43,152 bases of DNA from positions 1 through 43,152 of the forward strand of contig JANXMY010000028.1 of NCBI GenBank assembly GCA_025354405.1, read 5' to 3'. Source of the stretch: Armatimonadota bacterium (GTDB lineage Bacteria; Armatimonadota; Armatimonadia; Armatimonadales; Capsulimonadaceae). Positions 1 through 43,152 of this stretch are shown one piece after another. A program made the position numbers and the translations under genes. The notes under the pieces were generated by a model. The model saw only the letters and a program-made list of their open reading frames with translations, was not told where the DNA came from and did no database searches. The stretch's first letter is position 1, and the number at the start of each line of letters is the position of its first letter.

Positions 1-312
1 CACCAATCCGCTCAGCGCCAGGCCCTGCATATCCAGTGCCAGCTCATAGCGGCCCTCTTGAAGCTTCTGACTCAAGGTCCACAGCTCCGGAAGAGTCGGC
101 CGGTCCGGCTGAGCGTAAAGTGTATCGATAAAGGGACTGCCTCGCAAAACTTCCGCGCAGCGGCGACGCACCACCCAGCCCAGTGACAGGTGCGGAGCGG
201 CCTCTTTGATCGCCTGGACAATTGGCAGGGCATGCACGACATCTCCAATACTGCTGGTCTTGACGATCAGCAGCCGAGAGATCTCAGACAGTGGCGGCAG
301 CGGGCGGGGCAT
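1..312 (-). CDS. GT9-family (ADP-heptose:LPS) heptosyltransferase, N-terminal part
   Basis: The first 104 codons of a glycosyltransferase family 9 protein are present; the rest lies beyond the left edge. The N-terminus shows the family pattern: a short beta strand (RLLIVKTSSIGDVVHALP) followed by 'VQAIKEAAPHLSLGWVV' and 'FIDTLY', as in the WaaC/WaaF/RfaF group that adds heptose to the LPS inner core at the inner face of the cytoplasmic membrane. The chosen ATG (310-312) lies inside the end of the upstream LpxL-like gene and overlaps it by 29 bases, which implies translational coupling. A start nearer the conserved strand would need a non-standard codon. Donor and acceptor cannot be told from this fragment, so it could also be another GT9 enzyme. 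Its place at the end of a lipid A operon supports an LPS-core role. Confidence 0.85.
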   Translation of the reverse strand, partial: MPRPLPPLSEISRLLIVKTSSIGDVVHALPIVQAIKEAAPHLSLGWVVRRRCAEVLRGSPFIDTLYAQPDRPTLPELWTLSQKLQEGRYELALDMQGLALSGLV

Positions 313-1213
313 CGGCACTCTTTTCTGCAGGACTTGCTTCCGGCGGTGCAGGAACACGCCAGCGGTCGTGAAGCCATAGCCACTGGTCGGGATACTTCCG
401 GATCATCTCTTCGATCACGGCGGTCGCATCGGTCATAATACGCTTGATATCCGCCTCGGTATTGCCGGACGAAGTCGTGTCGATCTCCGGTGAAATTATG
501 ACTTTGTACGTTCCATCCGGCTGACGCGGACAGAACATCGGCACGATTCCGGCTCCCGTCTTGAGGGCCAGTACCGCCGGGCCGGCGACCGTTCCAGCGA
601 GTTTACCAAAAAACGGCACGAAGACGTCCTCGGATTTCTGATCCGGCAAAATTGCGATAATTCCATTGGCTCGAAGCCGCGACAGAATCGGCTTCGGCGA
701 CCCGCCGCGCGGCAGGACCGTGTAGCCGCCATTCGCCCGCAGCGAGTCGGTGATCTCGTTAAAGGCTGCATCTTCGCTCTGCCGCGCGATCACGGCAAAG
801 CTATACCCCGCGACCGCCGCCCTCCGGGCCAGCAGCTCCCAGTTACCGAAGTGCGCCGCCAGGAGGATCATGCCCTTGCCGCGGGCCAGGACTTTGTCTA
901 CGACCTCATAGGAATCCGCGACGGCGAGTGCCTTGACCTGATCGGGTGTCCACCGCGGGGCTTCCAGAAACTCGGCAGTCGAAGTCGCAAAGCTTTGAAA
1001 GACGCGCCTGATGAGCACGTCGCGCTCCGCTTCGGTCATCGAGTCACCATAGGCGATCTGCAGATTCTTGTCTGCCACCCTCCGGTAACGCCCGGAAACC
1101 GAATATGCAAGTGTGCCTAGAGTGCGGACGACAAGCTTTGGCATATGCCGGCCGATCAGCAGTCCAAAGACGCGCCGCACCAGCGGCTGCCAGATTTTTT
1201 TCTGGATTTGCAT
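284..1213 (-). CDS. lpxL: LpxL/HtrB-type lipid A acyltransferase (lysophospholipid acyltransferase superfamily)
   Basis: A 309-residue membrane-associated acyltransferase predicted to transfer a secondary fatty acyl chain to a lipid A precursor at the inner membrane. The superfamily HX4E active site is visible as HFGNWE (H121, E126). It is followed by the expected blocks 'LPRGGSPKPILSRL', 'ILPDQKSEDVFVPFFG' and a C-terminal 'PDQWLWLHDRWR', which matches the 'Q-x-W-x-H-R-R' region of LpxL/LpxM. The length is typical. The last 20 residues are Pro/Ala-rich and carry no recognised motif. The ATG lies 6 bases after the protease gene and no convincing Shine-Dalgarno sequence precedes it, so coupling is likely. 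Which acyl chain and position it uses cannot be read from sequence, and the symbol is given for family rather than proven specificity. Confidence 0.88.
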   Translation of the reverse strand: MQIQKKIWQPLVRRVFGLLIGRHMPKLVVRTLGTLAYSVSGRYRRVADKNLQIAYGDSMTEAERDVLIRRVFQSFATSTAEFLEAPRWTPDQVKALAVADSYEVVDKVLARGKGMILLAAHFGNWELLARRAAVAGYSFAVIARQSEDAAFNEITDSLRANGGYTVLPRGGSPKPILSRLRANGIIAILPDQKSEDVFVPFFGKLAGTVAGPAVLALKTGAGIVPMFCPRQPDGTYKVIISPEIDTTSSGNTEADIKRIMTDATAVIEEMIRKYPDQWLWLHDRWRVPAPPEASPAEKSADAPPAAATV

Positions 1214-1219
1214 AAGAAA

Positions 1220-1603
1220 TTATTTAGCCGCTGCGACGCCGTTCGATTTGATGGTGACCTCACCACTTTCCACGAAGTTCACACACAAGCGTTTTCCACC
1301 GAGAAGAGCAGTCCCCAGCAATGGACGGCGTCCCATAGCCAAAACTGCCACTTCGACCTCGTACCCATCCCATAGGATATCAGCGATATGAACTGCAGTT
1401 TTAACATCGACATCGTTAGCGAGATTGGCTTCAATCTCTTGGAAAAATGGCAAGCCAAGTGCTTTGATCGCGTCTGGTGGGAGAGTTAATGCTCCAGCAA
1501 AACCTGTATCCACTACACATTCAATGATAAGGCTAGGGCGACCGGCCAGACGGAATATCACAGGGATGCAAGCTTGCAGGTCGCGGACAGTTCCTTCAAT
1601 CAT
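1220..1603 (-). CDS. Retropepsin-like clan AA aspartic protease
   Basis: A 127-residue single-domain protein with the signature of a retropepsin-type aspartyl protease (predicted aspartyl protease group, COG5550-like). The catalytic motif is VDTGFAGALTLP (D32-T33-G34), and the second family hallmark is the hydrophobic-Gly stretch PLLGTALL (about residues 94-101). Like viral and other bacterial retropepsins it carries one DTG and would need to dimerise. It has no signal peptide or membrane helix, so a cytoplasmic site is likely. Its start overlaps the stop of the preceding 89-residue gene (ATGA), and the LpxL-type gene begins 6 bases after its stop. The substrate is unknown. Its presence inside a lipid A operon is unusual and may be an insertion rather than a functional link. 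Confidence 0.8.
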   Translation of the reverse strand: MIEGTVRDLQACIPVIFRLAGRPSLIIECVVDTGFAGALTLPPDAIKALGLPFFQEIEANLANDVDVKTAVHIADILWDGYEVEVAVLAMGRRPLLGTALLGGKRLCVNFVESGEVTIKSNGVAAAK

Positions 1604-1869
1604 TGCGCCGTCCGGGTAAGCGAACCACCAACTGCATAGACTGCGTTGTAGCCGATACGCTTTCCATACATCTGTGCATCCGGGTGGCGCAGCTGCAGGC
1701 GTCGTCCGGCGATCAGCAAATCTTCGGCGATCTCATAGTCACCACTGACGACATCGATAGACACAATTTTGCCGATGTTTTCTTCGGTTTCGAGCAGGAG
1801 GCGAAGGTGGTTCTCGTAAAGCTCCGACCCGCGTCGTCCGATTTCCTCACCGTTTTCTTCTGTCATCAT
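1600..1869 (-). CDS. Small acidic partner protein of the retropepsin-like protease
   Basis: A hypothetical protein of 89 residues from the preferred start. The core reads 'NIGKIVSIDVVSGDYEIAEDL' then 'HPDAQMYGKRIGYNAVYAVGG'. I recall this type of small protein beside COG5550-like proteases in other bacteria, but its function is unknown to me. Three in-frame ATGs lie at 1878, 1869 and 1866. I chose 1869 because the GAGGGGAG Shine-Dalgarno sequence abuts the 1878 ATG and sits about 9 bases before 1869. A longer GTG-type reading to 1893 would swallow that ribosome site. The stop overlaps the protease start by 4 bases, so the two are very probably co-translated. The pairing resembles small two-gene modules such as toxin-antitoxin pairs, but no toxin motif is seen. 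Confidence 0.7.
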   Translation of the reverse strand: MMTEENGEEIGRRGSELYENHLRLLLETEENIGKIVSIDVVSGDYEIAEDLLIAGRRLQLRHPDAQMYGKRIGYNAVYAVGGSLTRTAQ

Positions 1870-1894
1870 TGAAGTCATCTCCCCTCGCCACAAC

Positions 1895-2008
1895 TCATCT
1901 CATGAGGGCCTTTACCCTCTCACTTAAAGTACTATTCAATAGCGCCACGAGTTCCTTGATATTTTTACAGTCTTGCGATACCGCTGCGCCAGTGTTTAGT
2001 CTCTCAAT
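1895..2008 (-). pseudogene. Coding-like remnant after lpxK without a normal start
   Basis: In the frame one base off lpxK, the sequence stays open across the lpxK stop and reads as plausible protein: a segment near 'RIERLNTGAAVSQDCKN' continuing to 'ELVALLNSTLSERVKALMR' and a TGA at 1895-1897. The amphipathic, helix-like make-up is unlike random intergenic sequence. Upstream the frame is open only back to a stop within lpxK and holds no ATG, GTG or TTG; an ATT at 2006-2008 is the best candidate start. It is either the 3' remnant of a lost gene upstream of the protease pair, or a roughly 38-residue gene starting on a rare codon. It accounts for most of the gap between lpxK and the small acidic gene. 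Confidence 0.35.
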
Positions 2009-3135
2009 CCGATCCGCGCCCGAACATCCGCCAGAAACTCCGCCTCATTCTCGATCACCATCTCTACACGCAGGGCGTAAGTCGGCAGACTGTCGGCGTC
2101 AGCAGCCGGCCACTTGACTGCGTCTTTTTCCGTCAGGACAATGGCCGCTGCCCCGGAGAGCAGCGCGGCTTTCTGTACTTCCTGCACCTGGGTCAAATCG
2201 AACGCATGGTGATCGTCCCATGCCTCCTGTCCAGTGATTCGAACCCCAGCATCGTGCATCAGAGAGTGCAGGAACGAAGCCGGCTGCGCGATCGCAGAGA
2301 CGGCATAGATAGGTTCGCCCCTCAGAGCGTCGAGTGGCACTATCGGTGCGGCCAAATCGGACACCGGGACGAAACCAGCAGCCTGATGGTCGGCGAAGTA
2401 CAAACCGGCCGACGGCGCAAGATTCGCGACCCGGGCAGTAAGCGACAGCCGATCCTTTAAGTTCAGTTGACATGCCCGTGTGACCACGACGATCCCCGCA
2501 CGGCTTAGGTGACGCTTTGATTCTCGCAGCAAGCCGCGCGGAAGCGAATAGCCATTGCCGAAAGGGCGGCGGGCGTCCAGCAGTACGATGTCCAAATTCC
2601 GTGCGAGCTGCCAGAACTGGAACCCGTCGTCGAGAACGAGCGCATCCAGGTCGAAGCGCCTGAGAGCCTCATGCCCGGACTGCCGCCGGTCTTTGCCGAC
2701 CAGAACGGGAATACCCGGCAGGGTTCGCGCCAGCAGTACTGGCTCATCCCCCGCTTCCGATGCCGTCAGCAGGCAAGGACTTTCGCGGCCGGAGACAAGC
2801 CGGACGGACTGGCTCTCCCCGCCATGGCCACGGCTTAGCACCGCAAGACGTATCCCCTGGGCCTGGAGGAGGCGGCAGAGCCTCTGGGTCATCGGCGTTT
2901 TCCCCGTGCCCCCCACAGTCAAGTTGCCGATACTGATCACGGGAGCTGGCAGTATTTCCCGCCGCCGCACCCCAAGCTTCTCCGCCGCCAGATAGGCATC
3001 CAGCCCGAAATCATAAAGTGCAGAGAGAGCACTAAGAAGACCACGCACACCTGAGGCCAAAAGGCCGGGCCGAGGCGGCTCACCAATGGTGCTTAACAGA
3101 TAATTTTCTACAGAACCACTCATAGCACATCGCAC
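1996..3135 (-). CDS. lpxK: Tetraacyldisaccharide 4'-kinase
   Basis: LpxK phosphorylates the 4' position of the lipid A disaccharide precursor to give lipid IVA at the cytoplasmic face of the inner membrane. The ATP-binding P-loop is plain: VISIGNLTVGGTGKTP (about residues 67-81), followed by 'LAVLSRGHGGE', 'GDEPVLLAR', 'DALVLDDGFQ' and 'ARNLDIVLLDARRPFGNG', all characteristic of the family. The protein is 379 residues, longer than the roughly 330 of enterobacterial LpxK. An alternative ATG at 3123 (MSGSVENYL) fits the family N-terminus as well; neither start has a strong ribosome site. It lies 33 bases after the DUF374 acyltransferase gene in the same direction and completes the lipid A kinase step of this operon. 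Confidence 0.95.
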   Translation of the reverse strand: MRCAMSGSVENYLLSTIGEPPRPGLLASGVRGLLSALSALYDFGLDAYLAAEKLGVRRREILPAPVISIGNLTVGGTGKTPMTQRLCRLLQAQGIRLAVLSRGHGGESQSVRLVSGRESPCLLTASEAGDEPVLLARTLPGIPVLVGKDRRQSGHEALRRFDLDALVLDDGFQFWQLARNLDIVLLDARRPFGNGYSLPRGLLRESKRHLSRAGIVVVTRACQLNLKDRLSLTARVANLAPSAGLYFADHQAAGFVPVSDLAAPIVPLDALRGEPIYAVSAIAQPASFLHSLMHDAGVRITGQEAWDDHHAFDLTQVQEVQKAALLSGAAAIVLTEKDAVKWPAADADSLPTYALRVEMVIENEAEFLADVRARIGLRD

Positions 3136-3168
3136 GACAATTTCGCAGGTTATTGAACAGATAGATTT

Positions 3169-3861
3169 TCAGGCCCGGCGCCACAGGCTCCACCCCTGCC
3201 GCTTCAGACCGGCCTCGGGCACCCCGGCTTCCCGTTCCGCCTGGGCTTCGACTGCCATAATCTCTGCTCCCACCCGCTCGCACCAGAGCTGCTGTTCTTC
3301 ATGGCTCTTGGCGTCGGAGGGGATATAGATTGGTTCGCCGTAGATCCAGACCGCTCGGGCGAAAGGCATCGGAACCATGTACTGGTCCCATGCCGGCGCC
3401 AGCTTTCTTGGATATGTACTGATGCCAACGGGAATAATCGGGGAACCTGACTTCTGAGCCAGGAAGACCGCACCCGGCTGGACGACATGGATCGGCCCGC
3501 GCGGACCATCCGGCGTATGCGCCAGCGTTGCACCGCGCTTGAGCTGCTTGGTGATGGTCAGCGCGGCCTGTACTGCGCCCCGGGCCGAAGTAGAGCCGCG
3601 CACGGTTTGCCAGCCGAAGCGCTGAAAGATACGGTTCTGATATTCGCCGTCCCGCGAGGTCGAAATCATCGCCCAGTAGCCGCGCTTGCGGAACCGGCAG
3701 ATCGGGATGATCGTCCGCCCGTGCCAGGTGAGCAGTATGACCCCTTTGCCATCTTCCTGTATCTCGCGCACACGCTCCTCACCGACCACCCGGAGCCGCA
3801 GGGTCGGGATGATCAGTCGCAGAAGCCAGTACACCAGAAATGAGACGACACGGTACTTCAT
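3169..3861 (-). CDS. DUF374-type lysophospholipid acyltransferase family protein
   Basis: A 230-residue protein with a hydrophobic N-terminal segment (about residues 5-25) and the DUF374/LPLAT blocks: 'LLTWHGR' in place of the usual HX4D/E box, 'SRDGEYQNRIFQRFGWQTVRG' with the neighbouring Ser/Arg stretch, and 'HTPDGPRGP'. These proteins usually sit beside kdtA, msbA and lpxK and are thought to act on lipid A or Kdo-lipid precursors, though the exact reaction is not settled. Here it lies between msbA and lpxK, which fits that view. The ATG (3859-3861) has no Shine-Dalgarno sequence; a 14-bp tandem duplication fills the short gap before it. Confidence 0.88.
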   Translation of the reverse strand: MKYRVVSFLVYWLLRLIIPTLRLRVVGEERVREIQEDGKGVILLTWHGRTIIPICRFRKRGYWAMISTSRDGEYQNRIFQRFGWQTVRGSTSARGAVQAALTITKQLKRGATLAHTPDGPRGPIHVVQPGAVFLAQKSGSPIIPVGISTYPRKLAPAWDQYMVPMPFARAVWIYGEPIYIPSDAKSHEEQQLWCERVGAEIMAVEAQAEREAGVPEAGLKRQGWSLWRRA

Positions 3862-3891
3862 AAGTCAAAAGTCATACTAAGTCAAAAGTCA
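3861..3891. repeat. Two 14-bp direct repeats at the msbA/DUF374 junction
   Basis: TAAGTCAAAAGTCA occurs perfectly at 3861-3874 and again at 3878-3891, a 17-bp period. Together the copies fill nearly all of the 34-base gap between the msbA stop and the start of the acyltransferase gene, and the first copy shares one base with its ATG. It may be a recent slippage duplication or a small binding site; the sequence does not decide. Confidence 0.75.
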
Positions 3892-3895
3892 CATG

Positions 3896-5761
3896 CTAAA
3901 TAACAGCGGTATTTTGAGGCACATTGCCTGCGCTAAAGTCCAGGCCTTCCCCACCTTCAGGCTTTTCGCCTTCGGTTTTTTCCCAGGGAAATTTCTTCTC
4001 GTGGAACCGCTCGTACAAGTGTCGGTACAGGCCGTCCGGCAGGCGCATCAGCTCCGTATGCGTCCCAAATTCAATGATCTCTCCGACCTGCATAACCAGT
4101 ATCTTGTGCGCATTCTGAATGGTCGAAAGGCGATGGGCAATCACCAGGGTCGTCCGTCCGCGCATCAGCGTTTCCAGTGCTTCCTGAACCACTTTTTCCG
4201 ACTCGGCATCCAGAGCTGATGTCGCCTCATCGAGGATCAAAATACGCGGGTCTTTTAAGAGTGCCCGGGCGATCGAAACACGCTGGCGCTGCCCACCGGA
4301 AAGCTGCTTGCCCCGCTCCCCCACCAGTGTATTGTAGCCCTCCGGCATGACCGACCCGTCGGAAATAAAGCTGTGTGCATTCGCTGCCCGCGCCGCCGCT
4401 TCGATCATCTCTTGGGTCGCCGACGGGTTCCCGTAAGCGATGTTGTCCCGAATCGTGCCGCCGAACAGTATGGTCTCCTGCGTGACGATGGCGATCTGCC
4501 GCCGCAGCGATTCTAGGGTGACCTCCCGCAGGTCATGGCCATCCACGCGGATCGTGCCACCCTGCGGATCGTAGAAACGCGGGATCAAGTCCGCGATCGT
4601 GCTTTTGCCCGCACCCGAAAGCCCGACTACCGCCACGACTTCGCCGGGGTTCATCGTAAACGAGATGTTTCGGAGCACCGGAGTTTCGGCGTTGTAAGCA
4701 AATGCCACATGGTCAAACTCGACTTTACCCGCGACCTCGGACAGCACCAGCGCATTTGGCGCATCTTGTATCTGGGACTCGACGTTCAAAACGTTCTGGA
4801 ATATGCGACCGCCACCGGCCATGATCTGCTCCCAGGTGACTTTCGCCCCGCCCAGGCCGCCGATACCTTTGGCAATCAGGTTCAGGACAAAAACAAATTT
4901 CAGTAGTTCCCCGAGCGTCATCTCATTGTTGGCAACCATGCGGCCTGCAACCCAGAGCGCAAAAGCGATCCCAAACGCCCCAATCAGGTCAGTCGTAGGT
5001 TTGAGCCGAGCGGACTGGCGCACCACAATCATGGACAGGTCTTTTGCAGCCTGGTTTTCCTCCTGGAAGCGCTGGACCGCATATTTTTCCGCACCGAACG
5101 ACTGGATAATCCGAATGCCGCTTAGCGTCTCTTCCATCAGCGTATTGACATCTGCCAGCTTGTTTTGAGTATCTCCCGTGGAGCGCCGAATGCGGCTTGT
5201 CAGCAGCCCAATACTATAGACCATGACGGGAAGAACGACGAGCGTAATCAGCGACAGCTTCACTGAAATCAGGAAGATGTAAATCAGACCGCCAATGACA
5301 TAGAAAGGAGCAGGGGCAAGATCTTTCAGACTGGAGACAGTGTTCTGGAGCAGAGGCACGTCATTGTTCATCGTAGACATCAGAGCGCCCGTCCGCTGCC
5401 CATTGAAAAAGCCTAATGACATGCCCTGTAGATGAGAGTAGATGGTGTTTCGCAAACGCAGCCCAAGCCGCTGCCCAGCTTCGGAGAACAGTACCATATC
5501 GCCATAAGTCAGCAGCCAGCGCAGCCCATAGACGCCGATAATTGCTAGGCTGATCAGGTTTAAGCGATGTAAGTCGGCGGCATGTATCTGATGGACTGCC
5601 GTATTCTTTGCCGAATCCACGAAAGGCTGAAGCAATGAGGCGACTGCCCCATCTGACGCGCTTATCCCGGCGGCACAGAGAATCGCACTGACCAAATACC
5701 AACGCTCCTGCTTGATATGCGGCCAGAGGAAATTCCAAATCTGTCGCGGCGTGAGTGTCAT
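3896..5761 (-). CDS. msbA: MsbA-type lipid A exporter, ABC transporter fused permease/ATPase
   Basis: A 621-residue half-transporter expected to work as a homodimer that flips lipid A-core across the inner membrane. Residues 1 to about 320 form the six-helix ABC exporter domain. The nucleotide-binding domain follows, with Walker A GLSGAGKST (380-388), the signature LSGGQ (487-491), Walker B ILILDEATS (about 507-515) and the switch histidine in VIAHRLS (543). The last 30 residues are charged and Gly/Glu-rich and are not conserved in the family. It sits between an ICMT-like gene (5 bases upstream) and the DUF374 gene, inside the lipid A cluster, which is why MsbA is preferred over a general multidrug ABC exporter. 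Confidence 0.9.
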   Translation of the reverse strand: MTLTPRQIWNFLWPHIKQERWYLVSAILCAAGISASDGAVASLLQPFVDSAKNTAVHQIHAADLHRLNLISLAIIGVYGLRWLLTYGDMVLFSEAGQRLGLRLRNTIYSHLQGMSLGFFNGQRTGALMSTMNNDVPLLQNTVSSLKDLAPAPFYVIGGLIYIFLISVKLSLITLVVLPVMVYSIGLLTSRIRRSTGDTQNKLADVNTLMEETLSGIRIIQSFGAEKYAVQRFQEENQAAKDLSMIVVRQSARLKPTTDLIGAFGIAFALWVAGRMVANNEMTLGELLKFVFVLNLIAKGIGGLGGAKVTWEQIMAGGGRIFQNVLNVESQIQDAPNALVLSEVAGKVEFDHVAFAYNAETPVLRNISFTMNPGEVVAVVGLSGAGKSTIADLIPRFYDPQGGTIRVDGHDLREVTLESLRRQIAIVTQETILFGGTIRDNIAYGNPSATQEMIEAAARAANAHSFISDGSVMPEGYNTLVGERGKQLSGGQRQRVSIARALLKDPRILILDEATSALDAESEKVVQEALETLMRGRTTLVIAHRLSTIQNAHKILVMQVGEIIEFGTHTELMRLPDGLYRHLYERFHEKKFPWEKTEGEKPEGGEGLDFSAGNVPQNTAVI

Positions 5762-5766
5762 AAGTT

Positions 5767-6357
5767 TTAGTTTACCAGAAAGCGCAGACTAAGTAATAAT
5801 ACGAAGATCAGCGCAAAGGTCGCCGAGATCTGCTCCCGGTTCTTCAGGGCTTGTGCCCATTCAAATCGCCCTTCCCCACTCGTCCGCGGCAAGGGCGACG
5901 GCAGCAGGCGCGGGACACGCCGGACATAATCCAAATAGGGGGCACCGAATTTCGCCGTTAGAAACGATTCTTCATAAAAGATCGCCGCCAGGTGAAAGAG
6001 CAAAAATAAAGCCAGTGTTCCAGCCACGCCCCAGACACCCAGGCCAGAGACCAGGCCGTAGCCGATCGCCAGCAGAAGTGAGCCGAAGTACAGTGGATTG
6101 CGGACATGGGCATACGGGCCCCCTGTAGTGATCACGGCGTCTTTAGCGATATAGCCCGCCGCCCAGAAACGGACGATCTCTCCCAGCACGACCAGGCCGA
6201 TCCCGCAGCCATACGCCGCCCAGCTGCCGTCGCGCCGATGCAGCAGAAGTGAGAAGGCCAGCAGGCCCAGCGGGATGAGCCAGGTAAAGACGGTCCGGCG
6301 GCGGACCAAAAAAGGCGGTTTCCCGACGGGGTTTGGAATGTTTTCTGTTTCAGTCAT
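5767..6357 (-). CDS. Isoprenylcysteine/phospholipid methyltransferase-like integral membrane protein
   Basis: A 196-residue membrane protein with about five hydrophobic segments. It carries the ICMT/PEMT-family core 'TTGGPYAHVRNPLYFGSLLLAIGYGL' (SAM-binding His-x-R-N-P-x-Y box), then 'FYEESFLTAKFGAPYLDYVRRVPRLLP' (the paired EE and Y-x-x-Y motif). Members use S-adenosylmethionine to methylate lipids or lipid-linked groups in the membrane. The substrate here is unknown, and its place between lpxB and msbA suggests a lipid A or carrier-lipid target. Residues near 155-165 read SPLPRTSGEGR, which looks like a translated palindromic repeat inserted into the gene and is not part of the family. The 14-bp repeat at the gene's start contains its ATG. 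Confidence 0.8.
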   Translation of the reverse strand: MTETENIPNPVGKPPFLVRRRTVFTWLIPLGLLAFSLLLHRRDGSWAAYGCGIGLVVLGEIVRFWAAGYIAKDAVITTGGPYAHVRNPLYFGSLLLAIGYGLVSGLGVWGVAGTLALFLLFHLAAIFYEESFLTAKFGAPYLDYVRRVPRLLPSPLPRTSGEGRFEWAQALKNREQISATFALIFVLLLSLRFLVN

Positions 6358-6382
6358 AATTTGGTCTCGTCACAATTTGGTC
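6353..6382. repeat. Two 14-bp direct repeats at the lpxB/ICMT junction
   Basis: GTCANAATTTGGTC occurs at 6353-6366 and 6369-6382 (16-bp period, one variable base). On the minus strand this places a duplicate of the start region just upstream of the ICMT-like ATG. It matches in size and position the duplication before the DUF374 gene, though the sequence differs. Confidence 0.7.
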
Positions 6383-6389
6383 GTGAGGG

Positions 6390-7760
6390 CTATTTTGTCT
6401 CAATCAAGTCCAGCAGCAAGGCCGCTGCACGTTTGACACCGCCCGGTTCGCCTAAGTTCGATCGGACCAGTTCGGTGAGACGCTCCTTCAAAGCTAGAAT
6501 ACGCCCCGGCTGCAGCAGCAGTTCCACCCCCAGGGCAGCAATCGCCTCTGGAGTGGCATCATCCTGCAAAAGCTCAGCGAAGAGGCGTTCCCCGGCCAGG
6601 ATATTCGGCAGACCAATATGGGCGATATTCAGGCTGCGGCGGCGCAGTCGCCACTCGATCCCCATCAGGGCTGACCCGCGGTAGACGATGACCATCGGCT
6701 TCTTCAGGATCATGGCTTCGAGGGTCGCCGTCCCGGACTTTGTAAGCACCAGATCGGAGCGTGCGAGAACATCCCAGGTCAGCCCTTCGCAGATCACCAG
6801 CGGAGCCAGACCGGCACGTTCGCGGATCGGCACCCCTTCCGGTTGATCGGAGGAGAGCGTGCGCCCATCCAGTGTCAGCCCCTCGTTGGTCGCCAGCAGC
6901 GGGATCGGCGGGGCAAGTGCTTCCTGTGCCAGGTGGGCCAGTTTCCCGCCTGCCAGTGTCATCAGGCCGGGCAGCCGGGAGGACGCTTGCGCTCTGACGA
7001 TTATATCCTCTACCAAGCTCCGCTGGCTCGACGATGACAGAGCCAGAGCAAACTGGACACCGGGAATGCGGCGGGTCATCTCATTCGCCGCACCGATCAG
7101 CGCGGGCAGGATATGCTTGATCTCACTGCGGCGGCTGCCCGGCAGCAGTGCCACGAGCGGACGATGGGGATCCAGGCCAAAACGCTCATAAAACTCAGCG
7201 GCAGGCAGCACCGGCTTGACTAAATCCAGCAGGGGATGGCCGACAAAACGGGCATCAGCCCCCGCGGACTTCAGCAGGGCTTCCGACCAGCGGAAAGGAG
7301 TGACGATCCGGTCCGCGGCCTCTACCACCTTGCGGGTGCCTTTTCGAACTGTCGCTCCGCGCCGCCAGGAGCCCGGCGGGAAGTAGTAGAAGACAGGGCA
7401 GGCTCCTCCCGCCCGGGCCGCTCGTCCGATCGGCACATTAAATGCCCCCGCGTCGATCAGTACCAAGACATCAGGGCGATCCCGCCGGACAGCCCGCTTC
7501 ATCTCCGCCCGAACTGCCAAAAGAAATGGCAGCTTTAACAGCGTATCCGCCAGACCGATACTCGCCCACGGTTCACTGTTATAGCGCAGCACAACCCCCG
7601 CCTCCGCCATGCAGTGACCGCCGATTCCCCAGGCTTCGACCGGACGCGGATGCACCAATTCGCGCAGAGCATTCAGCAAAGCCGCGCCCTGGCGGTCTCC
7701 CGAAGGCTCACCCGCCATGATCGCGATCCGCAGCGGCTTTTGCGAAATTGAGTCAGACAT
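6390..7760 (-). CDS. lpxB: Lipid-A-disaccharide synthase
   Basis: LpxB condenses UDP-diacylglucosamine and lipid X to form the lipid A disaccharide on the inner membrane. The GT19 N-terminal motif AGEPSGDRQGAALL (about 16-29) is clear, as are 'LIDAGAFNVPIGRAAR', 'YYFPPGSWRRGA' (the family usually has PSVWAW here), 'FVGHPLLD', 'LLPGSRRSEI' and the acceptor-domain 'LTKSGTATLEAMILKKPMVIVYR'. The protein is 456 residues against roughly 380 in E. coli. The extra length lies mainly in a Pro/Leu-rich insert at about residues 262-320, just before the SGTATLE domain. It is followed after 32 bases by the ICMT-like gene and preceded closely by lpxA. Confidence 0.96.
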   Translation of the reverse strand: MSDSISQKPLRIAIMAGEPSGDRQGAALLNALRELVHPRPVEAWGIGGHCMAEAGVVLRYNSEPWASIGLADTLLKLPFLLAVRAEMKRAVRRDRPDVLVLIDAGAFNVPIGRAARAGGACPVFYYFPPGSWRRGATVRKGTRKVVEAADRIVTPFRWSEALLKSAGADARFVGHPLLDLVKPVLPAAEFYERFGLDPHRPLVALLPGSRRSEIKHILPALIGAANEMTRRIPGVQFALALSSSSQRSLVEDIIVRAQASSRLPGLMTLAGGKLAHLAQEALAPPIPLLATNEGLTLDGRTLSSDQPEGVPIRERAGLAPLVICEGLTWDVLARSDLVLTKSGTATLEAMILKKPMVIVYRGSALMGIEWRLRRRSLNIAHIGLPNILAGERLFAELLQDDATPEAIAALGVELLLQPGRILALKERLTELVRSNLGEPGGVKRAAALLLDLIETK

Positions 7761-7771
7761 ACTGCCTCTCC

Positions 7772-8563
7772 CTAACGAGGGGCATCGAGCTGACGGCCAT
7801 TCGAGCCGAAACGGATATTCCGAATGAAATCCAGCAGGTAGTCACGCTCGATACTGGGATTGACTTCGTTTTCAATATTCTCCACTGCCTGCGACATATT
7901 CATTTGCGAACGGTAGAGCAGTTTGTACGCCTGCTTGAGATCACCGCGAACCGGCGACGAAACCCCCGAGCGGCGCAGTCCGATCACATTCAAATCCAGC
8001 ACCTTACAGGGCCGGCCATCGCCCATCATAAATGGCGGTATGTCCTGCACCACCTTGGAATAGCCCCCGATCATTGCCAGCTTGCCGATACGCACAAACT
8101 GATGAACGCCGACAAAGCCGCCAAAGTTTGCCCGGTCTTCCACTTCGACATGTCCGGAGATACCAGTCATATTTGCCATCGTGATGCCGCTGCCAATAAG
8201 GCAGTTGTGCCCGACATGGCAGTAGGCCATGATCAGATTATTGTCACCAATTCGCGTCTCATTGCCCGCCCCAGCCGCACGATGGATGGTGACGTGCTCC
8301 CGAATGATATTGTTGTCACCGATGACAAGAAAGCTTTTCTCGCCTTTAAACTTGCGGTCCTGCGGAATGCCCCCGAGGACCGCCCCGGAGAAGACGTCGC
8401 AGCCGCTGCCCAGAGTAACATAGGCCTCGATGACGGCATGGGGCCGCAGACGCGTTCCATTCCCGATGACGGCGTCTTCGCCGACGACCGTAAACGCTCC
8501 GATCTCGACATCATCGCCGATTTGCGCACTTGGGTCAATACTGGCTGTTGGGTGTATCTTCAT
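7772..8563 (-). CDS. lpxA: UDP-N-acetylglucosamine O-acyltransferase
   Basis: LpxA starts lipid A synthesis by moving a hydroxyacyl chain from acyl carrier protein to UDP-GlcNAc. At 263 residues it has the normal length. The N-terminal two thirds are left-handed beta-helix hexapeptide repeats (for example 'IGDDVEIGAFTVVGEDAVIG'). The catalytic region reads 'NLIMAYCHVGHNC', with H119 matching the catalytic histidine of E. coli LpxA, and the typical 'VTIHRAAGAGNETRIG' precedes it. A helical C-terminus follows. It starts 44 bases after fabZ and stops 11 bases before lpxB, giving the widespread lpxD-fabZ-lpxA-lpxB order with lpxC added. Confidence 0.97.
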   Translation of the reverse strand: MKIHPTASIDPSAQIGDDVEIGAFTVVGEDAVIGNGTRLRPHAVIEAYVTLGSGCDVFSGAVLGGIPQDRKFKGEKSFLVIGDNNIIREHVTIHRAAGAGNETRIGDNNLIMAYCHVGHNCLIGSGITMANMTGISGHVEVEDRANFGGFVGVHQFVRIGKLAMIGGYSKVVQDIPPFMMGDGRPCKVLDLNVIGLRRSGVSSPVRGDLKQAYKLLYRSQMNMSQAVENIENEVNPSIERDYLLDFIRNIRFGSNGRQLDAPR

Positions 8564-8607
8564 GCAAAAGTGTTGTCTTTTCCGTCACACGTAAGAGAGA
8601 AACGAGT

Positions 8608-9045
8608 TTAAATTGGGGGGACCAGGGCAAACATGATGTCGGCTTCAGCCGCTTCCGCGCCGTCTACCCGGGCTATGCAGCGAACTTTGCCCATGTTGCC
8701 GCGCAGGCGCAGCAGCTCTACAGTAACTTCCAGCGTGTCCCCGGGGACGATTGGCCGGCGAAATTTGGCATTGTCTACTGTTCCGATGTAGGCCAGCTTG
8801 CCGCGATGCTCATCCACCGCGAGAATCATCACTCCGCCGATCTGTGCCATTACTTCGATGACAAGGACTCCGGGCATGATTGCACGCTGCGGAAAATGCC
8901 CCTGGAAAAACGGCTCGTTCATCGTGACATTTTTAATACCGACGGCACGCTTCCCCGGCACCAGTTCCAATATCTTGTCCACCAGTAAGAAGGGGTAACG
9001 GTGCGGCAAAATCTCTTTGATCGCTTCAATATCGAGTACAGGCAA
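8608..9045 (-). CDS. fabZ: 3-hydroxyacyl-ACP dehydratase FabZ
   Basis: FabZ removes water from 3-hydroxyacyl-ACP in fatty acid synthesis and competes with LpxA and LpxD for the hydroxyacyl pool. The 145-residue hot-dog-fold protein shows 'ILPHRYPFLLVD' and the active-site block 'FFQGHFPQRAIMPGVLVIE' with H50 and E64. The start is TTG (9043-9045). An AGGAGA ribosome site at 9051-9056 lies 5 bases upstream and abuts the lpxC stop codon, so this start is well supported and coupled to lpxC. No upstream ATG keeps the frame. Confidence 0.96.
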   Translation of the reverse strand: MPVLDIEAIKEILPHRYPFLLVDKILELVPGKRAVGIKNVTMNEPFFQGHFPQRAIMPGVLVIEVMAQIGGVMILAVDEHRGKLAYIGTVDNAKFRRPIVPGDTLEVTVELLRLRGNMGKVRCIARVDGAEAAEADIMFALVPPI

Positions 9046-9056
9046 AATGGTCTCCT

Positions 9057-9899
9057 CTAACAGTTTTCAGGACGATCCGACGACAGCAAGCTCGCCAGTC
9101 GGGTATTGAGTGTATGGCCCGGTTTGATCGCGAAAAGCGCCATTTGCAAAGGTCGGCCCACCAGTGCCAGATCGCCGATCAAGTCCAGCAGCTTATGACG
9201 TGCCAGTTCATTGGGAAAACGAAGAGGTGTTTCATAACGGTCCTCCCCCAGCACGACTGCGTTGTCCCGGGTCGCTCCCAGGCCCAGCCCGCGTGCCCGC
9301 AGTGCCTCGATCTCCGAAAGGAAGCCAAAGGTCCGAGCGGGGGCGATTTGGCCCGCGTAATCATCGGCACCTTCATCGTAAACCGCCGCCTGTGTCCCCA
9401 AATAGGAGACCTTTGGATAGTCCAGAACGACCGTCGCCGAAAAATTCTCTGCCGGAATCGCAATGATGGAGGAGCCGCGGTCTGTGATGTACAACGGCTG
9501 CGTCAGAGTTAGGGCAGTCACGGGTATTTCCTGCGGGCGCAGGCCAGCCTCGTTGAGAAGAGCCGTAAACGGAGCGGCACTGCCATCAGTGGCAGGAACT
9601 TCGCCGCCACTCAGCTCGATAACCGCGTCGTATACACCGAGCCCGGCCAGAGCCGAAAGTATATGTTCGACGGTTTGGACCTCGATGCCATTTGTCCCCA
9701 GGCGTGTACACCGCGAAGTATCGATAACATTCGCTGCACAAGCCACTATTTCCTGCCCGGAAGGGAGAAGTCGAAACACAAACCCGGATCCCGCGGAGGC
9801 GGGCAGCAAACGAAGGGAGGCGTCGGCCCCGGAATGCAGGCCGACGCCCTGAAGGATCGCACTCGGAGCCGCGAGTGTCATACGCGGACGAACACTCAC
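9057..9899 (-). CDS. lpxC: UDP-3-O-acyl-N-acetylglucosamine deacetylase
   Basis: LpxC is the zinc deacetylase that commits precursor to lipid A. All key residues are visible: the zinc-binding 'VEHILSALAGLG' (E78, H79), the pair in 'RHKLLDLIGD' (H235, D239) and the late catalytic histidine in 'KPGHTLN' (H262). 'GVGLHSG' marks the N-terminus. At 280 residues it is somewhat shorter than the 305-residue E. coli enzyme. The start used is GTG at 9897-9899, which overlaps the lpxD stop by 4 bases. An in-frame ATG at 9881 would give MTLAAPSAILQG and is also compatible with the family. Confidence 0.96.
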   Translation of the reverse strand: MSVRPRMTLAAPSAILQGVGLHSGADASLRLLPASAGSGFVFRLLPSGQEIVACAANVIDTSRCTRLGTNGIEVQTVEHILSALAGLGVYDAVIELSGGEVPATDGSAAPFTALLNEAGLRPQEIPVTALTLTQPLYITDRGSSIIAIPAENFSATVVLDYPKVSYLGTQAAVYDEGADDYAGQIAPARTFGFLSEIEALRARGLGLGATRDNAVVLGEDRYETPLRFPNELARHKLLDLIGDLALVGRPLQMALFAIKPGHTLNTRLASLLSSDRPENC

Positions 9900-10966
9900 G
9901 CTGGACTATCTTTCTCGTCGTTGTTTTTTTCGTCTTTCGTACTCTCAAGAGCTGCAAGACGCGCTTCCATGTGTTTGATGTGCTTTTGCATTTCCGGCAA
10001 AGTCCCATAAATGGCCTGTGCCCGCATTTCATTGCCGTGCGGACGGCCATACATCCCTGAAACGAATGACTGTGGTGGCAGATCCCCGATGACCCCGGTC
10101 CGGGCGGCGACGATCGTCCCATCCCCAATGGTCACATGGTCTTTGACGCCAACCTGCCCGGCAAGAATGACTCCATCGCCGATCTCAACACTCCCGGAAA
10201 TACCGACCTGCGCGACGATCACGCAATTTTTCCCCACTGTGACGTTATGGCCGATATGCACCATGTTGTCGATCTTTGTGCCCGCGCCAATCCGCGTAGA
10301 ACCGGTACGCGCTTTGTCGATCGTAACATTCGCGCCGATCTCGACATCGTCTCCGATGATCACGCGTCCGATCTGCGGGATTTTGTAGTGGCGGTTTTCG
10401 ATAAACATATAACCAAAGCCGTCAGTCCCGAGGACGCTGCCACTATGAATGACCACAGAGCTGCCGATTTCCGTGTTATCGTGGAGGACGGCATGCGGAT
10501 AGATCACGCAGTTGTCACCGACAGTCACATTGTCTCCCAGGAAGACGAATGGATAAATAACGCAGTTATTGCCAAGCTTGACATTGTCTCCGACAAACGC
10601 CAGCGCATGCACTGAGGAGTTATGACCAAAGCGGGGGCTCTGACCAATAATTGCCGTGGGATGGATGCCTTGATAAACTTTCGGCTCCGGGGCGAAGATT
10701 CGGAGTGCCTGTGCAAATGCAAAGCGTGGGTTTTTGACACGGATCAGAGGTTTCCGGGCAGAATCTTGAAAGGAGCTTCCCGCCGGGGCGATAACGGCAG
10801 ACGCCCGAGAGCGCGCCGCGCTCTGAAGCAGCTTATCGCTCTCGGCAAACGTGATATCGCCATCCTGTGCATCTTCGATGCTCGAGATTCCACGGATGGC
10901 GATGGATCCATCGCCCTCCACCGCTCCTTCAATCAGTGCGGCCAATTGCCCCACAGTGGTTTGCAT
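9896..10966 (-). CDS. lpxD: UDP-3-O-acylglucosamine N-acyltransferase
   Basis: LpxD adds the second hydroxyacyl chain to the glucosamine precursor. The first 100 or so residues are the uridine-binding domain ('AQDGDITFAE'), followed by long hexapeptide beta-helix repeats and the catalytic 'DNMVHIGHNV' region, then a helical C-terminus with a hydrophilic KDEKNNDEKD tail. Length (356) is close to the usual 340. The start has a good ribosome site (AAGGAA, 5-6 bases before the ATG). Its stop overlaps the lpxC start, giving lpxD-lpxC-fabZ-lpxA-lpxB in a tight run. Confidence 0.97.
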   Translation of the reverse strand: MQTTVGQLAALIEGAVEGDGSIAIRGISSIEDAQDGDITFAESDKLLQSAARSRASAVIAPAGSSFQDSARKPLIRVKNPRFAFAQALRIFAPEPKVYQGIHPTAIIGQSPRFGHNSSVHALAFVGDNVKLGNNCVIYPFVFLGDNVTVGDNCVIYPHAVLHDNTEIGSSVVIHSGSVLGTDGFGYMFIENRHYKIPQIGRVIIGDDVEIGANVTIDKARTGSTRIGAGTKIDNMVHIGHNVTVGKNCVIVAQVGISGSVEIGDGVILAGQVGVKDHVTIGDGTIVAARTGVIGDLPPQSFVSGMYGRPHGNEMRAQAIYGTLPEMQKHIKHMEARLAALESTKDEKNNDEKDSPA

Positions 10967-11012
10967 GTCGTTTCCTTTTTTATGCCCCGTAGTCTTGAAA
11001 TAGATCCGGACT

Positions 11013-12149
11013 TCAGAGTCGCCAGATGCCGGAAGTCAGAGCCTGAGTCATCTTCTCCGTCAGATCTCGGTCTCCGGGGCGCGGAGGACCAAAAGTCACA
11101 TTCCAGTGCTGCTCCTTTGCAGTGTCTTGAGCGGCGGAGACCGTGTCATCGCGCAGAAATTTTAGCCAGCGTGCCTTCTGAAGCCGAAGCCGCTCCTCGG
11201 AAGCAGCAAGACTGGTCTTGGATAAACGAGCAGGCTGGATTCCCGGCCCCCTTGGCAACAGCAGCACTCCCGCATTTCCCGCCGCGGGTACTCCAATCGC
11301 CCCCGGCTGAGACAGCGCATGGAGCAAAGCATTTTGTTCAGATGACAGTCGTGCCTGCTGAGCTGCAATCAGCCGCTCATCTTCCGAGATAAGCCGCGCT
11401 TCCAGCGCAAGCTGATGCGATCGAACATAGTCCGCGCGAGCGTTCAAAACGCTCTGGGCTTCATCGCGCTGCTGCTGCGCGGCGGCGGCGCGCTGCTGCG
11501 CTCTCGCAGCAACCAGACCTTCCAGACTCCCACGGTCTATAATCACCTTTGCACGCAGCCGCTTCAGCTCTGGAGAAGGAGGCAGCGACAGGTCCCAGTT
11601 GCCGACAGTTTTAGTCAGTGCGGCGACACTCGCCGAAAGCAGCTGCAAATCCAGGTCCGGCAAGATTGGTTTCTCACTCGTCGCTATCGTGAACAGCCGA
11701 TTTGCTTCGCGCTGCCGCAGCTCGCCTTCCTGACGCAGCTGCTCCAGCCGTTCCAGCTCCCGGCGCTGGCGCAAACTGCTCAGCAATGCATGTTTTATCG
11801 CTTCCAAACGGTTTGCGGTGCTTGCCAGCCCTATTGCAGACGCATCCGCGGCAGAGATGTTCCCTCCGGGAAGCGCCGGAAGGATGGCGACCGTGTCATC
11901 CGTATGACCTGCGGGAGGAACCTGCCGGATAGCTTCCGCCAATTGCCCGAGGGCCGTGTCATACTGACTGATTCCGTTCCAGCCCGGATGGTGCTGAATC
12001 AAAACATCCAGGCTGACTGTCCCGCGCAGGGACAGCGGGGCCGCGGCTTGCCTACGCGCACATCCCGTCGCCAGCAGGGCCACACACAGGCCCAAAATTG
12101 CATATCTGCCGAGAGAGGCTTTACTTATTGACGCGCTTGACCACGTCAT
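11013..12149 (-). CDS. Predicted coiled-coil lipoprotein between ompH and lpxD
   Basis: A 378-residue protein that I do not recognise. From the ATG at 12147-12149 the N-terminus is a lipoprotein signal: Lys/Arg, then 'AILGLCVALLATGC' with the lipobox cysteine at residue 30. The middle is rich in Glu, Gln, Arg and Ala ('RRELERLEQLRQEGELRQRE', later 'AARAQQRAAAAQQQRDEAQS') and should form long alpha-helical coiled coils. Downstream is the hydrophobic stretch 'AGVLLLPRGPG'. The frame is open further upstream, but that part lies inside ompH and has no signal-peptide character. The chosen start overlaps ompH by 29 bases. OmpH and its relatives are also coiled-coil envelope proteins, so a chaperone-like or structural periplasmic role is plausible; this is inference. 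Confidence 0.7.
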   Translation of the reverse strand: MTWSSASISKASLGRYAILGLCVALLATGCARRQAAAPLSLRGTVSLDVLIQHHPGWNGISQYDTALGQLAEAIRQVPPAGHTDDTVAILPALPGGNISAADASAIGLASTANRLEAIKHALLSSLRQRRELERLEQLRQEGELRQREANRLFTIATSEKPILPDLDLQLLSASVAALTKTVGNWDLSLPPSPELKRLRAKVIIDRGSLEGLVAARAQQRAAAAQQQRDEAQSVLNARADYVRSHQLALEARLISEDERLIAAQQARLSSEQNALLHALSQPGAIGVPAAGNAGVLLLPRGPGIQPARLSKTSLAASEERLRLQKARWLKFLRDDTVSAAQDTAKEQHWNVTFGPPRPGDRDLTEKMTQALTSGIWRL

Positions 12150-12768
12150 CCGTGATGTCATTTGCAGTATAGACCGCGATATCGGACGTGAAGACAACGG
12201 ATAACCCCTTCTGCTGGGCGCTGGCAGAAATCGCCTCTTTGACCGTACGCGTGAACTCGGCATTGTCCGCATCGCTGAGGGCGCGTATCTGTGCCTGATA
12301 GCCGTCGCCGACCGCCTGCAATGCCGCCTTGCCTGCTTCGTACTGCGACGTCAACGTCGCCAATCGGTTGGAGTCGGTGGCGCTGGGATCTTTTTTCTGC
12401 TGCAGGTCGGTCAGCTCCTGTGCGGCCGCACTGGCCTTGGTCTGGAGTGCTGTGACGCGGGCCGCATCCGCATCGCTTTGCCGCGGCTTACCGATCAGGG
12501 TTCCCAGCTCGGTCTGCTCGGCTTTCGTGAGCATGACGCTCGAGGTCTGCTGCCGAAACTGTGTATCGAGCCGATCTGCCAGGGTATGCAGGTCGGCATC
12601 ATATTTGATTTTTCGAGTGGACTGGGTCTGCACCTTTGCGATATCCACACTGCCGAACGTCTGCGTTCCGGAAGGGGCTGCCGCCACAGGAGAGAAACCC
12701 GATGTCCCCAGGGTCAATGCAGTGATACCAAAGATCGTGAGTTTGCAAAATGTGCGAATGAGTGTCAT
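12121..12768 (-). CDS. ompH: OmpH/Skp-family periplasmic chaperone
   Basis: A 215-residue protein with a Sec signal peptide (hydrophobic 'LTIFGITALTLGTSGFSPVAAA', cleavage likely after AAA) and an OmpH-type body: 'FGSVDIAKVQTQSTRKIKYD' at the start of the mature part, then long charged helices. The end is the usual small strand 'GLSVVFTSDIAVYTANDITDDVVKRV'. Skp/OmpH holds unfolded outer-membrane proteins for delivery to BamA, and it lies next to bamA here as in most diderms. It has a clear AAGGAA ribosome site. A mobile-element-like repeat separates it from bamA. It is longer than Skp (about 160), mostly within the helical arms. Confidence 0.85.
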   Translation of the reverse strand: MTLIRTFCKLTIFGITALTLGTSGFSPVAAAPSGTQTFGSVDIAKVQTQSTRKIKYDADLHTLADRLDTQFRQQTSSVMLTKAEQTELGTLIGKPRQSDADAARVTALQTKASAAAQELTDLQQKKDPSATDSNRLATLTSQYEAGKAALQAVGDGYQAQIRALSDADNAEFTRTVKEAISASAQQKGLSVVFTSDIAVYTANDITDDVVKRVNK

Positions 12769-12810
12769 GCTGTTCCTTCGTAATTTGTATTTCTAATCGT
12801 GATGAGTTAA

Positions 12811-12948
12811 TAGACCTATTGCGTAAGTACCCTGCACTGGAAGTGCAGGTCTTTTGAGGTGCGATTGTCTGCCTTCGCAGACAATCGCTTTGCAGAAGAC
12901 CCGGATTTCTAATCCGGGCACGGCAAGGCGGCTTATGCAAGAGGTCTA
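12811..12948. mobile_element. MITE-like element with 17-bp terminal inverted repeats and three hairpins
   Basis: The 138-bp segment is bounded by imperfect inverted repeats, 12811-12827 and 12932-12948 (15 of 17 bases match). Inside lie three perfect palindromes: 12831-12849 (8-bp stem, 3-base loop), 12861-12888 (12-bp stem, loop CTTC) and 12900-12918 (8-bp stem, 3-base loop). GGTCTT and AAGACC flank the central hairpin and could pair around it. It has no coding capacity, which is the layout of a small non-autonomous element mobilised in trans. It occupies nearly all the gap between bamA and ompH. No clear target-site duplication was seen. Confidence 0.75.
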
Positions 12949-12951
12949 ATC

Positions 12952-15063
12952 TTAGAAAGATTGTCCGATACTAAACTGTGTTCGTCCACTGCCGCCATTC
13001 CCTGGAATCGCGTAGTCTACGCGAATTGGACCGATGGGTGTCACCAGTCGTATCCCTACCCCATAGTCAGTTGACAGCTTAAAGGCAGTATGCTGCTGCA
13101 GCCCCTGCTGCTGATAAATACTGTTCCATGCATCGCCACCGTCAAACAGCAGGACACCCTGGAAGTTGTTGTCTTTGCCCAGTGGAATCCGGAGTTCGGC
13201 CTGAAAGAGTGCCAGGTTGCTGCCCCAGAATCGGTCGGTGTCATAGCCGCGCAGCGAATCCGCGCCGCCAAGGAAATACTGCTCGAAAAACGGAATATTT
13301 TTAGCCGTCGCACCAATCAGCAGCCGTGTCGCTAAAACTCGCTTGGGCTGGTTGAAGTTCCCAACTTTGCGCGGCCCCTGGAGGCTGGTGTACCGCCGTA
13401 AGTCGAGGCCCAGTTTGCCGAAATACTCTTTCCCCGGAGCGAGTGGGCTGGGCAGACTCTCGTTAACCGGACGGGTAGAGGCGATCACGCTCTCATAGGA
13501 GAGCGAAAGAAGGCCGCCGGCGGCCGGAGCATTCTCGTTGTCGCGGTTGCTGAAAACGCCTCGGATTCCAAGGCCGCTGACCGTCCCCTGCTGCTGAATA
13601 AACTGATCGCCATTGACGACCTGGAAATTGTCCGTACTGACACTTTCGACACGGCCCGTGATCCCAACCGTCAGCAGATCGCTCAGGTTTCGATTGATAC
13701 CAAGAACACCGCCCTTGCGGCGCTCGATATAGGTGCTGTTGGTGCCCGAGGTATTCGAGCTGCCGCCGATAATGCTGCTGCTGGCGAACCGGTAGAGAGC
13801 CTTATTGTAGACATCAAGGCTAAGCGATGTATGCTTCTTGTCCAGGTAGGGCTCGAAAAAGCTGAAATCCAGACTGCTTTGGCTCGAGATCCCCCCGACT
13901 TCCCACATCAAGCTGACACGCTCGCCTAGGCCCCGGAAATTGTTCTCCGCGAGTGTGGCCTGCCCGACCAGCTTGGAGCGTGAGGAGTATCCAATACCTA
14001 CGGAGACCTGACCACTGCGTTTCTCCGTGACGGGCACGACAATATCCACCTTACCGACATCGGCAGAAGTCTCATCGAAAGGACCAACTTCATCGAACAA
14101 TCCCGTGTTGTTCACGCGGTTCAGATCGAGCCGAAGCTTTTTCTCATCCAGAACTTCCCCGACTTCGCTGCGAATCTCGCGCATGATCACAATGGGCTTG
14201 GTCTTTTTGTTGCCTTTGATTGTGATCGAGTTAATGTGCGCCTCGACCAGTGGAATGTTCAAAACACCGGTGAGCGGGTCGATATTAATGTCCGAGCTGA
14301 CATCAAAGATGAAACCCTGCGCCCGGACATAGCCCGTTTGATGGTTAAAGAGTTTGTCCAAATCCGATACCAGTGTGTTGGTGTTCAGGACTTTGCCTTC
14401 CTGGGTCACCATCAGCGATTTCAGCTTGGCCGCGGGAATCGTCGGCTCGCCGCTCGGGGTGTTGGCGGAAAACTTGATCGTCTTGACCAGAGGATTTTCT
14501 TTAACCGTGAAACTGACATCGACTCCGCCGGCCGGATCAGTCACGGCATCAACGATCACATCGCCATTAAAGTACCCCATGCCCTTAACCGCGTCGCGTG
14601 CTTTTTCGGCCACTGCGGCGCTGTAGGGTGCGCCGAGGGTTAGTCCAGACTGGGTGATATAGGCTCGGATCGCAGGATCAGTCACCTTCGCATTTCCAGC
14701 GATTACGATTCGCGACACACGCCCCGTCAGCGAGGGGGCTTCCGGCCCGGTGGGAGGCGCGGGCAAGGTGAGTGGCGGCACATTGAACTGCGGCAAAGTG
14801 CCGGGCAGCGCGGCTGGTTTTTTGCCCAATACCGCCTTGGTGTCGGGAACTTCGGCACCGCGTGCCGGATCGTTGCCCGGCGTCAAGATTCCTGCCCCAT
14901 TCGTGGCTGGGGTAACCGGGTTAGCGGTTGGATTGACGGGACCGGCATTCTGCGCACGCAGAGCTGTCCAGGGTGCCAGACCGGTTAAAGTCAAAGAAGC
15001 AGACACGATAAGGGCGCAAGCTTTTCGTGTGACTTGCGCCCGTTTTTTATTTTGAATTACCAA
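12952..15063 (-). CDS. bamA: Outer membrane protein assembly factor BamA (Omp85)
   Basis: A 703-residue Omp85 protein that folds and inserts beta-barrel proteins in the outer membrane. A signal peptide (residues 1 to about 38) is followed by a Pro-rich linker of about 70 residues, POTRA-type repeats (for example 'ISRIVIAGNAKVTDPAIRAY', 'INSITIKGNKKTKPIVIMREI'), and a 16-strand-like barrel with the L6 motif 'DSLRGYDTDRFWG'. It ends in phenylalanine, as the barrel signal needs. The start is TTG (15061-15063), supported by AGGGAG six bases upstream; no in-frame ATG lies nearby. At 703 residues it is shorter than E. coli BamA (810) and probably has fewer POTRA domains. It follows the sigma-factor gene by 39 bases. 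Confidence 0.95.
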   Translation of the reverse strand: MVIQNKKRAQVTRKACALIVSASLTLTGLAPWTALRAQNAGPVNPTANPVTPATNGAGILTPGNDPARGAEVPDTKAVLGKKPAALPGTLPQFNVPPLTLPAPPTGPEAPSLTGRVSRIVIAGNAKVTDPAIRAYITQSGLTLGAPYSAAVAEKARDAVKGMGYFNGDVIVDAVTDPAGGVDVSFTVKENPLVKTIKFSANTPSGEPTIPAAKLKSLMVTQEGKVLNTNTLVSDLDKLFNHQTGYVRAQGFIFDVSSDINIDPLTGVLNIPLVEAHINSITIKGNKKTKPIVIMREIRSEVGEVLDEKKLRLDLNRVNNTGLFDEVGPFDETSADVGKVDIVVPVTEKRSGQVSVGIGYSSRSKLVGQATLAENNFRGLGERVSLMWEVGGISSQSSLDFSFFEPYLDKKHTSLSLDVYNKALYRFASSSIIGGSSNTSGTNSTYIERRKGGVLGINRNLSDLLTVGITGRVESVSTDNFQVVNGDQFIQQQGTVSGLGIRGVFSNRDNENAPAAGGLLSLSYESVIASTRPVNESLPSPLAPGKEYFGKLGLDLRRYTSLQGPRKVGNFNQPKRVLATRLLIGATAKNIPFFEQYFLGGADSLRGYDTDRFWGSNLALFQAELRIPLGKDNNFQGVLLFDGGDAWNSIYQQQGLQQHTAFKLSTDYGVGIRLVTPIGPIRVDYAIPGNGGSGRTQFSIGQSF

Positions 15064-15102
15064 ACAATGCTCCCTTGAAGCGTCGATTTACTTTTGAGAT
15101 AT

Positions 15103-15774
15103 TCAGATTTTTAAGTACGGCTCAACTTTTTGCCGTACCATCGCGCGTGCCCGGTTGAGGCGAGTCTTTACGGCCTCCAATGTGAGACCGGTGACTTCGG
15201 CGATTTCTGTGTAAGAGAGGCTGTCGATCTCGCGCAGGATCAGCACGACCCTGTAGTCCGGAGCTAGGCTTTCCACCGCCCGATTAATCTGGGCACCCAG
15301 TTCTTTCTGCTCGAGAAGGCGCGAGGGAGAGCCAGACCAGTCAGCGATCTCGCGTGTCGGGCCGATTTCCTCGAAGTCGCCTTCGCCGCCAAATGCTCCG
15401 GCGTCCAGTGAAGCCCCTTCCATCTCCCGCTGCCGCCCACGCTGCTTAACACGATTTTTGAGATGGTTGTGGGCAATCCGGTAGAGCCAAGTGTAAACTT
15501 TGGACTCGCCCCGAAACTGATCGCGGGCTTTGTGCGCCGAGATAAACGTTTCCTGCGTCAGGTCCGCCGCTTCTTCGTAGTCCCCGATCCACTGAAAAAG
15601 CGTGTTGAAAATCTGCTTACCGTAACGCGCGTATAATGCATCGGAATCATGTACTAATGCGATCTCACTCCGCCGCTCGGCCGCTTCGGGTAAAGGAACA
15701 GGCGTAGCCTCTCGGCTGCTGGAACTCGCCCATTCGTTATTCCAGTTTTTTTGTGAGCGCGGCACCAGGGCCAT
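15103..15774 (-). CDS. Sigma-70 family RNA polymerase sigma factor (ECF-like)
   Basis: A 223-residue sigma factor. Region 2 reads 'YARYGKQIFNTLFQWIGDYEEAADLTQETFISAHK' and 'ESKVYTWLYRIAHNHLKNR'; region 4 reads 'LAPDYRVVLILREIDSLSYTEIAEVTGLTLEAVKTRLNRAR'. There is no region 1.1 or 3, so it belongs to the ECF group. About 40 residues of Ser/Glu-rich sequence precede region 2. The start at ATG 15772-15774 is preferred over an in-frame TTG at 15793-15795 because AAAGGA lies 9 bases upstream of the ATG. No anti-sigma gene is adjacent. Its place between tamB and bamA suggests, but does not prove, that it controls envelope assembly genes. Confidence 0.9.
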   Translation of the reverse strand: MALVPRSQKNWNNEWASSSSREATPVPLPEAAERRSEIALVHDSDALYARYGKQIFNTLFQWIGDYEEAADLTQETFISAHKARDQFRGESKVYTWLYRIAHNHLKNRVKQRGRQREMEGASLDAGAFGGEGDFEEIGPTREIADWSGSPSRLLEQKELGAQINRAVESLAPDYRVVLILREIDSLSYTEIAEVTGLTLEAVKTRLNRARAMVRQKVEPYLKI

Positions 15775-15839
15775 GAGTATCAGTCCTTTGGACAAATCAT
15801 ATCGTGGAAAGTTTCAGAAAATTCCGGAAAATCTCAACA

Positions 15840-18800
15840 TCAAAACCGGAATACGCCGTCCAGCGAGACAGTGTTATTGCGCTGGTCATCGGTAGAGAGA
15901 CCAATTTGCAGGCGTCGGTTGAGACTATACCCGAGTTTGACCTGGTATTGCGGCGGCTGAACCGTCTGGTCCACCGTGCCCCGTGTCGCGAATGAACGCG
16001 AGAAAGTCACCTCCAGGCGCGGACCAATTTCTTTCACGATCGTCCCACGTGCTCCAAATGAATCGTAATCTACGGACAGGTCCAGCCCGAGTGCCGCTCC
16101 AATTGAATCGGTAATTGGCGAAAGAATGGTCGGAATGACCACCTGGCTGAGCGCGGTCTTGAACTGATTTTCCAGCTGACTTTGACCGCCCGAGCCGCCG
16201 CTTACGATGCCGAGCAATGATCCTGCCGGCACCAGTGCCGCCAGCATCTGAGAGCGCGACAGGTCGCCGGGCCTTGATTCCAGGTCCAGCGCAAGCTTTT
16301 TTGGGTCCGGATCATTCAGCAGGCCATGAATATGGGCGGTAATGATATAGCGCTGAGATTGGTTACCAAACTGACTGCCCGAGAGAGACGATCCACTGGA
16401 CGGCGCGGACTCCCCGATACCGCCCGATGCCACCGACCGATACTGCGAAAGACTATTCGGTGAGACGGATATCGTCGCCTGTGCCGTCAGATCAACATGG
16501 GTTTGCAGGCCTGGCAGACCGTCAACGCCGATAATAGGATAATCCGCCTGCACCGTATTCTCGTCCCCGGTTGCCGGCTTGATGATCTTCAGCAGGGTGG
16601 AAGGCGGCAGGATAAACTGCCCACGCTCCACAGTCAAACCCGCGTGCAGACGTGGTTCGGAAAGCCGCCCCGTGAGCCGCACCTCGCCTAGTGCATCCGC
16701 TTTGAGCAAAGAGCTGCGCACCGAGACAGTTTTGCTGCGGCTTGTTCCAAGCTTTACGGCAACATCGAAACGTGGGTCGAAGCTTGGGGGACCGCCGGAT
16801 GTTGTCGGGGTATTCGACGCCGAAGGCAACGTCGCGACGGCGTCGCTGATCACCAGCGGCGCACCCGCCTGCGTCGCGAGCAGAGGGGTCAGCCACGGAC
16901 CGACCAGCGTCAAAGCCCCATTGATTTTTGCTTTCAGGCTGCTGTTGAACTTCTCATACAGCACGCTTTGTTTGCCGCCTTCGTCGACGGAAAGGTCCTT
17001 TGCCGACAGCTTGACACTCACCTGGCTATCCGAAGAAAGCCCCCCCTGACCCGTGAGCGCAAAGGTCCCCCCCTTGCTGGAGCTGCCACTGAAACTCTGT
17101 ATAACTGCTTTGTTATCTGCAAGAACAACGATCCCATTGATTTTGTTCACCGTGGTCTCGAAATTTGTCAGGCCCAGGGCCGCATCGGTGACCGTGACCA
17201 GCCCGGATAACCCACCCGCACCAAAATTGACACTGGCCGAGATCTGCCCAGCCGTCTTTTTCGCATCCACCAGACCGGGGCTCAGCAGTGCTAGCGCAGA
17301 AAGGTCCTGGACCTTGAGGTCGGCATGCAGGTCCTGATCCGGCAAGACAATTGACGTACGCGCATCCGTGTGCGGTGTCAGAAACCCGGAAGGGTTCGGC
17401 AAGGTTCCGGAGAGCGTGGCCACGAGACGCCCATTCTTGAAGGCCGCTAGATCGTTGACCGTCAAAACTTTGGGAGCACCCGGCGTCTCGGAGATCAGCG
17501 TAATCGCCCCGCTGCGTACTCGGTCCAGCGCAAAGGTCGGTGCCGCGTCCACGGCGGCTTTGGCGTCGGGAACTTCAGGATTCGAGAGGTTAATTGAACT
17601 CAAATAGTTAGGCGACCGGGTCGGTCCAGAGACATTAATGGAAAGAGCACTGATCTCGCGCGGCAAAACGCGAAGGTAGGGAGAGGCCGCCGGGTACACG
17701 GTCTGCAGCAACGCCAGCGGAATATCGGAAGCGTCCAAATTGGCATCAATATTGCCATCGAGGTTCGCCGTACCAGAGGCATTCAGAAAGGCCCGTTCAC
17801 TGGCGGCGTGGATCTGATGCACAGTCACAACATTGTTCTGAAAATCGACATCCGCCGTAGCCGTCCCAATCGGAACCCCTTGGGCTAGGATCTCGTGTGC
17901 CGAGGCGGTGAGATGGCCCGAAGGCTTATTCGCCGCAGTGTAGGCCGCGCTGAGGGAAAGACCCGTCACATGGGTTTCGCCCAGTGTCAGGTTCTCGGCG
18001 CTGAGATCGACCTGTGCAGAGAGTGCATGGAGCGGCCCGGAGAGGGCGATCTTTGGCAGGGCGAACGTCCCGCTGATCGGCTGCGGAAGATCCGCGAGGC
18101 GATGCAGGAAAGACAATCCGGCGGCGCTCTCTCCCCAGTGCGTGGTATGTACCGTCGCGATCAGATGCGAAATGCGCTCCGGGGAGGAGACCGGTATCGC
18201 GGCGAGAAGTGAGAGTGCCGGGATGCGCTTGGAGTGCGTCGGAGTCGGCAAGGTAAGTTTGAGGCTATCGATTCGGTACTCCACATGGCCTGCCGATTCT
18301 GCCGCGTAATCCCGGGGAATGGCGACCACGAACGACCAGGGCGCCCCCGTCTGTGTTACGATACCGTCATCGTAACGCCCGGCCAGGGTCAGCGGCGCGA
18401 AACTTTGCCCATTGACGACCAGGTCGGGGATATTCAGAGCGCGTACAAGCAGATGCGGAGCCTGGGGAGTGCCTTCCAGATGGCCGGTAATGCTCGCCAT
18501 GCCATTTAGCTCGGCATACGGATCGAAGAAGTGGTGCAGACGGTCCAGATTAAGGCCCGTCGCCGTGAAGTCCGCCCGGATCACCCCGGTATCCGTACGC
18601 TGCCCATGCGCCAGGAGCATTGCAGTGCCGGATTTCAGGACAGCATGGTTTACCCGGAGCGCCCCCCCAGAATAGCTGACATCAGCGGAGGCTTCATCCA
18701 GACGATACCCTCCAATGGTCGCATCCATGACCCGCGCATGCCCGGAAGCAGACAATGTATTCAGCCGTCCTGCAATGTGAAAAACACCCTCGGCCGTACC

Positions 18801-20930
18801 GGTCAAATTCGGCAGGGAAGCCGTGAGCGCGGATTTCGGTGAAGCTGAGGCCTGCTCCGCCAGATGCAGAAAGTCCTGAACATCGCCCTGCGACAGGGAG
18901 ACATTCAAGGCCACCCTCGGATTTGGCGACGAAAAGCCTTCCACGGTCCCACTTATCTTGGCGGACGTCGGAAATCGGCTCAGAGTCACATCGGTCAAAC
19001 GTACTCCCTGCAGACTCGCCGCGACATGTCCGCCGATCAGATCCGCCGCATATCGCCCGTAATGGGGCTGCGCTACGCGAACAGTGCCGACCGCCTGCGG
19101 AGCATTTGCCGGGCCGAGAATTTTACCGTCGAAATCCGCCGATCCACCGATGGCCATTTTTGAGTAAGGACTGAGAAGCCCCGCCAGATTGAGACCTGCG
19201 CTGCGCACGATCAGATTCCACTGCCCTGATTTGGTCCCGGCGGGGATCGTCCCGCTGACGGCCGCCGTGCCCAGGGCATCGTGAAGGATCGCCCGCGTGA
19301 TTGTTATAGGCGCTCCCTGCGTCCAGGCGATACGGCCAGCCACAGAGCGCAGAGTCGTCCGATGAATCCGGGCGTTACCAACTCCAAAATTGGCGGCAAC
19401 TGTCAGCGGTCGCCCCTGATTATCCACCAAAAACTGTGCATCAACCAGCCCGCCGAGGTTGAGATTACCGGTGCTAACTCCCGCCGGAAGCCGCAGCGCC
19501 GCCAGATCCAGCCCGCGAGCCGTCCCGGCCAGCAGCACTGTCGGACGGGCTTTCGTCAGATCTATCGTCGCCCGAAGCGAGCCTTGTCCGGTCCCATTGA
19601 GTTTGAATGTCGCAGAGGAAACCGACAGCACTTTATTGGCGTACAGAGCCGTCGCCGTAACGCTGGTCGCCCGATTTCCGTCATAGGAGACCGCAGGGAG
19701 TGACCCGTTGACCGTGATTGTCGGATTTGTCGCCGCACCGGTGAACTGCGCCGTCACTGGCCCCGGTGAAACCTGCACCCCGGGCGGAAGCCTCAGAAAC
19801 ACCAGGCCTCGGCTGAGGCGCACCGGATCTAGCCGGTCAGACTTTGCCGTGATCGCAAGCTGGGCATGGGCGAAGTCGAAGACGGTCCCGGTGGCCTCCA
19901 GGGGCTGTCCGGCCAGTGACAAGCGGGTCGCAAACGACACCCCGGCTCCAGTGAATGCCGCCGTGCCGGTGACATTTTCCAGCGGCAGTGCCACAATCTT
20001 TTTATCCGTAACGGCGATTTTAGCCCGCCGAATCGCCAGGTGCCCGGAAAGATCGAGCGGCAGGCCGGGGGCGGGCTTCGAAGTCAGCTTTGCGACCGTC
20101 ACATCCGCATCGGCCCGTCCGGCGATCACCCGTGCCTGCGGAAAGGCCTTGAAGTAATCGGTCCAGTACGCCGCATCGGCATCCCCCACAATCACATGAC
20201 CGCGAAACCGGCCCGCCACGGTGCGCGAAACGTCACCGTTGACCACCAGGGATGCAAACCGGTGCCCATTGCCAGTGCCATGCACCGTGAAATAAACCGT
20301 TCGCTCCGAGCCTAAATCGACTGTAGCTTCCACGTTCGCCAGCGTATTCAAGGCCGGACGCTTGCCGCGATCCGGGGCGTTGAAGTCGCGGAAGAGCAGC
20401 AGGCCATTGTGAACGAGAACCCGCCCGACAAAGGGTTTAGTCGTCTGCTTGGTTTTCGGCTTGAAGAAATCGGAGAAGTTGAAGCCCGTCGAAAAGCGCT
20501 CCACCAGCAGAGCCGGCTGGTCCAGTCTGACATCGCCAATCGCATGGGCCGCATTCCCACTATCGAAAAACAAGGCGTGGGGGTCATAGCCGATGCTGAT
20601 CCGCTTTGCCCGCAGCGTAGCTTCCCCGTTTCCAGCGGCAAATGTCGCTTTGTTCGAGACCGCGATCTCCGTGAGCACCAAAGCGCCGCGGCGGCTGAAA
20701 TCCGCCGCTCCAATTTTGACTTCATGCCCTAACTGGCGGGTCAGTTCCCCTTCCGCAATGGGAACGAGATCAGTGCGGATCAAATGGTAGATTGAGGAAA
20801 AATAGAAACCGGAGGCCGTGACGAGAGACAGCAGAGGAAGGGCGACCAGCCCGCGCAGTGTCCATCGAACACGGGCAGGAAGCCTGGGAGAGGAACTGTG
20901 CGATATCTGTCCAAAGCGTCTTACGTTCAT
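15840..20930 (-). CDS. tamB: TamB/AsmA-like translocation and assembly module protein
   Basis: A 1,696-residue protein with one N-terminal membrane anchor ('VALPLLSLVTASGFYFSSIYH', about residues 30-55) and then a long beta-rich periplasmic body made of repeating AsmA/TamB-type strands ('GNLNLGGLVDAQFLVDNQG'). The last 350-400 residues are the TamB C-terminal domain and end in 'VSLDGVFRF', with a terminal phenylalanine. Such proteins span the periplasm as a hydrophobic groove and move phospholipid, and perhaps support outer-membrane protein assembly. No tamA is adjacent, but bamA lies two genes downstream. There is no ribosome site, and a hairpin (20937-20965) sits just before the ATG. Confidence 0.88.
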   Translation of the reverse strand: MNVRRFGQISHSSSPRLPARVRWTLRGLVALPLLSLVTASGFYFSSIYHLIRTDLVPIAEGELTRQLGHEVKIGAADFSRRGALVLTEIAVSNKATFAAGNGEATLRAKRISIGYDPHALFFDSGNAAHAIGDVRLDQPALLVERFSTGFNFSDFFKPKTKQTTKPFVGRVLVHNGLLLFRDFNAPDRGKRPALNTLANVEATVDLGSERTVYFTVHGTGNGHRFASLVVNGDVSRTVAGRFRGHVIVGDADAAYWTDYFKAFPQARVIAGRADADVTVAKLTSKPAPGLPLDLSGHLAIRRAKIAVTDKKIVALPLENVTGTAAFTGAGVSFATRLSLAGQPLEATGTVFDFAHAQLAITAKSDRLDPVRLSRGLVFLRLPPGVQVSPGPVTAQFTGAATNPTITVNGSLPAVSYDGNRATSVTATALYANKVLSVSSATFKLNGTGQGSLRATIDLTKARPTVLLAGTARGLDLAALRLPAGVSTGNLNLGGLVDAQFLVDNQGRPLTVAANFGVGNARIHRTTLRSVAGRIAWTQGAPITITRAILHDALGTAAVSGTIPAGTKSGQWNLIVRSAGLNLAGLLSPYSKMAIGGSADFDGKILGPANAPQAVGTVRVAQPHYGRYAADLIGGHVAASLQGVRLTDVTLSRFPTSAKISGTVEGFSSPNPRVALNVSLSQGDVQDFLHLAEQASASPKSALTASLPNLTGTAEGVFHIAGRLNTLSASGHARVMDATIGGYRLDEASADVSYSGGALRVNHAVLKSGTAMLLAHGQRTDTGVIRADFTATGLNLDRLHHFFDPYAELNGMASITGHLEGTPQAPHLLVRALNIPDLVVNGQSFAPLTLAGRYDDGIVTQTGAPWSFVVAIPRDYAAESAGHVEYRIDSLKLTLPTPTHSKRIPALSLLAAIPVSSPERISHLIATVHTTHWGESAAGLSFLHRLADLPQPISGTFALPKIALSGPLHALSAQVDLSAENLTLGETHVTGLSLSAAYTAANKPSGHLTASAHEILAQGVPIGTATADVDFQNNVVTVHQIHAASERAFLNASGTANLDGNIDANLDASDIPLALLQTVYPAASPYLRVLPREISALSINVSGPTRSPNYLSSINLSNPEVPDAKAAVDAAPTFALDRVRSGAITLISETPGAPKVLTVNDLAAFKNGRLVATLSGTLPNPSGFLTPHTDARTSIVLPDQDLHADLKVQDLSALALLSPGLVDAKKTAGQISASVNFGAGGLSGLVTVTDAALGLTNFETTVNKINGIVVLADNKAVIQSFSGSSSKGGTFALTGQGGLSSDSQVSVKLSAKDLSVDEGGKQSVLYEKFNSSLKAKINGALTLVGPWLTPLLATQAGAPLVISDAVATLPSASNTPTTSGGPPSFDPRFDVAVKLGTSRSKTVSVRSSLLKADALGEVRLTGRLSEPRLHAGLTVERGQFILPPSTLLKIIKPATGDENTVQADYPIIGVDGLPGLQTHVDLTAQATISVSPNSLSQYRSVASGGIGESAPSSGSSLSGSQFGNQSQRYIITAHIHGLLNDPDPKKLALDLESRPGDLSRSQMLAALVPAGSLLGIVSGGSGGQSQLENQFKTALSQVVIPTILSPITDSIGAALGLDLSVDYDSFGARGTIVKEIGPRLEVTFSRSFATRGTVDQTVQPPQYQVKLGYSLNRRLQIGLSTDDQRNNTVSLDGVFRF

Positions 20931-20936
20931 AAGTGA

Positions 20937-20965
20937 CAGAGGGGCTGAGGAAGGCCTCAGCTCTG
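20937..20965 (-). other. Hairpin immediately upstream of the tamB start
   Basis: CTGAGG (20945-20950) and CCTCAG (20955-20960) pair around a 4-base loop, and CAGAG (20937-20941) can extend the stem with CTCTG (20961-20965) past a three-base bulge. The structure ends 6 bases before the tamB ATG. It has no U-tract on the minus strand, so it is not an intrinsic terminator for lipA; it could affect translation of tamB. Confidence 0.4.
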
Positions 20966-21076
20966 TGCCGGGTTCTCTTGGATGAGAGCTTGCGTGCCGT
21001 CGCCGATCTGAGCAGTCATCGGTTAGCGGACTGTAAATTCAGTGGGCTGTAAACATTACTCACTAGTTTTTCTCAT

Positions 21077-22009
21077 TTATTTCTTCAAAGCTAGAAACCG
21101 GTCGCTGAACTCTTTGGCATTGTAGGAGGAACGCACAAACGGCCCACTGGCGACAAACAAAAAGCCTATCTCTTCACCGATCGCTTTGTATTCGGCAAAG
21201 ACATCTGGATGGACATACTCGACCACATCTAAATAGTTCTTACCTGGCTTCAGATACTGACCAATCGTAACGCAGTCTACATCATACGCCTTCAGATCGC
21301 GCATCAGGGCCACCACTTCATCCTTCGTTTCGCCCAGACCGACCATCAGTCCACTCTTCGTGTAGATTTCGGGGTCGGCGGCTTTCACATACTGCAAAAG
21401 CTGAAGGGAGCGGGCGTAACGTGCCTGCGGGCGTACCTGCCGATATAATCGCGGCACCGTCTCGATATTGTGGTTGTAGACGTGCGGCTTGGCGTCTACG
21501 ACGATCTGTATGTTCGCTTTGTTCCCCAGGAAATCGGGAGTCAGCACCTCAATAATGGTCTCCGGCAGCAGGTCGCGCAGCCACCGGATAGTCTCCGCGA
21601 AATGGTGGGAGCCGCCATCGGGCAGCTCGTCCCGATTGACACTGGTCACTACGGTATGTTTAAGACCCAGCGTCCGAGCACTCTCAGCGATCCGGCGCGG
21701 CTCATCCGGGTCGAGTGCCCCGCCTTTGCCGGTCTTGACCGCGCAGAATCGGCAGGAGCGCGTGCAGGTATCACCGAGGATCATGAAGGTGGCGGTTTTT
21801 TTGGACCAGCATTCGCCGAGGTTAGGACAGCGTGCCTCTTCGCACACCGTCACCAGCTTGGCCTGACGCATGAGCCCTTCGACTTCTTCGATCCCCTGCC
21901 GCTTGGGCAGCTTGATCGTCAGCCACTCTGGAATACGGCGGTTAACGACTGGCCGGGCGAGCATCGCAGGAGTACTCGGCAGAATATCAAGTTGTATCAA
22001 ATCAGCCAT
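21077..22009 (-). CDS. lipA: Lipoyl synthase
   Basis: LipA is a radical SAM enzyme that inserts two sulfur atoms into protein-bound octanoate to make lipoate. Both iron-sulfur sites are seen: the auxiliary cluster CEEARCPNLGEC (C56, C61, C67) and the radical-SAM CTRSCRFC (C82, C86, C89). The auxiliary cluster's serine ligand motif RSSY is at 293-296. The 310-residue length is normal. It is the first gene of the long minus-strand block and has its own promoter at 22033-22062. Its function has no obvious link with the envelope genes behind it, from which it is separated by 146 bases. Confidence 0.97.
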   Translation of the reverse strand: MADLIQLDILPSTPAMLARPVVNRRIPEWLTIKLPKRQGIEEVEGLMRQAKLVTVCEEARCPNLGECWSKKTATFMILGDTCTRSCRFCAVKTGKGGALDPDEPRRIAESARTLGLKHTVVTSVNRDELPDGGSHHFAETIRWLRDLLPETIIEVLTPDFLGNKANIQIVVDAKPHVYNHNIETVPRLYRQVRPQARYARSLQLLQYVKAADPEIYTKSGLMVGLGETKDEVVALMRDLKAYDVDCVTIGQYLKPGKNYLDVVEYVHPDVFAEYKAIGEEIGFLFVASGPFVRSSYNAKEFSDRFLALKK

Positions 22010-22032
22010 AATTTCAGTTCTTTCTGGCCTAT

Positions 22033-22062
22033 ATTATAGCCTTTCCAAGGGGTCAAAGTCAA
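22033..22062 (-). promoter_or_regulatory. Sigma-70-type promoter for lipA
   Basis: On the minus strand TTGACT (22057-22062) and TATAAT (22033-22038) are separated by 18 bases, and the lipA ATG follows about 23 bases later. This is close to the consensus -35/-10 pair. It may also serve the downstream envelope genes if no terminator intervenes; none was seen between lipA and tamB. Confidence 0.75.
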
Positions 22063-22133
22063 CGCGCCTAACTTCGCGGGAGCACTGCCCAGAAGGCATC
22101 GCAGACCCTGACATGACAATCACACGGCAGCTC

Positions 22134-22162
22134 TTGACAAATGCCAAAAAATGCCTTAAGAT
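22134..22162 (+). promoter_or_regulatory. Strong sigma-70-type promoter before the broken pilin-like gene
   Basis: TTGACA (22134-22139, perfect -35) and TAAGAT (22157-22162) are separated by exactly 17 bases. It faces away from the lipA promoter and reads into the degenerate pilin-like gene about 70 bases downstream. Confidence 0.65.
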
Positions 22163-22233
22163 AGCAACTAGACACAGTCTTTACACCGTTTTCGTCACAA
22201 TTATAGAAATGAGTAGTTTATGTATTCCACACA

Positions 22234-22750
22234 TTGCTCGAAGCACTGAAAAAAGGCTTCACACTTCAGCCTCGCCGCTATCCAGTACCAGCAGGATGCG
22301 GACGAGATCATGCCAAAATCCTCATCCAACCCTCAAGTTGGCTATCGGGTTGTCGCTCTGGCCGGGATAGGCGCCCCGACAGTTTTCGATCCGTCGCTCG
22401 GCTCCATTTGTCCGTATGTCAAAAGTAAAGGCGTCTATGTTTGTCCAGATGATTCTTCAGGCCAGGCAAACTCCTACTCACTGAGTGGCGTTGTGAGCGG
22501 CGCGGCTCTCAGCCAGTTCACTCAGCCAGCTTCTGCCATTCTGTTTGATGAAGAGAGTGATGGATACCAAGGAAGCGCAGAGGATGGATGCGATTGTTTC
22601 AACATCGCGAGTGGGTATTCGGAGGGAGTCACAGTCCGGCATAATGGCGGATCTGTTTATGTCATGTCCGATGAGCATGCAAAATATTACCTGCACAGTC
22701 AAATTCCAATCCCTACTCTGCCCTCCAGCAATCCCACTTACTTCTTGTAA
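22234..22750 (+). pseudogene. Degenerate type IV pilin-like gene of the H-X9-DG class
   Basis: From a TTG at 22234 the sequence reads LLEALKKGFTL (first residue Met if used as start), the prepilin cleavage-site motif, at 22249-22266. It then loses the hydrophobic helix. In a different frame, from about 22271, it resumes as LAAIQYQQDADEIMP, the segment that normally follows the helix, and continues to a stop at 22750. The C-terminal part has 'YVKSKGVYVCPDD' and 'RHNGGSVYVMSDEHAKYY', an H-X9-DG motif with Glu for Gly. A deletion of roughly 115-120 bases (about 40 codons, not a multiple of three) would explain the layout. An ATG at 22310 with a 146-codon open frame might still be translated, but as a soluble remnant without an export signal. 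Confidence 0.65.
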
Positions 22751-22946
22751 TAGAGCAGCACTTTGCTGCATAGATTCTGCATATCGTATCGATTTATGCA
22801 GAAAAGCCATAAGACAGAGCATATCAGACAGTCATCTGCTGGCGATCCGCGTTACCATTTACAGAAATCCTGAGCGAGAAAAGTTTCCATTTACACGCTC
22901 GCCGGGTATCCTAGCGGTATCTGATGATAGGCAAAGGAGAATACAA
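22751..22946. other. Intergenic gap, no gene recognised
   Basis: About 200 bases between the broken pilin-like gene and the small repeat-bearing gene. A short perfect hairpin (GCAGCA-CTT-TGCTGC, beginning about 22755) follows the stop but lacks a T-run. TTTCCA and TATCCT, 17 bases apart just upstream of the next gene, are a weak promoter candidate. Confidence 0.4.
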
Positions 22947-23189
22947 ATGGCACTAGGCTCTCTGTTGGACCAAGTCAAAAATGCGATCTCAAACCATGGG
23001 GATCAGCCGAATAACAACTTCGACACGGGCGGCCTGATGAGCACCATCGAAGGATTGTTCGGTCAGCATGCCGAGAATACAGGACAGGTGCTGGGGTCGT
23101 CCCAGGACCCTTACGGCGACCCCGCCGACCAGCAGCAGATACGCGGCTCGTCCCAAGACCCGTACGGCGACCCCGCCGACCAGCGATAG
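22947..23189 (+). CDS. Small protein with SSQDPYGDPADQ repeats
   Basis: An 80-residue protein from an ATG with an excellent AAAGGAGA ribosome site 6 bases upstream; an intrinsic terminator 16 bases after the stop closes the unit. The N-terminal 45 residues ('LGSLLDQVKNAISNHGDQ', 'GGLMSTIEGLFGQHA') look helical and loosely recall DUF937/YidB-like small proteins. The C-terminus repeats GSSQDPYGDPADQ twice, 17 residues apart. The DNA repeat is a 39-bp unit (23094-23132 and 23145-23183) with a 12-bp spacer. No signal peptide. I do not assign a function. Confidence 0.8.
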   Translation: MALGSLLDQVKNAISNHGDQPNNNFDTGGLMSTIEGLFGQHAENTGQVLGSSQDPYGDPADQQQIRGSSQDPYGDPADQR

Positions 23190-23204
23190 GCTGAGCAGCC
23201 GAAG

Positions 23205-23235
23205 GCCCGGAAGCAATTTGCTTCCGGGCTTTTTC
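23205..23235 (+). terminator. Intrinsic terminator
   Basis: A perfect 11-bp GC-rich stem (23205-23215 with 23219-23229), loop ATT, followed by TTTTT. It lies 16 bases after the small repeat-protein gene and stops transcription before the CrtI-type gene, whose own promoter begins right after. Confidence 0.9.
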
Positions 23236-23258
23236 CTGTCCGATTTCCCGGTGTCGGG

Positions 23259-23264
23259 TACAAT
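23259..23264 (+). promoter_or_regulatory. -10 box for a likely leaderless crtI-type transcript
   Basis: TACAAT ends 6 bases before the ATG at 23271, so a normal start of transcription about 7 bases downstream would fall on the A of the ATG. No Shine-Dalgarno sequence is present, and a terminator sits just upstream, so transcription must start here. No good -35 hexamer is visible. Confidence 0.5.
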
Positions 23265-23270
23265 ACGCAC

Positions 23271-24752
23271 ATGGATGCTATTGTTATCGGTGGAGGAATC
23301 GGCGGCCTGTCAGCAGCGATCGGGCTGGCGGCTCGCGGGGCGAAAGTCACACTTCTGGAGAAGAATTGCCGCGTGGGAGGTAAGCTGAACGTTTGGGCGA
23401 AAGACGGCTTCACATTCGACACTGGGCCGCATGTGCTGACAATGCTCTGGGCACTGGAAGAAGTCTTCGCCGCGGCAGGCCGAAAGCTCTCGGACCAGGT
23501 GGAGCTGACCCGGCTGGACACAGTCTGCCGCTATCACTTTGAAGACGGGGCAGCACTGGATGCCCCTGGTGATCCTGAGGCAGCGGCAGAGGCCATCGCC
23601 CAGTTTGCACCCGGTGAGGAAAAAGGCTTTCAGCGTTTTCTGACGTATGCACGGCAGGTGTCCGACGCCACCACCGATCCCTTTCTGCGGCAGGACTTCG
23701 GCGCTTCCGTGCGCGGAGTGCCGTCCTCCGCCCAATGGGGACAGCTCAGAGACTTTCTCGCGCTGAGGCCCTGGCGCACCCTGCGGCAGGTCGTCCGCGA
23801 GAATTTCTCCGACCCACGCCTGCGGCAGATATTCGAGCTCTACGCTCTGTATAGCGGCTCCCATCCCGCTCGAGCCTCGGGAATATTTGCCACAGTCGCC
23901 GATGTCCAGTGGCGGCAGGGGACTTTCTACGTTCGCGGCGGTTTGTACCGATTGGCGGAAGCGCTACGGGAGACTGCCGAGTCCCTTGGCGTCGTGATTC
24001 GGACGGAAACTCCGGTTCAGGAAATCATCGTCCACGGACGGACGGCGCGGGGCGTCGCAACCGATGGAGGCGAACGGCTCTTTGCCGATGCCGTCGTCTG
24101 CAATGCCGACTGCCTTTCTGCGCTGACGACGCTGGTACCCGAATTTGCCCGCCGCTCCTGGACTGAGAGCCGGGTCGAAAAAATCGAGCCGAGCACGTCC
24201 GCTTTTTTGCTGCTGCTGGGCATATCCGGCGAGTATCCACAGCTGGCACACCACAATTCATTTCTTGCGGCTGATGGCGAGGCTGAATTTAACGCGATCT
24301 TCGAGTCGGGGGTTCCTGCCGATGACCCGACAATCGGCATCGCCTGTCAGTCCCTTACCGACCCAACCCGCGCCCCCGAAGGCAGCACAAACCTGTTCGT
24401 AATGACAAATCCACCCGCCCTGAGCAGCAAGTTCGACTGGCAGCACGAAGCGGCAGGCTACCGACTACGAGTTCTGGAAAAGCTGGAGCGTATGGGTCTC
24501 AGAGGTCTTAGGGAGCGTATTCTCGTCGAACAGATGTGGACTCCGATGGACCTGCAAAGCCGTTACGGGGCCTATCGAGGGGCGATCTACGGACTGTCAT
24601 CCAATGGCTGGCGGCAGGGATTTCTGCGCCCGCCCCAGGTCTCGCCAGACGTGCGGGGGCTGTATTTCGTGGGAGGCAGTACGCATCCGGGCGGGGGCGT
24701 CCCTCTCTGCGCACTGTCGGGAACAAATGTGGCGCGGCGAATTGCGGGCTAG
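23271..24752 (+). CDS. CrtI/CrtN-type FAD-dependent carotenoid desaturase-like oxidoreductase
   Basis: A 493-residue flavoprotein. The N-terminal Rossmann motif GGGIGGLSAAIGLAARGAKVTLLE (about 7-30) and 'VGGKLNVWAKDGFTFDTGPHVL' are typical of phytoene desaturases and related carotenoid oxidoreductases. The C-terminus 'GLYFVGGSTHPGGGVPLCALSGTNVARRI' matches the family's FAD-binding end. Such enzymes dehydrogenate, isomerise or oxidise carotenoid chains. No phytoene synthase or other crt gene is adjacent, so the substrate is open (desaturase, CrtD or CrtO-like). It stands alone, with its 3' end overlapping convergent rsmG by 4 bases. Confidence 0.85.
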   Translation: MDAIVIGGGIGGLSAAIGLAARGAKVTLLEKNCRVGGKLNVWAKDGFTFDTGPHVLTMLWALEEVFAAAGRKLSDQVELTRLDTVCRYHFEDGAALDAPGDPEAAAEAIAQFAPGEEKGFQRFLTYARQVSDATTDPFLRQDFGASVRGVPSSAQWGQLRDFLALRPWRTLRQVVRENFSDPRLRQIFELYALYSGSHPARASGIFATVADVQWRQGTFYVRGGLYRLAEALRETAESLGVVIRTETPVQEIIVHGRTARGVATDGGERLFADAVVCNADCLSALTTLVPEFARRSWTESRVEKIEPSTSAFLLLLGISGEYPQLAHHNSFLAADGEAEFNAIFESGVPADDPTIGIACQSLTDPTRAPEGSTNLFVMTNPPALSSKFDWQHEAAGYRLRVLEKLERMGLRGLRERILVEQMWTPMDLQSRYGAYRGAIYGLSSNGWRQGFLRPPQVSPDVRGLYFVGGSTHPGGGVPLCALSGTNVARRIAG

Positions 24753-25435
24753 AACCGCGCCTCTTTCCGAGCCATCACGATCTGCCGCACCGTAGTCTCC
24801 TCGGTTTCGGGCAAGGTCACAGAGATCGGCGGCGCGAGCGTCAGCCCCAGGCGGCGGGCGACCGGACGGGCCGCGGCCAGCTCATCGGCGACGTTTGTGC
24901 CTTTCAGGGCGATAACCACTCCGCCTTGCCGCACAAAGGGAGACAGCCACGGCAGGAGGCGGCCTAGAGGAGCGACGGCACGAGCGACCACACTGTCGAA
25001 CTGTCCGACAAGCGCAGGCGTTTTTGCTACATCTTCCGCACGTCCGTGGACTGTCTTCACGTCCGCGCAGCCAAGCGCATCGGCGGCGGCGCGGCAGAAG
25101 AGCAGTTTTTTCGCGGTCGAGTCCAGCAGTGTCACCTGCAGGTCGGGCCGCACGATCTTCAGAGCCAGCCCCGGCAGCCCCGGCCCGGTCCCTACATCGA
25201 TAATTCGGGAATTTTCCGGCAGAACCACCACTGTGAGCAGCGCCAGCGAGTCCAAAAAATGCTTCACGGCGATCTCCCGGGGCGAAGTCAGCCGGGTCAG
25301 GTTCATTCGGGTCGCATTCCACTCGATAATCAGCGCCGCAAACTGCTCAAACTGCTCGATCTGGGCTTCACTCAGCCCTAGCTTCCATACATCATTTGCG
25401 CCACGCCGCACAATCTCTCCAACTGTTTCCAACAT
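24749..25435 (-). CDS. rsmG: 16S rRNA (guanine-N7)-methyltransferase G
   Basis: RsmG (GidB) methylates G527 of 16S rRNA using S-adenosylmethionine. The 228-residue protein has the family N-terminus 'WNATRMNLTRLTSPREIAVKHFLDSL' (39-64), the SAM-binding loop IIDVGTGPGLPGLALKI (78-94) and later 'QFDSVVARAVAPLGRLL'. It is convergent with the CrtI-type gene and divergent from egtB, with 105 bases between the latter two starts. Confidence 0.95.
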   Translation of the reverse strand: MLETVGEIVRRGANDVWKLGLSEAQIEQFEQFAALIIEWNATRMNLTRLTSPREIAVKHFLDSLALLTVVVLPENSRIIDVGTGPGLPGLALKIVRPDLQVTLLDSTAKKLLFCRAAADALGCADVKTVHGRAEDVAKTPALVGQFDSVVARAVAPLGRLLPWLSPFVRQGGVVIALKGTNVADELAAARPVARRLGLTLAPPISVTLPETEETTVRQIVMARKEARF

Positions 25436-25540
25436 ATCTTACCAATTGGCGGTCCCCGAGTGTTTTTCCTGCGGAACTTCCGGGTAACTATCCGTAGCTA
25501 AGAAAGATTAGATCCTCATAGAGACAACGAGAAACCACTT

Positions 25541-26809
25541 ATGCACTCTCTGTCGTTACTAAACCGCTATATCGATGTGCGCACATTCAGTGAAAAAATC
25601 TGTGCGCCCCTTCTGCCCGAAGATTTTGTGATTCAATCCATGCCCGACGCCAGTCCGGCCAAATGGCATCTGGCACACACAAGCTGGTTCTACGAGACAT
25701 TTCTGCTCAAGCCGCACCTTGCGGAGTATCATTCACCGCATCCGCAGTACGACTTCCTCTTCAACTCTTACTACAATACGATCGGCGAGCGTCACTGCCG
25801 GCCCAAGCGCGGCCTGATCTCCCGGCCAACCGTGGAAGACACCTACGCCTATCGATCCTATGTCGATGAGCATATGGCCTTGCTGCTGACCGGGGCTGAT
25901 CGCGAGACACTAGCGATTTTGGAGCCGCTGCTGACGCTTGGGCTGCACCACGAGCAGCAGCATCAAGAGCTGATGGTTACGGACCTCAAGCACCTCTTTT
26001 TCGATAACCCACTTTGTCCCGTTTATCAGCCGCGCCGCGATCCACCCCCGACCTCTGTGCCGGAGATGGGATGGATCGACTTCGAGGAAGGCGTGCGGGA
26101 GATCGGCTGGGAAGGCAGCGGCTTTGCTTTCGACAATGAGCTGCCCCGGCACAAAGAATTTCTCGCACCGTTCGCCCTTGGCTCTCGCTTGGTGACGAAT
26201 CGGGAATATCTGGCATTCATCGACAGCGGCGGTTATTCCCAGCCGGAGTGGTGGCTTTCCGAGGGCTGGAGTGTCGTTCAGTCTTCGGGCTGGTCGGCTC
26301 CGCTCTGCTGGTGGGACCGCAAAGGGGAATGGCTGGAGTTTACGCTGGCAGGAATGGCTCCGCTCATCCTGGACGCCCCCGTCTGCCATGTCTCCCTGTT
26401 CGAGGCCGATGCGTACGCCCGCTGGGCAGGAGCGCGTCTGGCGACCGAATCCGAGTGGGAGACCGCTTCCGCGACTGTGCCTCTTTGCGGCAATTTTGCC
26501 GACTCAGGGTGCTTTCACCCCGCCACCCTCTCTCCCGAAGATGCTGAGGCTGGGCAGCTCTCTCAAATGTTCGGGGATGTCTGGGAGTGGACCCGAAGCC
26601 AGTACACCCCCTACCCCGGCTATGCGCCACTCCCTGGCGCTCTTGGCGAGTACAACGGCAAGTTTATGTGTAATCAGTTCGTACTGCGCGGCGGCTCCTG
26701 CGCCACGTCGCACTCACATATGCGGCCCACCTACCGAAACTTCTTCCCGCCGGATGCCCGCTGGCAGTTCACCGGAATTCGATTGGCAAAGGATAACTCA
26801 GCGCGATGA
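25541..26809 (+). CDS. egtB: Ergothioneine biosynthesis protein EgtB (sulfoxide synthase)
   Basis: EgtB is a non-haem iron enzyme that joins trimethylhistidine (hercynine) to a thiol with oxygen to form the C-S bond of ergothioneine. The N-terminal DinB-like domain has 'WHLAHTSWFYETFLL' (H43/H46) and 'GLHHEQQHQELMVTDLKHL' (H137, H141), which supply the three-histidine iron site. The C-terminal FGE-sulfatase domain ends with 'LRGGSCATSHSHMRPTYRNFFPPDARWQFTGIRLA'. At 422 residues it is a full-length EgtB. It overlaps egtD by 4 bases. No EgtA or EgtC is present, so the thiol donor may be cysteine directly or supplied from elsewhere. No strong ribosome site was seen at the ATG. Confidence 0.95.
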   Translation: MHSLSLLNRYIDVRTFSEKICAPLLPEDFVIQSMPDASPAKWHLAHTSWFYETFLLKPHLAEYHSPHPQYDFLFNSYYNTIGERHCRPKRGLISRPTVEDTYAYRSYVDEHMALLLTGADRETLAILEPLLTLGLHHEQQHQELMVTDLKHLFFDNPLCPVYQPRRDPPPTSVPEMGWIDFEEGVREIGWEGSGFAFDNELPRHKEFLAPFALGSRLVTNREYLAFIDSGGYSQPEWWLSEGWSVVQSSGWSAPLCWWDRKGEWLEFTLAGMAPLILDAPVCHVSLFEADAYARWAGARLATESEWETASATVPLCGNFADSGCFHPATLSPEDAEAGQLSQMFGDVWEWTRSQYTPYPGYAPLPGALGEYNGKFMCNQFVLRGGSCATSHSHMRPTYRNFFPPDARWQFTGIRLAKDNSAR

Positions 26810-27774
26810 AAACGCTTTCTCCCCCCCTGCACGACTGTGCCCCCGCGATGGAAAGCTTCGAATCTGAAGTGCTCGCAGGTCTGTCGACTTTTGAGAAGAC
26901 ACTCCCCTGCAAGTATTTTTACGACGCTTATGGCTCGGCTTTGTTCGACCAGATCTGCGAGCTGCCCGAATACTACCCGACCCGCACGGAGGCAGCGATC
27001 ATGCAGGGGAATGCCGCAGAGATGGCCGCGCTGGTCTGTCCCGATTCCCTGCTCATCGAGTACGGCAGCGGCAGCAGCATCAAGACGCGTATTCTGCTGG
27101 ACCGCCTGCCGCGCCTCGCAGGCTATGTTCCCATGGACATCTCGCGTGAGCATCTCCAGCGCACCGCCGCCCAGCTCGCCGAAGCCTATCCGCACCTGGA
27201 TATCCTGCCCCTCTGCGCGGACTACACCACTGAGTTCACCCTGCCACCTGCCTGTCGCCCGGTGGGTTCCCATGTGGTCTATTTTCCCGGCTCGACGATC
27301 GGGAACTTTCATCCAATTGATGCCGCCGCGTTTCTGACAAGTATTGCGGAAGTCTGCGGGCAGAGCGGGGGACTGCTGATTGGCGTCGACTTGAAGAAGG
27401 ATGCGGCAGTCTTAAATGCGGCCTACAATGACTCCCAGGGGGTGACGGCCGCGTTCAATCTCAACTTGCTGACTCGTATGAATGCGGAGCTGGGGGCAGA
27501 TTTCGACCTAGATAACTTTTCCCACCGCGCATACTACAACGCACTGGCGGGGCGTATTGAGATGCATTTATTGAGCCTGAGTTCGCAGACCGTACATCTC
27601 GGGGGGGCGGAGATTAACTTTGAGGCAGAAGAGTCTATTCTGACAGAGTGTTCTTACAAATACAGCCTGCTCGACTTTGCCGGCCTGGCGAAATCGGCGG
27701 GATTGGCAGTCCGTAAAGTCTGGACCGACAGCGAGCAAAATTTCAGTGTCCAGTACCTGACGCTGGCGTCTTAG
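26806..27774 (+). CDS. egtD: L-histidine N(alpha)-methyltransferase EgtD
   Basis: EgtD trimethylates histidine to hercynine with three molecules of S-adenosylmethionine, the step before EgtB. Hallmarks are 'KYFYDAYGSALFDQICELPEYYPTRTEAAI' (36-65), the SAM site 'IEYGSGSSIKTRILL' (84-98), 'VVYFPGSTIGNF' and 'IGVDLKKD'. Its 322 residues match the family length. The ATG overlaps the egtB stop (ATGA), so the two are one translation unit. The 3' end overlaps a convergent small gene by 32 bases. Confidence 0.96.
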   Translation: MKTLSPPLHDCAPAMESFESEVLAGLSTFEKTLPCKYFYDAYGSALFDQICELPEYYPTRTEAAIMQGNAAEMAALVCPDSLLIEYGSGSSIKTRILLDRLPRLAGYVPMDISREHLQRTAAQLAEAYPHLDILPLCADYTTEFTLPPACRPVGSHVVYFPGSTIGNFHPIDAAAFLTSIAEVCGQSGGLLIGVDLKKDAAVLNAAYNDSQGVTAAFNLNLLTRMNAELGADFDLDNFSHRAYYNALAGRIEMHLLSLSSQTVHLGGAEINFEAEESILTECSYKYSLLDFAGLAKSAGLAVRKVWTDSEQNFSVQYLTLAS

Positions 27775-27964
27775 ACTCCAGCAAAGACCATTCGCGTGCT
27801 GCCTGGCCGTCGTGGTAAATTGTGAAGGGCCGGTCCGGCTGTGCCAGGCGATAGCCGTGCCCGTCAGCCCACAGCTGCACCTCTCGGCGGGCATGTTCCT
27901 GGTTTGCGACGCTGCTCGCAGCAAATATTTGGGTCTTACCGGGACAGGGCATCTGAACAACCAT
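27743..27964 (-). CDS. Small hypothetical protein convergent with egtD
   Basis: A 73-residue reading frame with protein-like composition ('VQLWADGHGYRLAQPDRPF', 'TIYHDGQAAREWSLLES'), consistent with a short beta-rich domain. GGAA lies 9 bases before the ATG (27962-27964). The first 30 residues hold a single Cys and no export signal. It overlaps the end of egtD by 32 bases on the opposite strand, and I recognise no family. It might be the intact end of a longer decayed gene. Confidence 0.45.
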   Translation of the reverse strand: MVVQMPCPGKTQIFAASSVANQEHARREVQLWADGHGYRLAQPDRPFTIYHDGQAAREWSLLESKTPASGTGH

Positions 27965-28235
27965 TGAGGGCAGTTCCTTTCGAGAGAAAGTGTCGGATTG
28001 CTGGCTTCCGGACGGCGGTCCGCCAGTGTGCAGCGCCGCACACTCGAACCACCGCCGGGAGTACCAGCCGAACGAGGACCTGGCGGCCTCGGCACAGATT
28101 TACGCTTGTCGCCTTGTGAGCAGCGAAGCGTCTCTGGCAGGCATCCTGCCTACACTCTTTATTATTGCCACTCCCTCCCCTCTCCCACACTGCATAGTTT
28201 GCGGGTTTTATTCTGGATAATTTTTATTCTGGATA
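27965..28235. other. Intergenic gap with a 14-bp direct repeat
   Basis: No gene is supported here; open frames on both strands lack ribosome sites and protein-like composition. At its right end TTTTATTCTGGATA occurs twice (28206-28219 and 28222-28235, 16-bp period), just beyond the stop of the broken lipoprotein gene. The AT-rich end may act in termination for that gene, but no stem-loop is clear. Confidence 0.5.
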
Positions 28236-28837
28236 TCAAGAGAGAGACGCTGTTCCACTTCCGTTCACCGTGAATGTACCTGTACCAGGTGTGGTTGGTC
28301 CGCCGGTGCTCGGCCCCATGAGCGCTCCCGTCACATGAAACTTATATGTCTTTCCATTGATCGAGTCGAGGGTGACGGATCCGCCAGTACTGCTCCAGGT
28401 GCGCGTCGTCTTGAAGTCTCTGCTGCCGGCATCCGGCGTGTCCGCATAGACGAGCGAGTTGGAACCGTTGTCTCAGGGATACACTTGGCCCTCGGTGAGC
28501 GTGGTATCCGTCAGGACCAGAGTGAAGCTCCGCCCCATATTGTTCGAGGCTGCCGCCCAGCTGTCAGCGTTAGCACGGACCCAATCGGGCCAATTGGCGG
28601 CGTTACGCTCCCACCGGCATTGCTGCTGCTGAAGTCATTGGTAAACGCATTCGTCCCGGAAATCGCAGAGAAGTTCGCCGTGAATGAGCCGCTGCCCCCG
28701 CTCCCACTTCCAGAAACGCCCCCGCCTCCGGTCGGCGAGGAAGTGGAGCTGCCGCCCCATCCAGCCAGTGCCAGCATCGAAAGACAGCCCAGGACGGGGA
28801 TGAACATGCGGAGTGAGGTATTTAAAGAGAGTAACAT
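28236..28837 (-). pseudogene. Broken lipoprotein gene (lipobox Cys to Trp, frameshift, internal stop)
   Basis: The 5' end is intact: AAAGGAG six bases before an ATG (28835-28837), then a lipoprotein-type signal ending LALAGWGGSS. Trp27 (TGG, 28757-28759) stands where LAGC would be expected; TGC or TGT to TGG is one base. A Gly/Ser-rich linker and beta-rich sequence follow to about 28575, where the protein-like frame shifts; the first frame stops at 28511. The second frame reads 'ADSWAAASNNMGRSF', meets TGA at 28473-28475, and continues in frame as 'NGSNSLVYADTPDAGS' and 'GTFTVNGSGTASLS' to a stop at 28236-28238. Three lesions in about 600 bases point to a dead gene; sequencing error could explain some of them. 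Function of the intact form is unknown. Confidence 0.65.
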
Positions 28838-28877
28838 AACCGGCTCCTTTCAAGAGCTCAAACGTATCGAAAATGGA

Positions 28878-29156
28878 TCAGTGCCCGTATTCCATGCTGT
28901 CGCGATCAGAGGCCGAATAGCCCGAGTAGTAGTCGTCGTAATAATCATAACCGCTAACTTCGCTGCCATCTTTATCCTGAGCGATTCTGGCGACCAAGCT
29001 GCGGGCGGCACCTTCAAGCAGTCCCGCGGCAGTCAGAAAGGCGGTGGGGTCGGCGACGTACCGAGCATGCAAAGTCGGGTCTGCTTTGAGCTGGGCGTTG
29101 ATCGCCCGGGTCTTCGCCTGGACTGTGACAATCTCTTCGGTGGTGGGTGTGGACAT
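28878..29156 (-). CDS. Small protein with RiPP-leader-like N-terminus and Tyr/Asp/Ser-rich tail
   Basis: A 92-residue protein with AGGAG 9 bases before its ATG. Residues 1-60 read 'LKADPTLHARYVADPTAFLTAAGLLEGA', recalling the 'ADP-x-R-x-DP-x-A-x-L-x-x-x-GL' rhythm of NHLP/Nif11-type precursor leaders. The last 28 residues are unlike the rest: 'GYDYYDDYYSGYSASDRD', with eight tyrosines and many Asp/Ser. No modification enzyme or exporter for such a peptide lies in the window, so a RiPP identity is only a suggestion; a small structural or metal-binding protein is equally possible. It precedes the broken lipoprotein gene by 40 bases in the same direction. Confidence 0.65.
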   Translation of the reverse strand: MSTPTTEEIVTVQAKTRAINAQLKADPTLHARYVADPTAFLTAAGLLEGAARSLVARIAQDKDGSEVSGYDYYDDYYSGYSASDRDSMEYGH

Positions 29157-29214
29157 TTCTTTGTTCTCCTGGGGTGGTGATTGAGGCTTGCTTTCGCGTC
29201 CCTCTGATATCTCT

Positions 29215-29230
29215 ATTATAGGAGATTATA
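29215..29230 (-). promoter_or_regulatory. Pair of TATAAT boxes upstream of the small Tyr-rich protein
   Basis: On the minus strand TATAAT occurs at 29225-29230 and again at 29215-29220, about 60 bases before the ATG of the 92-residue gene and divergent from the HEAT-repeat gene. Neither has a good -35 at 17 bases, so this is a tentative promoter call. Confidence 0.4.
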
Positions 29231-29320
29231 AAATTACCAGCCATGCGAAAAGCCATAGAGAAAGTGTGAGTTTTTGCACACAAATTAAGGTATAAGACCA
29301 TCTCCAAAGGAGCGAAGAAT

Positions 29321-30007
29321 ATGGCACGAATTCGTCCGATGGAATGGAACGGTGTTCCGATTCCTTATGGTGCTACGGTTGAGAAATTGCGTGAGCGTTT
29401 GAAGGAAGCCGGTCCGCCAGCTTGGGCAGCGTTCGCGGCTCTAGGCCACACCCCAGGCGTTAACTCTTTGCGATTGCAGGTTGAGGCTTCTTGCTCCGTC
29501 GATTGGCGGTGTCGACGCTGTGCGGTCGAAGCAATCAGCGATCACATTCTCACCACGGAGTCCGCAGACATGATTCTTCATGCTCTGCAAGACCAAAATA
29601 ACTATGTTGTTATTACGGCCTGTCGTGCCGTAACGCTTCATCGGATCTCTCAGGCGCACACTCTCCTCAGTAAACTGCTCGCTCACGCGGAGCCTTCTGT
29701 GCGTGAGGCAGCGGTGACAGCACTCGCTTCCGTTTGGCAGCTACAAGACTGCGACAGGGTCAAACGATTGCACCTCATCGATGACTCTCCTGAAGTGAGC
29801 CGAGATGCTGCGTATGCATTGATGCGGAATGTGACCAAAGCAGCATGGCGGGACTTATTTAATCTTTGTCAAAGTTCGCCACTGGAACGCTATCATCTCT
29901 GGGCAGTCCAGCTCGCGCAGCAGTATGGGGGCCAGGAAACGGACCGATTATTGGCTGGTTTTCAAAATGACAAGGATGGGCATGTCCGCAAGGCGGCGAT
30001 AAGTTGA
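29321..30007 (+). CDS. HEAT-repeat protein
   Basis: A 228-residue helical repeat protein. Repeats of about 30 residues are visible: 'WRCRRCAVEAISDHILTTES', 'DQNNYVVITACRAVTLHRIS', 'HAEPSVREAAVTALASVWQL', 'DDSPEVSRDAAYALMRNV' and 'DKDGHVRKAAIS'. It has no signal peptide and is probably a cytoplasmic scaffold or binding protein with unknown partners. AAAGGAG lies 8 bases before the ATG and a TATAAG box about 30 bases upstream. The protein ends right after the last repeat begins, so it may be slightly truncated. Confidence 0.85.
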   Translation: MARIRPMEWNGVPIPYGATVEKLRERLKEAGPPAWAAFAALGHTPGVNSLRLQVEASCSVDWRCRRCAVEAISDHILTTESADMILHALQDQNNYVVITACRAVTLHRISQAHTLLSKLLAHAEPSVREAAVTALASVWQLQDCDRVKRLHLIDDSPEVSRDAAYALMRNVTKAAWRDLFNLCQSSPLERYHLWAVQLAQQYGGQETDRLLAGFQNDKDGHVRKAAIS

Positions 30008-30110
30008 CAAGACCTAGGCACGGCGGTATACTAAAAGTCACATTGTGAAAAATTGCACGGAGTCAAGATTTAGCGATACGGAGTAACGATTTTAGATTAG
30101 GCGGACATCT

Positions 30111-31571
30111 ATGGCGTATGCGTCTTTAGGCGACTTTATCAAACGATTGGACAAGGCGGGGGAGCTGCGGCGGATTAAAACGCCGGTCAGCCCGGTGCTT
30201 GAGATCACGGAGATCGCGGACCGGGTGATGAAAATGCCGGGCGGCGGGCCGGCCCTGCTGTTTGAAAATGTCAAAGGCTCGAAGTTTCCGCTGGCGATCA
30301 ACTTGATGGGGTCGCGTAAGCGAATGTCCTGGGCACTGGGTGTCGAGGACTTAGAGGAGATCGCCGCGGAGATCTCCGCGCTGACTAAGCTGCCTTCGGA
30401 TGTTCCCCCCACCCTGCTGGGCAAGCTGGCGCTGCTGCCGCAGCTCTCCGTCCTGGGGAAGATTTCGCCTAAGATGGTCACATCTGCACCCTGCCAGGAA
30501 GTCGTGAAGCTTGGAGAAGAAGCAAATCTGGACGATCTGCCGATCCTAACCTGCTGGCCGGATGACGGCGGGCCGTACATCACCCTGCCGCTGGTCTTTA
30601 CCAAGGATGAGGGCACCGGGAAGCGCAATGTCGGCATGTACCGGATCCAGAAGCAGGGTCCGCATGAGACCGGCATGCACTGGCAGCGGCACAAAGTCGG
30701 CAGCCGCCATTTTTCGAACTTTGAGGCGAAAGGCCGTGACATTCCCGTGGCGATCGTACTGGGCGGCGATCCCGCACTTACCTATGCCGCCACGGCTCCG
30801 CTGCCTGATGAGATCGACGAGATGGTCTTTGCTGGTTTCCTCCGCAAGAAGCCGGTCGAGCTGGTGAAGTGCAAGACTATTGACATGGAAGTGCCTGCCG
30901 ATGCGGAGTTCGTGATCGAGGGGATCGTTCCAGCCGGAGTACGGCGGCGCGAAGGTCCCTTTGGGGACCACACGGGCTATTACAGCCTGGCCGACGATTA
31001 CCCGATTCTGAAAGTCACGGCGATCACCCATCGCCGCAACGCCGTCTATCCCTGCACCATTGTTGGCCCGCCGCCGATGGAGGACAAGTACATCGGCTTG
31101 GCCACCGAGCGGCTCTTTCTGCCCCTGGCCCGATTGTTTGTACCGGAGATGATCGACTACCATCTGCCCGCCGAAGGGGCGTTCCATAACCTGGCGCTGG
31201 TGCGTATTAAGAAGCGTTATCCCGGGCATGCGTTCAAAGTCATGCATGCACTCTGGGGCCTGGGGCAAATGATGTTTACCAAATGCATCGTCGTGTTTGA
31301 TGAAGACGTCGATGTGCAAAATCCCACAGAAGTGGTCTGGCGGGCATTTGCAAATGTTGATCCGGAGCGGGACATCGCTTTCGTTAAAGGCCCGATCGAT
31401 GTTCTGGACCACGCTTCCCCCATGATGGCATTCGGCTCGAAAATGGGTGTCGATGCGACCCGGAAGTGGCCCGACGAAGGCTTTAGCCGAGAGTGGCCTG
31501 AAGTTTTAACAATGCCATCGGAAATCAAGGCCAGAGTGGATAGTCTTTGGAAGGAATTGGGAATAAAGTAA
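30111..31571 (+). CDS. UbiD-family prenylated-FMN-dependent decarboxylase
   Basis: A 486-residue member of the UbiD family, which uses prenylated FMN to decarboxylate aromatic or unsaturated acids. Typical features are 'SLGDFIKRLDKAGELRRIKTPV' at the N-terminus, 'GTGKRNVGMYRIQ', 'GMHWQRHK', and 'RREGPFGDHTGYYSLADDYP' with the Glu-Gly-Pro-Phe-Gly-Asp-His active-site loop. The length and the opening block resemble the menaquinone/ubiquinone 4-hydroxy-3-polyprenylbenzoate decarboxylases. No ubiX or quinone gene is adjacent, so the substrate is open. AGGCGG lies 6 bases before the ATG. A 29-residue membrane-protein gene follows 16 bases downstream. Confidence 0.92.
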   Translation: MAYASLGDFIKRLDKAGELRRIKTPVSPVLEITEIADRVMKMPGGGPALLFENVKGSKFPLAINLMGSRKRMSWALGVEDLEEIAAEISALTKLPSDVPPTLLGKLALLPQLSVLGKISPKMVTSAPCQEVVKLGEEANLDDLPILTCWPDDGGPYITLPLVFTKDEGTGKRNVGMYRIQKQGPHETGMHWQRHKVGSRHFSNFEAKGRDIPVAIVLGGDPALTYAATAPLPDEIDEMVFAGFLRKKPVELVKCKTIDMEVPADAEFVIEGIVPAGVRRREGPFGDHTGYYSLADDYPILKVTAITHRRNAVYPCTIVGPPPMEDKYIGLATERLFLPLARLFVPEMIDYHLPAEGAFHNLALVRIKKRYPGHAFKVMHALWGLGQMMFTKCIVVFDEDVDVQNPTEVVWRAFANVDPERDIAFVKGPIDVLDHASPMMAFGSKMGVDATRKWPDEGFSREWPEVLTMPSEIKARVDSLWKELGIK

Positions 31572-31587
31572 GTAGGGGAACAAGAAT

Positions 31588-31677
31588 ATGACAGGGACCT
31601 TTTGGAAGTCTTTCGTGATCGGTGGGATATTTACTTTGGTGCTAGCCTATGTAGGAGTCAAGCTGGGCTGGGGCTAG
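31588..31677 (+). CDS. 29-residue single-helix membrane protein
   Basis: A short open frame MTGTFWKSFVIGGIFTL then VLAYVGVKLGWG and TAG. Apart from one Lys near each end the peptide is uncharged, and residues 8-26 make a clean transmembrane helix. AGGGGA lies about 8-10 bases before the ATG. It follows the UbiD-family gene by 16 bases on the same strand and so is probably co-transcribed. Such peptides often attach to a larger membrane complex, but no partner is shown here. Confidence 0.6.
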   Translation: MTGTFWKSFVIGGIFTLVLAYVGVKLGWG

Positions 31678-31724
31678 AATCGTCGGGGAACAGTGGGCAG
31701 GCGATAGCAGTCGTGAAATCAGAC

Positions 31725-31754
31725 TTGACGCGGCGACGTTCCGTATGTCATGAT
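31725..31754 (+). promoter_or_regulatory. Candidate promoter for the two-helix membrane protein
   Basis: TTGACG (31725-31730) and CATGAT (31749-31754) with an 18-base spacer, ending 35 bases before the ATG at 31790. The -35 is one base off consensus and the -10 two bases off. Confidence 0.45.
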
Positions 31755-31789
31755 AGCTTTACGAACTTTCGCCCAACAGGAATTCCCCG

Positions 31790-32152
31790 ATGCCCACGCC
31801 TTCCACGCTCTCGACGCAGCCCCAGTCTCACTCGGTTCACGACTTGTCAGGCCGCCTCGTTTCACTTCTCGTTTTCTTGATCGGTGTCGCGATGCTGGTA
31901 TTCGTCTTCATCATCGCCTTGCACCTCTTTGAGGCTCCCGTGCCAGGCCTCGACCTTCCGGTCAAAACGGGTGCCCCCGCTCCCCCTGCAGTGAATATCG
32001 GTGCCTCCCTGGCCGTATTCGCCCGCAGCCTTTTGCTGCTGGGAGTCATGACCCTGGCCGGATCACTGATCGCCAGCAAAGGGGCGCATCTTTACTTCGG
32101 CACAATTTACCCGCCTCGCGAAAACTCGAACTCCGCCACCAGCGGCAAATGA
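31790..32152 (+). CDS. Two-helix membrane protein of unknown function
   Basis: A 120-residue protein with a polar N-terminus, a long helix (about residues 22-46, 'LVSLLVFLIGVAMLVFVFIIAL'), a Pro-rich loop ('PVKTGAPAPPAVN') and a second helix (about 72-96, 'LAVFARSLLLLGVMTLAGSLIA'). Both ends are probably cytoplasmic. AGGA lies 8 bases before the ATG. The last 46 bases overlap the convergent nuclease-family gene. I recognise no family. Confidence 0.7.
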   Translation: MPTPSTLSTQPQSHSVHDLSGRLVSLLVFLIGVAMLVFVFIIALHLFEAPVPGLDLPVKTGAPAPPAVNIGASLAVFARSLLLLGVMTLAGSLIASKGAHLYFGTIYPPRENSNSATSGK

Positions 32153-32799
32153 TCTGACACTCGTGTCTCGACCGGGAAGATTTCCGTCAGGCTAAGAACG
32201 GGCGAGTAGAAGAAATAGTCAATGCGTGCCTCTGGGGCGTCCGCCGGGTAGGTGAGGCGGTTCTGTGCCGCATCGGCGTCCAGCAAGCCCGTACGGGCCA
32301 CCAAAGCACGGACAGCAGCACTCTCCGGGCCTTCATTGAAGTCGCCTCCAACGATGACAGGGCCGGGCACGGATGCAACCAGCTCGGACAAACGCGCCGC
32401 CTGCTTTTCCCGCTCCGCCCCATTCAGTCCCCAGTGCGTACAGAAGATCGTGAGTGGCTCCCCCGCACAGTCCAAAGTCACTTGCAGGGCACCGCGCTGC
32501 TCACGCACACTCGGCAGCAGATGGTTCTGGACTTCCTGAACCGGGTAGCGCGATGCGACTGCCACTCCATATCCCCCGACCCCAAGACGCAGATTAGCCT
32601 GAAACGTGAGAGGCATTCCCAGGTCTTTCTGCAGCCGGCCCGGCTGGTCTACGAATTTGCTCTGGGGAAGACGCTGATGCACTTCCTGAAAAAGAACGAT
32701 ATCGGGCGACAGACTGGAAACGAGCTCCATGATCCGCTCTGTCGACCGAATTCCATCAATTCCCCACCCGCCCCGAATATTGAACGTGACGATCTTCAT
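32107..32799 (-). CDS. Endonuclease/exonuclease/phosphatase family protein
   Basis: A 230-residue EEP-fold metal-dependent enzyme. All core motifs are seen: the N-terminal 'VTFNIRGGWG', the metal-binding 'DIVLFQEVH' (E39), 'FCTHWGLNGAEREKQA', 'VIVGGDFNEGP', and the terminal 'SDHLPLVAEFEF' with the catalytic Asp-His. There is no signal peptide. The family covers DNA repair nucleases, phosphoesterases and sphingomyelinases; the short length and simple core do not tell which. Its start lies 44 bases inside the end of the glycosyltransferase gene. Confidence 0.88.
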   Translation of the reverse strand: MKIVTFNIRGGWGIDGIRSTERIMELVSSLSPDIVLFQEVHQRLPQSKFVDQPGRLQKDLGMPLTFQANLRLGVGGYGVAVASRYPVQEVQNHLLPSVREQRGALQVTLDCAGEPLTIFCTHWGLNGAEREKQAARLSELVASVPGPVIVGGDFNEGPESAAVRALVARTGLLDADAAQNRLTYPADAPEARIDYFFYSPVLSLTEIFPVETRVSDHLPLVAEFEFSRGG

Positions 32800-34138
32800 T
32801 CTTCCCCCTCAAAAAGCCGTCCTGCCGAAGCTCCCAGAATAGCAGCAGATAGAACGGCAGATATTCGGCGACTGGGACCCACCAGTACGACATCATCGAG
32901 ACGTAGTAGGTATACAAAAGCACGGACAGCCCGGAGAGCAGCACAAACGCGTAGCGCGGCTTATCGCTAAGGAGCGGCACAAAAATGAGTGTCCAGATCA
33001 GGTACCACGGGAACAAGGTCGGGATCACCAGCAATGTCACAGCGATCACGACGAAGGCACGCCGCAGCAGGTCAGAATACGAAATGACGGGGCGGCGTAC
33101 CGACCAGAAGACGGCTCCTAAAATTGCCACATCGGAAAGCTTCGCCGTTATGTCGTAGGCATATTTGCTGGAGATAGTGGCGAGAGCCATCCAGACCCAG
33201 TTAAACAGGCCGGAGTTGACGTGCACGTTCTCCAGATACTGACCCATGCCATGCAGAAACTGCGGTAAATACACCCAGAGCGGCATACCCAGATAGAGCA
33301 GGCTGCAGATCGCCCACGCCAGCAGCTTTTTGCCGTGCACCCGAACAAACAAAGGCAGCAGCAGCAGTGCAAAGCCTTTAGTCAGAGCCGCGGCGACCAG
33401 GGCCAGTGCGGTCCACGCGACTGTTCTCTCTGAGCGCATCGCCAGTGTGAACGCGAGCAGCAGAAAAAACACGCCAACGATATCCTGATGACCGGCTAAA
33501 CTCACTTCCGAGATCGGCAGTGGGTTCCAGGCATACCAGATGACTGCAGTCATCGGTCGCCCCAGTCGGCGAAGGATTGTCATCAGCAGGCCGATCACCC
33601 CAAAGTCGAAGAGCGTATAGATCAGCTTGTAACCGATCAGGTTGTTGCCAAACAGCGCGTTCGCCAGCGCGAAAACCCCCTGAGAAACCGGCATATAAAT
33701 CGACTGATAGCTTTTGTACTCCATCAGGTTCCAGAGCGGGTCGCGCAGGGAACGCAGGGGAAGCGCATTGGGCGCCCAGTGATAAGGGTTGATTCCGTGA
33801 AGCGTCAGCCGGCCATCCCAGACGTAGAGCAGAATATCAGAGGAAAGCTGCGCCGGGGCAAACGCGGCGAGGAGGCGAAAGACAGCCGCACTGCCCAGGA
33901 TAAGCGGAAGAAGATAGCGGGAAAGCGAGCGGGGCACGGCGGGAAGCAGCGTGCCAGCACCAAAGACGTACAGCCCAAAGCAGAGGCCGTAGAGACTCAA
34001 ATAAATCCAGACCGGATTCAGAGGATACATCAGGCGGCTGAGAAAATAGTATAGACTGACCAGATCCGCCGCGGCCAGCCCCAGCCAGAGCAGTGGCAAA
34101 GCGGACAGAATCCGTTTAGAATAATTTGTGCGAATCAC
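32756..34138 (-). CDS. GT-C-type membrane glycosyltransferase (GT87/DUF2029-like)
   Basis: A 460-residue protein with about 10-12 membrane helices. The first extracytoplasmic loop carries 'SSDILLYVWDGRLTLHGINPYHWAP', the acidic D-x-x-x-Y-x-W-D-G-x...G-x-N-P-Y motif common in polyprenol-phosphate-dependent mannosyltransferases. 'MPVSQGVFALANALFG' and later 'ALTKGFALLLLPLFV' also suit the family. It would transfer a sugar from a lipid carrier outside the cytoplasmic membrane; donor and acceptor are unknown. The start is GTG at 34136-34138, overlapping the tlpA-like stop by 4 bases. Confidence 0.82.
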   Translation of the reverse strand: MIRTNYSKRILSALPLLWLGLAAADLVSLYYFLSRLMYPLNPVWIYLSLYGLCFGLYVFGAGTLLPAVPRSLSRYLLPLILGSAAVFRLLAAFAPAQLSSDILLYVWDGRLTLHGINPYHWAPNALPLRSLRDPLWNLMEYKSYQSIYMPVSQGVFALANALFGNNLIGYKLIYTLFDFGVIGLLMTILRRLGRPMTAVIWYAWNPLPISEVSLAGHQDIVGVFFLLLAFTLAMRSERTVAWTALALVAAALTKGFALLLLPLFVRVHGKKLLAWAICSLLYLGMPLWVYLPQFLHGMGQYLENVHVNSGLFNWVWMALATISSKYAYDITAKLSDVAILGAVFWSVRRPVISYSDLLRRAFVVIAVTLLVIPTLFPWYLIWTLIFVPLLSDKPRYAFVLLSGLSVLLYTYYVSMMSYWWVPVAEYLPFYLLLFWELRQDGFLRGKNEDRHVQYSGRVGN

Positions 34139-34626
34139 GGTTTAAGATATGGCCTGACCGCTGCTGTCAAGCTTTGCGCCGTCTGCTGCCCGGAGAGAAC
34201 TCGGACCAGCATACCTCGTCGGTCGTAGATGAAGGTTCGCGGCAAGTCTCCCTGCCACGACGGATCAAAAGCAGTGATAAAGTCCTGCGGGTCTGCGCTC
34301 TGCTCCAGATAGACCGGAAAGGACGCGCCAGATTTCGCGATAAAAGGCTGTACTTTTGTCAGCAAGTCTCTGCGAGAATCCGCTGTCACCGCAAGTGTCT
34401 CTAACCCTTGTTTCTTCAGGCTTCGGCTGACGCGCACGATGTCCGGGAACTCAGCGACGCACGGCCCGCACCAGGTTGCCCAGAAGTTGACCAGCACGAC
34501 GTGCCCCCGACGGGCCGCGATTGCCTTTTTGATAGTCGGGGCATTGGCGGGAACAACAGCGGCTGCGTGTGCCTGCACCGTAAGGCAAAGAAGCCCAAAA
34601 CTCAGTCCGGCAGCGCGGCCTAACAT
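34135..34626 (-). CDS. TlpA/ResA-like exported thioredoxin-fold protein
   Basis: A 163-residue protein with a Sec signal peptide ('GLSFGLLCLTVQAHAAAVV', cleavage near residue 22) and a thioredoxin fold. The redox motif is WCGPC (C53, C56) in 'VLVNFWATWCGPCVAEFPD', followed by 'LETLAVTADSRRD' and 'LPRTFIYDRRGMLVRVLSG'. It should keep thiols reduced in the periplasm, as in cytochrome c maturation or redox control of envelope proteins. It starts 2 bases after the fused redoxin gene, so the two are probably co-translated. Confidence 0.92.
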   Translation of the reverse strand: MLGRAAGLSFGLLCLTVQAHAAAVVPANAPTIKKAIAARRGHVVLVNFWATWCGPCVAEFPDIVRVSRSLKKQGLETLAVTADSRRDLLTKVQPFIAKSGASFPVYLEQSADPQDFITAFDPSWQGDLPRTFIYDRRGMLVRVLSGQQTAQSLTAAVRPYLKP

Positions 34627-34628
34627 CG

Positions 34629-35762
34629 CTATTCGCCCCGCTTGATCGAGCAGCCGAAGGCTTTTGCCTCGGGCCGGGCCACGGCTTTGCCTGCCAGTAC
34701 GGCGTCGAGTGCTGCGGACAACTCGTGCGTCCTGACATTTGCCGGGTCCATATCGTTGTCGATCCGGCCATGATAGACCAGCACGCCCTGCTTGTCGACA
34801 ACAAAAGTTTCCGGGGTGACATGGGCAGCGTAGGCATCGGCCACTTGGTCGTCGGCGTCTTTCAGGATAGGAAAGAGAAAGTGCTGCTGTTTCACGAAAT
34901 CCGCGATTTCTGTCGTCGGCTCCGTGGTGTTAGCGTCGATCCCTGCAAAGGCCACACCCAGTGCCGTGTACTTCTTCGCCAGAGCGGCCATACGCAAGTT
35001 GTAGGCGTTTGAGACCGGGCAGCGGGTCGAAACAAACATCAGGACAGTGGCTTTCTTGGCCGCCGAGAGTGTCCCGAGCGAGACGGGCTTTCCTGATGTC
35101 GTATCGGGAAGCGTAAAGGTCGGAGCAGCTTTTCCCAGGGTAGCGGGGCCGGAGGCGTCAGCATGAAAAGAAGCGAGAGCAGGCGGTGCGGACGCATGGG
35201 TCGCCGGATGGGCTTTGACCCACGCCACCCAGTCTTCTCCACAGGTCGTGAGGTGGCCATTGACGTTCGTATCGATATAGGCAACTCTGCCATCGGCTCC
35301 TATCAGATACGTAACCCGGTTCGCGATTCCCACTCCAGGTATTAGAACGCCGTAAGCCGCCGCCATCTTCTTTTCCGTATCCGCCAGCAGGGTGTACGGA
35401 ATACCCTCTCTGGAGCAGAACGACTTGTGCGATTTCGGGTCCTGAACACTGACGCCGTAGACCGTCACCCCTAGGGCTTTCAAATCTTTATAGGCGGAAG
35501 TCAGAGAATGCGCTTCGAGTGTGCAGCCGCCGGTAAAATCGGCGGGATAAAAGGCCAGCAGGAGGGTTTTCCCTTTATCCGAAGCCAGAGTATGCATCTG
35601 ACCGTCCTGGTCGGGCAGGAAGTAGTTCGGGGCCGCCATGCCAACACCGGGTGCAGCGGCTTCGATTTTGGCCTTTGCCTGGGCGAACGTGAAGGCCGCG
35701 ACAACGGCGCCTGCGGTGACGACGACAAGTCCGATTTTTTTGATGTTTGCCATTGGTATCAT
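34629..35762 (-). CDS. Fused peroxiredoxin plus redoxin-domain protein
   Basis: A 377-residue protein with an N-terminal signal-like segment ('IGLVVVTAGAVVAAFTFAQA'). Residues 40-165 are a peroxiredoxin of the AhpC-TSA/BCP type with the peroxidatic cysteine in 'YPADFTGGCTLEA' (C80); the usual BCP resolving Cys five residues later is a His. Residues 205-377 are a second thioredoxin-like domain: 'LMFVSTRCPVSNAYN' (C248) and 'PETFVVDKQGVLVYHGRIDND', ending 'AFGCSIKR', a pattern seen in extracytoplasmic redoxin proteins. Peroxide or organic-hydroperoxide reduction outside the cytoplasm is likely. An in-frame ATG at 35753 is an alternative start; neither has a clear ribosome site. Confidence 0.85.
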   Translation of the reverse strand: MIPMANIKKIGLVVVTAGAVVAAFTFAQAKAKIEAAAPGVGMAAPNYFLPDQDGQMHTLASDKGKTLLLAFYPADFTGGCTLEAHSLTSAYKDLKALGVTVYGVSVQDPKSHKSFCSREGIPYTLLADTEKKMAAAYGVLIPGVGIANRVTYLIGADGRVAYIDTNVNGHLTTCGEDWVAWVKAHPATHASAPPALASFHADASGPATLGKAAPTFTLPDTTSGKPVSLGTLSAAKKATVLMFVSTRCPVSNAYNLRMAALAKKYTALGVAFAGIDANTTEPTTEIADFVKQQHFLFPILKDADDQVADAYAAHVTPETFVVDKQGVLVYHGRIDNDMDPANVRTHELSAALDAVLAGKAVARPEAKAFGCSIKRGE

Positions 35763-35773
35763 ACTGTTTCTAA

Positions 35774-37405
35774 TTACAAAAGGTTCTCAGGAGTTCCTTC
35801 TGATTTGTCGGCTATAGGCTGGACGCACACTTCCAGGGGCAGGCGGAACGTTTTCTCAAACGCGGTGGCCTGCCCTTCGGCTGCCCAAAGCTCCAGCTGG
35901 GCATCGGCGGTCGCACGCAGGGTCATCCGCACGCGCTCCGGCCGGGAAAGCTTAACGCACTCAATTTCTTTCACCAGCATCAGATGGCTGCGGTCCAGGG
36001 CTTCCGCCAGGCGAAGGGCGCAGGAAAGCACGCGGATCACCCGCTGCGTGCGGGCATCGAGGCGAGCAAATCCAGGGTGTTTGAGCCGGGGTGTCGCTTT
36101 TCGGTGATAGAGGGCCAGGCTGGCGATGATCTCAATCTCCCGGTCATTAAAACCCAGAAGCTCGGAGTGGCGAATTAGGTAGTAAGAATGCTGCTGGTGA
36201 TCGGTGTGCGAGACGAAGAACCCGGCATCGTGCAGCAGGCCCGCATATTCCAGCAGCTCCCGCGCCCGGCCGTAGTCATGCAGACCCAAGCCTTTCCACT
36301 GATCAAACAGCGAGAGAGCCAGAGAGACGATATGCGCCGCGTGGGCTTCATCCACACCGGTCGCCTGCATAAGCTGGCGAATAGAACGCCGCCGCGCCCC
36401 GCTGTCCTCCGGGGAAGTCACTTCGCCGCGCCGCAGCCGGTCGACGATGATCCCTTCGCGCAGGCCCCGGTCGCTAATCTTGATTGTCGCCGCCCCCACC
36501 GTCTCCATAACCGTCTGAAGGATCGCTGAGCCGCCGATGATAATATCCGCCCGTTCGGGGTTGATGCCAGGGACACGCCGCCGCTGCTCCAGAGTCAGAG
36601 CGCAGAGCCGCCGAGTTGCTGCCTGAACATCTGTCAGCGATAATTCGTAATTCCGCAGAGAAGTGGGTGCCGGGGCCGAGGATGCCTGAACGATGATCTC
36701 GGCCAGGTTCTGAGCCGTCCCTGAAGAGCCGTACATGACAGAAAAACCGACCCGGCCGATGGCCCGTGCCGCCGGGGCCAGCAGGGAACGGACATGGCGC
36801 TGGAGACCGGCCCACGCGGCAGGAGAGACCGGCTTGGACGTGTCGACGACGCCTTCGGAAGTCAATCGAATCGCTCCCATTTTCAGGCTGTCTAAGAATG
36901 TGTAGCTGGCCCGGTCACCGACAATCAGCTCCGTCGAGCCGCCGCCGATATCCATAAAGAGGGCACGTTTGCGGGCCGGCAGGTCGATCCCGCTGACGAC
37001 ACCTAAGTAAATCAGGCGCGCCTCTTCCTGACCAGAGATAATCCGCACGTCGAGATCAGCGAGGTCCCGTACGCGCCGGACAAACTCATCGCCGTTATCC
37101 GCTTCTCGAACTGCCGCCGTCGCCAGCGCGACGATCTCCTCCGCGCCGAAGCCTCGCGCCACTTCTGCAAACCGGGCACAGACAAGTGCGCCCCGCGCAA
37201 TTGCCTCTTCGGTCAGGGAGTGCCCACCGCCGTTCTCACCCGAGCGCCCCTTTTTACGGACAGGCGGCTTGTCGAATTCGCCTTCCCCCAGACGTACCAC
37301 CTGCTTCTGGGAAGCAAGTGTGGTCCAGGTGCCGTTTGGCTGGACTTCCACCACGGCGAGGCGAACGGAGTTGGTGCCAATGTCCATGGCGGCAAAGATA
37401 CGCAT
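35774..37405 (-). CDS. Ppx/GppA-family phosphatase (exopolyphosphatase-like)
   Basis: From ATG 37403-37405 the protein has 543 residues. The N-terminal domain has 'FAAMDIGTNSVRLAVVE' (the actin-like phosphate loop) and 'KRALFMDIGGGSTELIVG'. The second half has an HD-like segment 'LLHDAGFFVSHTDHQQHSYYLIRHSELLGF', as in full-length exopolyphosphatases. The family degrades inorganic polyphosphate or pppGpp; length and the HD domain favour Ppx. About 42 bases of extra open frame upstream (to 37447) run into the inverted repeat and are discarded. A TATAAT box 7 bases before the ATG suggests a leaderless message. Confidence 0.9.
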   Translation of the reverse strand: MRIFAAMDIGTNSVRLAVVEVQPNGTWTTLASQKQVVRLGEGEFDKPPVRKKGRSGENGGGHSLTEEAIARGALVCARFAEVARGFGAEEIVALATAAVREADNGDEFVRRVRDLADLDVRIISGQEEARLIYLGVVSGIDLPARKRALFMDIGGGSTELIVGDRASYTFLDSLKMGAIRLTSEGVVDTSKPVSPAAWAGLQRHVRSLLAPAARAIGRVGFSVMYGSSGTAQNLAEIIVQASSAPAPTSLRNYELSLTDVQAATRRLCALTLEQRRRVPGINPERADIIIGGSAILQTVMETVGAATIKISDRGLREGIIVDRLRRGEVTSPEDSGARRRSIRQLMQATGVDEAHAAHIVSLALSLFDQWKGLGLHDYGRARELLEYAGLLHDAGFFVSHTDHQQHSYYLIRHSELLGFNDREIEIIASLALYHRKATPRLKHPGFARLDARTQRVIRVLSCALRLAEALDRSHLMLVKEIECVKLSRPERVRMTLRATADAQLELWAAEGQATAFEKTFRLPLEVCVQPIADKSEGTPENLL

Positions 37406-37412
37406 ATCAGAG

Positions 37413-37418
37413 ATTATA
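37413..37418 (-). promoter_or_regulatory. -10 box for a likely leaderless ppx-type transcript
   Basis: TATAAT (consensus) on the minus strand, 7 bases before the ATG at 37405. Transcription would begin at or next to the A of the start codon, and no ribosome site exists in between. No -35 hexamer stands out in the C/G-rich upstream sequence, which is the edge of the inverted repeat. Confidence 0.5.
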
Positions 37419-37438
37419 CCCGGAAGGCGGGGGGCGGG

Positions 37439-37626
37439 GGAACCCACCCCGACACTCCGTGTCGACCCTCCCGAAACGGGAGGGTGGACGGGTGGTAGAC
37501 ACTGGGTTCCGCTAAAATAATTTGGTCATCCTAAAAACCAATCTTTAGAAGACTATACTTAACAAATCTCTTCCCGCTCACCCTCCCGTTTCGGGAGGGT
37601 CGACACGGAGTGTCGGGGTGGGTTCC
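37439..37626. repeat. Perfect 47-bp inverted repeat with nested palindromes
   Basis: Arms at 37439-37485 and 37580-37626 are exact reverse complements, 94 bases apart. Each arm contains two smaller palindromes: GACAC-TCC-GTGTC and a 9-bp stem ACCCTCCCG-AAA-CGGGAGGGT. The right arm's last base is the last base of the giant gene's stop codon (TAG, 37626-37628); the left arm ends 33 bases from the ppx ATG. The pair could form a large cruciform or act as a terminator after the giant gene. The arms look like two copies of one interspersed palindromic repeat facing each other. The 94-base centre holds no gene. Confidence 0.85.
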
Positions 37627-40600
37627 TATGGCCCCGTCGCTGTGAAGCGAGGATTGAGGGTCTGATAGTAGAGATCGGCCGTCCCGTTGCGGGTGCTGTT
37701 CCAGAACAGCCAGATCTTGTGCGGGTAGTCCGGCCTGGCTTGCGTCGGCACGGCCAGCAGATCGTTGTAAGCATTCGTGTCTAGGAATGCCGCAGGGTTG
37801 TTTTCGTTGATCGGCTTGCTGATCGGCACTGCCGTATCCTTTACCATAGACAGGCCGGAGATCATATCGGTCGGCGGCGTTCCATCCGTGTTGCTGACGA
37901 CCTCGTCCTGCCACTGAATTGTCCCATTGACAGTCGTAGGTGTACCATTCGGCTGACCGGTGGTGACGGAACTTGCCGGCGTGAAGGTAATCGTTGCTAG
38001 CTGCCCTTCTGTGATCGTCCCAGACGCGTTGACCGGGAAGTAGAAACGTCCCAGGGTGGCATCAACATCCACAGAGCTGGTGATATCCGCACCACCAACC
38101 GTTACCTTCACTTGTGTGAGGCCACCGATCACGGCAATCGGTCCATCCGGCTGAAAGACCGTCAGCCGCTGCGCTTTCTGGTAAAGCGTCGCGGAGGCAA
38201 CCGTCCCACTGACACCCGATTTGCGCCAGAAATACCAGCGTCGATCGGTCTGAACGCGTCCCAGACCAGGGCCTTCGTTGGGTTTGAACGTTGGATCGAG
38301 GAATGTCACCACGCCGGTATCCGCCCGGCTGTCCTCGGTGATCCGCCGCGCCTGCGGCGTAAAGGTCGCTGTGACCACAACCGTGGGGGCAGTCACGAAC
38401 CGAACCCGGCCCGTGCTGACATCCACATAGAGCGTATTCGTAAACGTATTCGGCGTTCCCGGTGTCAGGCTGACCCCGGTGTAAACCAGCAGGCCGCTGG
38501 CCCGGTCAAACGTCACGTTCTTGAATTGAGGCTTTCCTGTCGTGTCATAAAGCATCCCTACCCCGCCGACAAGTATATTTACCCCCGCGGCACGTGACCA
38601 CGCCACATCCCGGGCCTGCAGCCAGCCCCCTATCGGCTTCAGCTGCTCCGTGACCTGTGAGAACGACTGCAGCACCAGCTCGGGTACATTTGACCCGTTT
38701 AACAGGACCGGCAAGTATCGGCAGGCGTACAGGTCGGAATTACCGTCGGCCGCCGTGCCGGAGAACGTGACTTCGATCATCTTGTACTGCGTCACGGTGC
38801 CATTTGCAGCGGTGATCGGAGCCGAGAGGAGTATCGGCGCGGCGTCGGACACGGCGGTCAGCCCGGCAGGAATCGGGAGCAGTGCCGTGTTATTCGGCCA
38901 GTTCCCCGTTCCCGGTTCACGCGAGTTATAGTAGATCGCCGTTCGCCCTCGAGTCGAGCCGGTCCAGAAGGCCCAGAGATTGCGATTGGCCGGGAATCCT
39001 GCGCCGAGGACATACAGACCCCGCACTCCGTACTTCACCTGCGCCGGATCGCTCGTCACTAATTGCGCTGGGCCTAAGACGCCGGAGTTAGGTGTCACCG
39101 GGTAGCAATAAAGCGCATTCTGGTACGGTGCTGTGTTGGCATTGACCGCAAATGCGAAGACACTCTGCGCATCACTCGCAAATGCCGCCCCAGAGAGATA
39201 CGGAGCTTCCTGCGCGATGCTCAGGCCGCTGTTGGTTCCTGCCACAAGCGTCGTCGGATTGTTCGGAGCAAACCAGCTCGGGTTGCCTATTGCAGGGTAG
39301 TACGGCAGGTACGCCGGAGCCGAGTACGTAGCGAGTGCGCCGTAGATACCGTAGTTGTTAAGCCCGGCACGGCCAGAGGTCCAGAAGAGCGACAGGTTGC
39401 CACCGACGGCCTGGAACGCCGCCGGTGCAAAGTCCGGGGTGCTGATCAATCCACTGGCACTCGTTCCAGCCTGTCCGCCATCAATCTGCGGCAGACCACC
39501 ATACGTCAGGCCGTCGGTCATCCGGTCTTCCAGCACAGAGGTCCGTACGGTGACGCCGGGATCACTCAATGGCTGCTGACCGACTTGGTACACGTCATTA
39601 GGCGTTCCCCCAGGCACTCCTAGGCCACCAATCGCCCCACCATACTGCGGCGGATAAAGTGGATTGTAGCTTGCACCGTTATAAGTCGTGTAGCCACCGG
39701 TATCAATCCCTTCGAACAGGCGCAAGGTCTGCGAGTAAGCCCCAATTGGAGTTCCGAATGGAACTGCGACACTGACATAAGGAAGGGCCGTACTTCCAAC
39801 CACAGGCAAACCGTTCGCCGAGGGCGGCACGTAATACTGCGAGTTCGCTTCAGGCGAATCCGGTACGGTCAGCGTTGTCGCGGTGGCTTCCGGGCGCGGC
39901 TTATGGAACGTGTAACCGGGGAACTGACTCGAAACCGAATTACTTGTCACTGGATCGGTCACCCCGCCCGCAACAACAGGATTACGCCCAAGTCCCAGCA
40001 GGTCCGTATCTAGGGAAGAGCGCAGCAGGTATGGCTGGGCTGGGGCGGTGCGTGGCCCAGAAATACCGAGGAAGTCGAACGCCGGGATGTAGGAAGACGG
40101 GTCCAGCGTATCAGAATTCAGCAGTAAGGTCTGTGGAAAAGAACTGATCTTCTGGTCGAAATGCACATTGAGCAAATTGACGTTGCCGTCGTTGTGCGCC
40201 GTCACCGAAAGATACTTATTCTGGTACGCCGGGGTGTACGGGCTAAACGCGCCCAACTGCGGCGTGTACAGATCGGTCAGGATACCGAAGGAACTCGGCA
40301 CCGGGCCGACATCCACCGTCGAGCCATCCAGGCTCGATTGCATATTGACGGCCACGCCGGAAAACACCTGAACATCGCGGTACGGCTCGTTGTTGTCACA
40401 GATGCCATTGTGGTTGAGGTCAATAAAGACTCGCTGGGCACCCCCCGCCCCTTCGACATAGCCTTCCGGGAAGGTCACATGCGAGGCATTGATTCCGCTC
40501 GGCGGAATGGCGGCCTGGGTGTAGGTCGTATTCGTCACACCGGTACTAATTTGGTACTGATTGACATCCCAAACTTGCAGATTGGCCGGCTGATGACGTG

Positions 40601-43152
40601 GCACAACCATCGCGATTTTGATCGCGTCGAGGATAATGGTACGCGCCTGTGGAGCAGTAGCAACTCCGGTGGCAGGATCCGGGATTAGCTCCGAGAGGGA
40701 CTCACTTCGGCGTCCGGTGATTTCCTGCGTCGTGCCTGCATTTGTGACGAGCGTGTGTGTGATCGTATTCGCGGAGATATCCGGGTAATCCCGGCTCGTG
40801 TTGCTGCCGACTGCGCTGGGCAGCTCCTCCCAAGGCAGACGGTTGACACACGCGCCCGGTCCATTCAGTCCGGTGTTGTCGTTCCAATGCGCCCCCGCCC
40901 GCTGCATGCTGAGCGGATAAGGCGGGAAAAGCCTTTGCGAAGCGTTCGTTGGGTCAAGATCGTTCTGGTGCAGTCCAAGGAGGCTACGGTCGGCGACATT
41001 CAGCATGCCGCTTCCATAACCGTAGATGGGCAGGGTGCTGAGGCCGTTATTCCCCGACGCATAAGTTCCAGGCGGCGTCGGAAGATTTCTCGAATCGTTG
41101 TTGTCTCCGATGCTGCCATCACGGATCTGTCCGAGGGAAGTCCCGACGAACTTGTACGCCTTCGGGTAGTTTAACGCGTCCGCCGTCCGGTTGGCCGAAG
41201 CCTGCGTCGGATCGATGCCATTGGCGTCATAGCCGCTGGTCGGTGCGTTTTTAGTGTAGACCGAGTTGCCGTTGGTCAATGCCTCCAGGTCGCGTGTACT
41301 GGCTAGGAGTGCCGGGTTGATTGGCCGGAACGGACCGACTCCGCCTGCGTCCCCTAGTTCCGTAGCCGATGGGGAACCGCCGGTCAGGGCATAGGGAATA
41401 CCGGCCCCGCGCAGAGCCAGTGGGTTCAGAATGCCGAAGGTCGGCTGGATTGTTGGCAGAGACTGCCCGATTAGAGGGGTCGGCCCCGTGCGGTCGACGC
41501 TCTGGCTGCCCTGAAGCGTCTGCGCCTCCAGGGTGACGGTTCCGGGAATGGCGGTATAAGTCGGCGGCGTGGCCGTACTGTCATATCTGTAAGCAGTCGC
41601 TGTCTGATGCGCCTCCGTCACATGGCGGCGGGCACCGGGTGTATCGCCGCTTCGGGTACGGTAGCTGCCGATCGGGTAGCTGTAGGCGGCGATCCAGCCA
41701 TGACCTGCGGTCGTCGCCGCGTCTTTCAGTGAACTCGTGAGAGGCTCATCCGGACGCCCAGTGTCCGTGCGCTGAATAAAGCCGTTATCGGTCGCCGCAC
41801 CGGTGAGGGAAGGCAGTACTACTCCGGGAACGGTGGTCGTCGGGGCGTAAGCATTGGCATCGCTGACGTCGCCGATCTTGAAGGTCACTGCACTGCCATT
41901 GCCATAAAAGAGTGTCGGGTCGACCGGGTCTTGTACGAGCTTAGTCGGATCTGGCGCTGTCAAGACGAATGGGCCGGGAGGGACGACATTGGCGATACGG
42001 ATATAAGCGTACTGACCCCATTCGAACACCGCGATGGTGCCGCCAGGTGGGTTCGCGTTGTTCATGTCCGTGCTGCTGCCTGGATGTGCAGTCGTGCCAT
42101 CGAACAGGAACGTCCGCAGCGGGTAACGGGCATCGATGGAGTCGGGAGGAATGGAATCTATCACGCCGCCATAGTTCGCAGGCGGCACGATTCCGCCGTA
42201 ATTCGGGTCAATCGGGGTGATGCCTCGGCAAAAGCCGGTTGTGCCGTCGCCGACATAGATCCAATCGGTCGTATTCTTCCCGGCGTAGGCAGAAGGCAGA
42301 AGACCCGAAGTCGTCAAGTCGCTGACATCGGCGGCAGCGGGGGTCGGTGAAGAGACCGGGCCGAAGCCGGTGAATGTCTTGTCCACGCTGATGAAAGGGA
42401 ACGCCTGGCCCGTATTCAGATTCGAAATCGGTGTCGCGCCAAGCTGGAAGAGGGAGTTCCCCGCCGTCGCATACACTGCGCCGCCGTTGCCACCGCTCAC
42501 GGACGAGTTGGTGACCAGTGCCGGGGACGATGCAAATCCGGCCCCCGTGGGCGACTCGATCCGGTAAATATCGCGGGTTTTGTCATCGAAGCCGTTGACG
42601 TCCAGAGCATAAAAGCCGCTGTCGGCAACGCCCTGCGTGCCGATGTAGAGCATGGGCACGAATTTGCCCTTGACATCGGTGTTGACCGAGTCGGCGTGAG
42701 TATAGGGTGTTGTCGCTCCCAATCCATAGAAAATATTAGTCGGGAACTGCACGAAGCCCATCGCCGGGGTCGCGTGCAGGAAAGAGCCGATCGGGGGAGA
42801 CGGCTCGGGCGTCCGATCTTTGGCCTTGTCATTCGGATCCTGCGCCAGCGGATAAGCCCAGATATTCGTGGTGCCGCCGACCGTTGTTGCTGTCGTGCCG
42901 TCCGTATTCACTGCCCAGATGCGGCCTGTTGTACCCGCCGCCGCGCGAGCGTCAGGGTCGCGGGGGATATTGGCCCCCGTGGGATCAAACGGCACTTCGA
43001 CACCGGAGTTGGCGGCGAAGTAGATACGGGTGCGTGGGGCACCGCCGACGAGATCATCTTTATTGCTGAAGATGACCGGCGAGCCGCTGAGGTTGCCGAG
43101 AGCCGGACGAATACCGAGGCCGCCGACGTTGCCGACGCCAACATATGCATTC
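37626..43152 (-). CDS. Giant beta-propeller-type, probably exported, protein; 5' end outside window
   Basis: The reading frame is open from the right edge to TAG at 37626-37628: 1,841 residues here, with the N-terminus missing. An internal GTG at 42993-42995 is not a convincing start because the frame continues with protein-like sequence ('IYFAANSGVE') to 43152. The first part looks like PQQ/quinoprotein-type propeller blades ('RIWAVNTDGTT', 'MLYIGTQGVADSGFYALDVNG', 'DWIYVGDGTTGF'). The middle has 'VFIDLNHNGICDNNE', a calcium-binding-like Asp/Asn loop, in Ig-like surroundings. The last third repeats a TolB/BNR-like motif, 'FWTSGRAGLNNYGIYG', 'FWTGSTRGRTAIYYN' and 'LFWNSTRNGTADLYYQ'. It is Pro/Thr/Asn/Gly-rich and low in Lys and Cys, fitting a surface or secreted protein. 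Function unknown. Confidence 0.8.
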   Translation of the reverse strand, partial: NAYVGVGNVGGLGIRPALGNLSGSPVIFSNKDDLVGGAPRTRIYFAANSGVEVPFDPTGANIPRDPDARAAAGTTGRIWAVNTDGTTATTVGGTTNIWAYPLAQDPNDKAKDRTPEPSPPIGSFLHATPAMGFVQFPTNIFYGLGATTPYTHADSVNTDVKGKFVPMLYIGTQGVADSGFYALDVNGFDDKTRDIYRIESPTGAGFASSPALVTNSSVSGGNGGAVYATAGNSLFQLGATPISNLNTGQAFPFISVDKTFTGFGPVSSPTPAAADVSDLTTSGLLPSAYAGKNTTDWIYVGDGTTGFCRGITPIDPNYGGIVPPANYGGVIDSIPPDSIDARYPLRTFLFDGTTAHPGSSTDMNNANPPGGTIAVFEWGQYAYIRIANVVPPGPFVLTAPDPTKLVQDPVDPTLFYGNGSAVTFKIGDVSDANAYAPTTTVPGVVLPSLTGAATDNGFIQRTDTGRPDEPLTSSLKDAATTAGHGWIAAYSYPIGSYRTRSGDTPGARRHVTEAHQTATAYRYDSTATPPTYTAIPGTVTLEAQTLQGSQSVDRTGPTPLIGQSLPTIQPTFGILNPLALRGAGIPYALTGGSPSATELGDAGGVGPFRPINPALLASTRDLEALTNGNSVYTKNAPTSGYDANGIDPTQASANRTADALNYPKAYKFVGTSLGQIRDGSIGDNNDSRNLPTPPGTYASGNNGLSTLPIYGYGSGMLNVADRSLLGLHQNDLDPTNASQRLFPPYPLSMQRAGAHWNDNTGLNGPGACVNRLPWEELPSAVGSNTSRDYPDISANTITHTLVTNAGTTQEITGRRSESLSELIPDPATGVATAPQARTIILDAIKIAMVVPRHQPANLQVWDVNQYQISTGVTNTTYTQAAIPPSGINASHVTFPEGYVEGAGGAQRVFIDLNHNGICDNNEPYRDVQVFSGVAVNMQSSLDGSTVDVGPVPSSFGILTDLYTPQLGAFSPYTPAYQNKYLSVTAHNDGNVNLLNVHFDQKISSFPQTLLLNSDTLDPSSYIPAFDFLGISGPRTAPAQPYLLRSSLDTDLLGLGRNPVVAGGVTDPVTSNSVSSQFPGYTFHKPRPEATATTLTVPDSPEANSQYYVPPSANGLPVVGSTALPYVSVAVPFGTPIGAYSQTLRLFEGIDTGGYTTYNGASYNPLYPPQYGGAIGGLGVPGGTPNDVYQVGQQPLSDPGVTVRTSVLEDRMTDGLTYGGLPQIDGGQAGTSASGLISTPDFAPAAFQAVGGNLSLFWTSGRAGLNNYGIYGALATYSAPAYLPYYPAIGNPSWFAPNNPTTLVAGTNSGLSIAQEAPYLSGAAFASDAQSVFAFAVNANTAPYQNALYCYPVTPNSGVLGPAQLVTSDPAQVKYGVRGLYVLGAGFPANRNLWAFWTGSTRGRTAIYYNSREPGTGNWPNNTALLPIPAGLTAVSDAAPILLSAPITAANGTVTQYKMIEVTFSGTAADGNSDLYACRYLPVLLNGSNVPELVLQSFSQVTEQLKPIGGWLQARDVAWSRAAGVNILVGGVGMLYDTTGKPQFKNVTFDRASGLLVYTGVSLTPGTPNTFTNTLYVDVSTGRVRFVTAPTVVVTATFTPQARRITEDSRADTGVVTFLDPTFKPNEGPGLGRVQTDRRWYFWRKSGVSGTVASATLYQKAQRLTVFQPDGPIAVIGGLTQVKVTVGGADITSSVDVDATLGRFYFPVNASGTITEGQLATITFTPASSVTTGQPNGTPTTVNGTIQWQDEVVSNTDGTPPTDMISGLSMVKDTAVPISKPINENNPAAFLDTNAYNDLLAVPTQARPDYPHKIWLFWNSTRNGTADLYYQTLNPRFTATGP

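Follow-up and report, generated by a model that had tools for sequence, protein, structure and literature searches.

A 188-bp unit in the window, the 43,152-nucleotide stretch of the genome of an uncultured Armatimonadota bacterium analysed here, is on balance probably one copy of a genus-specific, gene-free, REPIN-like family of dispersed repeats, putatively moved in trans by a Y1 transposase. The family is present in many intergenic copies with compensated hairpins, lacks target duplication and differs in presence and absence between sister species. The best reading is of a REPIN-like non-autonomous family that is new in sequence and in host, a MITE derived from a DDE transposon and a bidirectional terminator being less likely.

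The 188-bp unit and its family

The unit consists of two inverted copies that match at 47 of 47 bp and flank a 94-bp core, in which no gene was called from codon usage. With looser matching the inverted arm reaches 63 nt at 90% identity, and the left and right ends match at 96% over the first 54 bp. Perfect 47-bp arms with two internal palindromes each had been described in the first-pass annotation, and both are found exactly as described; the fold of the 188-nt DNA strand lies far beyond that of shuffled sequences (−75.1 kcal/mol versus −27.2 ± 3.4; z = −14.2). The features of the unit and its borders are as follows.

37439–37485, plus strand: left arm of the perfect 47-bp inverted repeat, comprising terminal GGAACCCACCCC, hairpin 1 and hairpin 2
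37451–37463, plus strand: left-arm hairpin 1, GACAC-TCC-GTGTC, the stem of which varies with compensation across the family
37465–37485, plus strand: left-arm hairpin 2, ACCCTCCCG-AAA-CGGGAGGGT, the most conserved part
37486–37579, no strand assigned: 94-bp core (spacer), the consensus orientation of which reads on the minus strand
37580–37626, minus strand: right arm, exact reverse complement of the left arm
37580–37600, minus strand: right-arm hairpin 2
37602–37614, minus strand: right-arm hairpin 1
37626–37628, minus strand: TAG stop codon of the giant gene, the G of which is the first base of the repeat
37413–37418, minus strand: TATAAT-like −10 box of ppx, 20 bp from the repeat end, read from the sequence

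Copies of the ~188-bp unit occupy at least 60 distinct intergenic places in its own genome (G000; 3.6 Mb in 233 contigs), where blastn returned 111 matching pieces, the exact hairpin-2 palindrome occurs 70 times and a consensus-like query recovered additional copies. All 59 scored copies are intergenic, within stretches that are ~77–85% coding according to gene calls from a simple codon-usage script rather than a standard gene finder. The first-pass annotation had made its reading depend on whether the arm recurs in the genome, which these counts answer, and its suggestion of a transposition footprint stands if taken to mean a dispersed mobile repeat. A congener, G001 (= G002), carries the family in fewer copies, together with a sub-family whose ends are GGAACCTAACCCC and whose hairpins are ACCCTTCCCT/AGGGAAGGG. 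The repeat is absent from 17 other genomes of the order by exact pattern search and from five other genomes of the family by blastn, and it has no match on phages, plasmids or viral contigs. A search of the papers available found no prior description of a dispersed palindromic repeat family in Armatimonadota. The copy on contig C122 is adjoined by another repeat family, of which the congener has some 35 copies or more (L085 ~2835–3030, G000:C122).

Across 128 arms the order is terminal block GAACCCACCCC (exact in 110), hairpin 1, CGA and hairpin 2; the end GGAACCCACCCCG, common to the arms, pairs only with the far arm. Hairpin-1 stems are GCAGC/GCTGC (83 arms), GCAAC/GTTGC, GACAC/GTGTC, GGTAC/GTACC, GACGC/GCGTC, GGCGC/GCGCC and GCCGC/GCGGC. 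Watson–Crick pairing in this hairpin amounts to 87% over 21 distinct stems, counted as stems and not as independent events, versus 49 ± 5% when partners are shuffled; compensation thus affects both sides of the hairpin next to the end, as in REPINs. Where the two arms of an element carry unlike hairpins, each arm is still locally paired (C102, C175:59877, C227:2375), so pairing operates within each single arm and also across the whole element. Within an element the arms are 94% identical, versus 87.7 ± 0.9% between elements in permutations, and in 13 of 51 elements the two arms are identical throughout, which makes the perfect arms of the window copy unremarkable. Cores are diverse, with a median nearest-neighbour identity of 76% (71% for the window core), and their comparison gives no sign of a recent burst. 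Five copies in G000 bear a ~32-bp hairpin, GTACCCGCTGCCGAGGCCC..GAGCAGGGG, in the loop of hairpin 2 (C4 ~2846–2880; C58 ~92159–92195; C59 after 8330; C204 ~3732–3765; C92 ~17345–17380).

Insertion sites, nesting and the sister species

Long terminal inverted repeats, intergenic placement, high copy number and the lack of coding content would also suit an ordinary MITE, that is, an internal-deletion remnant of a DDE insertion sequence, moved in trans, with the arms as its terminal inverted repeats. Some copies are flanked by TA on both sides, and 2-bp direct matches occur at 8 of 42 copies versus 4.9 ± 1.5 under random pairing, only slightly above chance. However, none of the 42 copies shows a target duplication of at least 4 bp, no arms more than ~342 bp apart enclose an ORF in its own genome (as assembled, gaps included), and no recurrent gene that might be a hidden mobiliser was found beside copies. 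The outer ends are ragged and carry GGAACCCACCCCG units in tandem, and plain terminal inverted repeats are not expected to have compensated local hairpins. A MITE of this kind is therefore possible, though unlikely. Correia elements and other bacterial MITEs are likewise small, gene-free and intergenic with terminal inverted repeats; the present family differs from them in its compensated hairpins within each arm, its ragged nested ends and the absence of visible target duplication.

Across the 42 copies, flanks are mirrored to an extent well beyond that given by random pairing. Inverted flanks agreeing at 14 or more of 20 positions occur at 12 of 36 contig-internal copies, versus 1.6 expected and a maximum of 6 in 2,000 shuffles; a third of contig-internal copies are thus placed inside larger palindromes. 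Some mirrored flanks belong to an outer palindrome seen repeatedly, GATGTTACGCAAGGCTTTC/GAAAGCCTTGCGTAACATC, inside which unrelated sequences occur too; others are terminal-block repeats or are private to one site (C122, C229, C203). REP dimers inserted within palindromes have been recorded in other bacteria (PMC3733652), so this nesting habit is not new. A recurrent outer palindrome, ACTGATGTTACGCAAGG...CCTTGCGTAACATCAGT, encloses various inner repeats (L069:3081–3266; L089:1892–2065; L148:3930–4178; flanks of the copies on C35, C54:10404, C1:8523 and C199), in the manner of a carrier element or a preferred target. A further family of palindromes, bounded by GGCTTTGTTGCATAAAT...ATTTATGCAACAAAGCC (G000 C1:260–450; L125:250–351), is nested once in the centre of the window repeat family.

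Comparison with the congener dates the occupation of the window site. There G001 has TAGGAACCCACCCGGCAgcgaaaTGCCGGGTGGGTTCCCCCGCC, a 36-bp hairpin (L106, 1155–1190), with the same junctions on both sides and flanks ~80–84% identical to those of the window, which places the occupation of this site before the split of the two species. Such ancestral occupation argues against the recent gain proposed earlier on the strength of the perfect arms, as does the window core, the nearest relative of which in the genome is only 71% alike. Other sites are shared or differ: the repeat is present in both species at C20/C291 and C13/C210, is missing from G001 at C54:6699, C175:59877, C204:5137 and both C229 copies, and at the C113 site G001 holds a different dimer with two-hairpin arms.

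These patterns bear on a rather unlikely alternative, in which template switching at hairpins during replication, together with recombination between copies, lengthens and shortens palindromes without a transposase. It would account for the nested, locus-specific mirrored flanks, the greater likeness of arms within an element, arm-specific oddities common to both arms (C203, C54:6698, C165), the hairpin inserts in the hairpin-2 loop, the 36-bp hairpin at the window site of the sister species and the single-hairpin forms in that genome. Alone, however, template switching leaves the dispersal to at least 60 unrelated intergenic sites unexplained, some of which are bare in the sister species. On the preferred reading of a REPIN-like family, an older, shorter hairpin or element at the window site would predate the species split; the long form may then have entered the loop of that hairpin in the window lineage, or the sister may have lost the middle.

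Known systems and candidate mobilising enzymes

REPINs are inverted REP doublets moved by RAYT/TnpA-REP and show compensatory changes (PLoS Genet 2011, PMC3116915). The present family shares with them two inverted, hairpin-bearing ends around a spacer that fold as one long hairpin, many extragenic copies in a single genome, compensatory changes, and singlets as likely remnants. Plan and behaviour give good support to the view that it works like a REPIN. It differs from textbook REPINs in its length of ~188 bp and in its longer arms of ~54 bp, which have two hairpins and a shared terminal block, with GGAACCCACCCCG as a third conserved block; no RAYT gene was found with the window repeat, and a GTAG-type tag is lacking.

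The family also resembles the GTAG- and CGTC-tagged REP dimers of a published survey (PMC3733652), in which dimers have structured spacers, some families lie inside longer palindromes and, as here, CGTC families lack an associated transposase gene. Unlike those dimers, its arms carry GTAG in 0 of 128 cases and CGTC in only a minority of 20 of 128, so that no tag is conserved, and stem and loop composition differ. A word search of the text of that survey found no mention of Armatimonadota.

Y1 transposases are represented by four proteins in G000 and eight matches in G001. Four tested proteins scored with the IS200 model and, at values under its cut-off, with the REP-associated model, and a fifth is a plain IS200 protein. 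The examined RAYT-like Y1 genes adjoin inverted dimers with arms of 49–61 nt and two hairpins per arm, of unrelated sequences (L128:1248–1383, G000:C51; L231:2334–2471, G001:C279; L125:898–1029, G000:C208). Several unrelated REP families, each beside its own RAYT-like gene, therefore occur in one genus. These dimers are like the window family in their inverted arms, paired hairpins and spacer; they differ in sequence, in adjoining a Y1 gene and in having a spacer of 16–38 nt versus the 94-bp core. A partner of the TnpA-REP type, suggested in the first-pass annotation, was borne out in part: such genes are present, but each one examined carries other repeats. None of the Y1/RAYT genes examined in the two assemblies, which are ~94–96% complete, is flanked by the window repeat, their flanks holding other repeats or none of this kind; because both assemblies are fragmentary and often break off within a copy, they could lack a partner gene. 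As far as these assemblies allow, the family thus falls outside the REP–RAYT system in both partner and tag.

An IS200-like element with near-identical ends lies in different places in the two species (L122:1420–2000; L120:1400–1990) and has apparently been mobile recently. At their right end these copies have a CGCAGCTTGCTGCG hairpin, which was considered as a counterpart of hairpin 1 and rejected, the resemblance being limited to a short, simple palindrome.

In the mechanism that we favour, the repeat would spread as a folded single strand, and a Y1 (HUH) transposase of the IS200/TnpA-REP kind would move it in trans, reading the local hairpins and joining the ends without target duplication, perhaps with a preference for hairpin tips. 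A more speculative variant, to which we give a low probability, is that the family, having no transposase of its own, multiplies with Y1 enzymes borrowed from unrelated REP families in the same cell and inserts at the tips of hairpins already in place, with the result that palindromes of different families nest and go on growing.

The window site between the giant ORF and ppx

The unit lies between a giant ORF (37626–42995, minus strand, 1,789 aa), which has no Pfam match and is kept in the sister species with ~80% nucleotide identity at its 3′ end, and ppx (PF02541, E = 5.7e-62), which starts at 37405, 33 bp from the repeat end. Relatives of ppx include Armatimonadota MAGs, the nearest, at 94% protein identity, being in the congener MAG G001. 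A consensus scan found no match to a −35 element of ppx. The earlier statement that the repeat adjoins the end of the giant gene and the ppx promoter is correct: the G of the TAG codon is shared, and the −10 box lies at 20 bp; contact with a stop codon is seen at 2 of ~43 full copies, hence it is no rule of the family. Boxes of the −10 type, GGGTATAMT, occur ~8–10 bp before start codons (window 37413–37418; G000 C175 ~60055; L106 ~1209), and this short spacing suggests leaderless transcripts.

A functional RNA or DNA structure, acting as a bidirectional terminator, a transcript-end stabiliser or an insulator between the giant gene and ppx, is improbable. The position between stop codon and promoter and the very stable fold (−136 kcal/mol for RNA of the minus strand; z = −16) would favour such a role, and the compensated stems could reflect selection on RNA. 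Against it, gene-pair classes are the same as for all intergenic gaps, core orientation is random with respect to transcription (14 along, 13 against) and several orthologous sites lack the repeat. The bidirectional terminator put forward in the first-pass annotation was rejected on T-runs, gene-pair class and a consensus scan: no T-run lies beyond the window stem, only 2 of 86 outer ends across all copies have one, and convergent gaps hold 2 of 35 classifiable copies versus 15 of 148 gaps overall. No Rfam model scored above its gathering threshold for the window unit, and two sub-threshold eukaryotic matches were set aside as chance for a long hairpin. The repeat is probably without a job for either ppx or the giant gene.

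An assembly artefact, a doubt raised in the first-pass annotation, is highly improbable, because the mirrored flanks that resemble de Bruijn graph artefacts, and were discounted as such, belong to contigs that begin inside a copy (G000 C130; G001 C37), whereas the window copy is contig-internal with two unlike flanks, and at this site the sister species shows both junctions and an unchanged order of the two genes.

The odd inverted repeat of the window is thus explained as a dispersed, probably selfish repeat rather than a device for the control of ppx, and the phylum Armatimonadota gains a dispersed palindromic repeat family. With several TnpA-REP-like genes, each accompanied by a repeat of its own, and one repeat without an evident partner, the genus is well suited to the question of cross-mobilisation, and to asking why some repeats sit at the centres of hairpins.
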